This document shows positions 1 to 64,000 of a stretch of DNA of 64,000 bases, piece after piece. Under the pieces are notes generated by a model, which ran no database searches, had not been told where the DNA came from, and was given only the letters and a program-made list of their open reading frames with translations. The translations under genes were made by a program, and so were the position numbers. The first letter of the stretch is position 1, and every line of letters begins with the position of its first letter. This DNA comes from Roseibacillus persicicus (GTDB lineage: Bacteria; Verrucomicrobiota; Verrucomicrobiia; Verrucomicrobiales; Akkermansiaceae), in the NCBI RefSeq assembly GCF_014651675.1, contig NZ_BMXI01000002.1, positions 339,695-403,694 of the forward strand. Direction: 5' to 3'.

Positions 1-1662
1 TTCCCGGGTCTCCGCGATGTCGCGGGGATGGAACAATCGTCGTCCCTCGCTGGCATGACTGAGGCGAATTCCTGCTTGGCCTAGAATGCCGGGCACCAGT
101 AAATCCAGCCCGTTGCGATCCAAGCCCGCCTCGTTGACTTCGTCAGTCAGGGCGGTGACTTCCAGTGCGGAGAATTCCTGCTGCAGATGGTTTTGCCAAG
201 CTTCCTGCTGCGCGGTGGAGCCGTGGGGGTTGGCGGCGATGGCCATTAGCTTATCGAAGTGAGCGCGGAAGCCTTCCTTCTTTCGCCGAGTAATCATCTT
301 CCAGAGCCAGGCTCGAAATGGCAGCCAAAGTAGCCCCGAGATGAGGAGGGAGAGGCTGAGCGAGGCCCCGGTTGACAATTTGAGTCCATAGAGAAACAGG
401 AGGTCTAACAGCACAAGAAGCAGCACCGCTCCGGTCCAAGTCAGAATTCCCCGCCACCAGTCCCCAATCTCGAAAAGGCGAAAGCGCAGAATGCCGAAAG
501 CGAGTCCCCCATACACGAGGAGAAAGAGTGAAAAGGCGTATCCCTGAATCGAGGAGGTATCGATGCCGAACATCTGCGGTAGCAGAATGAAGACCGCAAA
601 GAGGCTAGTGCCGAGGAGCCATGAGAGGAGGAACCATTGTAACGACGCACGGGCCAAAGGTTCCTTGCGAGTGACGAACCATTGCACCCCTGCAAGGATG
701 AAGGTGGCGAGAACCCCGAGCATTACCAGGAAGCGGCGTGCAAACACCATGGACTCGAAAAAGCCCAGCTGCTGGAGAACAAACCAAAGGACAAAAAGAG
801 AGACCACCGCGATCCCTACCCAGCGGGGAGCAATCTTGCGGGGGTAGTAGAGCAGGAGCGCGACGAAGCTGGCAGCGAAGAGGCTGCCCCCGAGAAAGTT
901 GATATCGCAGGCCCAGCGAAAGGTCTCGCCATCGAAGCCGAGTTCGCGCGTGGTGTAGCATGCGGCCGCCGTGGTGAAGACGAGGGTTGCGGCCCCGCTC
1001 AAGAGGAGATAGCGCGCATTCTGTTGCCGGGGTCGAAAGATGAAGACGGAAGCCGAGACCATCCAAGCGAGAAACCCAACAACAACCTGAACCCAAAAAT
1101 CGGGAGGCAGGCTGGAGAGAGGGCGTCCTTCGGCATCGGGCTTAATGGGGTAAACGGTGCCGTCTGCGGCAATGAGATCAAAGGAGTTGTTTTGGCCGTA
1201 GCTCTTGATCTGCGCGATTTCATTTTGGCGGAGAAGAAAGCGACCATATTCCGCAAAGTCTTTCATCAGGCCATCGGGCTCGGTGATCAGGTCGAAGGGC
1301 TCGAGCTCAATGCGGTGCTTCATTGACTTTAGAGCCACCACTTCCGTTCCGACCGGAATGTGCTGCGAGGGCCCCTTGGCTGTCACGACCACAATTTGGC
1401 TCTCGCTGCCTTCAGCCAATCCCAGCCGGAGACCCATCCACGGTTGACTGGCGGCGATGAAAGTCGACCATCCCGCAACGACCATGCCTATGGCCAGGGC
1501 GACTGCCATCCAAGTCTTGGCCGGAAGGTGCAGTTTGAAACTGAGGGTTTTGTGTGAAGGCACAGGGCTGGAAATAGTGAAACCAAGCCAGATGGCAAGC
1601 CCAAGCGTAGCAATTGGGGCAATCGTTCGAGGGCGTTTGCTTGGAGATGCAACTTTGTGCAT
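1..1662 (-). CDS. Membrane sensor protein, probable histidine kinase, N-terminal part (truncated by window edge)
   Basis: An open frame of 554 codons starts at ATG 1662 (AGGA six bases upstream) and runs off the left edge without a stop. The first part has one membrane segment (about residues 36-56) and then a PDZ-like extracytoplasmic region of about 110 residues, with segments such as GLRLGLAEGSESQ and VPVGTEVV-type turns. About eight further hydrophobic segments follow, separated by short charged loops. The visible part ends in a soluble region that would precede a catalytic domain. A PDZ-like domain followed by a bundle of membrane helices is the layout of ComP-type and related sensor kinases, so a kinase domain beyond the edge is expected but not seen. 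The frame is supported by its uninterrupted length and good membrane-helix pattern. The kinase assignment is inference; another membrane receptor is possible. Confidence 0.6.
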   Translation of the reverse strand, partial: MHKVASPSKRPRTIAPIATLGLAIWLGFTISSPVPSHKTLSFKLHLPAKTWMAVALAIGMVVAGWSTFIAASQPWMGLRLGLAEGSESQIVVVTAKGPSQHIPVGTEVVALKSMKHRIELEPFDLITEPDGLMKDFAEYGRFLLRQNEIAQIKSYGQNNSFDLIAADGTVYPIKPDAEGRPLSSLPPDFWVQVVVGFLAWMVSASVFIFRPRQQNARYLLLSGAATLVFTTAAACYTTRELGFDGETFRWACDINFLGGSLFAASFVALLLYYPRKIAPRWVGIAVVSLFVLWFVLQQLGFFESMVFARRFLVMLGVLATFILAGVQWFVTRKEPLARASLQWFLLSWLLGTSLFAVFILLPQMFGIDTSSIQGYAFSLFLLVYGGLAFGILRFRLFEIGDWWRGILTWTGAVLLLVLLDLLFLYGLKLSTGASLSLSLLISGLLWLPFRAWLWKMITRRKKEGFRAHFDKLMAIAANPHGSTAQQEAWQNHLQQEFSALEVTALTDEVNEAGLDRNGLDLLVPGILGQAGIRLSHASEGRRLFHPRDIAETRE

Positions 1663-1793
1663 CGTTTCCTGCGGTAGCTCTCAACTTTGAGATGAGCGAT
1701 TGCTGAGCAAGAAAGTTAGTTTGTATTTCCTGTTTGAGGAGTGGTCAAAATTGTCAGGTGTTGAATCCTATTGCTGAATGAGAAGGATGTAGG

Positions 1794-4700
1794 TTGAGGC
1801 TTGAAAGGTTCAGCCAAACAGATAGTGATTTTCAGGTGCGAATCCTATCCCTCCGAAAGGTTGCTTCTCTCAGTGGCGCCTTGCTCTGTTTACCCCAAGT
1901 CTTCGGCACTAGGATTGAGAGTGCCACTCCGATTGCCTTGCCCGCTGGCGAAACGATCACTTTGACGGGGTCGGGGCTGGCGAATACGACCAAGGCGACA
2001 TTCTTTTATACAGGGGAAGGAGAATCGGCATTTTTCACCGGAGTTTCCGATACTACGGTGGAGGTGGTTTATACTCCTTCCGCAGTCAATCAAGACAACC
2101 AGCTCTTCATCGAAACAGCCTCCGGTTCGACTCTGACTTCACACTTTCACGGAGATGAAATACGTGAGTTTACCGGCACGGGGCCACTGACCTTTAGTCC
2201 GCAGCAAACTCTACCAAAACTGCTAGTTGTCAAAAGTGGGGCTGTTTTTCAAGGATTACAGGTGCCAAGTGGCTTTGTTCAGATGGTCTATGTGGAGTCT
2301 GGAGGAGCCATTACTGGTTGGTCGGGAGCTTCTACTGTGAACATTTTTGCTGAGGACGGGGCCTTACTCGACTTTCGGACATCCAACTTTAGTCCGAACC
2401 CATATACTTCATTATTCTATAGTCCCGCGACGCAGATACTAGGGACGATGCCGACTATTCCTCCTCCACTGATCTCAGACCCTTACGGGCGCCAGACGAC
2501 CTCCATCTCCCTTTCTGTTGGAGTAGGGCCCTTTACGAAAGCCTTTGGCTTGGAAGTTGAAGTTGTCGGTGACGGAAGCGTGACACGAGATCCAGCGGGC
2601 CCCTACTATCAGAATGGAGATGTGGTGGAACTGACTGCAGAGCCGGGTGTTGGTGGCTCTTTTAATGGATGGACTGGCGGCGTAACCTCGAACGGGTCCA
2701 CAATTTCGGTGACGATACCCACTTCGAAGGTTACCGCGAATTTCTCCACTGGTCGCACACTTTCGACCTACTCGGGCGCAGGTGGAAGCATTCTTAAGAG
2801 TCCGGATTTGGAGGTGTTTGCAGATGGCGCAACCGTGACGCTGACCCCTCAGGCAGTGGCGGGGTTTGAGTTTTTAGGCTGGGGAGGGGATGTGAGTGGG
2901 ACTGACAATCCCCTGGTTCTAACAATGTCTCAGGACCTTGAGGTTATCGGTATTTTTCAATCAGTCGAACAAGGCAATCTCGCTACTCTTTCAGCGGTGG
3001 ACTTGCCCTATGCTCCGCTTGGGGAAACCATCACTCTGACTGGTAGTGGCCTGACTAATCCTACTGCAGCTAGTTTTCTCATTCATGGCGAAGAAGACGT
3101 TGCTACCACTTTCAGCAGCTTGTCCGATCTCAATATGGAGGTTGTTTTCAATGCGAATGCTGGTAGAAGCGCTCTTCTTGTGGAGACCGGTGCAAGCTCT
3201 ACCTTAGCTATTGATTTGACGGAGGCTGAGTTGGGTTATTTTCAAGGGCAAGGAAGCTATTCAGGGGAGGACAGAATTCTTGTGGTCGCTCCAGGCTCAG
3301 TTTTGGACGAAATTCCCAGTTTTCATCCCTCGAGGTCCTTGGAGGTGATTTATGTTAGGGCTGGAGCGATTTTTCGAGCTTGGGAGCAATTGGCCTCGGT
3401 AAAGGTATTTGCTGAGCAGGGGGCTGTTCTTGATTTCCGAGAGGGCGCGAGCCCGTTGGCAGGGAGAACCTCTGTTTATTATAGCCCGGCCACTGAAATT
3501 CTTGGAGAAATGCCCGTTAACGTGGAGATTATCGGACAATCCTATGTCTCATACTCTCGGCAGTTGACTCCAATTTCTCTGTCGCCCGCAGTTGGGACTT
3601 TTGGCCGCGGTTATGAGTTAGAAGTCGAGATTTTGGGTAATGGCACTGTGAGTCGCGATTTGGATGGGCCGTATTATCCTCCGGGTGTAGATGTTGAGTT
3701 GACTGCCATCTCGGGCGAAGGAAGTTTCTTCACTGGCTGGTCTGGTGGGGTCATCTCGGAGCACTCCGTAATCTCTGTTCGTATTCCTAAATCGACAATC
3801 ACTGCCAGTTTCTCCTCTGGGCGTAAGCTGACCACTTTCTCGGGGCTGGGAGGTTCGATTCTTCGCGATCCGGATTTGGAAAGTTATCCCGATGGAGCTG
3901 TTGTCACCCTGACTCCTCAACCTGCGTCGGGCTACGAGTTTGTGTCGTGGGGAGGCGAAGCGGACTCAAGTTTCAATTCTCTGGAGCTGACTTTGAATAG
4001 CGACGTGACGGTTGTGGGCGTTTTCCGTCTCTCGAATCAAGATTCGCTGGCAAAAATTACCAGTAGTTCGCCTGAGGTTGTTCCGGTGGGAAGCCCTCTG
4101 ATGCTTGAGGGCGAGGGGTTTGTTGGACCTGCGACAGCGCTCTTTCTGGCTCAAAGCGATTCAGCGTCAGCAGCAAGCGAGGTGATTTCTCAAACCGAAA
4201 TGGAGGTAATGTTCCAGTCGAGTGGGAATCAGCCTGAGATGCTGTTGGTCGAGACGGCAAATGGTACCAGTCTGGCCGCAGGATCGATTGTCGACTTTGA
4301 ATATTTCGAGGGCGTAGGAGCGCTTTCCTCAAGCAATCGGGTCGTGGTGGTGCAGTCCGGATCGATACTGGAGTCCGTTGCTCCGGGATCAGCCTTTACC
4401 GACATTGAAGTCTACTACGTGAAAGCGGGCGCGGTTTTCAAGGCTTGGAACTCCCTCGTTTTCGGTCGGGTCTTTGCAGAAGATGGTGCGATTTTGGATT
4501 TGCGTGATTCAACCCTCAATAGTGTTCGGGGGACTCGGGTTTTCTATGGCCCTGGCGTCGAGGTCTTGGGTGACTTTCCCGGGAGTGTTTTTCCTGGGGA
4601 CGATCCTTTTGCTCGGCAGACGACTTCGCTTTCCTTGTCTCCTGATGTGGGTTTGTTTGAGTCGGCCTACACTGTTGCGGTCACTTCGGAGGGGCCGGGA

Positions 4701-5306
4701 ACCGTTACGGTGAACCCTGATAAAGAGTATTACACCAGAGGTGAAACGGTGACGTTCACTGCGGTGCCTGATGAGGGGAACTACTTCATCCGTTGGAATG
4801 GCAACTCGTCGGTGACGAATCCCGAGCTGACCTTTACTGTGAGCCGGAATTTGCAGCTCAACGCTCGCTTTTCCCCTTTGGCCGATTTTGTTTCGAGCTG
4901 GCGTTTGGAGCATTTTAGCCCAGAACAACTCGCTGATCCTAATGTGTCAGGACTTTCGCAGGATCCGGATGGCGACGGACTGACCAATACTGCAGAGTAT
5001 GTCTTCGGAAGTGATCCGCTTGTGATCGATAGTGGCGCGGATCTCCGCCTACATTCTATCGATCCGGAGGCGAAGTTGATTCAGTTCTCCTACCTGCGAC
5101 CCAAGTTGGTGGCAGATGTGGACTACCTCTACTTTGGCAGCACGGATTTCATCAATTGGAACAATCTTTCGGAAGGGGAGATGGCCGAGGAAGTGGCTAC
5201 TGAGGACGCGACGGAGGATCTGGAGAGAGTGACCATCCAGGTAAGCTTCGGAGCAGAGGATTTTCCGAAGAGCTACACTCTGCGGCTTGGCGCCGAGTTG
5301 TTGTAG
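1794..5306 (+). CDS. Exported three-module repeat protein with InlB-type B-repeats
   Basis: Product of 1170 residues from TTG 1794, which has AGAAGG seven bases upstream; an internal GTG near 1835 would give a shorter, more typical signal peptide. A hydrophobic stretch (LSGALLCLPQVFG) suggests export. The body is three related modules of about 355 residues starting near nucleotides 1921, 2983 and 4049. Each has an IPT/TIG-like opening (GETITLTGSGL in modules 1 and 2), a segment around VYYVKAGAVFKAW and VFAEDGAILDLR, and divergent InlB B-repeats (for example GWTGGV, GWSGGV). The third module carries one B-repeat instead of two. The C-terminus has DPDGDGLTNTAEYVFGSDP near residue 1057 followed by a beta-rich tail of about 100 residues also seen in other exported proteins of this window. 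It is likely a cell-surface or secreted adhesin-like protein; its ligand is unknown. Confidence 0.85.
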   Translation: MRLERFSQTDSDFQVRILSLRKVASLSGALLCLPQVFGTRIESATPIALPAGETITLTGSGLANTTKATFFYTGEGESAFFTGVSDTTVEVVYTPSAVNQDNQLFIETASGSTLTSHFHGDEIREFTGTGPLTFSPQQTLPKLLVVKSGAVFQGLQVPSGFVQMVYVESGGAITGWSGASTVNIFAEDGALLDFRTSNFSPNPYTSLFYSPATQILGTMPTIPPPLISDPYGRQTTSISLSVGVGPFTKAFGLEVEVVGDGSVTRDPAGPYYQNGDVVELTAEPGVGGSFNGWTGGVTSNGSTISVTIPTSKVTANFSTGRTLSTYSGAGGSILKSPDLEVFADGATVTLTPQAVAGFEFLGWGGDVSGTDNPLVLTMSQDLEVIGIFQSVEQGNLATLSAVDLPYAPLGETITLTGSGLTNPTAASFLIHGEEDVATTFSSLSDLNMEVVFNANAGRSALLVETGASSTLAIDLTEAELGYFQGQGSYSGEDRILVVAPGSVLDEIPSFHPSRSLEVIYVRAGAIFRAWEQLASVKVFAEQGAVLDFREGASPLAGRTSVYYSPATEILGEMPVNVEIIGQSYVSYSRQLTPISLSPAVGTFGRGYELEVEILGNGTVSRDLDGPYYPPGVDVELTAISGEGSFFTGWSGGVISEHSVISVRIPKSTITASFSSGRKLTTFSGLGGSILRDPDLESYPDGAVVTLTPQPASGYEFVSWGGEADSSFNSLELTLNSDVTVVGVFRLSNQDSLAKITSSSPEVVPVGSPLMLEGEGFVGPATALFLAQSDSASAASEVISQTEMEVMFQSSGNQPEMLLVETANGTSLAAGSIVDFEYFEGVGALSSSNRVVVVQSGSILESVAPGSAFTDIEVYYVKAGAVFKAWNSLVFGRVFAEDGAILDLRDSTLNSVRGTRVFYGPGVEVLGDFPGSVFPGDDPFARQTTSLSLSPDVGLFESAYTVAVTSEGPGTVTVNPDKEYYTRGETVTFTAVPDEGNYFIRWNGNSSVTNPELTFTVSRNLQLNARFSPLADFVSSWRLEHFSPEQLADPNVSGLSQDPDGDGLTNTAEYVFGSDPLVIDSGADLRLHSIDPEAKLIQFSYLRPKLVADVDYLYFGSTDFINWNNLSEGEMAEEVATEDATEDLERVTIQVSFGAEDFPKSYTLRLGAELL

Positions 5307-5528
5307 AAGTATTGATTCCGCACCGGCTCTCTACTTCATGCCGGCGAGATGGGGCGCTGGTTCTTGGGGTGGTTTGGTTTGTTGGATAATCAATAAGCGG
5401 GGGCGGGAGGATTTAACGATTTTCGTCAAATAGTTGGGTGGAGATAGTCAGTTTGCCTTTGCTTCTTGTCACATTTCCGTTTTTGGGAGGGACTGATGGT
5501 TACTCGCATTTTTGCGAGGAAAAAATCC

Positions 5529-6371
5529 ATGAACTCAAAAACAACAATCAGTTTGCTGTCAATCCTCGGAGCGGGGACGGGCTTCGGAGCGCTCTCCGTC
5601 GGGACTTTGATAAATATCGACTATCACAACGGCAACGGAGTGCACTCCGGAGCAGGTGTGGTGGGTGGAGCCGGTGATACTTGGAATTACGTCACCAACC
5701 CCGCTACAGGAAGTAGTGGCACCTTGCTTACCCACTCGGGGGCTTCAACTGCCATCCAGAATTATTCCGATGGTGTTCTAGGAGGAGGACGAGGCTCGCA
5801 TTCGTGGGGTACCGACACCTTGGCACAGGATTATCATTATCTGCGTGACAACAGCACGGGGACAATCGCGCTTCCCAACGGGACATTTGCCGGGGTTGGA
5901 CGGCGCATGACCATCTATGACCAAGGGGCATCGACTGACCTTGATTCGAGTCAAACATGGAACCTCCATTTGATTGCCGCAGGTGACAATGGACTTCAGG
6001 GTGCCAATTTTCTCTTGAAGCAATCGGATGGCGCGGGTGGATTTGTCTACTTGAGCTTGGCGAACTCAGGCGGGCCGGCCTACTCGGGAACGCTTGATGA
6101 GGGAGTTCATTACGGGACTTTCGAGAATGTAGTTCCAACAACTTGGGGCGGTTCCAATCACGAATTCGAAATCTATTGGTATTGGACAGACCCTGATACA
6201 AATATCATCGAGGACCCGCTGAATCCCGGGGTCTTCATTCAGGACTCCAGTCCCGGAGGAGGAAATAGCTTTACTGGGTTCAATGGCGTTCAGCTGGAGC
6301 TGATTCCCGAGCCTTCGTCCGCGTTGCTGCTATTCGTTGGACTAGGTTTCAGTCTTCGTCGGAAGCGTTAA
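5529..6371 (+). CDS. PEP-CTERM sorting domain protein
   Basis: Product of 280 residues. ATG 5529 is chosen because GAGGA lies eight bases upstream and a signal peptide (MNSKTTISLLSILGAGTGFG) follows directly; an upstream in-frame start at 5466 would bury it. The body is rich in Gly, Ser, Thr and Asn and resembles extracellular beta-sandwich proteins. The C-terminus is a PEP-CTERM signal: IPEPSS, a hydrophobic helix (ALLLFVGLGFSL) and RRKR. In this family the tripartite tail directs processing by an exosortase during export to the envelope. No exosortase gene is present in the window. The exact role is unknown. Confidence 0.85.
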   Translation: MNSKTTISLLSILGAGTGFGALSVGTLINIDYHNGNGVHSGAGVVGGAGDTWNYVTNPATGSSGTLLTHSGASTAIQNYSDGVLGGGRGSHSWGTDTLAQDYHYLRDNSTGTIALPNGTFAGVGRRMTIYDQGASTDLDSSQTWNLHLIAAGDNGLQGANFLLKQSDGAGGFVYLSLANSGGPAYSGTLDEGVHYGTFENVVPTTWGGSNHEFEIYWYWTDPDTNIIEDPLNPGVFIQDSSPGGGNSFTGFNGVQLELIPEPSSALLLFVGLGFSLRRKR

Positions 6372-6435
6372 GCGATATTTTCGACTTTCCGTAGTCCAGA
6401 TGCTGGTTGGTATTCCGAATGCGAAAAGGGAGAGG

Positions 6436-6588
6436 ATGAAAATCATGAAACCATCCCTACTGTTACTCGCCCTTTCTTTCGGAGCCCTTGCTCTTTCGTC
6501 CTGTGTTCCTCTCGCTGCGGGCGCGGCCGGGGGATACATTATGGCGGAGGAAGGCGTTGAATTCCAATCGCCTGTGAAGACCAATTAA
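6436..6588 (+). CDS. Small putative lipoprotein
   Basis: Product of 50 residues. The start at ATG 6436 follows AAAAGGGAGAGG. The N-terminus is a typical lipoprotein signal, MKIMKPSLLLLALSFGALAL followed by SSC, giving a lipobox-like LSSC with the cysteine as the lipidation site. The mature part is only about 25 residues and includes a short Gly/Ala run (AAGAAGGYIMAEEG). Small lipoproteins of this kind are anchored in the inner or outer membrane. No function can be assigned. Its position 64 bases after the PEP-CTERM gene suggests but does not prove co-transcription. Confidence 0.6.
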   Translation: MKIMKPSLLLLALSFGALALSSCVPLAAGAAGGYIMAEEGVEFQSPVKTN

Positions 6589-6640
6589 CGGTTGCCAATC
6601 GTCGCTACCTTGGGGCTGAAAAGCCTGAGGGCACGCTGGT

Positions 6641-6702
6641 GCGGTAGCCGTAACTTTCTTAGGAATGGCTGCCGCAACTTGCACGATTGAAGTGCAAGCT
6701 GC
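6641..6702. other. Two adjacent hairpins upstream of folE, possible dispersed repeat
   Basis: GCGGTAGCC (6641-6649) pairs with GGCTGCCGC (6667-6675) with one G-U, and CTTGCAC (6678-6684) pairs with GTGCAAG (6692-6698), extendable by three pairs beyond one mismatch. The segment lies in the 199 bp gap before folE. The first hairpin has no T-run; the second is followed by CTGCATCTTTCT, a poor terminator tail. It could be a palindromic intergenic repeat or an RNA leader element. No known riboswitch was recognised. Confidence 0.35.
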
Positions 6703-6787
6703 ATCTTTCTCCCTGACTGGGCCTCCGTTTTTTTTTCACGACTGGGGATCGCCAAGCGCGGGTTGAGCATGTAAAGCGGGGCCGACG

Positions 6788-7369
6788 ATGAGCAAAGAGG
6801 TTGACCACGAACGGATCGCGAAGGCGGTGAAGGAGATTTTGGCCGCCATTGGTGAAGATCCGGATCGCGACGGTCTCTTGGATACTCCCAAGCGAGTGGC
6901 GCGCTACTTCGCGGAAGTCTGCGGTGGCCTGCAAGAAGAGCCCGCCGAGCATCTCAACAAGACTTTCGAAGTCGATCATGATGAGATCATCATCGTGCGC
7001 GACATCACTTTTTACTCCATCTGCGAGCACCACCTCGTGCCCTTTTTCGGGCGTGCCCATGTCGGGTATTTGCCGGAAGCCAATGGGCGAATCACGGGGC
7101 TTTCCAAGCTGGCCCGCTTGGTCGACGGCTATGCCAAACGTCCTCAGGTTCAGGAGCGGCTTACGAGCCAAATCGCGGATGCCATTGAGGATAAACTCAG
7201 TCCACGGGGGGTGGCGGTGGTCCTGGAAGCCCAGCACATGTGCATGTCGATGCGGGGCATCAAAAAGCCCGGGAGTGAAACCGTGACCTCATCGATGCGA
7301 GGTCTCTTTCGGGAGAATGCTTCCTCGCGCCAAGAGGTCCTTCAGTTGATTTTGCAGGGCGGCCGATAG
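6788..7369 (+). CDS. folE: GTP cyclohydrolase I
   Basis: Product of 193 residues, normal for the type I enzyme, which converts GTP to 7,8-dihydroneopterin triphosphate at the head of folate (and pterin) synthesis in the cytoplasm. The zinc-site motif CEHHLVPF is at residues 79-86 with ligands Cys79 and His82; the third ligand is Cys152 in [29 protein letters not shown], the conserved substrate-site helix, is at residues 104-123. The family core is intact. It starts a short same-strand run with msrA and a flavin reductase. The gap upstream carries two hairpins. Confidence 0.97.
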
Positions 7370-7430
7370 ATGGTCCCCGAGAGGGATTCGCTATTGCTAA
7401 AAGGGATTCCTCTCGTTCAGTCTCTGCCCT

Positions 7431-7958
7431 ATGAAGAAAGCGACTTTTGGAGGCGGGTGCTTTTGGTGCACCGAGGCGATGTTTCAGCAGCTCAAAGGAG
7501 TGGAAAAAGTGGTGAGCGGCTACTGCGGTGGCGACAAGGTGGACCCGACTTATCAGGAAGTCTGCACCGGCGAGACAGGGCATGCCGAGGTGATTGAGCT
7601 GACCTACGACCCCGAGGTGATCTCCTTCGAAGAATTGCTCCGGGTTCACATGGGTTCGCATGACCCGACCACTCTCAATCAGCAGGGGGCTGATGTCGGG
7701 ACCCAGTATCGCAGCGTGATTTTCTATCGCGACGAAGAGGAAGAGGAAATCGCGCGCCAAGTTTTGACGGAATACGAAGACACCACCGGCAACCGGGCCA
7801 CGACCGAGATTGAGCCCTTCGAGGTCTTCTATTCCGCGGAGGACATGCACCAGAACTATTACAACGACCACACGCAGGCTGGCTACTGTGAGGCCGTCAT
7901 CGCACCCAAGCTACGCAAGTTTCGCGATACCTATCGGCACCTTTTTGCTGGGGAGTAA
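7431..7958 (+). CDS. msrA: Peptide-methionine (S)-S-oxide reductase MsrA
   Basis: Product of 175 residues. It reduces the S-epimer of methionine sulfoxide in proteins using thioredoxin. The catalytic motif GCFWC lies at residues 9-13 with nucleophile Cys10, and the family motifs GYCGG, GHAEVIE, HDPTTLNQQGADVGTQYRS and, near the end, QAGYCEAVI with a candidate resolving cysteine are all visible. No fused MsrB domain is present. It lies 61 bases after folE and 27 bases before a flavin-dependent disulfide reductase, consistent with a small redox-repair cluster. No clear Shine-Dalgarno sequence precedes the ATG. Confidence 0.96.
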   Translation: MKKATFGGGCFWCTEAMFQQLKGVEKVVSGYCGGDKVDPTYQEVCTGETGHAEVIELTYDPEVISFEELLRVHMGSHDPTTLNQQGADVGTQYRSVIFYRDEEEEEIARQVLTEYEDTTGNRATTEIEPFEVFYSAEDMHQNYYNDHTQAGYCEAVIAPKLRKFRDTYRHLFAGE

Positions 7959-7985
7959 GGTCATCCCTGTTATTCATTCTCTTGA

Positions 7986-9359
7986 ATGAAGCACTACGAT
8001 CTCGTTATCTTGGGAGGAGGCCGCGCGTCTGGTCTGGCCATCGCGGCGGCAAAGGAAGGAAAGTCCGTGGCCTTGGTCGAGCGGGATCGTTTGGGGGGCA
8101 CTTGCCCCAACACCGGCTGTGTCCCTTCCAAGCTGCTGATCGGCTATGCGGAGGCTGCCCGCCGGGTGCGGGAGGCCGACCGACACTTTATCAAAGCCAC
8201 ACTGGAGGAGATCGATGTGGCCCGCATCTTTCAGGAAGTTGGTGATTGGGTCCAGGGGGTTGATCCTCGTTATGAAAGCCGCATGGAGGGAGTCGACCTC
8301 TATCGCGGGCACGGGCGCTTTGTTTCGAACAAGGTGGTGGAGGTAAATGGCGAAGAGTTGGCCGGTGAGGTCATAGTTGTGGCCACCGGAACCAAGCCCC
8401 GGCCCACCCCGTTCGCGGATGTTTGGACCAACGAAAACCTCTTTCCGCTGAAGGAAAAAGTGCCTCGTTCCATCACGGTAGTGGGTGGTGGTTTCATCGG
8501 CTGCGAACTGGCTAATTTCTTCGAAGCTGTGGGCATCGAGACACGGTTGTTAGTTCGCGGGGAGACTTTGCTGCCTATCGAGGACGAGGATATCGAGGCG
8601 GTCTTTCGCGAGGAATTCACCAAGAACGTCCCGACCTCATTCGGGACTACGGTGGCAGGCTTGGAAAAGAACGAGAATGGATTTTTGTTAGACCTCACGG
8701 GTCCGGATGGCTCCACCAGCAGGCACCAATCCGAGCAAGTGCTCTTTGCCATCGGGCGCGTGCCGACGACGGACAATTTGGGCATTGAGAATACGGACCT
8801 TCAGCTCGACCAGCGCGGCTATCTAGTGGTGGACGATTCCTTGCGCACCAATGTCGATGGCATTTACGCCGCCGGCGATATCGCGGGCCGCTATCAATTG
8901 CAGCACGTGGCCAGCTACGATATTCACTACCTGCGCCAGCAGCTGCTCAAGGGAGCAGAGGGCCCCATTGACTACGGAGCAGTGCCCCATGCCGTCTTCA
9001 CCGATCCCGAAATCGCGGCCGTCGGAGCGACCGAGGCGGAGCTGGTGGAAAAGGGGACTCCTTTCGTGAAAATCTTTCAGGATTGGAAAGCCAGCGCCCG
9101 CGCGATGGCCTCGCGCTTGGACTACCCGCGAATCAAGCTGCTAGTGAGCCCCGACGACTATTCCATTCTCGGCTGTCACCTCGTCGGACCCGACGCCTCC
9201 ACCGTTCTACACGAAGTCCTCGCCATCATGCGTCTGAAGAACGACGTGCGCGAAATGGCTGCGATGATGTATATCCATCCCGCCCTCCCCGAGCTCCTCC
9301 TCGATGCCGCCGTGCAAGCGATTAAAGAGGTGAAGAAGTATCGCAGGGGAGTGGACTGA
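7986..9359 (+). CDS. FAD-dependent pyridine nucleotide-disulfide oxidoreductase (mycothione/mercuric reductase-like)
   Basis: Product of 457 residues. It has the class I flavoprotein disulfide reductase layout: N-terminal FAD-binding GGGRASGLAIAAAKEG, a redox-active disulfide in GGTCPNTGCVPSKLL (C-x4-C), a central NAD(P)-binding VVGGGFIGCELANFFEAVG, the second FAD motif YAAGDIAGRYQL, and a C-terminal dimer domain ending in IHPALPELLLDA, which supplies the His-Glu active-site pair. Full-length and intact. The combination CPNTGCVPSK with an HPALPE tail looks closest to mycothione reductase-like members, but substrate specificity cannot be read from motifs. Lipoamide, a low-molecular-weight disulfide or another substrate are possible. 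It directly follows msrA. Confidence 0.88.
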   Translation: MKHYDLVILGGGRASGLAIAAAKEGKSVALVERDRLGGTCPNTGCVPSKLLIGYAEAARRVREADRHFIKATLEEIDVARIFQEVGDWVQGVDPRYESRMEGVDLYRGHGRFVSNKVVEVNGEELAGEVIVVATGTKPRPTPFADVWTNENLFPLKEKVPRSITVVGGGFIGCELANFFEAVGIETRLLVRGETLLPIEDEDIEAVFREEFTKNVPTSFGTTVAGLEKNENGFLLDLTGPDGSTSRHQSEQVLFAIGRVPTTDNLGIENTDLQLDQRGYLVVDDSLRTNVDGIYAAGDIAGRYQLQHVASYDIHYLRQQLLKGAEGPIDYGAVPHAVFTDPEIAAVGATEAELVEKGTPFVKIFQDWKASARAMASRLDYPRIKLLVSPDDYSILGCHLVGPDASTVLHEVLAIMRLKNDVREMAAMMYIHPALPELLLDAAVQAIKEVKKYRRGVD

Positions 9360-9395
9360 AGAACCGCGGTCCGTGGTGGAAGGTCGAGGCCTCTG

Positions 9396-10310
9396 TTAGA
9401 GGTCCGCGTTGGAGTGGCTTCCTTCCACGGGGGTGGGGGAGTGGACGATGCAGTTGGTGAGACTGGCACCGGCTTCGACTACTGTGCCGGGCCAGAGAAT
9501 GGAGTCGGTGATGTCGGCATCGCGGCCGACTTCGCAGTCGGGTCCAATCCAGGAATTGGTGATGGTGGCTCCGACTTCGACGCGCGCGGTTTCGTGGATG
9601 GGCTCGAGGTCTTTTCCGGTTTCGAGAGGGGCGCCAATGCCGTGGGTTTCGAGATAGGCCTCGCGGGTGCCGAGGTCGAGCCAATGCCCGGCGTCAGCGT
9701 CGAAGGCGCCGAGCTTGCCCTGACCGGCGAGGATCAGAAAGGCGGGGATGATGGAGACCTTTTCGTTGGCGGGAATGAGTTCGAGGACCTCCGGATTGAT
9801 GCAGTAGATTCCGGTGAACTGGTGGCTGCCCTCGGAGACCTCCAGCATGTTGCGGATGTCGATAATTTGCGAGCCCCGGACGGCGAGGTGTTGGCCCGGG
9901 CCGTCGGTTCGGGCGGCGAGGGTCGCGGTGTTTTCGGAAGCGGTGTGGCTGGCGATGAGCTCGTCGATCCGGATGTTGGTGAGGATGTCCCCGTTGTAGA
10001 CCAGGATGGGATCGCCTGCGATGAAGGACTCGATGTTCTTGATGCCACCGCCGGTCTCGAGAAGGTCCTTTTCGTGGAAAAAGTGAAGCTTGAGGGCCTG
10101 ATAGCGACCCTTTGGAAAAGCGCGTTCCCATTCCTTGTGCAGGTGGTGGGTGTTGATGGCGACTTCCTCAATGCCTGCTGCGGCGAGGTGATCGAGGGCG
10201 TGGGTGGCGAGGGGACGATGGAAGACGGGGACCAGCGGCTTGGGCGCGGTATTGGTCATCGGGCGCAGGCGGGTGCCGAGTCCGGCTCCGAGGAGAAATG
10301 CTTTTTTCAT
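9396..10310 (-). CDS. Sugar-phosphate nucleotidyltransferase (MurNAc-1-P uridylyltransferase / NDP-sugar pyrophosphorylase type)
   Basis: Product of 304 residues starting MKKAFLLGAGLGTRLRPMT, the nucleotide-binding signature of this superfamily (L-G-A-G-x-G-T-R-L-R-P). KPLVPV follows, then LLETGGGIKN and VYNGDIL, which provides the metal-binding aspartate. The C-terminal 70 residues (ITNSWIGPDCEVG, ITDSILWPGTVV) form short left-handed beta-helix turns. Size and motifs fit MurU-like and mannose/glucose-1-phosphate nucleotidyltransferases used in cell-wall recycling or polysaccharide synthesis; the exact sugar is not determinable. The gene is convergent with the reductase at 7986-9359 and divergent from the dehydrogenase at 10399. 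Confidence 0.85.
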   Translation of the reverse strand: MKKAFLLGAGLGTRLRPMTNTAPKPLVPVFHRPLATHALDHLAAAGIEEVAINTHHLHKEWERAFPKGRYQALKLHFFHEKDLLETGGGIKNIESFIAGDPILVYNGDILTNIRIDELIASHTASENTATLAARTDGPGQHLAVRGSQIIDIRNMLEVSEGSHQFTGIYCINPEVLELIPANEKVSIIPAFLILAGQGKLGAFDADAGHWLDLGTREAYLETHGIGAPLETGKDLEPIHETARVEVGATITNSWIGPDCEVGRDADITDSILWPGTVVEAGASLTNCIVHSPTPVEGSHSNADL

Positions 10311-10398
10311 CTGCTGCGAGCTTGGCCTGAGTGCTAGAAAGAGGGAAGAGGATTGACAGGAAGGCCTGTCTGCAGGCGTATTTGCGGCTCAGTTTTTG

Positions 10399-13300
10399 AT
10401 GAAAAAGTCTCATTGTTTGCCGATTTTCGTATTTTCCTGCAGTTTTGTTTCCCCGATTCATGCCGAATCCGCAGGAGATGCCGATCCTGCAGCCGAGGTC
10501 AAATCCCAGAATCAAGCGGCTGTTGCGCTGACCGAGGGCACGGAAGTGCTGGTCGACGGTTTTCAGACAACCGTCTTTGCGCAGCCCTTCGACGTGGAAT
10601 ATCCTACGGCTCTGTCCGCAGGACCCGATGGGACGGTCTATGTCTCAGTGGATTGGGATGGTTCATTGGGTCATGATTACAGTGGCAAGGTGGTGGCTTG
10701 TCGCGACGAGGATGGAGATGGGCAGGCCGACCGCTTCTGGGACTTTATCCCCGAGGTGGAATCGCCCCGCGGAGGTCATATGGTGGATGGTAAGTTCTAT
10801 CTGATTCACCCTCCTTTCCTGAGCGTCTATTGGGATGAGGATGGCGATGGGGTGGCCGAAAAGTCCAAGCAGTTGGTTGATGGTCTGGGGGCAAGTGTGC
10901 AGGAAGAGCGCGGAGGTGATCACACGACCAATGGAGTCCGCATGGGGGTTGATGGCTGGCTTTACATCGCGGTCGGGGACTTTGGCATGAGCTCTTCGAC
11001 GGGGACTGATGGCAAGACCATTACCCTTCATGCGGGTGGGGTTGCCCGGGTTCGTCCCGATGGCACCGAGCTGGAGGTTTATTCCTACAATACGCGCAAT
11101 CAGTGTGATGTGGCGATTAGCCCCTATCTCGACCTCTTTGTCCGTGATAATACGAATGATGGCAAGGGCTGGAACATCCGCGTTCACCATCAGACCAATC
11201 TTTCCAATCACGGCTATCCCCGCTTGTACAAGAATTTCAACGACGAGGCGGTCAAACCCCTGTTGGATATCGGGGGCGGCAGTGGCACAGGCGCGCTCTA
11301 TTTGCATGAACCCGGCTTTCCTGACGGCTTGGGCGACACCTTGTTCACCTGCGACTGGACTACGGGAAAAATTTACAACCACGACCTCGAGACCAACGAG
11401 GCGACCTTCCGCGCCGAGCAGGAGGAGTGGATGAATCTTGTGCGAGCGACCGACATCGACGTCGATGGCGAGTCCCGTCTCTACACCTCCGACTGGCGGA
11501 ACGGCCGTTTTGCCTTCCAAGGCAAAGGGGTGAAGGTTGGGATGATTCATCGTGTGGTGCCGACTGGTTACGAGGCTGAAAAGTGGCCTGACCTCGAAGC
11601 CTTGGAGTCGGCCGAACTCGTGTCGCATTTGGCCCACCGCAGTGCGGTTCGCCGATTGGAAGCCCAGCAAATCCTGGTGCGCCGTGGAGGCAATGCCAAG
11701 TTGACTGAAGCTCTCCTCGATTTGATTCAGGGAGATACTCCTCTTTATGGAAAGGTCGCTGCCATTTTTGCTCTCAAGCAGATGGATCCCAAGGGCTCTA
11801 ATCCCGCGCTTGTTTCTTTGTTGGAATCCGAGGACGTGCGTGAGTTTGCGCTCCGGGCGGCAGCTGATCGCCGGGGTCAAGTGGCCGAGATTCCTGGCAA
11901 GACCTTTGAGTCTTTGTTGAATGACGAAAGCGCGAGGGTTCAGCTGCAGGCGGCAGTCGCGATGGAGCGCGGAGGGCGCAAGGATATGGCTCCCGCACTC
12001 ATCAAGGCGGCGGCAGCCAGCTTCAATCAACTGGCGAGTCTGAAGGGGCAGGACGACTATCGTTTTCCACACACGGCGGTGGAGGTGCTGGGGTATCTGC
12101 AGGCGGTTGATGCCTGTCTGGCTGCGGTGTCGGACGCCGAGACTCGCGGGGTCGCGTTGGGAGCTCTCAAGTTGATCTCATCTCTGGAGGTCGTTGAAGG
12201 CTTGGAAGAAATTTTGAAAAACGCTGGCAGTGATCATCAACTTCGTCTGGAGGTGATGGAAGTGATGGCGCGTCAGGTTCACCGTGAAGGTCCCTGGGAC
12301 GAGAAATCATGGTGGGGAACCCGTCCCGATGATCGGGGGCCATACTTCACCCTCGTGCGTTGGGAAGGGAGTGATCGGGCGCTCAAAGCTCTCGAGGAAT
12401 CCTTCACCAAGTTGGAAGGAGGAGATAAGGAAAAGGCTCTCGAAATGATGGCCGCCAATCGGCTGAATGTTCTGGAGATGGACTTGGGGGAGCAGGACCC
12501 GGTGTTGTTGGCCTTGGGCTTGCAAAACCCGGGAGAGGGGCAGATCAAGTTGCTCATCGGAGCGGCTCTGGACCCTGAGCGCAAATGGGAGCAGCGCCTG
12601 GCCGCCTATCGTGCCGTCTCCCGATCCGATATGAAGTCCAGTCTGCGAAATCAGCTTGAGATTCTTGCCGGGTGGAGCAGTGAACCCGAACTGGCCGAAG
12701 AATCTGCGCGTGAGATCAACGAGTTTATCAACGCCCCTGCCTTGATTCTTAAAATCAAGGAATTGGAAAAGCTTGGGAACGAGGCTTCCCCCGAAGTGAG
12801 CAAGATCGCGTGGAAAGCGATTCTGACCTTTTCCCGCAGCCCATTGATCAAGGAGCGCTTTAAAGAAAATGCGATGGCCATTGCGCAGAATGACCCTCGC
12901 GCATTGGGCTATTTTCATGCTCTGGCGGAGATGAAGTTGCCAGGCTTTGAAGGGCCCATTGCCAAGGCGATGGAAGGGGACAATCAGGCTCTCATCGATG
13001 CTGCCAAGGCCGCGCAGGAAGCGATCGAAGGTGCGGCGGTTGAGAGTCAAGGCACGCTTGTTGCAGCGTTGGATGCCAAGGAGGTGACCGCCCAAGTGAT
13101 GGCTGGGGCCGGCAAGGGTGATATCGAGTTGGGAAAAACTCTCTTCACCCAACAGGCTTGTGCGAGTTGTCACGCCATCAGTTTGGATGAGGTGCAGAAG
13201 GGTCCTTACCTGGGTTCTGCCGGAAGTAAGTTTACCCGCGATTACCTCATCGAGTCTATCCTCGAACCCGGGCTGACCGTCGCGCAGGGATTCCGTACCG

Positions 13301-13533
13301 AGATGGTGACGATGAAGGATGGGGCAGTTCATCTGGGCTTCATTACCCGCGAGGAAGATGGGGAAATTGATCTGCGGAACATTGGTGGAGTCGTCACCAC
13401 TCTGCAGACCGGGGAGATTGCCAAGCGGGAAGAGCAGCCTCAATCCATGATGCCGGCGGGGCTCGCCTCGAGTCTCACTGTGGACCAGTTCAATGCCTTG
13501 ATCGACTACTTGGGTAGCTTGAAAGAAGAGTAA
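10399..13533 (+). CDS. PVC-type membrane-bound dehydrogenase with HEAT repeats and C-terminal haem-binding domain
   Basis: Product of 1044 residues from ATG 10399 (MKKSHCLPIFVFSCSFVSP is a signal peptide; a TTG just upstream is not needed). Residues about 50-400 form a beta-propeller like glucose/sorbosone dehydrogenases (segments YPTALSAGPDGTVYVS, GGDHTTNGVRMGVDGWLYIA). Residues about 400-880 are alpha-helical HEAT-like repeats. A short cytochrome c domain at the end has the haem motif CASCH at 921-925 and a later methionine-rich SMMPAG that could supply an axial ligand. This three-part layout is characteristic of Planctomycetes and Verrucomicrobia, where the proteins are exported and thought to oxidise sugars or polyols; substrate unknown. 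The gene stands alone. Confidence 0.9.
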   Translation: MKKSHCLPIFVFSCSFVSPIHAESAGDADPAAEVKSQNQAAVALTEGTEVLVDGFQTTVFAQPFDVEYPTALSAGPDGTVYVSVDWDGSLGHDYSGKVVACRDEDGDGQADRFWDFIPEVESPRGGHMVDGKFYLIHPPFLSVYWDEDGDGVAEKSKQLVDGLGASVQEERGGDHTTNGVRMGVDGWLYIAVGDFGMSSSTGTDGKTITLHAGGVARVRPDGTELEVYSYNTRNQCDVAISPYLDLFVRDNTNDGKGWNIRVHHQTNLSNHGYPRLYKNFNDEAVKPLLDIGGGSGTGALYLHEPGFPDGLGDTLFTCDWTTGKIYNHDLETNEATFRAEQEEWMNLVRATDIDVDGESRLYTSDWRNGRFAFQGKGVKVGMIHRVVPTGYEAEKWPDLEALESAELVSHLAHRSAVRRLEAQQILVRRGGNAKLTEALLDLIQGDTPLYGKVAAIFALKQMDPKGSNPALVSLLESEDVREFALRAAADRRGQVAEIPGKTFESLLNDESARVQLQAAVAMERGGRKDMAPALIKAAAASFNQLASLKGQDDYRFPHTAVEVLGYLQAVDACLAAVSDAETRGVALGALKLISSLEVVEGLEEILKNAGSDHQLRLEVMEVMARQVHREGPWDEKSWWGTRPDDRGPYFTLVRWEGSDRALKALEESFTKLEGGDKEKALEMMAANRLNVLEMDLGEQDPVLLALGLQNPGEGQIKLLIGAALDPERKWEQRLAAYRAVSRSDMKSSLRNQLEILAGWSSEPELAEESAREINEFINAPALILKIKELEKLGNEASPEVSKIAWKAILTFSRSPLIKERFKENAMAIAQNDPRALGYFHALAEMKLPGFEGPIAKAMEGDNQALIDAAKAAQEAIEGAAVESQGTLVAALDAKEVTAQVMAGAGKGDIELGKTLFTQQACASCHAISLDEVQKGPYLGSAGSKFTRDYLIESILEPGLTVAQGFRTEMVTMKDGAVHLGFITREEDGEIDLRNIGGVVTTLQTGEIAKREEQPQSMMPAGLASSLTVDQFNALIDYLGSLKEE

Positions 13534-13588
13534 AAGCGCCGGTGTTCGCAATCCTTCCGGAAAGTCTGGCAAATCGACTTGGCAGGTC

Positions 13589-13617
13589 TTGACGCGTGGC
13601 TTCGGTGAGCTTATCGC
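13589..13617 (+). promoter_or_regulatory. Candidate sigma70-type promoter for the peroxiredoxin gene
   Basis: TTGACG at 13589-13594 and TATCGC at 13612-13617 are separated by 17 bases, 36 bases before the peroxiredoxin ATG. The -35 box is good and the -10 box weak, so this is only a candidate. The upstream gene ends at 13533 with no clear terminator. Confidence 0.3.
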
Positions 13618-13652
13618 AGCCGCGCTCTTAGCAACCCCTATCACAAAGAACT

Positions 13653-14282
13653 ATGCCTGTACTCGTAGGAAAAAAAGCACCCTCCTTCACCGCCAAAGCG
13701 GTTCAGGGAGAAAACATCATCGAAGAATTTTCACTCGAGCAATACCTCGGGAAGAAGTACGTAGTCTTCTTCTTTTATCCCAAGGATTTCACCTTCGTCT
13801 GCCCGACTGAGCTTCACCGTTTTCAGGAAGAGTTGGCCGAGTTCGAAGCTCGCAACGTTGCGGTGGTTGGCTGTTCGACTGACTCCGAATTCTCTCACTG
13901 GGCTTGGCTCAATACGCCTCGCGAAAAGGGTGGCATCCAGGGGGTCAAGTATCCTCTCGTTGCCGATATCAACAAGACCATCTCGGAGGACTATGACGTG
14001 CTCTCTGGTTTGGAAGATTTTGATGAAGAAGGCCGTCGCAGTGTCGAGGGTGAGCTGGTGGCCTACCGTGGCCTTTTCCTGATCGACCTTGAAGGTGTGG
14101 TTCGTCATCAGGTCGTCAATGACATGCCTTTGGGGCGTTCGATTCGTGAGTGCCTGCGAGTGGTCGACGCTCTGCAGCACTTTGAGCAGCACGGAGAAGT
14201 TTGCCCAATGGATTGGCAAAAGGGAGACAAAGGAATGACCGCCGATCACGGTGGTGTTTCTGATTATCTCTCAGGCAAGTAA
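13653..14282 (+). CDS. Typical 2-Cys peroxiredoxin (AhpC/Prx1 type)
   Basis: Product of 209 residues. It reduces hydrogen peroxide, organic peroxides or peroxynitrite in the cytoplasm. Peroxidatic Cys50 lies in FYPKDFTFVCPTE and resolving Cys184 in HGEVCPMDW. The hydrophobic N-terminal half has the thioredoxin fold seen in AhpC. LSGLEDFDEEGRRSVEGELV is a slightly longer loop than in enterobacterial AhpC. No ahpF neighbour is visible, so the reductant is unknown; thioredoxin is likely. A strong rho-independent terminator follows at 14311. Confidence 0.95.
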   Translation: MPVLVGKKAPSFTAKAVQGENIIEEFSLEQYLGKKYVVFFFYPKDFTFVCPTELHRFQEELAEFEARNVAVVGCSTDSEFSHWAWLNTPREKGGIQGVKYPLVADINKTISEDYDVLSGLEDFDEEGRRSVEGELVAYRGLFLIDLEGVVRHQVVNDMPLGRSIRECLRVVDALQHFEQHGEVCPMDWQKGDKGMTADHGGVSDYLSGK

Positions 14283-14310
14283 TTCTGCGTTCCGGATTTT
14301 TAGTTTATAG

Positions 14311-14336
14311 GCCGCTCCGAGTGAGCGGTCTTTTTG
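14311..14336 (+). terminator. Rho-independent terminator after the peroxiredoxin gene
   Basis: CCGCTC (14312-14317), loop CGAGT, GAGCGG (14323-14328), then TCTTTTTGTT. It lies 29 bases after the stop codon and just before the tandem repeat array. Confidence 0.85.
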
Positions 14337-14343
14337 TTGATAG

Positions 14344-15439
14344 GAGCAGGGACATTCCTGTCCCTGGGACGGTCCGTCCACATCAAACCGTCCGCACCGA
14401 ATCCGTCTCGACGAAAGCTCTGACACCCCGAGTCACTGCTCATGGACAGGAGTGTCCATGCTCCGGTAGGGTTCTTTTGATAAAAGGACCGCGAGAGTTC
14501 CGGGATGTTTGAAAGGCTCTTTCGCGGACGACGGCCGGAGGCCTGGGGACCTTCCCCAAACCTTCGCGGCTGTTTTGGCAAAACAGCCCTACCGACGGAG
14601 CAGGGACATTCCTGTCCCTGGGACGGTCCGTCTACACCAAATCGTCCGCACCGAACCCGTCCCCACGAAGCTCTGATACCCCGAGTCACTGCTCATGGAC
14701 AGGAATGTCCATGCTCCGGTAGGGGCCTTTTGCTAAAAGGACCGCGAGTGTTCTGGGATGTTCGTAAAGTTCTTTCGCGGACGACGGCCGGAGGCCTGGG
14801 GACCTTCCCCGAACATTCGCGGCTGTTTTGGCAAAACAGCCCTACCGACGGAGCAGGGGCATTCCTGTCCCTGGAACGGTCCGTCCGCACCGAATCGTCC
14901 GCACCGAACCCGTCCCCACGAAGCTCTGACACCCCGAGTCACTGCTCATGGACAGGAATGTCCATGCTCCGGTAGGGTCCTTTTGATCAAAGGACTACGA
15001 GAGTTCAGGGATGTTCGAAAGGTTCTTTCGCGGACGACGGCCGGAGGCCTGGGGACCTTCCCCGAACCCTCGCGGCTGTTTTGGCAAAACAGCCCTACCG
15101 ACGGAGCAGGGTCATTCCTGTCCCTGGGACGGTCCGTCCACACCGAATCGTCCGCACTGAACCCGTCCCCACGAAGCTCTGACACCCCGAGTCACTGCTT
15201 ATGGACAGGAATGTCCATGCTCCGGTAGGGGCCTTTTGCTAAAAGGACCGCGAGTGTTCCGGGATGTTCGAAAGGCTCTTTCGCGAACGACGGCCGGAGG
15301 CCTGGGGACCTTCCCCGAACCTTCGCGGCTGTTTTGGCAAAACAGCCCTACCGACAGAGCGGGGACATTCCTGTCCCTGGGACGGTCCGCCCACACCGAA
15401 TCGTCCGCACCGAACCCGTCTCGACGAAGCTATGACACC
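14344..15439. repeat. Tandem array of a 253-254 bp hairpin-rich unit, 4.3 copies
   Basis: Units start at 14344, 14598, 14851 and 15104 (lengths 254, 253, 253, 253), with a partial fifth copy from 15357 to about 15439. Copies are roughly 90 percent alike by eye. Each full unit carries four hairpins: CAGGGACA-TTCC-TGTCCCTG (14347-14366 in unit 1), CATGGACA-GGAR-TGTCCATG (14441-14460), a short CTTTT/AAAAG stem, and a 9 bp stem with arms GGCTGTTTT and AAAACAGCC (14568-14588). The array fills the whole space between the convergent peroxiredoxin and argF genes. Reading frames on both strands across it shift with every unit and are treated as non-coding. It is not a CRISPR array because the units have no unique spacers. 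No gene is seen in it. Confidence 0.95.
14441..14622. repeat. MITE-like subelement of the array with imperfect inverted ends (first of four)
   Basis: The left end, a 20-base hairpin CATGGACAGGAGTGTCCATG followed by CTCCGGTAGGG, is an imperfect inverted copy of the right end, CCCTACCGACGGAG followed by CAGGGACATTCCTGTCCCTG. The arms are about 30 bases and enclose about 115 bases with the GGCTGTTTT hairpin near the right end. The same arrangement recurs in each unit. This resembles a palindromic, non-autonomous repeat such as a REP/BIME or MITE; there is no transposase in the window to link it to. Confidence 0.55.
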
Positions 15440-15447
15440 ATGAGCCG

Positions 15448-16356
15448 TTAGATGGCCCAGGCGTTTGCAAGGGTTGCGAGGACGGCCTTTTGGGCGTGAA
15501 GGCGATTCTCGGCTTGTTGAAAAATGACGTCCGCGTGTTTCTCCAAGACTTCCTCGGTGATTTCTTTTTCGCGGTAGGCGGGCAGGCAGTGCAGGACGAT
15601 GTGTCCGCTCGCAGCGCCGGCGAGAAGTTCGGCATTGACCTGATAGGGGCCAAAGAGCGCTTCCTTTTCGGTCTGTCCTTCCTGTCCCATCGACAGCCAG
15701 ACATCGGTATTGATGACGTGAGCGCCGTCGGTTGCAGCCTTCGCATCGCTCGTGACCGAGACATTGGGCGCGTTGAGCTTTTCCATGAATTCCGCCGGGG
15801 GCAAGTGTTCCTGAGGCCCTGCCACCACGAGCTCAAAACCCAAGTGTTTGGCCGCCCACATCCAGGAAATCGTCATGTTGGAGAAGCCGTCCCCAATGAA
15901 GGCGATCTTCTTGCCCTCCCAAGTGCCAAGCCGCTCGCGGATAGTGAGCAGGTCGGCGAGAATCTGGCAGGGATGCTCATCGTCGGTGAGGGCGTTGATG
16001 GTCGGGATTTGGCCGTATTCGGCGAACTGAACGACGTCATCTTGGGCAAAGGTCCGGATGATGGCCCCATGAACCATGCGACCGAGCACGCGGGCGGTGT
16101 CCTTGATGGGCTCGCCGCGTCCGAGTTGAATGTCGTTTTTGGAAAGAAACATCGGCGCGCCTCCCAGCTCGCGAACTCCCACTTCGAAGGAAACCCGGGT
16201 GCGGGTGGAGGCCTTGGTGAAAATCATGGCCCAAGTCTGTCCCTCGAGCGGCTGGAACTCGTGATTGCCGCGGCGGGTCTTCATATTGACTGCGCGGTCA
16301 ACCAGTTGTTGGAGTTCCTGAGGCGCGAGTTCTTCAATAGACAAGAGGTTCTTCAT
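15448..16356 (-). CDS. argF: Ornithine carbamoyltransferase
   Basis: Product of 302 residues, the usual length. It joins carbamoyl phosphate and ornithine to citrulline in arginine synthesis. The carbamoyl-phosphate motif STRTR is at residues 50-54, EHPCQ at 127-131, and near the end HCLPAYREKEITEEV supplies the ornithine-side cysteine; DVWLSMGQEGQ is the SMG loop typical of OTCases rather than aspartate carbamoyltransferase. Its stop codon lies nine bases from the end of the tandem repeat array. No other arg genes are adjacent. Confidence 0.96.
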   Translation of the reverse strand: MKNLLSIEELAPQELQQLVDRAVNMKTRRGNHEFQPLEGQTWAMIFTKASTRTRVSFEVGVRELGGAPMFLSKNDIQLGRGEPIKDTARVLGRMVHGAIIRTFAQDDVVQFAEYGQIPTINALTDDEHPCQILADLLTIRERLGTWEGKKIAFIGDGFSNMTISWMWAAKHLGFELVVAGPQEHLPPAEFMEKLNAPNVSVTSDAKAATDGAHVINTDVWLSMGQEGQTEKEALFGPYQVNAELLAGAASGHIVLHCLPAYREKEITEEVLEKHADVIFQQAENRLHAQKAVLATLANAWAI

Positions 16357-16440
16357 GAGGGGAAAAATGGGAAGCGGAGAACGTGGCAGAGATGGGCAAG
16401 AGAATCAAGATTAAGCGATGACCTTACCGCCTGCTGCGGA

Positions 16441-16950
16441 CTACTGTCCGGCAGGCCAGTCTTTGACGAACTGACGTTGCGCGGCAGTTTCGGGTGAATC
16501 ACGGGTCGCGGACTTGGGGCACGTTTTCCAGATTTGTTGCAGGCGGGTGTAACCAGCGCTGCCGCCTCCGTGATGGCGGGCCAGCCAGCAGCCGACGATG
16601 GTGCCAGTCCGGCCGATGCCGCCCCAGCAGTGGACGTATACGGTTTCGTCCTTCGCGATGGCACCGTCGATGACATCGAGAATGCGGGCGGCCTCGGCTT
16701 GATTGCGGGGAGTGGAAACGTCGGGGATGGGGAGGCGCTGATGAGTGGCTTCGCGAATCAAGTGGGTGTAAGGGAGGAGGGGATTGCGCCCTTCTCCTTC
16801 TTCGGTCAAGTCGAGGAAAAGGGAGACTCCGGCCGCGAGGAGGGAGTCGATCTTCTTTTGAGAGCTCTCTTCCTCCAAATCGCGGGGATATTCACCGGCA
16901 ATGAGTTTGCCGGGCTCGACGATGTAACAATTCGTGATGGGTGCTTTCAT
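16441..16950 (-). CDS. Cysteine-dependent protein phosphatase (dual-specificity/tyrosine type)
   Basis: Product of 169 residues from ATG 16950 (MKAPITNCYIV); a start at 16992 would add 14 residues and cannot be excluded. The signature HCWGGIGRTGT matches the H-C-x5-R-[ST] P-loop of cysteine phosphatases, with a probable general-acid aspartate upstream in the segment LPIPDVSTP. The region AGVSLFLDLTEEGEG matches the fold core. Substrate, whether phosphotyrosine, phosphoserine or a small molecule, is unknown. It lies 84 bases upstream of argF on the same strand and is divergent from gluQ. Confidence 0.88.
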   Translation of the reverse strand: MKAPITNCYIVEPGKLIAGEYPRDLEEESSQKKIDSLLAAGVSLFLDLTEEGEGRNPLLPYTHLIREATHQRLPIPDVSTPRNQAEAARILDVIDGAIAKDETVYVHCWGGIGRTGTIVGCWLARHHGGGSAGYTRLQQIWKTCPKSATRDSPETAAQRQFVKDWPAGQ

Positions 16951-17074
16951 GATTTCTAACAGAACCTGCCCGTTCGAAGAGCGAGTCGGCAAGGCCTATA
17001 TTTTCATCAATCGATTGGGCGCGGGGTTCGCCATTGCCTGGGTGGTGGAGGATGGGCTACCAATTGAGAAGTCT

Positions 17075-17923
17075 ATGACAACTCGTTTCGCTCCTTCACC
17101 CACTGGCCGCTTGCATCTGGGTCATGCCTATTCGGCTTGGCTGGCTTGGGAGCGTGCACAGGCTCAGGATGGCCGGTTTTTGCTGCGGTTTGAGGACATC
17201 GATCACACTCGGGTCAGGGAGGAGTATTATGGGGGAATTGAAGAAGACTTGCGATGGCTGGGGATCTCTTGGGAAGGGAAGCCTTTGCGACAATTGGACC
17301 GCTTTGAGGACTATCGAGAGGCTCTTGAGAAGTTGAATCGTTTGGGGGTGCTCTATCCATGCTTTTGCACGCGCAAGGACTTGGCGATCTCTGCTCCACA
17401 ACGGGGAGACGGAACGGCGCTCTATGCGGGAACCTGTCGGGAGATGCCGGTGGCGGAGCGTGAGAAACGTTTTGCGGAGAAGACCAGTTGTGCCTGGCGC
17501 CTCGATATGGGGCGGGCTTTCGGGTTGGTGGGTGAACAGACTTTTTGGGATGAAAGAAAGGGCTTGGTGCGGGTGGTTCCGGATCTGTTGGGGGATCCCG
17601 TTTTGGCTCGGAAGGATATTGCGACCTCCTATCATTTGGCGGTGGTGGTGGACGATGCGGCACAAGGGATCACCGAGGTCATCCGGGGGGAGGATTTGTT
17701 GGAGTCGACTCATGTGCACCGCGTTCTACAAGGCTTGTTGGATTTGCCGGAGCCGCATTATTTTCACCATCGTCTGGTGGTGGACGAGGCTGGGCAGAGG
17801 CTGGCGAAGCGTCATGATTCTTTGGCCATCGCGACCTTGCGGGACAGGGGGGTGAGCCCAGCGGCAGTTCTGGCGCGGGCCCGTGCGGAGTTGGAAACGA
17901 ATTTGGGGGATTCGGCTTGTTAG
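17075..17923 (+). CDS. gluQ: Glutamyl-Q tRNA(Asp) synthetase
   Basis: Product of 282 residues. ATG 17075 (MTTRFAPSPTGRLHLGHAYS) is chosen from the family N-terminus; the open frame extends further upstream without homology. The HIGH motif is HLGH and the KMSKS counterpart is LAKRH. The zinc cluster C-x-C ... Y-x3-C is visible as PCFCTRKD then LYAGTCREM. The protein is short because it lacks the anticodon-binding domain of GluRS. Family members attach glutamate to queuosine in the anticodon of tRNA(Asp). The last four bases overlap the end of the convergent isoprenoid synthase gene. Confidence 0.94.
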   Translation: MTTRFAPSPTGRLHLGHAYSAWLAWERAQAQDGRFLLRFEDIDHTRVREEYYGGIEEDLRWLGISWEGKPLRQLDRFEDYREALEKLNRLGVLYPCFCTRKDLAISAPQRGDGTALYAGTCREMPVAEREKRFAEKTSCAWRLDMGRAFGLVGEQTFWDERKGLVRVVPDLLGDPVLARKDIATSYHLAVVVDDAAQGITEVIRGEDLLESTHVHRVLQGLLDLPEPHYFHHRLVVDEAGQRLAKRHDSLAIATLRDRGVSPAAVLARARAELETNLGDSAC

Positions 17924-18750
17924 AACCGGACCCGCAGTCCGTGGATGACGAGGGTGCCGAGCTTGCGGGCTTTCGAAAGTTTGTAACGGCGGTCGAAGAC
18001 GCGGAACTGGTCTTCTTCCATCTTTTCCAAAAGTCGCTGATAAAGTGAGCGCATGATTTCCGCCGCCATCAATGGCCGTCTATCGGAGTGGGGGAGGAGC
18101 TGCAGGGCTTCGGCAAAGAGTCCGGTCGCGCGGGCGCATTCGAACTGCATGAGGGCCTTGAAGCGATCATCGTAGATATGATTGAACAGGTCCTCTTCGC
18201 TGTAGTCGAATCGCTGCAAGTCCTCGATCGGGAGGTAGACGCGGCCTTCGTTGTCGAGGTCCTCGCTCACGTCGCGCAGGATGTTGGTGAGCTGGAGTGC
18301 GTGACCCAGCTTCTCCGCATAAGCAGGCGAGCCGGGGTGCTTCGCGCCGAAGAGGGGGAGGCATACCAGGCCCACCGTGGAGGCGACCCGATGGGTGTAG
18401 GTCTGCAGGTCCTCCCAGGTCTGAAAGCGTTGGGGCTCCAAGTCCATGCGGCAGCCACGAATCAGGTTGATGAAGTGTTCCTTGGGGATGTCGTGCTTGG
18501 CTCGTAGTCCCAGGACGGCGGCCTCCAAACTCCCGGGGACGGCGTGGTCGTCTTCGAGAACCTTTTGCCAGGCATCGAGGCCGGCGGCTTTCTCCTCGAT
18601 CGCTTGATCGGGTTCATCCGCGATGTCGTCGATGCGTCGGCAAAAAGCGTAGAAAATCGTGACGTCGTCCCGGTTCTCTTTCGGTAGACTGAGAAGAGCG
18701 AAGGCCAAGTTGGACTTGGCTTTGCGGGTGATCTCTTGGGCTTCGGACAA
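17920..18750 (-). CDS. Squalene/phytoene synthase family protein (HpnD/CrtB-like)
   Basis: Product of 276 residues. It belongs to the head-to-head prenyl transferases that condense two farnesyl- or geranylgeranyl-diphosphate molecules. The two aspartate-rich motifs are present: RRIDDIADE (residues 39-46) and NILRDVSEDLDNEGRVYLP. The opening (KSNLAFALLSLPKENRDDV ... FYAFCRRIDD) looks closer to HpnD/CrtB than to HpnC. Whether it makes presqualene diphosphate for hopanoids or phytoene for carotenoids cannot be decided because no hpn or crt neighbours are present. The gene is convergent with gluQ. Confidence 0.9.
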   Translation of the reverse strand: MSEAQEITRKAKSNLAFALLSLPKENRDDVTIFYAFCRRIDDIADEPDQAIEEKAAGLDAWQKVLEDDHAVPGSLEAAVLGLRAKHDIPKEHFINLIRGCRMDLEPQRFQTWEDLQTYTHRVASTVGLVCLPLFGAKHPGSPAYAEKLGHALQLTNILRDVSEDLDNEGRVYLPIEDLQRFDYSEEDLFNHIYDDRFKALMQFECARATGLFAEALQLLPHSDRRPLMAAEIMRSLYQRLLEKMEEDQFRVFDRRYKLSKARKLGTLVIHGLRVRF

Positions 18751-18825
18751 GGGGTGAATGGGTGGCTCGGATTATTCGGGGGGACGGGCTCAATGCGGCA
18801 GTCGGGCAGCCGGAGGACGGGCTAA

Positions 18826-20097
18826 CTAGCGGATGAAGCCAAAGTTCTCAATGGGCCAAAGAGTGAACAGACCGGGACCAACGAGAAGGTATTCGTCGAC
18901 TGGTCCCCAATAGCGGGAGTCCGAGGAGTTGGCGGAGTTGTCGCCCATGGCGAAATACTGGTCCTTGCCATTCCCCTTCGCGAGTTCGATCTTCGAGGTC
19001 GGGGTGTTCAGGGCGGTGCGGTATCCCTGCGGCCTTTTTTGTGTCCTGCTGACGATTTCCGGAGCATTGAAGTAGCCCTGATAGCCATCCTCGAGAGACA
19101 TCACCCGCTTCATGCCGGGTTCCGAGGCCAGCTTGCCGTTGATAAAGAGTGAGGGCGCCTGAACCTGCAGGGAGTCGCCCGGCACACCAACGAGACGTTT
19201 GATGTAGTGGGACCCCCGGTTCTGATCGTTCATGCGGGCTTCGCTGACGATGCGCTCGATTCCCCGGGTCTCGAAGACGAAGACCTCACCCCGCTTGGGC
19301 GTGCGGAAGTGATAGGAGAATTTGTCGACAAGGACGAGGTCCCCGGTATCGACCCAGCCTTGGGCCAAGACCTGGCCTTTCTTGACAGGAAACCGTCGGT
19401 TGCCCCCGGCGACGAATCCGTAGTTCTCGCCGTCGTTGCTGTAGAAGTTGAGCTTCTTGCCCATGCCCAGTCCATTGATGACCGCGTTGGGGGAGCCGTT
19501 GAGGCGAATCTTTTGCCCATTGGCGAAAAAGACATCGGTCTTGGTGAAGAACCAGAACCAGCGCTTCTCGCGGACGTCGACGATCTCCGTGTCCGCGGGA
19601 GCGATCGCTTTCACGTAGGTGCGACCTTCAGTGAGCTTTTCGAAGCCTTGCTTGACGATGTTGGGCTTCTTCCAGTTCGGGTCTTCGATGCTGTTGCCAA
19701 TGATTCCGTTCAGGGTCGGCTGCATTGAGCCGGTCGGGATGCGGAATGGTTGGACGTAGTAGGCGCGAATCCCCAGAGCGACGGCGATGGCGACGAAGAA
19801 GACCTCCAGATTGTCCGCAAGGGCATCGGGGGGGCGATAGGATTTAAGCGAGTGCTCGCAGGTGCCCTGCAGCTGTTTGCAGGCTTCCTTGACTCCGTCC
19901 TGGTCGCGCTTGCGGATGACTTCCTTGAGATCCTTGATGCGGGATGAGATTTCGTCCACGCGGTCCTGCTCCAAGAGGTCCCGCTTGTAATTGAGAAATT
20001 TCTGTCCGCCCTTCAGAGTTCCGAGGGCTTCCTTCTTCCACTTGGGTTTCCAGAAGTAGTCGCGGACTAGGAGTGGGATTTCAGCAGCATTCGACAC
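18826..20097 (-). CDS. lepB: Signal peptidase I, extended form
   Basis: Product of 423 residues, longer than E. coli LepB. It removes signal peptides on the outer face of the inner membrane. An N-terminal cytoplasmic region of about 95 residues precedes one membrane segment (about 96-112, EVFFVAIAVALGIRAYYV). Catalytic Ser124 is in RIPTGSMQPTL and Lys300 in YIKRLVGVPGDS; the C-terminal box MGDNSANSSDSRYWGPV is intact. About 110 extra residues (131-240) lie between the serine box and the next conserved block. With several exported proteins nearby, it may serve the general pathway. It lies in a minus-strand run with the isoprenoid synthase and the uridylyltransferase. Confidence 0.95.
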   Translation of the reverse strand: MSNAAEIPLLVRDYFWKPKWKKEALGTLKGGQKFLNYKRDLLEQDRVDEISSRIKDLKEVIRKRDQDGVKEACKQLQGTCEHSLKSYRPPDALADNLEVFFVAIAVALGIRAYYVQPFRIPTGSMQPTLNGIIGNSIEDPNWKKPNIVKQGFEKLTEGRTYVKAIAPADTEIVDVREKRWFWFFTKTDVFFANGQKIRLNGSPNAVINGLGMGKKLNFYSNDGENYGFVAGGNRRFPVKKGQVLAQGWVDTGDLVLVDKFSYHFRTPKRGEVFVFETRGIERIVSEARMNDQNRGSHYIKRLVGVPGDSLQVQAPSLFINGKLASEPGMKRVMSLEDGYQGYFNAPEIVSRTQKRPQGYRTALNTPTSKIELAKGNGKDQYFAMGDNSANSSDSRYWGPVDEYLLVGPGLFTLWPIENFGFIR

Positions 20098-20177
20098 GGC
20101 CTCTAATTGAGCGGGACAAGCGCAGGGAGCAAGGATTTTATGACTCTGCCTTTGTAGTCAAAAAGGCTTGAAAAATT

Positions 20178-21536
20178 CTAACTTCCGTATGTGCCGGGGG
20201 CCACCTCGCCGCAATTGTCGAACTCGGCATTGCCCTTGATGACGACCCCTTCCGCGAAGTGCACCCTGCCCTTGATGACCAGCGATTCAGCTTCGATCAG
20301 AGAAGGGACCGCGCCGAGCTCGGCCAGGGAGTCGACCAACTTGTATTCGTCGGACAGCTTCACCACTGGCGGCTTGCCCGCGCGGACACCCACCAGGCCG
20401 ACACTGCCATCGGCCCGCTTCTCGTAGGCATCGCTACGCAGGGCGAAGAGGTCGGCGGTGGTCTTGACGGGAGCAAATCGTGAGCGGGGGACTTCCACGG
20501 CGGTTGCCCCGTCGAAGCACTCGATGGCAGCACCCATTGCGGTCTCCAGTTGCCATACCGCGGTCGAGGTCTTGTCGCGGGGATCGACGGTCTTGGCATT
20601 CTGAATAACTGGAAGCGGGAGAACGCCATTGGACGCATCAAGGGCTTCCTTCAGGGCCGGGAGGTTGAGCCACAAGTTATTGGTATTGAAAAAGCGGTGG
20701 CGAGAGATGTCTTGGAAAAAGTCGAGGTCGGCATCAGGGCATTGCGCCACTTCACGCAGAACCAGGCGCTCGTCGCTGGTGCGGAGGGCAAGGTGCCCGC
20801 CCTTCTTGTCGGCTTCGGTGCGGCGCGTCACTTCCATGGCGAAGGGAGCCTGGCTTTCGGCAAACCAGCTGAGCAATCCTCCGTCCAAAGTGGCTCCAAG
20901 ATTGTCGCTGTTCGAGACAAAGGCGTATTTGACCCCTGCCTCCAAGAGGCGATCCAGCCAGCCACTGCCGACCAGAGCGGGATAGAGGTCGCCGTGTCCA
21001 GGAGGGCACCACTCGTGGTCGGGGTCGGCGGGCCACTCCACTGGCGTCATGGTCGAGGCGTCAATTTTGGGGACCTTGTTCTGTAGCATTTCCACCTCTT
21101 CATCGCCGAGGGGGCCGTCTGCCAGCGCGGCGAGGGTGTCTTCGCTGGTGGAGAAAGAGTTCATGAGCAGGAAGCGGACTTTTGCTCCAGTGCTTTGTCT
21201 GAGGTGGGCGATCTGTTCTGCGATGAGGTCGAGAAAGGTTTCGCCGCTTTTGACCTCGAGGAGGCTTTTGGCCTTCTGCAAGCCCATCCCGGTGCCGAGC
21301 CCGCCATTCAATTTGATGACCGCTGTTTGGGCCAGGAATTCCGCGTTCCACTCCGGGTGTTCCGAGGCGACCATGAGGTAGTTCGGGACATCGGTGGCGG
21401 GATGAATGCTTTCCTCGCCCAGCAGGCCCTTTTCTCCAGCCGATAAGAGAGTGAAGCCGCGCTCGAAGGCTCCAATTGCCGATTCGCCCAAGCCTGCTGC
21501 GACCATTTTTTCCCGAAAGGGTGTAAAATCACTCAT
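20178..21536 (-). CDS. UTP-glucose-1-phosphate uridylyltransferase family (UDPGP type)
   Basis: Product of 452 residues from ATG 21536 (MSDFTPFREKM); longer starts would add residues unlike the family. The core motif KLNGGLGTGMGLQKAKSL is the nucleotide-binding loop of the eukaryote-type UDP-glucose/UDP-N-acetylhexosamine pyrophosphorylases. WCPPGHGDLYPAL and FVSNSDNLGATLD are further family blocks. The C-terminus carries a short beta-helix tail (LVIKGRVHFAEGVVIKGNAEF). It makes UDP-glucose or a related UDP-sugar from UTP for cell-envelope polysaccharides. It is distinct in fold subfamily from the nucleotidyltransferase at 9396. Confidence 0.92.
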   Translation of the reverse strand: MSDFTPFREKMVAAGLGESAIGAFERGFTLLSAGEKGLLGEESIHPATDVPNYLMVASEHPEWNAEFLAQTAVIKLNGGLGTGMGLQKAKSLLEVKSGETFLDLIAEQIAHLRQSTGAKVRFLLMNSFSTSEDTLAALADGPLGDEEVEMLQNKVPKIDASTMTPVEWPADPDHEWCPPGHGDLYPALVGSGWLDRLLEAGVKYAFVSNSDNLGATLDGGLLSWFAESQAPFAMEVTRRTEADKKGGHLALRTSDERLVLREVAQCPDADLDFFQDISRHRFFNTNNLWLNLPALKEALDASNGVLPLPVIQNAKTVDPRDKTSTAVWQLETAMGAAIECFDGATAVEVPRSRFAPVKTTADLFALRSDAYEKRADGSVGLVGVRAGKPPVVKLSDEYKLVDSLAELGAVPSLIEAESLVIKGRVHFAEGVVIKGNAEFDNCGEVAPGTYGS

Positions 21537-21674
21537 ACCACGTCCAGATAGCACTCCCATGATTGGTTTCAAGTCCTCATGGGCAATGCAACGAAGAAGA
21601 CACCAAATAAATTTCTGTCGCGAATTGATTTTGACGTTTGCAAACCGTCTCACAAAAACGAAGACTGCAGCCGT

Positions 21675-22361
21675 ATGTCAGAGGAACAGAATGCCCCGAA
21701 GAAGGCAGCCCGCAAGCGGGTTGTAAAAAAAGGGGTTCGCGGCACGCGGGCACCCCGCAAGAAGACCGTTAGTAAGAAAGAGGACTCTCCCGCAGAAGCG
21801 GAAGAAGCCGCTCACGAAGATTTTTCCGCCGAAGAGAACGAAGTCACCTACTCTTTGGAGTCGAGCGAGCCAGTCGAGGCTCCCCAAGCCGAAGCCCCTC
21901 CCGCGGAGGAGCCCGAGCAGGAGCTTAAAGTTGTCGAGGAGGACGCCCCGAAGAAATCCGACGAGCGTCCACGCAAGAATTCCAAGTCTTCGAAGGATAA
22001 AGAGTCCAAGGACAAGGAGTCCCGCGAGGATCGTCAGTCTGATGAGGAGAGTTCTCCCAACGCTGAGTCCGGGGAAAAGAGCTCCGAGGATTCGGGCGAT
22101 GAGGAAGAGCGCCGCGAAGGTCGTCGCCGCAACCGGAATCGCCGGGGCGGGAAAGACAGGGATCGTGAGGATTCTTCCCAAAAGTCCCGTAAGATTGATC
22201 GGGAGGAAGCCGCGGCGAAAGCTTGGGAAATCTATCAGGGTGAGCTGGAAGAAGAGGGTGTTTCTCTCGTTGATCCACGACGCGCCCGCGAGGTTGCTCG
22301 TCGCTGTCTGGAGCTTGCCACCGTGTTCTGTGAAGAGCGCGACCGCTATCTGGAGCGTTGA
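21675..22361 (+). CDS. Highly charged, mostly disordered protein with a short conserved-looking C-terminus
   Basis: Product of 228 residues from ATG 21675 (MSEEQNAPKKAARKRVV). An upstream in-frame start at 21579 is less likely. Residues 1-40 are rich in Lys and Arg, the middle is rich in Glu, Ser, Lys and Pro with KDKESKDKESRE-type repeats, and a basic stretch (RRRNRNRRGGKDRDRE) follows. The last 55 residues (AAAKAWEIYQGELEEEG, ARRCLELATVF) look folded and helical. The basic ends suggest nucleic-acid binding, by composition only. Not recognised. It is divergent from the uridylyltransferase. Confidence 0.7.
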   Translation: MSEEQNAPKKAARKRVVKKGVRGTRAPRKKTVSKKEDSPAEAEEAAHEDFSAEENEVTYSLESSEPVEAPQAEAPPAEEPEQELKVVEEDAPKKSDERPRKNSKSSKDKESKDKESREDRQSDEESSPNAESGEKSSEDSGDEEERREGRRRNRNRRGGKDRDREDSSQKSRKIDREEAAAKAWEIYQGELEEEGVSLVDPRRAREVARRCLELATVFCEERDRYLER

Positions 22362-22364
22362 CCC

Positions 22365-22487
22365 ATGCCTCTGGAAGGCGTTCGAATCTCGCGCGAGTTG
22401 CTGGTCGATTTCAATCGGGAGCAACGGTCGCGAGGTCTTCTGGGAATGATTTCCGTGGTTTGGCTGACCTCATTGCGAGGTGGGTAA
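22365..22487 (+). CDS. Possible 40-residue ORF between the disordered protein and the helicase gene
   Basis: ATG 22365 lies three bases after the previous stop codon and reads 40 codons (MPLEGVRISRELLVDFNREQ ... WLTSLRGG) to TAA. Close spacing argues for translation by coupling. No family is recognised and the length is compatible with chance. It fills part of a 203 bp gap in which nothing else is seen. Confidence 0.25.
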   Translation: MPLEGVRISRELLVDFNREQRSRGLLGMISVVWLTSLRGG

Positions 22488-22564
22488 GGGGGAAATTTTT
22501 AGGAGCGGTCTTTGGTGCCACGTTTGTCTGACCGTGATGGTTGCGGGTTGGCTGTCGGGCGGCT

Positions 22565-24598
22565 ATGTCTCGCGAAGTGATATCGGTATCGGAGAGCGGG
22601 GGCGCCCCCCATTGGTTGACGGCGGAGATGGAAAACGCCTTCTCGGCAAATGGTCCCTTGTCGGCGTCCGATGATTTCGAATACCGACCCCAGCAGCAGG
22701 AAATGGCGGTGGCTGTGGCCGAGGCCCTCGGGCGGGACAGCTGCTTGGCAGTGGAGGCCGGCACCGGGGTGGGCAAGAGCCTGGCCTATCTTCTGCCGGC
22801 GGTTCGCTTCGCCATTGAGGAAGGGCGCAAGGCCATCATCTCGACCCACACCATCAACTTGCAGGAGCAGTTGGTGCGCAAGGATTTGCCATTGGTGAAA
22901 AATCTTGTGCCTGGTGACTGGGATGCGGTGCTTTTGAAGGGGCGGGCCAACTACCTTTGCCCCATGCGGCTGCGGAGGGCCTGGGAGCAACAGGGCGACC
23001 TCTTTGGCCAAGACGAAACCTCCGAATTGAAGCGAATCTGGGATTGGGCCGAGGGAACGCAGGAAGGGACTTTGAGCGATCTGGATTTCCAGCCATCACC
23101 CAAGGTCTGGGCGCAGGTTTGTAGCGAGTCCCAAATTTGCACCCAACGATTTTGCGGGGTGAAGGGGAACTGCTTTTTTCAAAAAGCTTGGAAGCGGGCG
23201 GGAGAAGCCCGGGTGCTGGTGGTGAACCACACGCTCTTTTTTGCGCTCGCGGATTTGGATGGTCTTGTGGAGCCTGGTGGCGAGGATGGGGGCTATCTTT
23301 TTCCCCGTGACTTTGTGGTCTTTGACGAGGCGCATACCCTGGAGAATGTGGCTGCGAGCCAACTGGGGATTCGTTTGGCGGAAGGAGGCATGCGCTTTGA
23401 CCTGCAGAGGCTCTACAACCCGCGTTCGCGAAAAGGAATACTCCGGGCAATGAACGATTCGACTGCGATCCGGGGTGTCGAGCGGGTTTTCGAGGAGATG
23501 TCCGAGTTTTTTCAGCTGGTGGGGCATGTGGTGGACTTCAAGGGCGAGTCCCGCGAAAGTCGGGTGCGGCATCCGGATTTGGTGCCCAATACCTTGGCCG
23601 AGCCGTTGCGCGATTTGTGGACTCGGCTGGAGGAGATGGCTGAGGGAATGGAGAAAGAAAGCTCCAGTCGCGGCGAGCTTCTCGACGGTGTCAGACGTCT
23701 GCGCGAAGCCCACGGAGCCCTGAGGGTCTTCCTCGAGCAGGAAGATGAGGGAAGTGTCTATTGGGTCGAGCGGGGAGGGGCGAATCGCGATGCGATCACC
23801 CTGCGGTCTGCACCTATCGAGGTCGCCGAGCGATTGCGAGATAGTCTTTTCGGACGGGGAAAACCCGTGATTCTCACCAGCGCCACTCTGGGAACGGGTG
23901 ATCGTGATTTGGGATATTTTCGAGAACGATTGGGGGCGGAGGACGCTCGACCGGTTCGGATTGGCAGTCCCTTCGATTATCGCAAGCAAATGCGGGTCTT
24001 TGTGGCAAAGGGGATGCCCGAGCCGTCGGACCCGAAATTCGCCGATGAGCTCCCCAAGTGGATCGAGCACTTTATTCGACAAACGGACGGCAAGGCCTTC
24101 GTGCTGTTTACCAGCTATGGACTGTTGCGAAAGACGGCAGAAGCCATGCGCCCGTTTTTCAAGCGTGAGGGGCTCAAGTTGCTGGTGCAAGGTGAAGGGA
24201 TGCCGCGCCACCATATGGTCAGCGAATTCCGGAAGGATATTCACAGCGTGCTCTTCGGAACAGACTCATTCTGGACTGGAGTGGATGTTCCCGGGGAGGC
24301 GCTTAGCAACGTCATCCTGACCCGATTGCCATTTGCGGTGCCGGATCATCCGGTGGTGGCTTCGCGAATCGAGGCGATCGAGTCATCGGGAGGAAATCCC
24401 TTCATGGACTATTCCGTGCCGGAAGCGGTCGTGAAGCTGCGCCAGGGGGTGGGTCGTTTGATTCGCTCCGCAAAGGATCAAGGCATTGTTGCGATTTTGG
24501 ACAACCGCGTCGTAACCAAACGCTATGGTCGAATCTTCATGGAGGCCCTTCCCTCGGAGGCTCAAGTCGAATATTTGGGCGAGCTTCCGGGCAAATAG
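22565..24598 (+). CDS. DinG/XPD-like ATP-dependent DNA helicase
   Basis: Product of 677 residues from ATG 22565; an in-frame TTG at 22541 is possible. It is a superfamily 2 helicase of the iron-sulfur DinG/XPD group. The Walker A block VEAGTGVGKSLAYLLPA is near residues 60-76 and the DEAH box (VVFDEAHTLENVA) at 254-257. Four cysteines between them (YLCPMRLR, VCSESQIC, RFCGVKGNC region) are placed to bind a 4Fe-4S cluster. The C-terminal helicase half has FGTDSFWTGVDVPG and LRQGVGRLIRS (motif VI). No exonuclease domain is fused. Family members unwind 5'-overhang DNA and R-loops in repair. Confidence 0.92.
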   Translation: MSREVISVSESGGAPHWLTAEMENAFSANGPLSASDDFEYRPQQQEMAVAVAEALGRDSCLAVEAGTGVGKSLAYLLPAVRFAIEEGRKAIISTHTINLQEQLVRKDLPLVKNLVPGDWDAVLLKGRANYLCPMRLRRAWEQQGDLFGQDETSELKRIWDWAEGTQEGTLSDLDFQPSPKVWAQVCSESQICTQRFCGVKGNCFFQKAWKRAGEARVLVVNHTLFFALADLDGLVEPGGEDGGYLFPRDFVVFDEAHTLENVAASQLGIRLAEGGMRFDLQRLYNPRSRKGILRAMNDSTAIRGVERVFEEMSEFFQLVGHVVDFKGESRESRVRHPDLVPNTLAEPLRDLWTRLEEMAEGMEKESSSRGELLDGVRRLREAHGALRVFLEQEDEGSVYWVERGGANRDAITLRSAPIEVAERLRDSLFGRGKPVILTSATLGTGDRDLGYFRERLGAEDARPVRIGSPFDYRKQMRVFVAKGMPEPSDPKFADELPKWIEHFIRQTDGKAFVLFTSYGLLRKTAEAMRPFFKREGLKLLVQGEGMPRHHMVSEFRKDIHSVLFGTDSFWTGVDVPGEALSNVILTRLPFAVPDHPVVASRIEAIESSGGNPFMDYSVPEAVVKLRQGVGRLIRSAKDQGIVAILDNRVVTKRYGRIFMEALPSEAQVEYLGELPGK

Positions 24599-24607
24599 AA
24601 GCTGCTA

Positions 24608-25312
24608 TCAGTTTTTCACTGCGATCGCGGGGGTGTTGGCAATCACTTCCTTGAGCAAACGGGCTGGCCACTGTCCGGGCGCGGTGGGCTCATCTCCGAG
24701 AAAGCCGTAGTTCAGCAGGGAGCCGTGTTGTGCCGCCAGAATCCGGGAGATTGGTCCGTAGGCTCCCATCCCCATCAGCGAAAAAGGAACTTCGCCCAAG
24801 CCCGCGACAAGTGACTCGAAGAGGGTTAAGTCCACCGGATCACGCAGAGTGACGGCGGCCTTCGCGACATCCGCTCCGGCCGATTGGGCAAGCGAAAGCC
24901 TTTCAAGCGTTGCCACGTGGTCGAATCCCACGAAGTCGTGGGAGGATAGCACAACCTTGGTGCCATTGGCGCGAGCCTCGCCTAAGAAGTCGGAATAGGC
25001 CTCCGCTTGGGCAACCTCCACGTCAACGGCCGCCGCATAGGGCAAGAGAATTTGGAGAAGCTCCAATCGTTTCTCGAAGGCCAACTGGTTGGCTCCTCCT
25101 TCTTCGGGAGTGCGCGCTGTGATGAGAAGCGGAATTTGACCGTGATGACGCTGGGCGAAATCAATGACAGCTTGGCCCGAACCGAGGGCGTCCAGCCGCA
25201 ATTCCACGAGGTCGGCGCTTTCGGTTCCAAAGTTTCCAGCCAGCGCTTTCGCATCTGTAATGGCACCAACTGTGAGCGGATGAGAGGAAAAACTAAGCAC
25301 GGGAAAGACCAT
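24608..25312 (-). CDS. aroD: Type I 3-dehydroquinate dehydratase
   Basis: Product of 234 residues. It catalyses the third step of the shikimate pathway by a Schiff-base mechanism. Family residues are visible: ELRLDAL, the arginine in LITARTPEEGG, catalytic histidine in LSSHDF and the Schiff-base lysine in GADVAKAAV; the C-terminal GSLLNYGFLG is the usual substrate loop. Length fits type I enzymes (about 220-250 residues). It is convergent with the helicase gene (nine bases apart) and divergent from the pilus-type operon. Confidence 0.92.
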   Translation of the reverse strand: MVFPVLSFSSHPLTVGAITDAKALAGNFGTESADLVELRLDALGSGQAVIDFAQRHHGQIPLLITARTPEEGGANQLAFEKRLELLQILLPYAAAVDVEVAQAEAYSDFLGEARANGTKVVLSSHDFVGFDHVATLERLSLAQSAGADVAKAAVTLRDPVDLTLFESLVAGLGEVPFSLMGMGAYGPISRILAAQHGSLLNYGFLGDEPTAPGQWPARLLKEVIANTPAIAVKN

Positions 25313-25456
25313 TTAACGAAGTGGGGAGGAAAGCGAGTGCAACTTTCTGAATGGACCATGTCATTACGAAGAAAATCAAAAAATTTTTGCAAGATTTCTG
25401 CTCGCCAAGCGACGATAGGAGCGCCTAGTTTCTTAGAAACTCCCATTGGTCTTTTT

Positions 25457-26071
25457 ATGCAAACAAGCACACTGAAAAAATCCGTTAGCCTGCTTTTGGG
25501 GCTCTGTTTCTTCGCTACGAGCGCCCTCGCGCAACGAGTCGAAGTCACCGCTGATAAGCCTGAGTTCGACGACTTGCAGTCGCCTGAACTTGGGGGAAAT
25601 ACTGGTAAGAAAAAGTGGGATCCCAAGGACTGGTTGGAAGTGGAAGTGAAGTTGAAATTGCAAGCGAAGCCAGAGCCCAAGGATGGTTTCGTGGACAATC
25701 TCCAGATTCGCTGGTTCGTCGCCGTTGAGGATCCCGTTGGAAAAGGTTATTTTCTCCTCGAGAAAGACGTGACTTACGTGAATATTCCGGTTGATGAAGA
25801 AGTTTTCGCCTCGGTCTATCTTGCTCCTTCCACGATCAAGCGTCTCACTGGTGGGGATCGCGCAGGCAAGCAAGCTGTCTGGGGAGTTGCTGGCGAAGTG
25901 ACATACAACGGCACCAAGGTCGCGGAGTTCAGTTCCAAGCCTACCAAAGAGTGGTGGAAGTCCACCAAGCTTGCCCGCACTGACAAATTTCCTCTCATGA
26001 GCAAAGGCGACACTCCCTTCAAGTTCCTCTGGTGGGACCGCTACTTGCAAGAGCAGGAGGGGCGTCGATAG
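25457..26071 (+). CDS. Exported protein similar to Akkermansia Amuc_1102
   Basis: Product of 204 residues. ATG 25457 is chosen because a signal peptide (MQTSTLKKSVSLLLGLCFFA to SALA-Q) follows directly; the frame is open for another 450 bases upstream, but antisense to aroD. The mature part is beta-rich with WDPKDWLEVEVKLKL and FLWWDRYLQEQEG. Assignment rests mainly on position as the first gene of an operon ordered like Amuc_1102-1098, and on general similarity. Probably a periplasmic or outer-membrane part of the same pilus-like apparatus. No Shine-Dalgarno sequence is evident. Confidence 0.75.
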   Translation: MQTSTLKKSVSLLLGLCFFATSALAQRVEVTADKPEFDDLQSPELGGNTGKKKWDPKDWLEVEVKLKLQAKPEPKDGFVDNLQIRWFVAVEDPVGKGYFLLEKDVTYVNIPVDEEVFASVYLAPSTIKRLTGGDRAGKQAVWGVAGEVTYNGTKVAEFSSKPTKEWWKSTKLARTDKFPLMSKGDTPFKFLWWDRYLQEQEGRR

Positions 26072-26110
26072 GGCTTCCTTGTCCCAGACGACTCGCTTCA
26101 TAATTTCTCT

Positions 26111-26129
26111 GGCCCCGGTTTTCGGGGCC
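26111..26129. other. Intercistronic hairpin with GTTTT loop
   Basis: GGCCCCG (26111-26117), loop GTTTT, CGGGGCC (26123-26129), between the Amuc_1102-like gene and pilM-like gene. There is no T-run, so it is more likely an mRNA-stabilising or pausing hairpin than a terminator. Confidence 0.5.
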
Positions 26130-26157
26130 CAAATCCAAGACCTTAGAACACACACCT

Positions 26158-28032
26158 ATGGCTGACTCCCAGTCGACTATCGCACTCAATATTGGCTCGC
26201 AGCGCATTTCGATGGCTGTTTTCTCCCCTAAAAAAGGGGGAGGATTGACTCTTAAAAAATATCAGGAAATCGACATTCTCGCGGATCCCGCTGCTGAATC
26301 GATGCGCAACGCAGAAGTGCGTGGTGCCATCGCCCAGTTGGCGAAGTCCCTGAAGACTGGCAAGGACAAGATCCGGGCCAGTGTTCCCGGGCATTCCGTA
26401 ATCACCAAGTTTGTCAAACTTCCACCCATCGACAGCGACGATTTGTCCGAGCTGGTAACGATGGAAGCTCAGCAGCAAATTCCTTTTCCATTGGATGAAG
26501 GCGCTTGGGATTGGGCCGCAGTCGAAAGCGGGGGGATTGAGAAGGAGGTGATTCTGGTCGCTATCCGTCAGGAAGTTCTCGATGACATCAGCGAGTCGGT
26601 CTCCGGCGCGGGTCTGAGCCTCAAGGAGGTCGATTCCGCACCGACAGCTCTCTACAACGCTTTTCGTTTCAACTATCCGGATGTCAATGAGCCCGTGCTT
26701 CTGGTTGATATCGGAGCCAAGTCCACGGAGCTGATTTATATTGAAGGCAAGAAGCTCTTCATCCAAGGGGTGAACTCACCAGGAACAACTGGTGCTAGCC
26801 TGACCACTGCGATTTCAAAAGAGTTTGGAGTCACTTTCGCAGAGGCAGAGGCCCACAAGGTTGGCTCTGGAGTCGTAAGTCTTGGCAGCACCGAGGGCAT
26901 GGACGAAGCGACCGCCGCTTTGGCGTCCTTTATCCGCAATGCCGTGAACCGTCTTCCCGGTGAGATTTCCCGCCGGACGAATTTCTACCGCTCGCAGCAA
27001 GGTGGCAATGCGCCAACCAAGGTCTATCTCGCGGGTGGGGGAGCGAATCTGGGTTATCTGGTCGACTTCCTACAGGAGAAGCTCTCTCTGCCAGTCGAGC
27101 CATTCAATCCTCTCCGCAGGGTTGGGGTCGCTGACGAGTCTTTGGCTGCCAAAGCTCACCAGCTTGGTGAATTGGTTGGGTTGGGCGTCGAAGGGGCAGG
27201 CAAAGCCGAGCTCCACATCGACCTTGTGCCCACTTCGGTTGGTGCCGAGCGGGCCAGTGCCCGTCGGAAGCCTTGGCTCTTGGCTGCTTCTGGAATCGTT
27301 CTCGCTGGTCTCGGTGCTTGGGCAGGAACCAAGTTCGTAGCCGCCGGCAAGGCCGAGGAAAGATTGGCTCAAATCACCGAGAGGGAGAGCGAATTGGCTC
27401 CTTATGCCGATATTTTGACCAAGTGGAATGACTCGGTGGAGGTCATCAGTAGTGTCGGCGCGGAGTATGCCGGATACCAGGAGGCTCGCACGGAATGGAT
27501 TGGAATCTTGAACGAGATTCGCGATTATTTCGCAAGCGAGACCGTCTGGATTACCGAGCTCCGTCCCTACGTGAACTACAATCCCGGTTCTCCGGATTCC
27601 GGCAAATCTTACGCTAAAGGAGGCTTTGATCGCTTGGCCTTTGGTGAAACCTTTGTCGACGCAAAAAGCCGCGAGGGCAAGGACGTCGTCGGCGAGCCTG
27701 CTGTAAACGCCATTCGTATCGATGGGTTCTGGCGTTCCGGCGTTGATGGGAAAGATCATCGCGCTGTGACTGAGATTCTTGAGAACATCAAGAAAGGCGT
27801 CGCGGCAGCTGAGAAGGCAGCGGAAGACAATGGCACCGAGCCGGACACCTACTTTTCACTAACGAAGGAGGACTATGATTCAGGTGACATTTTGTCTCTC
27901 TCTGACGCGGAAATTTTAACGAACAACAACACTACCCTTGCAGAGGCTACTTACGGTGCGCCTTTCACCATGATTCTTCCGCTAAGGGAGCCAATCAGCT
28001 TTGCCGAGGTCACCGAGGGTAAGAAACTCTAA
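26158..28032 (+). CDS. PilM-like actin-fold protein fused to a membrane/periplasmic PilN-like part (Amuc_1101-like)
   Basis: Product of 624 residues. Residues about 1-350 match PilM: a phosphate-binding opening (IALNIGSQRISMAVF), FVKLPPIDSDDLSELV, LLVDIGAKSTELIYI and the adenosine loop VYLAGGGANLGYL. One membrane segment at about 373-395 (WLLAASGIVLAGLGAWAG) is followed by about 225 residues with a coiled-coil start, resembling the PilN part. PilM is a cytoplasmic ATP-binding protein of the type IV pilus alignment complex. Here both parts are in one chain, so the cytoplasmic and periplasmic sides are covalently joined. It is the second gene of the operon, 18 bases before the Amuc_1100-like gene. 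Confidence 0.9.
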   Translation: MADSQSTIALNIGSQRISMAVFSPKKGGGLTLKKYQEIDILADPAAESMRNAEVRGAIAQLAKSLKTGKDKIRASVPGHSVITKFVKLPPIDSDDLSELVTMEAQQQIPFPLDEGAWDWAAVESGGIEKEVILVAIRQEVLDDISESVSGAGLSLKEVDSAPTALYNAFRFNYPDVNEPVLLVDIGAKSTELIYIEGKKLFIQGVNSPGTTGASLTTAISKEFGVTFAEAEAHKVGSGVVSLGSTEGMDEATAALASFIRNAVNRLPGEISRRTNFYRSQQGGNAPTKVYLAGGGANLGYLVDFLQEKLSLPVEPFNPLRRVGVADESLAAKAHQLGELVGLGVEGAGKAELHIDLVPTSVGAERASARRKPWLLAASGIVLAGLGAWAGTKFVAAGKAEERLAQITERESELAPYADILTKWNDSVEVISSVGAEYAGYQEARTEWIGILNEIRDYFASETVWITELRPYVNYNPGSPDSGKSYAKGGFDRLAFGETFVDAKSREGKDVVGEPAVNAIRIDGFWRSGVDGKDHRAVTEILENIKKGVAAAEKAAEDNGTEPDTYFSLTKEDYDSGDILSLSDAEILTNNNTTLAEATYGAPFTMILPLREPISFAEVTEGKKL

Positions 28033-28050
28033 AGAATTTAAGGGAATAGA

Positions 28051-29049
28051 ATGAAAGAAAACGGATTTGCAATTGGATTGCTAGTGGGGACCCTCGTCAT
28101 CGGAGGTGGCTTGGTTGCCCTCGGAATGGGTCAGAGTAAGAAGTATGCTGAACTGCAAGGGGAGTACACTTCGATTAAGGCTAATGTGGAGCAAATGGCT
28201 CGCGTGACGCCTTTTCCAACTGAGGAGAATCGCGATGAGCGCAAGACTGAGGTTGTCGCCTTTTTGGGTAAAGTGGAAGGGCTTCAGAAGGCCATGCAGG
28301 GCTTCCGGCCCGAGAATCTCGAAAAAATCTCGCCCTCAGAGCTTCAGAACCGCTTGGTGACCAAGACCGAGGCCGTCAAGGCTCTCTTCGATGAGAAGGA
28401 AATTGACTACCCGGAAAAGTTTGCCTTCGGCATGGAGTCTTATCTCGACTCTTTGGCGAATCCAGAAGCGACCGCCAAGTTGAATTACCAGCTTGAAGCG
28501 ACCGAGTGGCTCTTTAAGAAGCTGGCGGAATTTGAAAAGGTTTACGACGTTCAGAACATTGTGCGCGAACCTCTCCCGTCCGAGTCAGGCCAGGATTGGA
28601 CTCTCATTTATGATGAGCTTCGTGAGCCCGTCCCGTTGGCGCAAAGCATGCCGATGGAGCTGGTGTTCTACGCGGATGAAGCCGCAGCGAACGAGTTCAT
28701 CTCTTCATTGGTTTCATCCAAGGAATATTTCTTCACAATCGATATGGTTCGGATTGGGAATGCCAAAACTACCCCTCCAACCCGTGCTGATGCCGGATTG
28801 GAAGAGTATGAGGAAGACGAGGAGGAAGATGCGGGAGGCGGCTTCGGCGGCTTCGGCAACTTCAACTTTGACGAAGAGCCTGCGGAAGGAGATGCCGCAG
28901 AGGAAGAGGAAGTGGAGCCCGAAGAGGCTTCCGTCGTGGACGAGGGAATCGTGTTGGGTCAAATCGCAGGTGAAGAAGGTCTCTTCGTCGGTCTGCAATT
29001 GCGTCTCCTGCTTTTCTCCGAGGAATTTAAGCTTCCAGAATTCAACTAG
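28051..29049 (+). CDS. Amuc_1100-like pilus-associated membrane protein
   Basis: Product of 332 residues. A single N-terminal membrane helix (about 6-27, FAIGLLVGTLVIGGGLVALG) precedes a coiled-coil region and a mixed alpha/beta domain, the layout of Amuc_1100 of Akkermansia muciniphila (317 residues), a protein of the pilus-like locus known for signalling to host TLR2. Residues about 248-293 are a very acidic, Gly-rich insertion (YEEDEEEDAGGGFGGFG, EEEEVEPEEAS). The assignment combines layout, size and gene order. It lies 18 bases after the PilM-like gene and 15 before the next, so translation is likely coupled. Confidence 0.82.
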   Translation: MKENGFAIGLLVGTLVIGGGLVALGMGQSKKYAELQGEYTSIKANVEQMARVTPFPTEENRDERKTEVVAFLGKVEGLQKAMQGFRPENLEKISPSELQNRLVTKTEAVKALFDEKEIDYPEKFAFGMESYLDSLANPEATAKLNYQLEATEWLFKKLAEFEKVYDVQNIVREPLPSESGQDWTLIYDELREPVPLAQSMPMELVFYADEAAANEFISSLVSSKEYFFTIDMVRIGNAKTTPPTRADAGLEEYEEDEEEDAGGGFGGFGNFNFDEEPAEGDAAEEEEVEPEEASVVDEGIVLGQIAGEEGLFVGLQLRLLLFSEEFKLPEFN

Positions 29050-29064
29050 AACTCCCTTTAGACA

Positions 29065-30090
29065 ATGAAAGATAAATACGAAAAAGTTCTCTTAGGTGTC
29101 GCAGCCCTGATTGCGGTCGCAATGATTGTTCTGGGAGTGATGAAGCTCGGAGCAGTTGAGGAAGATTTTCCTGAAGCGGCTGAAAATCCACGTGATGCGG
29201 ATGCCATCGCAGCCGAAGAGGTCGTCGCGGATGCCGCCAGCGCCTTATCCAAGCCGCCGATTCTCGCCAAGGTGAGCACGCCAAAAGGGCGCGAAGTGAA
29301 GTCCTTCACTCCAGTAAACCTCTTTGTGCGCAAAGGTGCGCCCATGAATGAGACGGTTGATCCCGAGGCTCCGGGCGAAAAACCAGTTCACCCGCCAATT
29401 CCTAACAGCTGGTGGCTGAAGTATGGAATGGGTAAGGAAATGGGTTATGGCAATGCGCCACAACGTGACTTCGATGGTGATGGCTTTTCCAACCTTGAGG
29501 AATACAAGGCGAAGACCGAACCTAACAATAAGAACAGCTTCCCATCCCTCTTTGCCAAGTTGAAGGTGGCGAGCATCGAGAAGGAGCAATGGTATCTTCG
29601 TTTCTCCAACTTCGGTGGCGGTGCGTTGAGTTTCCGGATTGAAGGAATTCAAGGCGGAAAAAAGGTGGAAAACCGGATGCGTGGCGGGCTCGCCGTTCCT
29701 CCTGGAACTGAATTCTTCGAAGAAGGACCTTACCAGAAACGCTTCAAGTTCGTTGAACTGAAGACTGAAGAGAAAAACGGAATTCCAAAGGACATCGCGA
29801 TGGTCGAAGACCTGAAGCCGGGCAAAGAAGGAAAGATGTATAGTATTCCTTCTGGTAGCCACAAGACTTTCCAGAATGATTACACTGGGCGTCTTTACCT
29901 CGATACTCCCGATACCAAGGATAACGTTTTTCCGGTCGAAGAGGGGATGTCTTTCTCTCTCCCGTTTGACCCGGATGCCGCAGAAAAGCCGTATACCCTG
30001 AAAGAGATCAGCGGCGACGGAACCACGGCACATTTACTTTGGCTGGACAATGGCGAGACGAAAGAGCTCGAATTGAAGGTTGAAAACTAG
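29065..30090 (+). CDS. Amuc_1099-like pilus-locus protein
   Basis: Product of 341 residues with an N-terminal membrane helix (about 6-28, VLLGVAALIAVAMIVLGVM). A calcium-site-like motif DFDGDGFSNLEEYKAKTEP lies near residue 134. The rest is predicted beta-rich (KVASIEKEQWYLRFSNFGGG). It sits at the position of Amuc_1099, between the Amuc_1100-like and secretin genes. Its function is unknown, probably a periplasmic partner of the secretin. The D-x-D-G-D-G motif also occurs in three large exported proteins of the window. Confidence 0.75.
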   Translation: MKDKYEKVLLGVAALIAVAMIVLGVMKLGAVEEDFPEAAENPRDADAIAAEEVVADAASALSKPPILAKVSTPKGREVKSFTPVNLFVRKGAPMNETVDPEAPGEKPVHPPIPNSWWLKYGMGKEMGYGNAPQRDFDGDGFSNLEEYKAKTEPNNKNSFPSLFAKLKVASIEKEQWYLRFSNFGGGALSFRIEGIQGGKKVENRMRGGLAVPPGTEFFEEGPYQKRFKFVELKTEEKNGIPKDIAMVEDLKPGKEGKMYSIPSGSHKTFQNDYTGRLYLDTPDTKDNVFPVEEGMSFSLPFDPDAAEKPYTLKEISGDGTTAHLLWLDNGETKELELKVEN

Positions 30091-30127
30091 AAAACTTCGT
30101 ATCTTCAAAAAATAGACTTCACAAACC

Positions 30128-30142
30128 CCCTCGTTTTGAGGG
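30128..30142. other. Hairpin with GTTTT loop upstream of the secretin gene
   Basis: CCCTC (30128-30132), loop GTTTT, GAGGG (30138-30142), 20 bases before the secretin ATG. The loop is the same as in the hairpin at 26111. No T-run follows. It could tune translation of the secretin. Confidence 0.4.
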
Positions 30143-30162
30143 ACTCTATCACACACCAAATC

Positions 30163-32742
30163 ATGCAGCACACCACAACGCGCTTTCACGCAGGATTACT
30201 GGCGCTCGCCTTTGCAGCGACGCCTCTCACTTACAGCCCGGGCCAAAGCCTGTTGGCTGAGGAGAGACTCCGCCGGGAAGCAGCGACAGAACAAGCCGTT
30301 GACCTTCTGATGCAAGGTCGTAAGTCCTATGCTTCCAAAGATTACGAAGAGGCGGTTCGCCTTTATAAGGAAGCTCTCAATGTTCTTCCCATCGGTCCAA
30401 AGACTGAAGTGAAGCGCAACGAAATTATCGCTCACCTCGGTGACGGCAGTGTTGCTCTTGCGCAACAGTATCGTCGGACTGGTAAGTATGATGAGGCCAA
30501 AGGACTTCTCAATGATGTCTTGGTTGCTGATCCCGATCGCTTCCAGGCTGAAAAGTCTCTCGAGTATTTTGATGATCCTATCCGGGTGAATCCATCTTTG
30601 ACTCACGAGCACTCACAGAATGTCGACGAGGTTCGTCGTCTCCTCTATCAGGGTGAAGGTTTTTACAATCTTGCTGACTATGATAAGGCTGAAATGAAGT
30701 TCCATGCCGTTCTTCGTATCGACCCTTACAACAAAGCTGCTCGCCGTTGGTTGGAGCGTTGTGCCGCAATCAAGTCTGACTACTACCGCGCTGCTTACGA
30801 CCACACTCGGGCTCAGCTTCTCATGGAAGTAGACAAAGCCTGGGAATTGACCGTTCCTTCTATCGCGGAGCAAGGGCAATTCATCGGAGGTGGAGGCCAA
30901 ATCAACAACGGTCGCTCTCTGAACATCACAAACAAGCTTCAGAACATCATCATCCCGCGGGTTGACTTCGCAGATACCCCGCTTGATGAGGCCATGGAGT
31001 ATTTGACTCAGAAGTCAATCGAGCTCGATACCGACCCGGATCCTACTCGCAAGGGGATTAACTTCGTGATCGAAAAGGGCACTGTTTCCGGAAGCGGAGG
31101 TGGAGTGGACGAGTCTCTTGATGGAGGCGGTCTCCTTCTAGGTGACGACCCATCCTCGAAGACTATCGACGTTCTTCGTCTACGCAACGTGCCTTTGGCG
31201 ACTGCCTTGGAATACGTGTGTAACAAGACTGGTCTTCGTTACCGTGTTGATGAATACGCGGTTACTCTTTTGCCAATCGGCTCCTCCGGAAGCGCTGACC
31301 TCGTGACTCGCACGTGGACTGTTCCTCCGACTTTCAAAACTGACCTTTCTGATGGTGATTCCGGCGGTGGCGGTGATTCCAGCGATCCATTTGCCAGCGA
31401 CGAAGGTCTTGGTGGTGCTGGCCTCTCAGTGAGAAAGACAGTGAAGGAGTTGCTCAGCGACAGTGGTGTTGATTTCCCCGACGGAACCAGCGCCCGCTAC
31501 ATCTCCAGTTCTTCCAGTTTGATTGTGAAGAACACTGTTTCCAACTTGGACCTCGTTGACCAGATTGTTGAAAACCTGCTGAAGGAAACTCCCAAGCAGA
31601 TTCGCATCATGACCAAGTTTGTGGAAGTTGCTCAGGAGAATACTGACGAGCTCGGATTCGACTGGTTGGTAAGTCCTTTCGGAGTTTCCAGTGAGTTCTT
31701 TGCTGGTGGTGGAACTACTAGTAATGGTGCAGCTCGCACAGGCGGTGACTTTGTAGGAACTGTTGGAGCATTCACTCTACCAAACGTTCCTGCCGACACC
31801 AGCGCGGCCTTGACTGGCGGCACTGTAACAAGCGGTCTCCGTTCCGGTGATTATGCCGTATCCAAGAACAGCATCGATTCTGTTCTTAATAATCCCGACC
31901 GCACAGCCCAGAGCAACGCGGTTGCTCCCGGCATCCTTTCTCTCACAGGCCTCTTCACAGATGGTCAAGTGCAGATGATTATGCGCGGATTGGCTCAGAA
32001 AAAAGGAACTGATATTATGACCGCTCCTAGCGTTCTGGCTCGTTCCGGTGAAACTGCGACTATCGAAATTATTCGCGAGTTTATCTATCCAACTGAATAC
32101 GAACCACCAGAACTTCCTAACCAAGTTGGTGCTACTGGTGGTATCGGTGGCGGAACAGGAAGCGGAATCTTCCCCGTAACTCCTTCGACTCCGACTGCTT
32201 TCGAGACCCGTAACACCGGTGTTACTCTCGAGATTCAGCCTACCATTGGTGCGAATGACTACGTGATTGACCTTCGCTTCGCTCCCGAGATTGTGGAGTT
32301 TGAGGGATTCATCAACTACGGCAGCCCCATCACTTCGCCTGCTTCGGATGCCTTCGGTAACCCAACAAACGTGACGATTACCGAAAACCGCATCGAGATG
32401 CCGGTCTTCGCAAGTCGCCGGGTCAACACTGGTCTGACTATCTATGACGGCCACACTGTGGCAGTTGGTGGTCTGATGCGTGAAGACGTCCAACGCGTCG
32501 AGGATAAGGTGCCAATTTTCGGTGACCTTCCTTGGATTGGCCGTCTCTTCCAGAGCAACTCTGAGAACCACATCAAGAGCAACTTGATTATCTTCGTGAC
32601 CGCGCAGATTATCGACGCTACTGGTCGTCCAATCAATGGTGGCAACACCGGACTCGGTGACCCAGGTGCAGGTGTATCAGACTTCGCAGCACCCGCTGGT
32701 ATGGACGGAATGGTTCTTCCTTCCATCACTGATGAGAAGTAA
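30163..32742 (+). CDS. Type IV pilus / type II secretion-like secretin with TPR N-terminus (Amuc_1098-like)
   Basis: Product of 859 residues from ATG 30163, followed by a signal peptide (MQHTTTRFHAGLLALAFAAT). The N-terminal third has TPR-like repeats (YASKDYEEAVRLYKEALNVL). The middle has N-domains, including an STN-like segment (FADTPLDEAMEYLTQKSIE and LRNVPLATALEYVCNKTGL). The C-terminal 300 residues are the outer-membrane secretin pore with the diagnostic block VPIFGDLPWIGRLFQSNS and NLIIFVTAQIID. Family members form multimeric gated channels for pili or secreted proteins. It is the last gene of the operon, before a strong terminator. No pilB, pilT or pilC is present in the window. Confidence 0.95.
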   Translation: MQHTTTRFHAGLLALAFAATPLTYSPGQSLLAEERLRREAATEQAVDLLMQGRKSYASKDYEEAVRLYKEALNVLPIGPKTEVKRNEIIAHLGDGSVALAQQYRRTGKYDEAKGLLNDVLVADPDRFQAEKSLEYFDDPIRVNPSLTHEHSQNVDEVRRLLYQGEGFYNLADYDKAEMKFHAVLRIDPYNKAARRWLERCAAIKSDYYRAAYDHTRAQLLMEVDKAWELTVPSIAEQGQFIGGGGQINNGRSLNITNKLQNIIIPRVDFADTPLDEAMEYLTQKSIELDTDPDPTRKGINFVIEKGTVSGSGGGVDESLDGGGLLLGDDPSSKTIDVLRLRNVPLATALEYVCNKTGLRYRVDEYAVTLLPIGSSGSADLVTRTWTVPPTFKTDLSDGDSGGGGDSSDPFASDEGLGGAGLSVRKTVKELLSDSGVDFPDGTSARYISSSSSLIVKNTVSNLDLVDQIVENLLKETPKQIRIMTKFVEVAQENTDELGFDWLVSPFGVSSEFFAGGGTTSNGAARTGGDFVGTVGAFTLPNVPADTSAALTGGTVTSGLRSGDYAVSKNSIDSVLNNPDRTAQSNAVAPGILSLTGLFTDGQVQMIMRGLAQKKGTDIMTAPSVLARSGETATIEIIREFIYPTEYEPPELPNQVGATGGIGGGTGSGIFPVTPSTPTAFETRNTGVTLEIQPTIGANDYVIDLRFAPEIVEFEGFINYGSPITSPASDAFGNPTNVTITENRIEMPVFASRRVNTGLTIYDGHTVAVGGLMREDVQRVEDKVPIFGDLPWIGRLFQSNSENHIKSNLIIFVTAQIIDATGRPINGGNTGLGDPGAGVSDFAAPAGMDGMVLPSITDEK

Positions 32743-32773
32743 GAGTCTCACTCTTAAGTTCTAGAATTTTACC

Positions 32774-32809
32774 AAGTCTGATGGTTTCGGCCATCAGGCT
32801 TTCTTTTTC
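32774..32809 (+). terminator. Strong rho-independent terminator after the secretin gene
   Basis: AAGTCTGATGG (32774-32784), loop TTTCGG, CCATCAGGCTT (32791-32801) with one G-U pair, then TTTCTTTTT. It ends the pilus-type operon and argues against any start upstream of it for the next gene. Confidence 0.92.
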
Positions 32810-32837
32810 CGACCGATCTCTTTTTCACACAATCGTA

Positions 32838-34733
32838 ATGATATCTCTCGTTCTGACCGGTGGCGTCGCCAGCGGCAAATCAACTTTGGCAGGTCTTCTT
32901 TCCGAAAGGATCGAGAATATGTTGCTTTTTGATAGCGATGCCGAAGTTGCCGAGCTCCTCAGTGAATCTTCTGTTCTGAAGGAGGTTAAAGAGGCTCTGG
33001 GCTCCGACTGCTTTGACGGGGATCAGTTGAACAAAGGTGAAGTTCGGAAGCTCATTTTTTCCGACTCGGAGGCTCGTAAACGTTTGGAGGAAATTCTTCA
33101 TCCCAAAGTGCGCGAGCGTCTCGGTGAGATGGCTCGTAAAGGTCAGCGTGAAGGGGTCGACGTTCTTTTGGCTGATATTCCTCTCTACTTTGAAACCGGC
33201 TGGAAGTGGGATAATCGGGGAGTGATCGTCACCGCCTGTCCACGGGATGTGCAGAAAGAAAGATTGGTAGAGCGCCCGGGTCTGGATGAAGAGGTCGCGG
33301 AAGCGATTCTCGCTACCCAATTGCCTTGGGAGGACAAGCTGGCTGCTGCCGACCAAGTCTTCTGGACTTCAGGTCGCGCTGATTTTCTCTCCGAACAAGT
33401 CGAGGTTTTCGTTACCAAGATGAAGGGGCGAATCGAGCATGATCGGGAGAAGAGGGGACCGGTATGTGATATCGAATTACCCGCTATCGCAGACTTGAAT
33501 GAACTCAGAACTCGTCCTTTGGCAGATCTCTTGAAGCTGGCTTCCGATTTATCGATTCGTAATACCGGAGCCGAGAAGGGGAAGTTGGTATTCGATATCT
33601 TTTGTAAGCTGGGGAACTTCGGATGTGATTTGCAGGCCCTGGGGGTACTGGAGAAAGCAAAGGATAGCTTCGCGATGCTTCGGGATCCCGGTCGTAGCTT
33701 TAAGCCTGGACCAGACGATGTTTATTTAGGTGCTCACCTCGTCAAAGAGCACGGATTGGGCGACGGAAATATGGTGAAAGTCCGAGTTCGTCCTCCACGG
33801 GGTCGGGATAATTACCTTTCTGTGAGTGAGGTGTTGGAAATCGAAAGGCAGCCAGCACATCTGTTTGATCCGGGTGACGATTTTGAGAATCTCACTTCGG
33901 AATTTCCCGAGGAGCGCTTTCATCTCGAAACCAAGGATGAAAAGGACATGGCAGTTCGACTGGTTGACCTTGTCGCACCGCTTGGCAAGGGGCAACGAGG
34001 TTTGATTGTGGCGCCGCCACGCGGAGGGAAGACTGTGCTACTCAAGCAGATCGCTCGTTCTTTGCAGAGCAACCATCCCGAGGTTGAATTAATTATCCTG
34101 CTATTGGATGAGCGACCTGAAGAAGTTAGCGACTTCGAGGATACCGTTGATGCTCAGGTTTATAGCTCAACTTTTGACGAGACCTCGAAGCGGCATGCTC
34201 AGGTCTCGGATCTGGTTTTGGCTCGGGCTCGACGCCTTGTCGAAAATGGCAAGGATGTTGTCATTCTTCTCGATAGTTTGACTCGTTTGGCCAGGGGATA
34301 CAATAATGCGGCTAGCGGTGGACCAATTGGTTCGGGAGGAGTGAATCCAGCAGCATTGGCAAAAGCCCGCAAGTTCTTCGGAGCGGCTCGCAATGTCGTC
34401 GATGGCGGGAGTTTGACGATTCTTGCGACCTGCCTGGTTGAGACTGACAGTCGGATGGACGACGTTATTTTTGAAGAATTGAAGGGGACGGGAAATATGG
34501 AAATTCGACTCGATCGAGATCTTGCCGAACGACGTGTTTTCCCTGCAATTCATATTCAGCAGAGCGGAACTCGTAATGATGACCGCCTTTATCACAAGGA
34601 AGAATTGCCTCGGGTCATTGACTTGCGCCGCCAGCTGGCCTCCATGCCGGTTGGGGAAGCAGTCGAGACACTCATGAAGCAATTGAAGGGAACCGTGTCT
34701 AACGCGGAGTTTTTATTGAAGGGCCTCCGTTAG
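32838..34733 (+). CDS. Fusion of dephospho-CoA kinase (CoaE) and transcription termination factor Rho
   Basis: Product of 631 residues from ATG 32838. A longer frame from 32781 would overlap the terminator. Residues 1-195 are CoaE: P-loop GGVASGKST (8-16), FDSD, LHPKV (87-91), LADIPLYFE, and the distal ATQLPWEDKLAAAD block. CoaE phosphorylates dephospho-CoA, the last step of CoA synthesis. Residues about 215-631 are a full Rho: N-terminal helical part, OB-fold (SFKPGPDDVYL), Walker A APPRGGKT (392-399), LLLDERPEEV, Walker B VVILLDS (474-480), Q-loop area LTRLARGYNN, and FFGAARN with KGTGNMEIRLDR. No stop codon separates the halves. An ATG at 33420 (residue 195) could separately start a 437-residue Rho. 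The two activities have no obvious biochemical link. Confidence 0.93.
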   Translation: MISLVLTGGVASGKSTLAGLLSERIENMLLFDSDAEVAELLSESSVLKEVKEALGSDCFDGDQLNKGEVRKLIFSDSEARKRLEEILHPKVRERLGEMARKGQREGVDVLLADIPLYFETGWKWDNRGVIVTACPRDVQKERLVERPGLDEEVAEAILATQLPWEDKLAAADQVFWTSGRADFLSEQVEVFVTKMKGRIEHDREKRGPVCDIELPAIADLNELRTRPLADLLKLASDLSIRNTGAEKGKLVFDIFCKLGNFGCDLQALGVLEKAKDSFAMLRDPGRSFKPGPDDVYLGAHLVKEHGLGDGNMVKVRVRPPRGRDNYLSVSEVLEIERQPAHLFDPGDDFENLTSEFPEERFHLETKDEKDMAVRLVDLVAPLGKGQRGLIVAPPRGGKTVLLKQIARSLQSNHPEVELIILLLDERPEEVSDFEDTVDAQVYSSTFDETSKRHAQVSDLVLARARRLVENGKDVVILLDSLTRLARGYNNAASGGPIGSGGVNPAALAKARKFFGAARNVVDGGSLTILATCLVETDSRMDDVIFEELKGTGNMEIRLDRDLAERRVFPAIHIQQSGTRNDDRLYHKEELPRVIDLRRQLASMPVGEAVETLMKQLKGTVSNAEFLLKGLR

Positions 34734-34884
34734 GAGGTTCCTGTAGGCTGGGGGAGGTTGTTAATGTGCTCTTTACGAGTGGGTTGGCTGACTTTTTCTC
34801 CAGGATTTGACAACACACGCCACACCACAAAAGTTGAAAAGTTATCTAAAAAATTGTCCCGATAGGGGAGAATCGTCTTGCAGC

Positions 34885-37272
34885 ATGAATTCAAACGGGC
34901 GACATTTCCCTCGTATGCGAAACTTTGCCCGTTCTGCTTGTGCACTTATCTTGGTCGGACTTTCGGTCCCGTCTTCAGCTACGCCATCCATTGCAGTCGC
35001 GAATGACCGGATTTACCGTGCAACATCGGGCACCTCGTTCACCTACGAAGGTGGTCAATTGCTCTTCTTCATCTATGACGGCAATGCCCTCTCTAACACG
35101 GAGTGTCCAAGTCTCGCCGCTGGTGTTGGTTTGCTTCCTTATTTTCCTGGCGACCTTCCTTGTCCTGCTGGACACAATGCCTTTGTAACCCGCCGGTTTG
35201 GGGACCGCGATCGGGATGTGAGTAATTCCTGGCACCGCTTGGGTTCAGTCGATGAGGCATCACGGATCCCGGCCCGAGTCCCGGAATACATCCGGCTCGT
35301 TGCCGCTCCGATCACTGACCTTCCCCGTCCTTCGAATGAATTCAAGGACCGCTCAACTTTGGTTTTGCACGACCTTCAGTCGGCCACCTTCCGCGAGAAG
35401 GATGCGACCCGCTACGAAATGACCCGTGAGTATCTGGTCAGCGATGCGGATGCCAACGGTGACGGTATTCTGACTGATTTGGAGCGTGAACTTCATAAGC
35501 AGCAGGCAAAAGTTGAGGAGATTCGTCACTTGCGCGAAACAATCATCAACACTGGCAACACCAACGGCTACCTGTTCACTTACCCTATCCGGCCTTGGAT
35601 CGAGTTGAACAAGGATTTGGATGTCAGCTATGCTCCCACCGACGAAATCGCAGTCAACCAGCTCCAGTTCATCGAGGCTTATCCCGGTATTTCAAACCGT
35701 GCGGGTATCACAAGCACTCGCAAGGGTTTTCGATTCACCAATTTGAATAATATGGGGACTGACTACGACGGTGATCCCGCTGTTCTCGTTGACTATCGTT
35801 CCCCTGGTTCAATTTCATGGTCTGGAAATGATTTTTCAAACCTGATCCAAGGGTTGGACCAAGCATTCTTGAAAGTTTTTGAGCGCCGATTCACTTCAGA
35901 AGGAACTCCGATTGCTTACAATGGAGTGGGCGAGATTGCTGTGACTGTTGTTGAGCCCGGGGACGCTCCAGGTGATCCAGCTGTTGCAACTGCGCTCGGG
36001 CATGGGCTTGAGGATGGAGAGGAAATTACTCTCTACCGAACCGGGTTCTCGGCTCTTGATGGACAGCGGTTTTTCGTGAATCTCCAATCTGACAAAGTCG
36101 GTTTTGATGCAGCCAACCAGTTCGAGCTCTTTATTGATGAGGGTCTCAACGAGCCGCTTGTCCTCGACATCATTCCTGACGGCACTTTGGGAGTTCTTAA
36201 CCCGATGGTAGATGGAGCTCCAGATATCAGTGATATTGCAATCACTCCTGGGGATCCGGTGACCATTACCACCCTCTCTCCCCATGGCCTTGCAGACGGT
36301 GATTCTTTCACCATCGACGATTCTGGTCTGACTTCGTTCGAAGGACAGGCATTCTACGCTGGGAATACTACGGACACCACTTTGGAAGTGTTTACAGATG
36401 TGGACCTCACCGAGGCATTCGTCTACGCCGCGTTCCCGAATCCTGCGGCACTGTTTGATGCAGCGTTCCTTGGAAATGAGCAGAATGATTTCGAATGGCC
36501 CATCTGGCCATTCCCCTTCGTTGACCAGAACTTCGGCGGGCAGCTTCTTCTGCCGAGTGTGTTCGACAACGGCTATGAGTTCCCAAGTGTGGCATTCAGC
36601 CTGTTCTACGGGAGTGAGTTCGGCGCGCAGAATCTTGCGGCCTTGGCTGAGCCTCCTCGTAACGACTTGATTATGCGAATTCGTTACTCTCGCAGTGTTG
36701 CCACAGCTGACCTATCTGGCTCGCAAGCCCTGGTTCCTGGTGACTTGAGCCGCCGTGACTTCGAATTGGAGTTGGTCCTGGTTGATACAATTTCGGGTCT
36801 GACAAGCGCTCTCGGAACGCTTGGTGCCAAATCAGTAAAAGGTGCTAAGTCTGACGAGGCTGCCACTGAGTTTGGGGGTGACCTCGATGGTGATGGGCAG
36901 TCCGACTTGTTCGAATTCGCTTTTGATGCTTCTGCCGCAAATGAATTCCAGAATCCTCCTATTGCCGATGCCAACTCTCAGGTGTCAGCGCAAGTTACGG
37001 TTGAGATCGACCCTGAAACTTCCCTTTGCGAGCTTACAGTCAAGAAGCGTCCCGGCGTTCGCGAGTATATCCAATACTACTTCGAGGAAGTGGGGCTTGA
37101 TGGTCAAGCAGCTTTGATTGACTTCAGCGACCCTGAAAATCCAAATACTGAATGGAAGGTCGTTAAAGATGACAACTTTGAATACAAGATTGTGAGCACC
37201 TCACCGGTTTCGGGATTCTCTTTATTCCGCGCCTGCGCTCGCGAAAATACATTCGGCGTTGTTACTCCTTAA
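34885..37272 (+). CDS. Large exported protein with two FCCH-like repeats, function unknown
   Basis: Product of 795 residues from ATG 34885; the frame is open to 34807 and ATG 34915 is also possible. A signal peptide (FARSACALILVGLSVPSSA) follows the later start. An EF-hand-like DADANGDGILTDLE lies about residue 190. Two tandem repeats of about 80 residues follow (ALGHGLEDGEEITLYRTGF; LSPHGLADGDSFTIDDSGL). Their H-G-L-x-D-G-D pattern is that of FCCH-type beta domains seen in phage and surface proteins. The C-terminus has DLDGDGQSDLFEFAFD and a tail like those of the proteins at 1794 and 45431. It follows the CoaE-Rho gene with a 151 bp gap. Probably a cell-surface or secreted protein; no function assigned. 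Confidence 0.8.
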   Translation: MNSNGRHFPRMRNFARSACALILVGLSVPSSATPSIAVANDRIYRATSGTSFTYEGGQLLFFIYDGNALSNTECPSLAAGVGLLPYFPGDLPCPAGHNAFVTRRFGDRDRDVSNSWHRLGSVDEASRIPARVPEYIRLVAAPITDLPRPSNEFKDRSTLVLHDLQSATFREKDATRYEMTREYLVSDADANGDGILTDLERELHKQQAKVEEIRHLRETIINTGNTNGYLFTYPIRPWIELNKDLDVSYAPTDEIAVNQLQFIEAYPGISNRAGITSTRKGFRFTNLNNMGTDYDGDPAVLVDYRSPGSISWSGNDFSNLIQGLDQAFLKVFERRFTSEGTPIAYNGVGEIAVTVVEPGDAPGDPAVATALGHGLEDGEEITLYRTGFSALDGQRFFVNLQSDKVGFDAANQFELFIDEGLNEPLVLDIIPDGTLGVLNPMVDGAPDISDIAITPGDPVTITTLSPHGLADGDSFTIDDSGLTSFEGQAFYAGNTTDTTLEVFTDVDLTEAFVYAAFPNPAALFDAAFLGNEQNDFEWPIWPFPFVDQNFGGQLLLPSVFDNGYEFPSVAFSLFYGSEFGAQNLAALAEPPRNDLIMRIRYSRSVATADLSGSQALVPGDLSRRDFELELVLVDTISGLTSALGTLGAKSVKGAKSDEAATEFGGDLDGDGQSDLFEFAFDASAANEFQNPPIADANSQVSAQVTVEIDPETSLCELTVKKRPGVREYIQYYFEEVGLDGQAALIDFSDPENPNTEWKVVKDDNFEYKIVSTSPVSGFSLFRACARENTFGVVTP

Positions 37273-37281
37273 TACTCCACT

Positions 37282-38331
37282 GTGTCGGAAGAACTAGGAG
37301 TCGAACCAGTAGTTTGGGGTTACGACGAAGAACTCCTTCAAGCAGAATTGCTCGGCCTCGATCTTGAGGCCGACAGTCTGTTTCGGTTCAGTGAGAAGAT
37401 TTGCCTGGTTCAAATTACGGACGGCAAACGAGGAGTTTTGGTTGACCCGCTGGAGCAAGATTTGAGCGAACTCGCTCAGCGTCTTCTCTCGCGTCCGCTA
37501 TGGATGCATGGAGCCGATTACGATATGGCCCTCATGCGTCGCGATTGGGGAGGGGTTCCAGTCAAGGTTTGGGATACTCAAATTGGAGCGCGATTGCTCG
37601 GTTGTCGAAAGTTCGGCTACGCGAATTTGGTCGAAGAGTTCTTCGGGGTAGTTTTGTCCAAAGGTTCTCAGAAAGCCGATTGGGGGAAGCGGCCCTTGCC
37701 TGACAAGATGGCGCAGTACGCCCTCAATGATGTCAAATATCTCATCCCGATGGCACGCAAGATTGAGGCCGGGTTGAGGGAGTTGGGGCGCTTTGAGTGG
37801 TTCGAAGAGAGCTGCGATTGGGATCGCGAACGAGCGCTTGAGCGTTCAGATAACAAGGACAACGCATGGCGAATCAAAGGCTCTGGGAAATTCGATCGGA
37901 AGACTCTCGCTTTTTTAAAGGCGGTCTGGACGTGGCGAGAATCGGAAGCGGCCAAATGGGACCGTCCTAGCTTCATGGTTGCAGGGAATAAAGATCTCTT
38001 GGCTTGGAGTATTGCTGCGGCGAACGGAGAGCGGTTGGATTTAAACCGTTCGATGCGGCCGGATCGACGTCGCCGGTTGCTGGAAGGGGTAGAGGCTGCC
38101 AGATCGTTGAAGCCAGACGAATGGCCGGAGAAGGTTCGAGCTCCTCGTCGTGAAAGAGATCGCGAGCGCGAGAAGCTGGTAGATGCGTTTCTTGCCAAAC
38201 GTGAGAAAAAGGGGGAAGAGCTTGGGATCGAGCCCTCGGTTCTGGGTTCCCGGGCAAGTTTCGAGGCATTTGCATCGGGGGATTCTTCCAAATTGATGAG
38301 GTGGCAGAAGTCGGTAATGGAGCTGGCTTGA
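37282..38331 (+). CDS. Ribonuclease D-like 3'-5' exonuclease with C-terminal HRDC-like region
   Basis: Product of 349 residues starting at GTG 37282 (nine bases after the previous stop). It is a DEDDy exonuclease: LGLDLEADS (Asp27, Glu29), HGADYDMAL and YALNDVKYL (Y-x3-D) give the metal-binding residues. Residues about 200-300 are an HRDC-like helical domain. RNase D trims the 3' ends of tRNA precursors and other stable RNAs. The C-terminus is charged (RERDREREKL). Length is close to E. coli Rnd (375). Confidence 0.9.
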   Translation: MSEELGVEPVVWGYDEELLQAELLGLDLEADSLFRFSEKICLVQITDGKRGVLVDPLEQDLSELAQRLLSRPLWMHGADYDMALMRRDWGGVPVKVWDTQIGARLLGCRKFGYANLVEEFFGVVLSKGSQKADWGKRPLPDKMAQYALNDVKYLIPMARKIEAGLRELGRFEWFEESCDWDRERALERSDNKDNAWRIKGSGKFDRKTLAFLKAVWTWRESEAAKWDRPSFMVAGNKDLLAWSIAAANGERLDLNRSMRPDRRRRLLEGVEAARSLKPDEWPEKVRAPRRERDREREKLVDAFLAKREKKGEELGIEPSVLGSRASFEAFASGDSSKLMRWQKSVMELA

Positions 38332-38379
38332 ACGCGACTTCCTCTTTTCAAAGTGACTTCGAGCTTTTACTTTTCGTGA

Positions 38380-38787
38380 ATGGCTCGGAGAAAGAAAGGT
38401 TCGACTCTTCACTTTAGCTGCGACTCGTGTGGCACTCATTTGGGTTTCGATGATTCTCTGGCCGGCCTACAAGCGCCCTGCCCAAAGTGTGGCAGCTTGG
38501 TGAAGGCTCCAGAGCTGGAATCCCCTTCACTTTCGATTCCTTCTTCTGGTGTTACTCGGGGGATATCGGCCGAGGGTGGACTTCGCTCTGGCATGGGAAG
38601 AGGAGAGGCTGTCAGGGGGGCTTCGGGGCGGGGAAAACGAAGGGGAGGGCGGGTCTACCCCGCCAATGGTCCTATGCCGATCGAGGATGAAAAGGCGAAC
38701 ATGGGCGCTTTGATTCGGATCCTCGTTGCTACTTTTCTAGTGGTTATAGTGGTGGTTCTTGTGGTTTGGTATCTCCGTAACGAATAG
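38380..38787 (+). CDS. Zinc-ribbon protein with C-terminal membrane anchor
   Basis: Product of 135 residues. An N-terminal zinc ribbon has CDSC (14-17) and CPKC (34-37). A basic Gly/Arg/Ser-rich linker follows (RGASGRGKRRGGR). One membrane helix at about 110-131 (ILVATFLVVIVVVLVVW) ends three residues from YLRNE, so the protein is tail-anchored with the zinc ribbon in the cytoplasm. Such proteins are common in PVC bacteria and have no assigned role. Confidence 0.8.
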   Translation: MARRKKGSTLHFSCDSCGTHLGFDDSLAGLQAPCPKCGSLVKAPELESPSLSIPSSGVTRGISAEGGLRSGMGRGEAVRGASGRGKRRGGRVYPANGPMPIEDEKANMGALIRILVATFLVVIVVVLVVWYLRNE

Positions 38788-38941
38788 GCATCAGGGCATT
38801 CGCGTAGCTTTTCAAATCTTCTTTGTGGGATGCTATTTCCGAAGGCATCGGGATGGCGAATAATCGCGATGAAATTGGGGATTTGTGGGGTGAAAAAAAC
38901 TCTGTTTTTTGACGCAAATATAAGGAAACAGCCTTGTGTGA

Positions 38942-41551
<2,610 letters not shown>

Positions 41552-41586
41552 TTCAAAATTTTTACTACTAGATTTCCCGTAATTCA

Positions 41587-44205
41587 ATGGCTTCTGATGA
41601 AATTAAGAGTGTAAACGTGGCTGACGAGATGTCGGGCGCGTTCCTCGACTACTCGATGTCCGTGATCATCTCGCGTGCGCTACCTGACGCGCGCGACGGT
41701 CTCAAACCTTCCCAGCGCCGCGTGCTTTACGCGATGCACCATGACCTTTCGCTCACTCCGGCCAAGCAACACCTGAAGTGTGCCCGTATCGTTGGTGAAA
41801 CGATGGGTAAATATCACCCGCATGGAGATAGCTCGATTTACTCGACTTTGGTGAATATGGCTCAGCCATGGACGCTCAAGGAGATCTTGGTTGATGGGCA
41901 AGGTAACTTTGGCTCGGTGGAGGGCGATGCTGCTGCGGCCATGCGATATACCGAGGCCCGCATGACTCATATGGGGTCGGCCATGATGATCGACCTTGAG
42001 AAGGAGACGGTCGATATGACCGACACTTACGATGAACGCGCGCTCGAGCCTACTGTGCTTCCGGCATCGATCCCCAACCTGCTCGTGAACGGGGGAACCG
42101 GGATTGCCGTCGGGATGGCTACCAACATTCCGCCCCATAACATGGGTGAGGTGATTGACGGGGTCTGTGCTCGAATCGACAATCCAACCATCACTCTTGA
42201 TGAGATGAAACTGATCATCAAGGGACCCGATTTCCCGATGAAGTGCCAAATCCGAGGCACCAAGGGGATTGATAGTTACTTTGCCACCGGGCGGGGAAGT
42301 ATCAAGATGCGCGGGGAAATCGAGATCGATGAGAAGGATTCCGGCGCTTCCATTCTAACCATCACCCAGGTTCCCTTCAACGTGAACCGGGCGACTTTGC
42401 AGCAGCGAATCGCCGAATTGGTGAGAGAGAAGATTCTAACGGATATCTCCGGAATGCGGGATCTATCAGACGATCAGACACGCATTGAAATTTCTCTCAA
42501 GCGGGACGCCCGTCCCCAGGTGGTTGCCAATCAGATTTTCAAGCTGACCGCGATGGAGACCTCCTTTGGGGTCAATATGTTGGCAATTCATGAGCGTCGT
42601 CCCAAGCAAATGGGTCTTCTGGATGCATTGGATGCCTTTATTGAGCATCGCCGCGAAGTGATCATTCGCCGCACCCGTTACCTCCTGCGCAAGGCCGAAG
42701 AGCGGGCGGAGACATTGGAGGCTTTCCTCTTGGCGCTGGGCCATCTTGACGACTTTATCCGTATTATCCGCGGTTCCAAGAACCGGGATGAGGCACGAGT
42801 GAAGCTGAAGGCTTACGAGTTCTCGACAGCTACAGCAGAGCAGTTGGGGATTTTGATTCGTTCCCAGCCATCAATTCAAGGCGACCGTTATGTTTTCACT
42901 GATCGCCAGGTCAATTCCATCCTGGAGCTCCGTCTTTATCAGTTGACTGCGATGGAGCAGGATAAGGTCAAGGGGGATTACGATGCTGTTCTTGTGGAGA
43001 TCAAAGATTTTCTCGATATCCTTGGTAGTGAGCAGCGCGTGCTCAATATCATCAAAGAAGAGCTTCTTGCGATTAAGGAGAAGTTTGCCACTCCGCGTCT
43101 TTGTGAAATTGTTCCTGACGATGGAGACATCGCGATCGAGGATTTGATTGCCAACGATGGGATGATCGTCTCGCTCAGTCACCGGGGTTATATCAAGCGC
43201 ACTGCGGCGAGCGAATACCGTACGCAATCCCGCGGTGGTAAAGGAATGCGCGGAATGGAGACGCGTAGTGCCAACGACGACGAAGATGACTTTGTGGAAA
43301 CTCTCTTTAGTGCGGGTGCCCACGATTACCTCATGTTCTTTACCAACACCGGGAGGGCCTATGTCGAACGGGTTTATGATATCCCGGAAGGTTCCCGTGC
43401 GTCGAAAGGCCGGAACATCAAAAACGTTCTGAACCTGCAGGCGGACGAAAAGATTGCCACCGTTCTCCGGGTGGAGCGCAAGCTGAACGAGAATGGCGAG
43501 GATCATACCTTCGACGAGGGGATGGGCTTCGTTTTCTTCGCTACGCGCACCGGCAAGGTGAAGAAGACCGCGCTCAATGATTTCCGCAATTTCCGCAAGG
43601 ATGGAATCATCGCCATTAAGCTGGAGGAGGACAACGAGCTCATTGGCGTGCGTCTGACCAGTGGTAACGATGAAGTGGTGTTGGTTACGAACAACGGGCT
43701 CAGTCTCCGCTTCGATGAAACCCAATCCCGCAGCATGGGACGAACTGCGGCCGGGGTCGCGGGAATCAAGCCGGTGAAAGGTGACTTTGTCGTGGGGCTG
43801 GCTATCGTGGATAGCGAAGCGACTCTGTTGGTAGCCAGTGAGAACGGGCTTGGGAAGCGGACGACTTACGAGGAATACCGGAGCCAAACTCGGGGCGGTA
43901 AGGGCATCATTACGATGAAGGTGACCGAGAAGACCGGACCTGTGGTTGGCGCTCTGGCGGTGAAGCCTGAGGACGAGCTTATGCTGATGACCACTGGTGG
44001 CCTGAGTATTCGAATCAAAGTTGACCAAGTGCGCGAGACAGGAAGAAGTGCACAGGGCGTGAAGTTGCTGACCCTCAAAGAAGGGGAAAAGCTACAAGGA
44101 ATCGCCCGAGTTGTTCCTGATGCGGATGGCTCGTCACAAGATGACGAGGAAGGCGAGGAGACCGCTTCATCCGAGGCAGCTCCTGAAGAAACTTCAGAAG
44201 AGTAG
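41587..44205 (+). CDS. gyrA: DNA gyrase subunit A
   Basis: Product of 872 residues. Catalytic Tyr121 lies in AAMRYTEARM. The C-terminal beta-pinwheel has a GyrA-box (QSRGGKGMRG) needed for DNA wrapping and a second similar block (QTRGGKGII). In the quinolone region the sequence HPHGDSSIYSTLV has Ser82 at the E. coli Ser83 position and Ser86 at the E. coli Asp87 position. The last 25 residues are acidic and Ser-rich. Forms gyrase with the gyrB product and is followed by a terminator at 44233. Confidence 0.97.
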   Translation: MASDEIKSVNVADEMSGAFLDYSMSVIISRALPDARDGLKPSQRRVLYAMHHDLSLTPAKQHLKCARIVGETMGKYHPHGDSSIYSTLVNMAQPWTLKEILVDGQGNFGSVEGDAAAAMRYTEARMTHMGSAMMIDLEKETVDMTDTYDERALEPTVLPASIPNLLVNGGTGIAVGMATNIPPHNMGEVIDGVCARIDNPTITLDEMKLIIKGPDFPMKCQIRGTKGIDSYFATGRGSIKMRGEIEIDEKDSGASILTITQVPFNVNRATLQQRIAELVREKILTDISGMRDLSDDQTRIEISLKRDARPQVVANQIFKLTAMETSFGVNMLAIHERRPKQMGLLDALDAFIEHRREVIIRRTRYLLRKAEERAETLEAFLLALGHLDDFIRIIRGSKNRDEARVKLKAYEFSTATAEQLGILIRSQPSIQGDRYVFTDRQVNSILELRLYQLTAMEQDKVKGDYDAVLVEIKDFLDILGSEQRVLNIIKEELLAIKEKFATPRLCEIVPDDGDIAIEDLIANDGMIVSLSHRGYIKRTAASEYRTQSRGGKGMRGMETRSANDDEDDFVETLFSAGAHDYLMFFTNTGRAYVERVYDIPEGSRASKGRNIKNVLNLQADEKIATVLRVERKLNENGEDHTFDEGMGFVFFATRTGKVKKTALNDFRNFRKDGIIAIKLEEDNELIGVRLTSGNDEVVLVTNNGLSLRFDETQSRSMGRTAAGVAGIKPVKGDFVVGLAIVDSEATLLVASENGLGKRTTYEEYRSQTRGGKGIITMKVTEKTGPVVGALAVKPEDELMLMTTGGLSIRIKVDQVRETGRSAQGVKLLTLKEGEKLQGIARVVPDADGSSQDDEEGEETASSEAAPEETSEE

Positions 44206-44232
44206 GTTCTTCACAAACACGTTTAATAGAAC

Positions 44233-44279
44233 AGGCCCTCTACCTCTGTGAAAGCAGGGGAGAGGGCCTCTTGTTTTTT
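44233..44279. terminator. Strong terminator between gyrA and the LTD/PEP-CTERM gene
   Basis: AGGCCCTCT (44233-44241) pairs with AGAGGGCCT (44261-44269), with a further CCTCTG/CAGGGG stem inside one bulge and loop TGAAAG. TTGTTTTTT follows on the plus strand. On the minus strand it could serve the convergent gene but without a clear T-run. Confidence 0.9.
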
Positions 44280-44303
44280 CGAATATTAAAGGGGCGGACA
44301 GCG

Positions 44304-44972
44304 CTAGCGTCGGCGTCGGAGAATAGGGAGAAGTCCCAGGAGCAAGAGGGCTGCACTACTAGCTTCAGGCACGACAGCGAAGCCTGGGGATGCGACATCT
44401 GTTCCGGCTCCAGCTGGGTCGGCTCCATCGCTGATGGCTACGAAGGCTTCGTTCTCTCCTGCAATGCTGAGATCCAAGCTCGTGCCAGAGGTATCCCACT
44501 CGAAGCTCGAGCCTTCGGTCGCAGTTCCGAAGGTGGCGGAGGCCACTAGATTCGCGGGACCAACATTGGGGTCTGAATCCCAAATTTCGATTTGGTCTCC
44601 GCCGGAACCCAAGCCTGAAAAAGGATCGTTCCCGCTAAAAAGTTCCTCCGAGTAGGCGATGAAACCACCTCCCCAAGCTGCAACGAAGTCGGGAATGTTT
44701 GCGATGCTTTCGGCCACAATTACGATGGATTCAGACGGCAAAAGTGTGATGGCTGGAAAGAGAGCTCCATCATTGCCTGTTGCTCCATCGTCGTCCCAAT
44801 AGTAGCCGGTCAAGTCCACACTGAGGGAGCCGGTATTGGTCAGCTCGAACCAATCACCATTTGCCGCGCCGCCAGCGTGGCTGCTGCTCGACATGACTTC
44901 GGTAATCATGAAAGCGGCCTGTGTTGAGCTAAAGGCCGCTGTGGAAAGGAGAAGGAGGCTTATATTTTTCAT
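44304..44972 (-). CDS. PEP-CTERM protein with lamin-tail-like domain
   Basis: Product of 222 residues. Signal peptide MKNISLLLLSTAAFSSTQA is followed by a lamin-tail-domain pattern (MITEVMSSSS, GDWFELTNTGSLSVDLTGYY, LPSESIVIVAE). The C-terminus is a PEP-CTERM variant with VPEASS in place of VPEPSS, a hydrophobic helix (AALLLLGLLPIL) and RRRR. Such proteins are exported and processed by exosortase. Function unknown. The gene is convergent with gyrA. Confidence 0.88.
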   Translation of the reverse strand: MKNISLLLLSTAAFSSTQAAFMITEVMSSSSHAGGAANGDWFELTNTGSLSVDLTGYYWDDDGATGNDGALFPAITLLPSESIVIVAESIANIPDFVAAWGGGFIAYSEELFSGNDPFSGLGSGGDQIEIWDSDPNVGPANLVASATFGTATEGSSFEWDTSGTSLDLSIAGENEAFVAISDGADPAGAGTDVASPGFAVVPEASSAALLLLGLLPILRRRR

Positions 44973-45430
44973 CTTCGGGCTAACTCAAGCAAGGAATCGT
45001 GATTTTGTAGAATTAAGATTATGTAAAAATAGTGAGTTTTTCTTGGAGTTGAAGTTGTTTGTTTTGGTGGTGGTTTATATTGAGTGTTTTGTGGTTTTTA
45101 GTCGATTTTCGATATCACTAATCTAAATCTCCAAAAGCCCTCGAAGCAACACGTTTCAAAATCACTTCTTTACAGTGATTTTATTTGTTTCTTTTTTGTT
45201 TCGAGCCTGAATTTTGGTTTTTCACCCGTTATTTTCGGTTTGTTAATTGGGTTGTAACTCTTTGGCGGTAATTTGTTTGTGTTGTTTTGTTCTTCGCGTT
45301 TCGCGCGGGGTGGATTTTTTTCTCTGCCGCCTTCGGTAGGCATGCGCCTTGCTGATTCAATTCGAACTTAAGGTCTTCATTTTTGCTCGAAAAAGCGAGG
45401 TGAAAGGCCCCTAAAAATACTTAATTGAAT
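44973..45430. other. Gene-free AT-rich intergenic region (458 bp) with one terminator-like hairpin
   Basis: It separates two divergent exported-protein genes. It holds many T-runs and one hairpin, AAATCACT (45158-45165), loop TCTTTAC, AGTGATTT (45174-45181), followed by TATTTGTTTCTTTTTTG, which looks like a rho-independent terminator although no plus-strand gene ends upstream. It may mark a small RNA or leader. No ORF or tRNA was recognised. Promoters are expected here for both flanking genes, but none could be picked with confidence from such AT-rich sequence. Confidence 0.5.
45158..45197 (+). terminator. Orphan terminator-like hairpin
   Basis: An 8 bp stem with a 7-base loop and a following T-rich tract, upstream of the exported protein at 45431. 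Nothing is seen to terminate here, so it could end an unrecognised short transcript or act in the leader. Confidence 0.5.
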
Positions 45431-47689
45431 ATGTCTGATATCCGTAAGGTGAAGTGTTGTAAATGTAATGTTTCGGTATTGTTGGCTTCGGCTGCCGTTT
45501 TGCCGGTTTTTCTATCGGAAACCCTGCTCGGTGCGGAAATTGCGAAATGGGATTTTGTGATTTCCGGTGATTCGGCCCAAGTTGCGAATTCCCACTCTTC
45601 GGTGCTTGTGACGCCGGTTACAATGGCGGGAGGAGTTTCTCATACGCAAGACTCGGACAGCGGAGCTTGGAGGACCCGGGGTTATACTGGTGGAGAGGGT
45701 TATGTTGAGTTTTCGATCACCGCTGGGATGATTCAGCAGGTGACTCTCGAGTCCTTGGAATTTGCGGCTTTTGCTCGGGCAGCAAGTTCTTCGGGTGGGG
45801 CGTGGTCGGAGCCTGAGATCATTCTCGAATACGATGTTGAGCCCGCCTTCTCCAACCCGGTCTTTGCGGGAGCTCTCGACATGGGGGATGACTTGACCGA
45901 GGGAGCTGGTGAGGGGCCAACTTATACGAGTGATGCATCGACGTTTTTTTCCTCCGATTTGGTTATCGAGCCGATGGAGACTTATTACTTCCGGCTGCGG
46001 GCATCCGATGCGGTGGGGGCCACGGCATCGCGAAATCAAATCTACTTTAATGCGACAACTGACCTGACGCTGAGTGGGCAGGTCAATGTCGCCTCGCCGG
46101 CATTAACTTGGACTGGGAGTGAGAGCGCGAACTGGAATACGATAGAGCTCAACTTCTCCGAAGATGGTTTGCCTTCTCTATTCGAGACGGGGGATGGCGT
46201 GACGATTGGGACTGCAACCGACATTGTGGTGGACGCGGGTGGCATCACTGCCGGAGAGCTCTACATCACGAACAACTCTACCGCTACTTTCGAGCTGCAG
46301 GGTGGTGACTTGGTTACAGATGGAGTTGTGAAGGCTGGAAACAGCAACTTCGAGATCAAGGGGAATGTGGACACGGGGTCGGGTGTTACTTTGATTGCCG
46401 ACGGAACTTTGCAAGTGGATGGCGGCACTTTGACGACTTCGGGATTGGTGTTTTCCGGGGGCGGCGAGTTGCGGATTGAAGCCGGTGGTTCTGTCACGAA
46501 TTCCGCCGATAGCTATGTTCTGGCTGATATGGAGGGGGCGAATCTCCGCACCAATTCCAATATTACGGCAAGCGTGGGGCGGGTCGTATCGGACCTCCGT
46601 GGTTCGCGGTTCGCCAAGCAGGGCTCAGGCGAGCTCATCGTCACGGGTGATTTCACCTCGAGTGACGGCGGTCCTCTTCATCTCGACTACAATGGGGGAG
46701 TCATGACTTTCGACGGGGCGAACGCGGTCGCGCTAACCGATGGGGAGGACTATAGCTCGTGTCAGGAGGGGTTGAACTTCATCGGGTCTCAAGTTTCTTT
46801 CCATGGTTTGAAATTGGGTCGCAATGAGGAGGAACCCTCGGACGATCGGGACGGGTTGGTAGTGATCCAAGGAACCGGAACTCGAATTGAGTCCGCTTTG
46901 GACGAGGGGGAAAACGTGATCTATGAGGCTGTGCGCATTGACACAGCCCTGGAGCTCTTCGTGCCTTTCGGGAATAACGACTTCTACTTTGATTTTCCCA
47001 TCATGGGAGTGGGCGATTTTATTAAAACTGGAGAAGGTGAAGTCTACTTTGATGCGGAGAATACCTACACTGGAGATACGATTGTTCAGGCTGGAACTCT
47101 ACTCTGTGCGGAGCCTTCCTTCGGGGATACTTCCCGCATTGAGATCTCTGGCACCGGGGGCATTGTGCTGAGCTTCACCGGCGAAGATCAGGTTGGTAAG
47201 CTTGTGATTGAAGGTGAAGAGATGCAGCCGGGGATCTGGGGGCCGCGTTTTACCGATGCTCAGTTTGAGTCGGATTATCTCTTTGGCACTGGGGTCTTGC
47301 ACGTAACGGGAGCCGAGCCATCTGATTATGATGATTGGGTGGTTGAGTTCGGTGTCGAGGGCGAGCCTGCAGAGGATGATGATTTGGATGGAGTGAGCAA
47401 CGCTGCCGAATACGCTTTTGGAACCGAGCCGACCAGCGCGGGATCGGTGAGTCCCTACCAAACCGATTTGGATAAGGCGACAGGCTTGTTGAGTTACACT
47501 CGGCGAAAGCCAGCTCTGTCCGACCTAACTTATACTTACGGATATTCGACCACGCTGGAGGGTGAGTTCACAAGCTTTGCCCCTATCGAGTCGTCGGACG
47601 GTGGTGATCCCGTCGAGGTGATTACTTTGACGCTGCCGTCAGCCTTGCTCGAGGAGGACGCCTTGTTCGTAAGGGTCTTCGCAAACTGA
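45431..47689 (+). CDS. Exported autotransporter-like beta-repeat protein
   Basis: Product of 752 residues from ATG 45431; a TTG six bases upstream is ignored. Signal peptide around NVSVLLASAAVLPVFLSETLL. The middle has the passenger-like pattern of Verrucomicrobia autotransporter-associated beta strands (TGAGEVYFDAENTYTGDT-type segment, FIKTGEGEVYFDAENTYTGD; RFAKQGSGELIVTGDFTS). The C-terminus has DLDGVSNAAEYAFGTEP then a beta tail ending FVRVFAN, like the proteins at 1794 and 34885. No PEP-CTERM or outer-membrane barrel is fused. Likely secreted or surface-bound. Role unknown. Confidence 0.82.
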   Translation: MSDIRKVKCCKCNVSVLLASAAVLPVFLSETLLGAEIAKWDFVISGDSAQVANSHSSVLVTPVTMAGGVSHTQDSDSGAWRTRGYTGGEGYVEFSITAGMIQQVTLESLEFAAFARAASSSGGAWSEPEIILEYDVEPAFSNPVFAGALDMGDDLTEGAGEGPTYTSDASTFFSSDLVIEPMETYYFRLRASDAVGATASRNQIYFNATTDLTLSGQVNVASPALTWTGSESANWNTIELNFSEDGLPSLFETGDGVTIGTATDIVVDAGGITAGELYITNNSTATFELQGGDLVTDGVVKAGNSNFEIKGNVDTGSGVTLIADGTLQVDGGTLTTSGLVFSGGGELRIEAGGSVTNSADSYVLADMEGANLRTNSNITASVGRVVSDLRGSRFAKQGSGELIVTGDFTSSDGGPLHLDYNGGVMTFDGANAVALTDGEDYSSCQEGLNFIGSQVSFHGLKLGRNEEEPSDDRDGLVVIQGTGTRIESALDEGENVIYEAVRIDTALELFVPFGNNDFYFDFPIMGVGDFIKTGEGEVYFDAENTYTGDTIVQAGTLLCAEPSFGDTSRIEISGTGGIVLSFTGEDQVGKLVIEGEEMQPGIWGPRFTDAQFESDYLFGTGVLHVTGAEPSDYDDWVVEFGVEGEPAEDDDLDGVSNAAEYAFGTEPTSAGSVSPYQTDLDKATGLLSYTRRKPALSDLTYTYGYSTTLEGEFTSFAPIESSDGGDPVEVITLTLPSALLEEDALFVRVFAN

Positions 47690-47800
47690 ATCTCAAATCA
47701 GTTCACTCAAATGTGGGTTAAATATTTCTCCTTTTGAAGAGGGATCTCCGAGGTGGGGCTCGCATTGAGTGGACGCAAAAACAACAAACCAGAAAGATAA

Positions 47801-48496
47801 ATGAAATATACAAAGGTGGCTCTCGGGCTGATTGCAGCGAGCTTAACTGGCGAGATGATGGCGGCCACGGTCCTATGGGATTTTCGCAATAGCCAATCTC
47901 CCGGGCAAGCGCTGGATTCTCCCGATGCCAATCGAGTGAGTACCGCTACGGTGGATGGGGTGACAATTACCGCTACCGCAACTTCGACCATCGGCGATCA
48001 GACCGCTGTATTCAATGCCGGGTCGAATGTGGCGGGGGTCAATACGGATGGGGCAGGGAATAGTGTTGAAAGCTCTACTGCCATTGACTCTGGCGAGGTC
48101 CTAACAATCACCCTGACCTTCGGGCCCGATATCAGTGAAGTGATCCTAATGGGGATTGGGTTCGACCGCTTGGACAATGGAACCGGGGCAGAAGCCGCGG
48201 TGCGGTATCCCTCGGAGACGGGCGGAACAGGCACGACGGGAACATCTCTTTCCCAAGGGGAGTTCAACTTCATTGCGGATACAACCTATCAGGGAATTAG
48301 TGGTGACTGGTGGTATGCCAACCCGGACCCTGTGTTCGAGAATGGCGATTTCATCACTTTCGCGAACAGCGGGTCATCCAACTATAATATCAAGGCTTTC
48401 TACCTCGATATTGTGCCGGCTCCTGTCCCCGAGCCCTCGGTGTCGTTGCTAATGGGGTTTGCTTCTTTTGCTTTCCTAGTGCGGAAGCGTAAGTAG
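47801..48496 (+). CDS. PEP-CTERM sorting domain protein
   Basis: Product of 231 residues. Signal peptide MKYTKVALGLIAASLTGEMM; body rich in Gly, Thr, Ser and Asn with beta-sheet pattern. The C-terminus VPEPSVS, helix LLMGFASFAFLV and RKRK is a standard PEP-CTERM sorting signal. It lies 111 bases after the previous exported protein gene and may share its transcript. Function unknown. Confidence 0.87.
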   Translation: MKYTKVALGLIAASLTGEMMAATVLWDFRNSQSPGQALDSPDANRVSTATVDGVTITATATSTIGDQTAVFNAGSNVAGVNTDGAGNSVESSTAIDSGEVLTITLTFGPDISEVILMGIGFDRLDNGTGAEAAVRYPSETGGTGTTGTSLSQGEFNFIADTTYQGISGDWWYANPDPVFENGDFITFANSGSSNYNIKAFYLDIVPAPVPEPSVSLLMGFASFAFLVRKRK

Positions 48497-48520
48497 CGGT
48501 CAGCGGAAATCACTAATTTC

Positions 48521-48577
48521 AGCCCAGCTGTCTGCCCCGTATCGAGGGGTGGGCCGCTGGGCTTTCGCGTTTTGGGT
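48521..48577 (+). terminator. Probable terminator after the PEP-CTERM gene
   Basis: AGCCCAGC (48521-48528) pairs with GCTGGGCT (48556-48563), with an inner CCCC/GGGG stem, then TTCGCGTTTTGG. Stem is strong but the T-run is interrupted. Confidence 0.6.
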
Positions 48578-48654
48578 GGTGCGAGTTGACGTAAATGAAA
48601 GCGAGGAGGCTTTCACATTGGCGTCGTTTCTCGAGGGATCTAGGAATAGTGACT

Positions 48655-48957
48655 ATGTCAGCAAGCAATGAGAGCGGAAGTTGGCGGTCTCTGGCAGGAA
48701 GCAATCGGGGTCAATATTGTCTGCCCGTTCTGGTGTCACTTGTTCTCCAGTTCTTGTTTCTCGGGGTGGGTGCTCTGGCAGTGGACGGGGGAGAATTTCT
48801 GAAAATCGTCGAATTTTCGCTTTTGGCTACTTGGGTGACCACAATTTCTGTGATTTGGCGAAGGGCAAAGAAACCAACGGAGTTCGATTTGTGGGTGCTT
48901 CAATTTTGCTTTCCCGTCTTTCTTGTGCTATTTGAAAGAGTCTCTCGTTTCGGCTGA
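48655..48957 (+). CDS. Small integral membrane protein, unknown
   Basis: Product of 100 residues from ATG 48655 (AGGA nine bases upstream). Three hydrophobic segments: LPVLVSLVLQFLFLGVGALA, IVEFSLLATWVTTISVIW and LWVLQFCFPVFLVLFERV. The N-terminus is polar (MSASNESGSWRSLAG). No family is recognised. It stands alone between a terminator and the ribosomal operon leader. Confidence 0.55.
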   Translation: MSASNESGSWRSLAGSNRGQYCLPVLVSLVLQFLFLGVGALAVDGGEFLKIVEFSLLATWVTTISVIWRRAKKPTEFDLWVLQFCFPVFLVLFERVSRFG

Positions 48958-49051
48958 TTCCATTGCGCGACAAGGAGATTTTGTCCTCTTCGGCTTCAGT
49001 TCCGGAGGGTTGGAGCTGTGGTAAAAGGATTTGAACTCACGGGGTTGGAAA

Positions 49052-49080
49052 TCAAATGATCCGAATCATCTGAATTTTTT
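49052..49080 (+). terminator. Rho-independent terminator
   Basis: TCA-A-ATGAT (49052-49060), loop CCGA, ATCAT-C-TGA (49065-49073) with one mismatch, followed by ATTTTTT. Confidence 0.7.
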
Positions 49081-49103
49081 CCGCGAAATTACAAACTTTG
49101 GTC

Positions 49104-49131
49104 TTGTCAGTAAGCCCGCGATTTCTATAGT
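49104..49131 (+). promoter_or_regulatory. Candidate sigma70-type promoter of the str-S10-spc operon
   Basis: TTGTCA at 49104-49109 and TATAGT at 49126-49131 with a 16-base spacer, just after a terminator and 213 bases before rpsL. The boxes are the best promoter-like pair in the leader. Transcription start would be near 49138. Confidence 0.5.
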
Positions 49132-49141
49132 CCGCGCCCCG

Positions 49142-49165
49142 CCAGTCGTGACTGGGTGTCTTTTT
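49142..49165 (+). terminator. Terminator-like hairpin at the start of the ribosomal operon leader
   Basis: CCAGT-CGTG-ACTGG (one further C-G closing pair inside) at 49142-49155, followed by GTGTCTTTTT. It lies about ten bases after the candidate -10 box, which is unusually close for termination, so it may be an attenuator-like element or part of another transcript end. Confidence 0.45.
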
Positions 49166-49343
49166 GGCCCCGGTTGCTTCGTTTTTTAAATACCTATCGG
49201 GTTGCTTCCGGACAAGTCAGCTGATGCGAGTGAGATTCTCGCACGTTGTTTGGTCGCAAGTGCTCAGGGTTTTTGGAAAGGCGGGGAGAGTGATATCCTC
49301 CAAATTTAACCGATTTTTAACCAAAAGCTGAGAAGCAGAGATT

Positions 49344-49718
49344 ATGCCGACCATTAACCAACTCGTGCGAAAGGGACGTAAGAAAATTACCGTCGCTTCC
49401 AAGTCACGCGCATTGACGAATTGCCCGCAACGTCGTGGCGTGTGTTTGCAGGTTTACACCCGCACACCTAAGAAGCCGAACTCCGCCCTCCGTAAAGTTG
49501 CGAAAGTCCGCCTCACCAACGGCCACGAAATCATCGCCTACATCGGCGGAGAAGGCCACAACCTTCAGGAGCACTCCATCGTCCTCGTGCGTGGTGGTCG
49601 TGTGAAAGACCTTCCTGGTGTCCGTTACCACATCGTCCGTGGTGCCTTGGATACCCTCGGTGTTGATAAGCGGATGCAGTCCCGCTCCAAGTATGGCGCC
49701 AAGCGTCCGAAGAAGTAA
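49344..49718 (+). CDS. rpsL: 30S ribosomal protein S12
   Basis: Product of 124 residues, full length. The decoding-centre segment [12 protein letters not shown] is intact, including the lysines (E. coli Lys42/Lys43) whose change gives streptomycin resistance; [13 protein letters not shown] has the Lys87-region. First gene of the str operon. The start is preceded by GAGAAGCAGAG. Confidence 0.98.
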
Positions 49719-49738
49719 TTTTTAACCATTTTTGAACC

Positions 49739-50212
49739 ATGGCTCGCAGATCACGCAAGTATAAGAAGGACCCAGTCCACGACTCGAAGTTCGACAGTCC
49801 TCTCGTCGGCAAATTCATCAGTATGGTGATGAAGGAAGGCAAGCGTTCCCTCGCGGAGCGGATTGTCTACGCTGCCATCGATAAGGCTAACGACGGAACC
49901 GACACTGTTGATCCTCTTGAGATCGTCAACCGTGCGATTGAAAACTCCAAGCCTCGCGTTGAGGTGAAGAGCCGTCGTGTGGGTGGTGCTACTTACCAGG
50001 TGCCTCTCGAAGTGGATGCCGACCGGTCCGAGGCGCTCGCAATGCGCTGGATCGTTGGTTACGCCCGTGGCCGCAAGGGAACACCCATGCACCTCGCGCT
50101 CGCTAACGAGATTAAGGATGCTTCCAACAACACTGGCAGCTCCGTCCGCAAGCGTGACGATGTTCACAAGATGGCTCAGGCGAACCGCGCCTTTGCTCAC
50201 TTCCGTTTCTAA
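49739..50212 (+). CDS. rpsG: 30S ribosomal protein S7
   Basis: Product of 157 residues, standard length. S7 binds the 3' major domain of 16S rRNA at the head of the 30S subunit. RRVGGATYQVP and ALRW-type blocks (AMRWIVGYAR) are intact. Located 20 bases after rpsL, with no Shine-Dalgarno sequence before ATG (AACCATTTTTGAACC). Confidence 0.98.
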   Translation: MARRSRKYKKDPVHDSKFDSPLVGKFISMVMKEGKRSLAERIVYAAIDKANDGTDTVDPLEIVNRAIENSKPRVEVKSRRVGGATYQVPLEVDADRSEALAMRWIVGYARGRKGTPMHLALANEIKDASNNTGSSVRKRDDVHKMAQANRAFAHFRF

Positions 50213-50246
50213 TTGACCCCCTTATAGTAAAGAAAAACGACCGTCA

Positions 50247-52397
50247 ATGTCCGCCAACCCCTCCAGTCCTGACCGAGCTTTCCCATTGCTGCGCACGCGC
50301 AACATCGGGATCACGGCTCATATTGACGCGGGGAAGACGACCTTGACGGAGCGTATTCTTTTCTACACCGGGATGATTCACCGCCTCGGCGAGGTTCATG
50401 ATGGTGCGGCTACGACCGACCACATGGAGCAAGAGCGCGAGCGCGGCATCACCATTCAATCGGCCGCAGTCACTTGTTCTTGGGAGCAAAAGCCCGAAGA
50501 GGGAGTGACCAAGCTTTTCCAAGGGGAAGAGCAGCGCGTCAATATCATCGACACTCCCGGACACGTGGACTTCACCGCTGAGGTAGAACGTTCCCTCCGG
50601 GTTCTCGATGGTGCCATTGTGGTCTTCTGTGGTGTTGCCGGAGTGCAGCCGCAGACCGAGACCGTCTGGCGCCAAGCCAACAAGTATTCCGTCCCGCGAA
50701 TTATCTTCGTGAACAAGATGGACCGTGTTGGTGCTGATTTTAATTCCGTCGTGGAGGAAGTCCGCGAAAAGTTGGGAGCGACTGCGCTCCCAATTTTGAT
50801 CCCGCTCGGTTCCGAAGATTCTCTTCGTGGTCAGTTGGATGTCATCAATCAAAAGGCCGTCATCTACACCGAAGACGATACCTTGGGTTCCACTTACGAA
50901 GTTCGTGATTTGGAAGGTGACGAGGTTGAGCTCGGGAAGCTCGCTTACGCCGAGTTGCTGGAAACAGTAGCGGGTGTCAACGAAGAGTTGGGTGAGAAAT
51001 TCCTCATGGAGGAAGAGATTACCGTGCTCGAGTTGAAAGCGGCTTTGCGCGAGGCGACCATTGCGAATGAGATTGTCCCTGTTGCTGGAGGTTCCGCCTT
51101 CAAGAACAAGGGAGTGCAATTCTTGCTCGATGCCGTTGCTGATTATCTCCCCAGCCCTCTCGATATCGCTGCCGCAAAGGGAATGAGTCCCGATGACGAG
51201 AGCAAAGAGATTCTCGTTGAGACTGACGACGCTGCCAAGTTCTGTGCTCTGGCCTTCAAGCTCACCAACGACAAGCACTTCGGAAAATTCGTTTTCTTCC
51301 GAGTCTACTCCGGGTCCGTTTCCAAAGGGGACCAGGTTTACAACCCCCGCACCGGGAAAAAGGAGCGCGTTGGACGCCTGATTCAGATTCAGGCCGATTC
51401 CTTCAAGGACATCGACACCTGTTACTCCGGTGACATTGCCGGCATGGTGGGGCTGAAGCACACCGCGACTGGTGATACTCTTTCCGACCCTTCGCTCAAG
51501 GTTGCCCTCGAGCGTCCGGTTTTCCCTGAGCCCGTCATTGGAATGGCTGTTGAACCCCGTTCGACTTCCGACTCCGAAAAGATGTCGCTCGCTCTCAGCC
51601 GCTTGGCAGATGAGGACCCGACTTTCGTTGTTTCCAAGAACGAAGAGACTGGCCAGACCATCATCTCTGGCATGGGTGAGCTTCACCTCGAAGTCATCAT
51701 CGACCGCCTCCTTCGTGAGTCCAACGTGAACGTTCGCGTCGGCAAACCCCAGATTTCTTACCGCGAAACCATTTCGCAACCCGCCACTGGCGAGGGCAAG
51801 CTCGAGAAGCAAACCGGCGGCACCGGCCAATACGGTCACGTTATTCTCGAGGTGAAGGCCAACAAAAAGGGGAGTGGCAACACTTTCGAAAACACCGTCA
51901 AAGGCGGCGTGATTCCCAAAGAGTTCTTCGGCGGAATCGAGCGCGGTCTCAAAGAGGCCATGACGACTGGAATCGTAGCGGGTTATCCCGTGGTCGACGT
52001 CCACGTCAACGTCAAGGACGGCTCCTTCCATGAGGTGGATTCCAACGAGAATGCCTTCCGCATGGCCGCCATCTTCGCCATCCGCGATGCATTCGTGAAA
52101 GCGAACTCGATTTTGCTTGAGCCTGTGATGGATGTCGAAGTAAGCACCCCGCCCGACTATCAAGGAGATGTCATGGGCGACCTCAACCGCCGCCGCGCCC
52201 AGCTCGGCAGCATGGAGACCAAAGGCACCATCTGCACCCTCAAGGCGCAAGTCCCACTCTCCGCGATGTTCGGTTACATGACCGACCTCCGAACCCTTTC
52301 TTCCGGCCGGGCCTCATTCACCATGGAGCCCAGCAGCTTTGAACCTGTCCCCGATAAGCTGGTGGACGAACTGACGGGCCGACGCCCCGCCGCATAA
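50247..52397 (+). CDS. fusA: Elongation factor G
   Basis: Product of 716 residues. It drives ribosomal translocation with GTP. G1 is [13 protein letters not shown]3 DTPGHVDF and G4 NKMD; the domain IV block [11 protein letters not shown] and C-terminal [11 protein letters not shown] are intact. Gene order rpsL-rpsG-fusA is the classic str operon, but tuf does not follow; rpsJ does. A long minus-strand frame over this gene is a codon-bias shadow. No Shine-Dalgarno is visible upstream. Confidence 0.98.
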
Positions 52398-52430
52398 CCT
52401 GAACGAACGACCAACTTTTTCAATAAACTG

Positions 52431-52736
52431 ATGAACCAGAAAATTCGCATCCGACTCCGGGCCTTCGACCACCGCGCGATCGACCGCTCGTCCGACGAAA
52501 TCGTGGAGACTGCGAAGCGCACAGGCGCTCGTATTGCCGGCCCGATTCCTCTTCCAACCCGGATCGAGAAGTTCTCCGTGAACAGTTCCGTCCACGTAAA
52601 CAAGAAGTCAGCCGACCAGTTCGAGATTCGGACTCACCGTCGTCTCCTCGACATCGTGGACCCAACCGCTCGCACCGTTGACGAACTCAAGAAGTTGAAC
52701 CTTCCCGCTGGTGTGGACATCACCATTCAAATCTGA
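52431..52736 (+). CDS. rpsJ: 30S ribosomal protein S10
   Basis: Product of 101 residues, standard. [14 protein letters not shown] and [12 protein letters not shown] are conserved. First gene of the S10 cluster, joined here directly to the str genes without tuf. S10 also serves as NusE in antitermination. No Shine-Dalgarno is visible. Confidence 0.98.
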
Positions 52737-52749
52737 CCCCCTTAGAACA

Positions 52750-53388
52750 ATGGCTTTAGGACTTATTGGTAAAAAATTGGGCATGACCCGCGTCTTCGAC
52801 AAAGAGGCCGGCTCCATGATTCCTGTCACCGTGATCGACGTCACTGGTAACGAATACGTACAGACCCGCACTGTCGAGAAGGATGGCTACTCTGCTATCC
52901 AGGTCGCATATGATGATCAAAAGGAGCACCGCCTCACCGGCGCTGCCAAGGGTCACCTCGACAAGGCAGGCGTTGCGCCCAAGAAGAAGCTTCTCGAATT
53001 CCGTTTCGAAGAAGGCGAAGAGCTCCCCAACACTGAAGAAGCTCACCCCGGTGCTGCTCTTTTCGAAAATGGAGCATGGGTTGATGTCATCGGCACAACC
53101 AAGGGTAAAGGTTTCCAAGGCGTGATGCGCCGCTACAACTTCCAGGGACAGCCTGCGGCTCACGGCCACATGATGCACCGCCGGACAGGTGCTGTTGGTG
53201 CCGGTTCGACTCCTGGTCGTATTTGGAAGGGCCAGAAAATGCCCGGTCGTCACGGTAACTACCGTCGCACGACACAGAATTTGAAGGTGGTGCAGAGCCG
53301 CCCCGACGACAACGTCGTGCTGATTTCCGGCGCCGTTCCTGGTGCCAAGGGCAACTACGTTGTGATTCGCCCCGCGTTGAAGAAGTAA
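52750..53388 (+). CDS. rplC: 50S ribosomal protein L3
   Basis: Product of 212 residues from ATG 52750 (MALGLIGKKLGMTRVF). The peptidyl-transferase-centre loop segment GRIWKGQKMPGRHG is intact. Starts 13 bases after rpsJ; the gap begins with the word TGACCCCCTTA also present before fusA. Confidence 0.98.
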   Translation: MALGLIGKKLGMTRVFDKEAGSMIPVTVIDVTGNEYVQTRTVEKDGYSAIQVAYDDQKEHRLTGAAKGHLDKAGVAPKKKLLEFRFEEGEELPNTEEAHPGAALFENGAWVDVIGTTKGKGFQGVMRRYNFQGQPAAHGHMMHRRTGAVGAGSTPGRIWKGQKMPGRHGNYRRTTQNLKVVQSRPDDNVVLISGAVPGAKGNYVVIRPALKK

Positions 53389-53421
53389 ACGCAAACTGTA
53401 AGAATTTAGAAAGGAACGAAG

Positions 53422-54027
53422 ATGGCTAAAACATTGAGTATTGATGAGGCGAAAGCCGCGAACCTGACCCTCGAAGAAGAGGGACGGGGAAGTCAGGCTG
53501 TGCACGACCTCGTAGTCGCGTATCAGGCCAACCGCCGCAGTGGCACAGCTTGTGCCAAAACCCGGGGAGAAGTTTCCGGAAACAACAAAAAGATGTTCCG
53601 TCAGAAGGGAACTGGTAACGCCCGTCACGGCACCAACAAAGCTCCGATTTTCGTGGGTGGTGGTGTTGTCTTCGGACCTCGCCCCCGTAGCTATGCGAAG
53701 ACTGTCCCACGGAAAGTCCGCAAGCTCGCCCTTCGCCGCGTGCTCAATGACGCCATTGCCGAAGGCAAGATTGTTTCGGTTGACAGCTTCGCGATTGCCG
53801 ACGGCAAGACCAAGTCTTTCCTCAAGACCGTCAACGAGACCTGTGCCGCGAACACTGTCCTCATCATCGGCAAGTCCTTTGACGAGAAGACTTACCTCGC
53901 CGGTCGCAATGTTGCCTGGGCTCAGTTGGAAACTGCTGAGAACGTCAACATCGAGCAAATCATGAAGTATCAGGGAATCATCCTCGTCGAGGATAGCTTC
54001 GAAACTCTCGCCGCTCGCACGGCTTAA
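53422..54027 (+). CDS. rplD: 50S ribosomal protein L4
   Basis: Product of 201 residues. The extended tunnel loop with KTRGEVSGNNKKMFRQKGTG is present. In many bacteria L4 also represses its own operon. AAGGAACGAAG precedes the ATG, combining a Shine-Dalgarno with the GAACGA word. Confidence 0.98.
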   Translation: MAKTLSIDEAKAANLTLEEEGRGSQAVHDLVVAYQANRRSGTACAKTRGEVSGNNKKMFRQKGTGNARHGTNKAPIFVGGGVVFGPRPRSYAKTVPRKVRKLALRRVLNDAIAEGKIVSVDSFAIADGKTKSFLKTVNETCAANTVLIIGKSFDEKTYLAGRNVAWAQLETAENVNIEQIMKYQGIILVEDSFETLAARTA

Positions 54028-54051
54028 TCCCGCAGTAGAACCCCAAGGAAA

Positions 54052-54336
54052 ATGAAAGACATTTACCAAGTGATCGACACCATTCAGATGTCGGAAAAGG
54101 CCGCTCTCTTGCAGGAGACCAACAACGAATACGTTTTCAAAGTCGCTCGCGCAGCCAACAAGATCGAAATCAAGAAGGCTGTTGAGAAGTTGTTCGCCGT
54201 CAAGGTGGAGGACGTCCGCACCTGCAACTACGAAGGCAAGCTCAAGCGCAAGCGTCGTGCCGACCAAGGTCGCACTGCCCGCTTCAAGAAAGCTTATGTC
54301 CGCCTGAAGGACGGGGATACCCTCGACCTGGTGTAA
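54052..54336 (+). CDS. rplW: 50S ribosomal protein L23
   Basis: Product of 94 residues, standard. It sits at the peptide exit and docks trigger factor and SRP. TNNEYVFKVARAANKIEIKK is the typical core. AAGGAA precedes the ATG. Confidence 0.97.
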   Translation: MKDIYQVIDTIQMSEKAALLQETNNEYVFKVARAANKIEIKKAVEKLFAVKVEDVRTCNYEGKLKRKRRADQGRTARFKKAYVRLKDGDTLDLV

Positions 54337-54384
54337 ATCAAGACACCTGCCTAATTACCTAACCAACTTTCAACCCGAATCGAG

Positions 54385-55224
54385 ATGTCTCTGAAAACAT
54401 TCAAGCCCATCACTCCGACCAACCGGTATAAGGAACACCCCGACTTTGCGGAGGTGACCAAGTCCACTCCGGAAAAAAGCCTCACCCGTCCTCTCAAGAA
54501 GTCTGGTGGCCGCAACAACCAGGGTCGTATCACCTGCCGTCACATCGGTGGGGGACACAAGCGCAAGTATCGCGTGATCGACTTCAAGCGCTCCAAGCGC
54601 GACGTCGAAGCCACCGTTGTTGGTATCGAGTATGATCCCAACCGCACCTGCCGCATTGCCCTTCTGGAATATGCTGATGGCGAGAAAGCTTATATCCTTG
54701 CTCCTGTTGGTTTGACCGACGGCGCCAAGGTGGAAGCAGGCGAAAACGCGGCTCCCAAGCCCGGCAATGCCATGCCTCTCAGCAAGGTCCCTCTCGGAAC
54801 CGCTGTTCACAACATCGAGCTTCAGCCTGGTGGTGGTGGCAAAGTGGCCCGCTCCGCTGGTCAGCAAGCCATCCTTTCCAACCGCGACGGTGACTACGCA
54901 CTTGTCCGCATGCCTTCTGGCGAAATTCGCCGCTTCATCGCGACTTGCTACTGCACCATCGGTCAGGTCGGCAACCGCGACCACATGAACGAAGTTTCCG
55001 GTAAAGCAGGCCGCACCCGCTGGCAGGGCACCCGCCCAACAGTGCGCGGTATGTGTATGAACCCAGTCGACCACCCGAACGGTGGTGGTGAGGGTAAGTC
55101 CAAGTCCGGTGGTGGTCGTCAGCACTTGAAGTCTCCCTGGGGTCACACCAAGGGTCAAAAGACTCGCAAGAAGAAGAAGCCTACCAACACCTTCATCGTT
55201 GAGCGTCGTAAGAAGAAGCGCTAA
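54385..55224 (+). CDS. rplB: 50S ribosomal protein L2
   Basis: Product of 279 residues. RRNN-type block [32 protein letters not shown] and the active-site-near [13 protein letters not shown] with the conserved histidine are intact. C-terminus is basic. Standard length. Confidence 0.98.
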
Positions 55225-55254
55225 TCCCCGAAACCACTCGAACAGAATTTTACT

Positions 55255-55524
55255 ATGCCACGTTCACTGAAAAAAGGACCCTTCGTCGATCAGAAGCTTC
55301 TCGCGAAAATCGATGCTGCGGTTGAAAAGGGCGACAAAAAGCCCATCAAAACTTGGAGCCGTCGCTCGATGATCACGCCTGACTTCGTCGGCCTGACCTT
55401 CTCGGTTCACAATGGAAAGACCTTCCTCCCCGTCCTCGTCACCGAGAACATGGTTGGTCACAAATTGGGAGAATTCTCTCCCTCCAAGAACTTCAAGGCT
55501 CACGGTGGTGTGGGTAAGAAGTAA
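55255..55524 (+). CDS. rpsS: 30S ribosomal protein S19
   Basis: Product of 89 residues, standard. [16 protein letters not shown] and [18 protein letters not shown] are conserved. Followed by an unusual inserted gene instead of rplV. Confidence 0.98.
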
Positions 55525-55556
55525 GAACTGACCTGAAACTGACAATTCTTCGCAAG

Positions 55557-56258
55557 ATGACTATCCGCCCGCAACTGCCAACCGTGCTCGCTACCCTTCT
55601 GGGGATGGCCACGTTGGCGAGTGGGCAGACCGGTGACTTGCGGGGAGAGCTCAATCGTCTGCGCCGCGAAAACGTCAACTTGAGCGAAAGCCTGGTTGCC
55701 GCCAACAAGCGCGCTGACGAAAGCACCGCCAAACTCAACGACATCAAGCTTCGCCTTGAGGCGATGGGTTCCGGTTTACTCGATGGGGGGGATGACCGCC
55801 TTGTCAAAGCCGTATCCGACCTCGAAGTGATGGCTCGCAAGCTTAAGGAGATGGAGGAAGCCGCTCTCGCGCTTTCCGCCAGCACCCAGAACTATCTTTC
55901 CACCGCCATCGCCGCCGACCCGGAAGCCCGGGTGGAGGTCGAGACCCGCCTCCGCGCTCTCGATACCGTCATCGGACTGCGCGAAGCACCCCGGAAGGAT
56001 CGCCAGATGGGCAATCTCCAGCAAGCCGAAGTCGTCAGTGTTGATAGCGAGTCCGGAGTGGTCGTAGTCAATGTTGGACAAAAAGAGTCTGCCGTAGTGG
56101 GGATGGCCTTCGAGGTCTACCGCAACGACAGCAAAGTGGCCGAGGCTCTCGTCGCGCAAACTCGCAACGATGTCAGTGCCCTGTTAGTAACGAATTTAGA
56201 AAACGAAGAGAATCCCGTTCGCAGAGGCGACCGGGTCTCATTTAAACGCAGCAATTAA
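55557..56258 (+). CDS. Exported coiled-coil protein inserted between rpsS and rplV
   Basis: Product of 233 residues. Signal peptide MTIRPQLPTVLATLLGMATL followed by an A-S-G cleavage region; then a coiled coil at about 28-115 (heptads in LRGELNRLRRENVNLSESLV). The last 80 residues (VVSVDSESGVVVVNVGQKES, GMAFEVYRNDSKVAEALV) form a small beta domain like those of FlgT/TraB-type envelope proteins, by pattern only. It is on the same strand, 32 bases after rpsS and 12 before rplV, so it is in the transcript. No family is recognised. Base composition and codon use look like its neighbours. Confidence 0.82.
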   Translation: MTIRPQLPTVLATLLGMATLASGQTGDLRGELNRLRRENVNLSESLVAANKRADESTAKLNDIKLRLEAMGSGLLDGGDDRLVKAVSDLEVMARKLKEMEEAALALSASTQNYLSTAIAADPEARVEVETRLRALDTVIGLREAPRKDRQMGNLQQAEVVSVDSESGVVVVNVGQKESAVVGMAFEVYRNDSKVAEALVAQTRNDVSALLVTNLENEENPVRRGDRVSFKRSN

Positions 56259-56270
56259 GGAAGAAGAATC

Positions 56271-56978
56271 ATGGAAGTCCGCGCGATACATAAATATGCG
56301 AGAATCTCAGCCAAAAAGGCACGGGATGTGGCTCGGGAAATTCAGGGAATGCCTGTTTCCGACGCTCTCGATACACTGACCTACACGCCCAAGAAGGCCG
56401 CTCTCCTCATCGGAAAGACCCTCAAGAGCGCTGTGGCCAATGCCGAGAACAATCACGAGATGGTCGCCGAGACCATGGTGGTCAAGGAAGCTCACGTGAC
56501 CGATGGACCGACTTCACGTCGCTTCAAGCCCCGTGCCCGTGGTTCTGCCGCTGCCATCCGCAAGCGCACCAGCCACATCTACATCACCCTCGCGGAAGCT
56601 CCCGAGGAAGAGGAAAAGCCCAAGTCTGCCAAAGCAGCGAAAAAGGCCGCTCCCAAGCAGCCAGCGAAAGCTGAAAAAGCTCCCGCGCCAGCCGCTGAGG
56701 AAGCCCCCGCTGCTGAAGCCAACAAGGAAGCTCTCGGATTCGTCTACGACGAAGCGCCCGAAGCTGCCGACGACCTCAAAAAGATTTCCGGCGTTGGTCC
56801 TGCACTCGAAGCGAAATTGCACGGGTTTGGTGTTTACACCTACCAGCAAATCGTCGATTGGACCCCCGAGAACATTGCCGCCTTCGATGACCTGCTTTCC
56901 TTCAAGGGACGCATCGAGCGTGACAATTGGCAGGAACAAGCCAAGACACTTCAATCTGAAAACGGAGGCGAGGCTTAA
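56271..56978 (+). CDS. rplV: 50S ribosomal protein L22 with C-terminal helix-hairpin-helix domain
   Basis: Product of 235 residues against about 110 in most bacteria. Residues 1-108 are L22 with the tunnel hairpin (TDGPTSRRFKPRARGSA). Residues 109-165 are an Ala/Pro/Lys/Glu-rich linker. Residues 168-227 are a helix-hairpin-helix domain (LKKISGVGPALEAKLHGFGV, then FKGRIERDNWQEQAK) of the COG3743-like type also seen fused to NuoE or L21 in other bacteria. L22 lines the exit tunnel; the added domain would lie at the ribosome surface. Confidence 0.95.
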   Translation: MEVRAIHKYARISAKKARDVAREIQGMPVSDALDTLTYTPKKAALLIGKTLKSAVANAENNHEMVAETMVVKEAHVTDGPTSRRFKPRARGSAAAIRKRTSHIYITLAEAPEEEEKPKSAKAAKKAAPKQPAKAEKAPAPAAEEAPAAEANKEALGFVYDEAPEAADDLKKISGVGPALEAKLHGFGVYTYQQIVDWTPENIAAFDDLLSFKGRIERDNWQEQAKTLQSENGGEA

Positions 56979-57026
56979 ACCCCACGCAATCGCAACCGAA
57001 ACAACTTAACTTATTTAACGAACGAT

Positions 57027-57806
57027 ATGGGACAGAAAGTCAATCCAGTGGGTTTCCGACTCGCCTTCAACCGCGACTGGCGCTCGAAGTGGTATGCTAA
57101 AGGTGATGATTACACCACCAAGCTCCACGAAGATCTCCAGGTGCGCAAATACATCAAGAACCGCCTCCAGTTCGCCGCCATTTCCAAGGTGGTGATCGAG
57201 CGGGCTTGGAACAGCGTGCGCGTCACGATCCACACCTCTCGCCCCGGTCTCGTGATCGGCAAGCGTGGTGCGGAAATCGAAACCATGACCAAGGACATCT
57301 CCAAGATTTGCAAGGGAGCCCAGGTCAAGATTGATATCCTCGAAATCCGCCAGCCGGAGCTCGATGCCCAGCTCGTTTGTGAGAACATCGCCGTTCAGCT
57401 TGAGCGTCGTATCAGCTTCCGCCGCGCCATGAAGCGCGCGGTTCAGACTGCAATGGACTTCGGTGCTGACGGCATCCGTGTTCGTTGTGGAGGTCGCCTC
57501 GGTGGAGCGGACATCGCCCGTGCCGAGCAATACCGTCAGGGCAAAGTCCCACTTCAAACTCTTCGTGTCCCTATCGACTATGGTTTCGCGGAAGCGAACA
57601 CCGTTTACGGAATCATCGGCGTCAAGTGCTGGTTGAACGTGAAGGAAGAGAAGCTCAAGGGCGGCCAAGGTGGCGGCCAGCGTCGTGGTGGCCCAGGTGG
57701 TCGTCGTGATGACCGTCGCGGAGGTGGTGATCGTCGCGGAGGCGGCGGAGACCGCCGCGGAGGCGGAGACAACCGCGGTGGCGGTGGGGGAGCACCCCGC
57801 GGCTAA
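57027..57806 (+). CDS. rpsC: 30S ribosomal protein S3 with C-terminal Arg/Gly-rich tail
   Basis: Product of 259 residues. Residues 1-210 are the usual S3 with KH domain ([12 protein letters not shown]) and VIGRRG-type loop, at the mRNA entry channel. Residues 211-259 are a low-complexity tail of Gly, Arg, Asp and Gln ([20 protein letters not shown] and similar). GAACGA precedes the start codon. Confidence 0.96.
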
Positions 57807-57851
57807 ACCGGCTGCTACACACAATTTTTTCGAACGAACCCAAACTTTTAC

Positions 57852-57859
57852 AAAGGAGG
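57852..57859 (+). promoter_or_regulatory. Strong Shine-Dalgarno sequence of rplP
   Basis: AAAGGAGG with nine bases to the ATG at 57869. It is the only near-full Shine-Dalgarno in the ribosomal cluster, where several genes have none, so rplP may be translated independently of its neighbours. Confidence 0.8.
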
Positions 57860-57868
57860 ACCTAAGAT

Positions 57869-58285
57869 ATGCCACTCATGCCCAAGCGGACCAAGTTCCG
57901 CAAATCACATCGCGGAAGCCGCGCTGGTAATGCCCAGCGGGGAACAGACGTTAGCTTTGGAGATTTCGGTCTTCAGGCGCTCGACCGTGGTTGGATGACC
58001 AACCGCCAAATCGAGGCCTGCCGGATTTCCATCAACCGTTACCTCAAGCGTAAGGGTAAAGTCTGGATTCGTATCTTCCCTCACAAATCCACCACCGCAC
58101 GTCCCCCTGAAACCCGGATGGGTAAAGGTAAGGGCCCCGTTGCAGCTTGGGTAGCCGTGATTCGTCCCGGTGCCATGCTCTTCGAAGTGGCTGGTGTGCC
58201 TGAGTCCCAGGCGAAAGAGGCCATGCGCCTCGCATCCAACAAGTTGGGTATCCGCACCCGCTTCGTGGTTCGTGGTAACCACTAA
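57869..58285 (+). CDS. rplP: 50S ribosomal protein L16
   Basis: Product of 138 residues, standard. [33 protein letters not shown] and GTRFVVR-type end ([11 protein letters not shown]) are intact. It has an unusually strong Shine-Dalgarno. Confidence 0.98.
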
Positions 58286-58324
58286 GGCACCCGCAAAACA
58301 TTTTTAGAAAGAAAGACAGTTATT

Positions 58325-58528
58325 ATGGCAGCGACAAAAGCAAAAGACCTCCGCGAAATGAGCAGTGAAGAACTGACCAAGCGCCTGCAGGATCTCAAAT
58401 CGGAGGGCGTGACCCTGCGCATTCAGCAAGCAACCGGACAGTTGGAGAACACCGCTAGCATTCGGACCGTGCGTCGTGATGTGGCACGGATATTGACCAT
58501 TTTGAACCAACGTCGCAGCCAGGCGTAA
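58325..58528 (+). CDS. rpmC: 50S ribosomal protein L29
   Basis: Product of 67 residues, standard. KDLREMSSEELTKRLQDLK and VRRDVARILTIL are the family core. Located between rplP and rpsQ as usual. Confidence 0.96.
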   Translation: MAATKAKDLREMSSEELTKRLQDLKSEGVTLRIQQATGQLENTASIRTVRRDVARILTILNQRRSQA

Positions 58529-58549
58529 CCGATAAGAATTAAGAACGAG

Positions 58550-58828
58550 ATGAGCGAAGAAACCAAATCAGCAGAAGAGACCGGCCCCGGCTTGCGCAAG
58601 CAGCGCGTCGGTATCGTGCGCTCGACCGGCATGGACAAGACCATCGTGGTCGAATACACCAACCGTGTCCCACACCCCCAGTTTAAGAAAATCGTGAAGC
58701 GCTCGAAGAAATTCTACGCTCATGACGAGAAGGAAGAAGCAGCTGTGGGCGACAAGGTCCGCATCGAAGAATGCCGTCCTCTCTCCAAGAAGAAGTGCTG
58801 GAAGCTCGTAGATGTTCTTACGCACTAA
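58550..58828 (+). CDS. rpsQ: 30S ribosomal protein S17
   Basis: Product of 92 residues with a short acidic N-terminal extension (MSEETKSAEETGPGLRKQ) before the usual start. GIVRSTGMDKTIVVEYTNRV and RPLSKKKCWKLV are conserved. AAGAACGAG precedes the ATG. Confidence 0.97.
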   Translation: MSEETKSAEETGPGLRKQRVGIVRSTGMDKTIVVEYTNRVPHPQFKKIVKRSKKFYAHDEKEEAAVGDKVRIEECRPLSKKKCWKLVDVLTH

Positions 58829-58879
58829 TCTTCCCCCTCATTTTTTTAGTAACCAAATTTAACCGAAAGGAACGAAGCG

Positions 58880-59245
58880 ATGATTCAGATGGAGTCCAAA
58901 TTCGAGATTGCCGATAACACCGGCGCTCGTCAGGCAAAAATGATTGGAGTATTGGGCAAGCGCTCACGCTCGGCAGATGTGGGTGACATCATCACCGCAC
59001 ACATTCGGGAGTCGATCCCAACCGCTTCTGTGAAGAAGGGGACTGTGGTTAAGTGCGTGATTGTGCGCACCGCAGCTCCTATCCGGCGTGCTGATGGTTC
59101 GATTCTCCGCTTTGATAGCAACGCGGCAGTGATTATCGACAAGGACGGCAACCCCAAGGGAACCCGTATCTTTGGCCCAGTCGCCCGTGAACTTCGTGAA
59201 AAGAACTTCATGAAGATTGTGTCCCTCGCCCCCGAGGTGCTCTAA
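58880..59245 (+). CDS. rplN: 50S ribosomal protein L14
   Basis: Product of 121 residues, standard. [17 protein letters not shown] and [13 protein letters not shown] are conserved. First gene of the spc part. AAAGGAACGAAG precedes the ATG. Confidence 0.98.
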
Positions 59246-59268
59246 ACCCAGTAAAGAAACTTTACGAG

Positions 59269-59502
59269 ATGTCCCGCATTAAAACACACGTCAAAGCAGG
59301 TGATGAAGTTGAAGTCATCGCCGGCAACCATCGTGGAAAAAAAGGCAAAGTCCTTTCCATCGATGCCAAGAAGAATCAGGTGGTCGTCGAAGGCGTCCGC
59401 GTGATGAAAAAGTCAGTCCGTCGCTCCGAAGAAGCACCCGAGGGTGGAATTATCGACAAAGACGGCCCGATTCATCTTTCCAATGTCAAGAAAGTGGGCT
59501 AA
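59269..59502 (+). CDS. rplX: 50S ribosomal protein L24
   Basis: Product of 77 residues, somewhat short for L24 (about 100). The KOW motif [18 protein letters not shown] is intact; the C-terminal half is trimmed. L24 starts 50S assembly. Confidence 0.95.
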
Positions 59503-59567
59503 CCCCCGCACCTCGCAGAGCAATCTGCGGTCCTAGCGCTTAAGCGAGAGAAAGCTGACCCGCGATT

Positions 59568-60137
59568 ATGAATAACCAAACTAAAGAACTATACACCAGC
59601 CAAGCGGTGCCTCAGTTGAAGGAGCGCTATGGTCTGAAGAATCCCAATGAGGTGCCGAATCTTGAGAAGATCGTGCTCAATACCCACATTGGACGTTACA
59701 TCAACGACCGTAAGGTAGCCGTGGAAGATGCTGTCGAAGACCTCGGCAAGATCACCGGGCAAAAGCCAAGTGTCGTCTTCGCTCGCAAGAGTGTGGCGAA
59801 CTTCAAGGTCCGCGAAGGAGAAGCCGTCGGAGCCCGTGTCACCCTTCGTGGGGAGCGCATGTGGGAATTCCTCGACCGCTTCATCAACATCACTGCTCCC
59901 AACGTGCGCGACTTTCGCGGTTTCCCGTTCAAGAGCTTTGACGGCCGTGGCAACTACGCCATGGGCATCAATGACCAGTCCATTTTCCCTGAAATTGAAC
60001 TCGACCAGGTGAAGCGCCAACTCGGCTTCGACCTCATCGTGGTCACCACTACTAACAGTGACGAGCAAGCGAAAGCACTCCTTGAGATGCTTAACTTCCC
60101 GTTCCGCAAGCCGGCTGAAAAGTCAGAAGCCGCCTAA
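59568..60137 (+). CDS. rplE: 50S ribosomal protein L5
   Basis: Product of 189 residues, standard. LEKIVLNTHIG, GARVTLRGERMWEFLDRF and FPEIELDQVKRQLGFD are conserved; binds 5S rRNA. The next gene is rpsH at 60166; rpsN, usual here, is absent. Confidence 0.97.
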   Translation: MNNQTKELYTSQAVPQLKERYGLKNPNEVPNLEKIVLNTHIGRYINDRKVAVEDAVEDLGKITGQKPSVVFARKSVANFKVREGEAVGARVTLRGERMWEFLDRFINITAPNVRDFRGFPFKSFDGRGNYAMGINDQSIFPEIELDQVKRQLGFDLIVVTTTNSDEQAKALLEMLNFPFRKPAEKSEAA

Positions 60138-60165
60138 CCAATAGAATTTAAACGAGGACAATATT

Positions 60166-60564
60166 ATGGGAGTCATTAGTGATCCAATTTCCGATTTTTT
60201 GATTCGGTTGAAGAACGCCTCACGGGCGCAGAACGACCAATTCACCGCCCCTTTCTCCAAGATGAAGGTCGAGCTTGCTCGCATTCTCAAGGAAGAAGGC
60301 TACATCTGGAACTACGAGGTGGACACCACCGGTAAGTTTCCAGTCATCAAAGTGACCGCCAAGTATGTGGACGGCACTCCAGCTTTGACTGACCTCAAGC
60401 GTGTTTCACGCCCCGGTCGTCGCCACTATGTCGGTGCGGGCGATGTGCCCCGCGTGTTGAACGGTCTCGGTATCTCCATCCTCTCGACTCCTCGCGGAGT
60501 GATGACTGGAACTCAGGCCAAGCGTGAAAACGTAGGCGGCGAATTGCTGGCCAAGGTTTGGTAA
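60166..60564 (+). CDS. rpsH: 30S ribosomal protein S8
   Basis: Product of 132 residues, standard. SDPISDFLIRLKNA and LSTPRGVMTGTQAKRENVGG are conserved. S8 is often the translational regulator of the spc operon. GAGGA precedes the ATG. Confidence 0.98.
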   Translation: MGVISDPISDFLIRLKNASRAQNDQFTAPFSKMKVELARILKEEGYIWNYEVDTTGKFPVIKVTAKYVDGTPALTDLKRVSRPGRRHYVGAGDVPRVLNGLGISILSTPRGVMTGTQAKRENVGGELLAKVW

Positions 60565-60589
60565 CCCTCAGACAGAAAGAACGAAACAG

Positions 60590-61129
60590 ATGTCACGAGT
60601 AGGAAACAAATCAATCGCTCTTCCCGACAAGGTGAAGATCGCAAACGACGGCCCCCACGTTACAGTGGAAGGCCCCAAGGGTAAGCTGGAATGGACTCTC
60701 CCCGAGGGAATCTCCATCTCCCAGGCCGACGGCGAATTGACCGTCACCCGCGAGAACGACAAGCGCGAAAAGCGTGCCCTCCACGGCACCTCCCGCAGCT
60801 TGGTTCAGAACATGATTACCGGAGTTTCGGAAGGCTTTGTCAAAGAGCTCGAAATCCAGGGGGTTGGTCTCCGTGCCGCTTTGAAGGGCAAAGACCTCGA
60901 CCTCAGCTTGGGTAAATCTCACCCCATCATCCACCCCATCCCCGAAGGTCTTACCGTGACTGTCACCGACAGCACCAAGATCAAGGTGGAAGGTATCGAC
61001 AAGCAACTCGTAGGACAGTTCGCCGCCGAAGTGCGTCGCTTCTATCCACCAGAGCCCTACAAAGGAAAAGGTGTCCGCTATGTGGGCGAATATGTGCGCC
61101 GTAAGGCCGGTAAGAGCGTGAGCAAGTAA
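60590..61129 (+). CDS. rplF: 50S ribosomal protein L6
   Basis: Product of 179 residues, standard. [24 protein letters not shown] and [22 protein letters not shown] are conserved. GAACGA precedes the ATG by five bases. Confidence 0.98.
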
Positions 61130-61140
61130 GGACTAGAACG

Positions 61141-61497
61141 ATGAGTATTTTAAACAGAAAGAAAGTGCGCCAGCGTGTCCATAAGCGGATTCGCAAGAAG
61201 GTGATTGGAACCAGCGAGCGTCCTCGTTTGGCCGTCCATTGCTCCAACAAGAACCTTTATGTTCAGTTGATCGACGATTCAGCCGGCAAGACCATTTGCC
61301 AAGCCTCTACTCTCGATAAGGAAGTAGAAGAAAAAACGACCAACAAGGACGTGGCAACCAAGATTGGCAAGCTCATCGCTGAGCGTGCTCAAGCTGCCAA
61401 AGTTTCTGATGTGGTATTTGACCGAGGTGGTCACCTCTACCACGGCAAGATCAAGGCTTTGGCCGACGGTGCCCGCGAAGGGGGATTGAAATTTTAA
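61141..61497 (+). CDS. rplR: 50S ribosomal protein L18
   Basis: Product of 118 residues, standard. [18 protein letters not shown] and [20 protein letters not shown] are conserved; binds 5S rRNA. Starts 11 bases after rplF; AGAACG runs directly into the ATG. Confidence 0.98.
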
Positions 61498-61507
61498 TTG
61501 AAGAACG

Positions 61508-62230
61508 ATGTCAGAAGATAACGACAAGAAACCAACAGACGCCCCGACTCCAGAGCCAGCAGCTTCCGCCGATACGGCACCTGCGAAAACCGAGGCCGCC
61601 GCAGAAAAACCTGCTGCCCCTCGTGGAGATCGACGCGCCCCGGAACGTCGCGATGACAATCGTGGAGGTGGAAACCGCGGAGGCGGTGACCGTCGTGGAG
61701 GTGGCCCGGGAGGCCGCCGTGATGGAGGCCGTGGCCGCCGTGACGAAGAGGAAGATGATGGCATGGTCGAGAAGGTCGTCTTCATCAACCGATGCGCCAA
61801 GGTGGTGAAGGGTGGACGTCGCTTCAGTTTCTCCGCCCTCGTAGTCGCTGGTGACCTCAATGGTAAAGTTGGCTTCGGATTCGGTAAAGCGAACGAAGTG
61901 GCCGAGTGCATCAAGAAGGCGAGCGAAATCGCGAAGAGAAGCTTGGAGAAGATGGACCTCGATGGAGATTCCATTCCTCACGAAACTTATGCTGAGTTCG
62001 GCGGTGGCAAAGTTCTTCTTCGCCCCGCTTCACCCGGAACCGGCGTTATTGCTGGTGGTGGTGTCCGTGCCGTCTGCGAAGCAGTCGGGATTAAGGACGT
62101 CCTCGGTAAGTCCCTCGGTTCTAACAATCACGCCAACGTGGTGAAAGCCACTCTCAAGGCCCTCTCTGAACTTCGTAATCGCGACGAGATTTATGCTCTG
62201 CGCGGTAAGAAGAAGAGCAAGGCTATTTAA
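61508..62230 (+). CDS. rpsE: 30S ribosomal protein S5 with long N-terminal Arg/Gly-rich extension
   Basis: Product of 240 residues against about 167 in E. coli. Residues 1-37 are Ala/Pro/Glu-rich, 38-78 Arg/Gly-rich ([20 protein letters not shown]), 79-85 acidic (DEEEDDG). S5 core from about 86 ([20 protein letters not shown]) to the usual C-terminus ([16 protein letters not shown]). S5 and S3 both lie at the mRNA entry channel and both carry Arg/Gly tails here. The next gene is rplO; rpmD is missing. Confidence 0.96.
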
Positions 62231-62256
62231 CCTCAATTTAGAAAGCTAAAGGCAAA

Positions 62257-62703
62257 ATGAACTTGCACGATTTACAACCCAATCCCGGCGCCAAGCACCG
62301 GACGAAGCGTCTCGGTAAGGGCGAAAGCTCCGGACTCGGAAAGACTTCCGGTAAGGGACACAAAGGGCAGAAGGCTCGCTCCGGCGGCACCATCCGCCCC
62401 GGATTCGAAGGTGGTCAGATGCCCCTTCACCGTCGTCTGCCCAAGCGCGGATTCAACAACTTCACCTTCCGTGACAAGATCGCGACAGTGAACTTGGCCC
62501 GCATCGAAGAGAAATTCGAAGACGGGGAGACCGTTAGCGAAGAGACTTTGCGCGAACGGAACCTAATGAAAGGTGTCTACGATGCCGTCAAGGTTCTCGG
62601 ACAAGGAGAGATCACCAAGAAGCTGACCTTCAAAGTCGACCTCGTGAGCGCATCTGCTCAGGAGAAGATTGAGAAGGCGGGCGGATCGGTGGAACTCGGT
62701 TAA
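62257..62703 (+). CDS. rplO: 50S ribosomal protein L15
   Basis: Product of 148 residues, standard. KRLGKGESSGLGKTSGKGHK and GFEGGQMPLHRRLPKRGF are conserved. Starts 27 bases after rpsE, leaving no room for rpmD. A terminator lies between it and secY. Confidence 0.97.
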   Translation: MNLHDLQPNPGAKHRTKRLGKGESSGLGKTSGKGHKGQKARSGGTIRPGFEGGQMPLHRRLPKRGFNNFTFRDKIATVNLARIEEKFEDGETVSEETLRERNLMKGVYDAVKVLGQGEITKKLTFKVDLVSASAQEKIEKAGGSVELG

Positions 62704-62722
62704 TTCTCGTTGATCATTCACT

Positions 62723-62767
62723 CCCAAGTTGAGCCCTGGATTTCTCCGGGGCCCTTGGGATTTTTCC
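62723..62767 (+). terminator. Rho-independent terminator between rplO and secY
   Basis: CCCAAG (62723-62728) pairs with CTTGGG (62754-62759), enclosing a second GCCCTGG/CCGGGGC stem, followed by ATTTTTCC. It should reduce transcription into secY. Confidence 0.85.
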
Positions 62768-62772
62768 ATAGA

Positions 62773-62778
62773 TATACT
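62773..62778 (+). promoter_or_regulatory. Candidate -10 box immediately upstream of secY
   Basis: TATACT lies five bases before the secY ATG, between it and the terminator. If used, transcription would start close to the ATG and give a leaderless or near-leaderless mRNA. No -35 box at a normal distance is seen. Confidence 0.3.
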
Positions 62779-62782
62779 ATTC

Positions 62783-64000
62783 ATGATTTCGGCTTTTGCT
62801 AACACGTGGCGGGTTCCCGAATTGCGGGATCGCATTATTTTCACCCTGGTAATGATTGTGATCGTTCGTTTGGGCGTGAACATCTCTCTTCCGGGAGTCG
62901 ACTCAACCGTTATCAAAGAATGGTTGGAGATTCGGGCCAATGAAGAGGGAACAGGAGCAGGCGCCCACCTTGGGGCCCTGTTGAACGTGTTCTCGGGAGG
63001 GGCGCTACAGAATGCGGCCCTTTTTGCACTCGGCATCATGCCTTACATCTCGGCATCGATTATGATGCAGTTGATGGCCGCTGTTGTGCCCAAGCTTGCC
63101 AAGCTCCGTCGCGAGGAGGGCGGACAGCAGAAGATTAACCAATACACCCGCATCATGACGATCATCATTGCGGCGGTGCAGGGGTTCCTCCTTGCCAAGT
63201 CATTGGAAAATCCTGAGGCGATTATTTACATGGACGGGATCGAGAAAGTGGGGCGTCCATTGGTTCCTGATTGGGGTTGGGGCTTTGTCTGTATGGCGGT
63301 TCTGACCATCATTGCCGGCACCATGTTCTTGATGTGGATCGGTGACCAAATCACCGAACGCGGGATTGGTAATGGTATTTCTTTGATTATTTCGGTGAAC
63401 ATCATCGCGGCCTTGCCCGGTGGTTTGACCCAAGCGTGGACGCGTTTTATCGGAACGGATGGCTCGTCAAGTCCGTTCCAGGCGATGACGCTGGTGGGAT
63501 TGGTGGCCTTCCTCTTGTTGATCACCGCAGCCATCATCGCCATTACTCAGGCCCAACGCCGAATTGCGGTCCAGTATGCCAAGCGGGCTAGCAACCGTAG
63601 CGCCAAGCAGATGACCGGACACACCCAATATTTGCCCCTAAAGGTGAACTATGCCGGTGTGATGCCCATCATTTTTGCGAGTGCGGTTTTGAACCTTCCT
63701 CTCTTGTTGTTGAGTCAGATCTTTCCCGATGCGGCATGGGTTGCAACTTTCCAGCAGTTCTTCAATACCGGCGCGTGGCCATATTACGTGATCGCCGGCA
63801 TTATGATTTTCTTCTTCAGCTACTTCTGGGTCGCGACCATGTTCCAGCCGAGCGAGATTTCGGAGAACTTGAAAAAGGGCGGGGGTTATATTCCTGGTGT
63901 TCGTCCTGGTAAACCCACTGCGGACTTCCTTGATTTCACCATGACCCGTCTCACCTTCGCTGGTGCGATTTTCTTGACCATTATCTTCGTTCTTCCCGGA
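62783..64000 (+). CDS. secY: Preprotein translocase subunit SecY (C-terminus beyond window)
   Basis: 406 codons from ATG 62783 to the window edge with no stop; E. coli SecY has 443. Membrane segments and family blocks are visible: plug region after ISLPGVDS, GIMPYISASIMMQL, ERGIGNGISLIIS, YAGVMPIIFASAVL and NLKKGGGYIPGVRPG. SecY is the channel for secretory and membrane proteins. No Shine-Dalgarno sequence is seen upstream. Rest of the gene and the usual following genes are outside the window. Confidence 0.97.
   Translation, partial: MISAFANTWRVPELRDRIIFTLVMIVIVRLGVNISLPGVDSTVIKEWLEIRANEEGTGAGAHLGALLNVFSGGALQNAALFALGIMPYISASIMMQLMAAVVPKLAKLRREEGGQQKINQYTRIMTIIIAAVQGFLLAKSLENPEAIIYMDGIEKVGRPLVPDWGWGFVCMAVLTIIAGTMFLMWIGDQITERGIGNGISLIISVNIIAALPGGLTQAWTRFIGTDGSSSPFQAMTLVGLVAFLLLITAAIIAITQAQRRIAVQYAKRASNRSAKQMTGHTQYLPLKVNYAGVMPIIFASAVLNLPLLLLSQIFPDAAWVATFQQFFNTGAWPYYVIAGIMIFFFSYFWVATMFQPSEISENLKKGGGYIPGVRPGKPTADFLDFTMTRLTFAGAIFLTIIFVLPG

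Follow-up and report, generated by a model that had tools for sequence, protein, structure and literature searches.

Why should the gene for an apparently exported protein lie between two ribosomal protein genes, and what does it do there? Few gene pairs in bacteria are as stable as rpsS-rplV. In the stretch of Roseibacillus persicicus DNA analysed here (64,000 nucleotides, hereafter the window), which contains a ribosomal cluster starting at rpsJ and presumably also including secY, the two genes are separated by an open reading frame that we call X:

55255 to 55524, + strand: rpsS, the upstream neighbour of X (PF00203, 1.2e-36)
55557 to 56258, + strand: gene X, from ATG to stop codon inclusive (open reading frame of 233 amino acids; homologues found)
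56271 to 56978, + strand: rplV, the downstream neighbour of X (PF00237, 1.8e-35)

The identity of both neighbours is certain from their sequences. X begins 32 bp after the rpsS stop codon and ends 12 bp before the rplV ATG, all on the same strand, and the original prediction of a gene fitted tightly between the two was therefore correct. In the other loci that were read, X is followed by rplV at 0 to 117 bp, the rplV starts in this case being tblastn estimates. From such spacing we infer, as had been proposed, that the X transcript would be tied to ribosome synthesis. No promoter-like sites were found between 55200 and 57100 (a weakly informative result, the chance expectation being only 0.5); the same interval has two terminator-like sites, both on the - strand.

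Several trivial explanations for the reading frame were considered and rejected. X is not a fusion to, or a misread extension of, rpsS or rplV, as the frames are separate in the loci read. Nor is it a pseudogene, given open frames and Ka/Ks values of 0.09 to 0.20 (see below), or an accidental insertion, given its conservation across the order and phylum samples. An RNA element in the operon was likewise discarded; there were two sub-threshold Rfam matches, neither of them within X.

We also observed, as separate matters, that some of the ribosomal proteins encoded here carry unusual ends. The rplV product has a C-terminal extension of ca. 125 amino acids, consisting of a low-complexity linker rich in A, K, P and E and a helix-hairpin-helix-like part; the extension matches HHH_5 (E = 0.00012, under the cut-off) and also the NCBIfam models for L21, S2, NuoE and PhaH, each under its cut-off. 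By eye, rpsC (57027-57806) encodes a C-terminal, and rpsE (61508-62230) an N-terminal, repeat tail rich in Gly, Arg and Asp.

Presence in one genome only, together with a disrupted frame, would have pointed to a recent accident, and this was excluded. Protein searches of 58 genomes of the order, among them that of the window, turned up an X homologue in 57, including every one of the 50 with a completeness of 90% or more and a contamination of 5% or less, and there is no stop codon within any of the 57 X matches. The DNA was read for all 57, and 56 have the arrangement rpsS-X-rplV. The remaining genome (G054) has X-rplV-rpsC; its contig runs only 0.6 kb further upstream of the X match, and no rpsS was found there. 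The original reference to Verrucomicrobiota was right: the one named relative that was found, Roseibacillus ishigakijimensis, encodes an X that is 80% identical in the best segment and is also flanked by rpsS and rplV. Six same-genus pairs gave Ka/Ks ratios of 0.09 to 0.20, at Ks values (0.9 to 2.0) that are high in most of them; judged by these ratios, X is under purifying selection.

Homologue searches covered the phylum sample, in which the positions of rpsS and rplV were combined with matches to full-length and beta-domain profiles of X. At least 101 of the 194 phylum genomes have X immediately before rplV, and these span at least 31 of the 51 sampled families; the figure of 101 is a lower bound, as weaker matches beyond the matches listed may exist. 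With paralogues counted, the full-length profile matches at least 120, and the beta-domain profile at least 148, of the 194 genomes. Among the matches listed, rpsS is on the other side of X in 63 of the 101 rplV-linked genomes, on a different contig in 29 (which alone is no proof of a split operon), elsewhere on the same contig in 5, and not found in 4. The same matches show no X in 55 genomes with an rpsS-rplV gap of less than 250 bp, no X match in 3 genomes with a larger gap, and no X at rplV in a further 30, whose rpsS lies elsewhere, lies on another contig or was not found; rplV itself was not found in 5 of the 194. Nine class members have no beta-domain match at all among the matches listed, including two genomes of 0.9 Mb (G091 and G112) that are without X. 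X is therefore not required everywhere.

What, then, has kept X in its slot? One explanation, which we regard as possible but rather unlikely, is that X is a frozen passenger, which was inserted there in an early ancestor and has remained because breaking up the operon is costly; X would then be a useful envelope protein whose link to the ribosomal genes has no function. The closed rpsS-rplV gap in lineages without X agrees with such a history. Against it, the slot has been held over a long divergence, the mean identity of X being 0.30, versus 0.62 to 0.76 for L22, S3 and L2. The codon usage of X is consistent with passive residence. Its codon adaptation (0.616) falls between the median of a reference set of 18 ribosomal genes plus fusA (0.697; rplC left out) and that of the 28 other open reading frames of the window (0.581); X is below 17 of the 19 reference genes and above 68% of the 28 frames, i.e., only intermediate. 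With a value under the reference median, X is probably translated less than its neighbours.

Distances between X proteins co-vary with those between L22, S3 and L2 (Mantel r of 0.62, 0.68 and 0.69, respectively; p = 0.001; 54 order-level genomes), about as closely as the ribosomal proteins do with one another (L22-S3, r = 0.61; L2-S3, r = 0.69), which fits vertical descent. The same co-variation, and the position of X among ribosomal protein genes, might be taken to mean that X is a ribosome-associated or assembly factor, residing in the cytoplasm on the ribosome, with an N-terminal segment that is an anchor or no signal at all. However, co-variation is expected for any vertically inherited gene, and X is absent where lineages keep rpsS and rplV adjacent. 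The features of the protein itself, described below, make this role still harder to sustain, and we consider it most improbable.

Genomes in which the operon has come apart offer a view of which neighbour X follows. Seven genomes, none with more than five contigs, carry rpsS and rplV at separate places on a single contig, and the S10 operon is therefore split there. Five of them (G062, G137, G171, G175 and G204) have X next to rplV, at 34 to 135 bp as measured from profile edges, while G101 and G239 have no X at rplV. This mildly favours the idea that the slot matters, although for a frozen passenger it is of little consequence, as inertia neither favours nor forbids such an outcome. Relocation and loss of X count against the slot mattering. 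Several genomes of one family (f18) carry X away from rplV, and in all five relocated copies that were read (G227, G089, G113, G240 and G072) the best match was the rplV-linked X of the same family and not a paralogue; their hydrophobic starts were seen by eye. That relocated orthologues persist (five of five, all in this one family) is as expected for a passenger, and it also means that the X protein can act in trans, a purely cis role being unlikely. No neighbour is common to the five relocated copies, and so their surroundings give no functional clue. We note separately that in two of the five (L122:4725-5405 and L123:5070-5822) X directly follows an AcrB-like RND efflux gene, as judged by eye.

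These copies bear directly on a cis-acting model, in which the translocon would attract ribosomes that translate X, and this translation would control the downstream rplV part of the operon. There is precedent for an export monitor of this kind in SecM, which lies upstream of secA. The signal-like N-terminus of X, its tight spacing to rplV (both here and, from estimated starts, elsewhere) and its presence next to rplV in five of seven split genomes are all in keeping with such a device. Nevertheless, the orthologues persist away from rplV, and the conserved part of X is a domain of ca. 80 residues whereas its extreme C-terminus is unconserved, unlike an arrest peptide; we think it improbable that X works in this way. 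A more speculative proposal is that X ties envelope export to the making of ribosomes: its signal sequence, while still nascent, would bring the polysome on the S10 transcript to Sec, and the finished protein would serve as an envelope scaffold. We give this very little credence. If it were true, translation of rplV and the later genes would take place at the membrane, or would wait for spare export capacity.

X is not the only carrier of its C-terminal domain. Free-standing relatives of the beta domain, one or two per genome, occur in many genomes of the phylum. The genome of the window is among them, with a tandem pair of such paralogues outside the window (G000:C9:141212-142295), and similar tandem pairs were seen at L112, L113, L114 and L115. 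Like X, these proteins combine a hydrophobic N-terminus and predicted helices (seen by eye) with this beta domain. Unlike X, they lay outside the ribosomal operon wherever their loci were read, and each paralogue tested had another paralogue as its best BLAST match.

The X protein itself was divided into three parts:

55557 to 55625, + strand: signal-peptide-like N-terminus, approximately residues 1-23, ending A-S-G before Q (hydropathy; cleavage site by eye)
55629 to 55970, + strand: predicted helical region, residues 25-138 (low-confidence model and heptad analysis)
56013 to 56252, + strand: C-terminal beta domain with six predicted strands, the best conserved part (alignments and models)

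A signal peptide had been claimed, and the N-terminus is indeed hydrophobic: its best 11-residue window, starting at residue 10 with one basic residue before it, has a mean hydropathy of 2.1. A strong hydrophobic segment was found within the first 60 residues of 88 of 91 homologues (53 of 54 at the order level and 35 of 37 at the phylum level), and a basic residue precedes the segment in 79 (46 order-level and 33 phylum-level). The 91 leave out L015 and L031, whose extracted frames were wrong, G188 and G091, which yielded no open reading frame, and G112, which has no X. The hydropathy test is only loosely specific, however, as a later segment also passes in 41 of the 91 (22 order-level and 19 phylum-level), as does one of five ribosomal controls. 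The claim stands as far as a hydrophobic start is concerned, and X is, by its sequence, likely to be exported. A hydrophobic N-terminus in 88 of 91 homologues is also not what one would look for in a cytoplasmic factor sitting on the ribosome.

The long coiled coil of the original prediction fared less well. Helices were modelled at residues 25-71, 78-120 and 122-138 (mean pLDDT 58, i.e., low confidence). The first has a strong heptad pattern, which none of 2,000 shuffles reached, whereas the pattern in residues 78-138 is not significant (shuffle fraction, 0.078). Among the order-level homologues, 37 of 54 show a significant heptad periodicity over residues 26-75. The helical part varies between homologues, while conservation is highest in the last ca. 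80 residues. In 14 class members that were read, from families f7, f9, f13, f14, f16 and f17, X is a short form of 111 to 130 amino acids, made up of the hydrophobic N-terminus and the beta domain only, with the helices absent. The other forms read are mostly 164 to 402 amino acids long, the exceptions being G164 (129 amino acids) and G059 (501 amino acids by the longest frame). Since short forms exist without it, the coiled coil is not the core of X function.

The remaining structural claim, a small beta domain, was borne out by six C-terminal strands in each of two AlphaFold models, although the models are weak (mean pLDDT of 58 for the whole protein and 63 for the beta domain). At these values, fold searches serve as consistency checks only. 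The structural neighbours (Foldseek, VIA-align) were generic barrels, led by those of F1-ATPases, helicases and flavin enzymes. A putative LPHT-ring chain (8z5n) ranked 16th with a Z score of 7.2, amid many unrelated barrels of similar Z and from a low-confidence query model, and the absence of TsaP from the structural neighbours listed excludes nothing.

Sequence comparisons were scarcely more decisive as to family. X reaches no Pfam or NCBIfam cut-off. Against the PDB, the beta-domain profile matched TsaP at an E value of 0.0002 and MreC (PDB 9dvb) at 0.57; the best single TsaP stretch had an E value of 0.077, and with the full-length profile TsaP scored only 0.056, ranking behind coiled-coil chains. 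A phmmer search of the PDB with the beta domain of one member gave no related match. The Pfam family matched by the largest number of beta domains was FlgT_C (13 of the 61 in alignment A3, from which L104/G164 was left out, at an E value of 0.05 or below; best, 0.0022). The window's own beta domain is not among the FlgT_C matches listed; its weak matches are to unrelated families. In one or two of the 61 members each, four unrelated families gave better E values than FlgT_C. None of 30 genomes had a match to the FlgT_C model above its curated cut-off (27 bits). The MreC family (PF04085) is absent from the matches of X at an E value of 10 and matches 2 of the 61 beta domains (best E value, 0.018). 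LysM is absent from the Pfam matches of X and of the 41 members of alignment A1 (41 of 56 extracted frames).

TsaP and FlgT are both exported envelope proteins. The beta domain of X is weakly like TsaP, which is associated with the type IV pilus secretin (PDB 3jc8), and the C-terminal domain of FlgT (PF16538); X differs from them in having predicted helices and no LysM match, and in being encoded beside rplV and not beside pilus or flagellar genes. MreC has an N-terminal hydrophobic segment, a coiled coil and a periplasmic beta barrel part with two barrels, and its gene adjoins mreB. X likewise has an N-terminal hydrophobic segment, a predicted coiled coil and a predicted beta barrel, but a single barrel rather than two, with no significant sequence match to MreC and with rpsS and rplV, not mreB, as gene neighbours. 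The beta domain of X is likely a barrel of the general FlgT_C/TsaP/MreC kind, whereas its membership of either the FlgT_C/TsaP or the MreC group is unproven. Weak as it is, this likeness points to envelope proteins, again at odds with a factor that acts on the ribosome.

The explanation that we favour, and to which we would assign an even chance, is that X is a periplasmic scaffold or anchor made together with the ribosomal genes, so that its supply is scaled to growth. X would be an old envelope protein of the Verrucomicrobiota, produced from an S10-type ribosomal transcript. Sec would export it, or its N-terminus would anchor it, and it would act in the periplasm, where the coiled coil, in those forms that have one, would hold it in oligomers and the C-terminal beta barrel would dock on an envelope partner. 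The rpsS-rplV slot would serve to scale the supply of X with ribosome synthesis, i.e., with growth rate. A growth-linked envelope role, as was originally suggested, is thus plausible, although relocation in one family, the lineages without X and a codon adaptation under the ribosomal median all argue against a strict link. On the whole, the initial observation was confirmed and its interpretation supported in part: X is firmly established as a phylum-level gene with an unusual location, and its product is likely an exported scaffold or anchor.

We found no description of the X gene, by title or opening of the abstract, in the open-licence literature, and nothing on it among the Akkermansia papers listed there or in the excerpted part of PMC4960237. 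X may be of use as a marker of Verrucomicrobia; according to the excerpted part of PMC3444138, no marker specific to this group was known, and a 2-amino-acid indel was proposed. The gene for an apparently exported protein has been kept between rpsS and rplV through much of the phylum. Targeted mutagenesis and a transposon map of essential genes are available for Verrucomicrobium spinosum (PMC12283558, from the part of the article available), and in this species X makes the matching of envelope growth to ribosome synthesis directly testable. More broadly, envelope production may be tied to ribosome production in many Verrucomicrobia.
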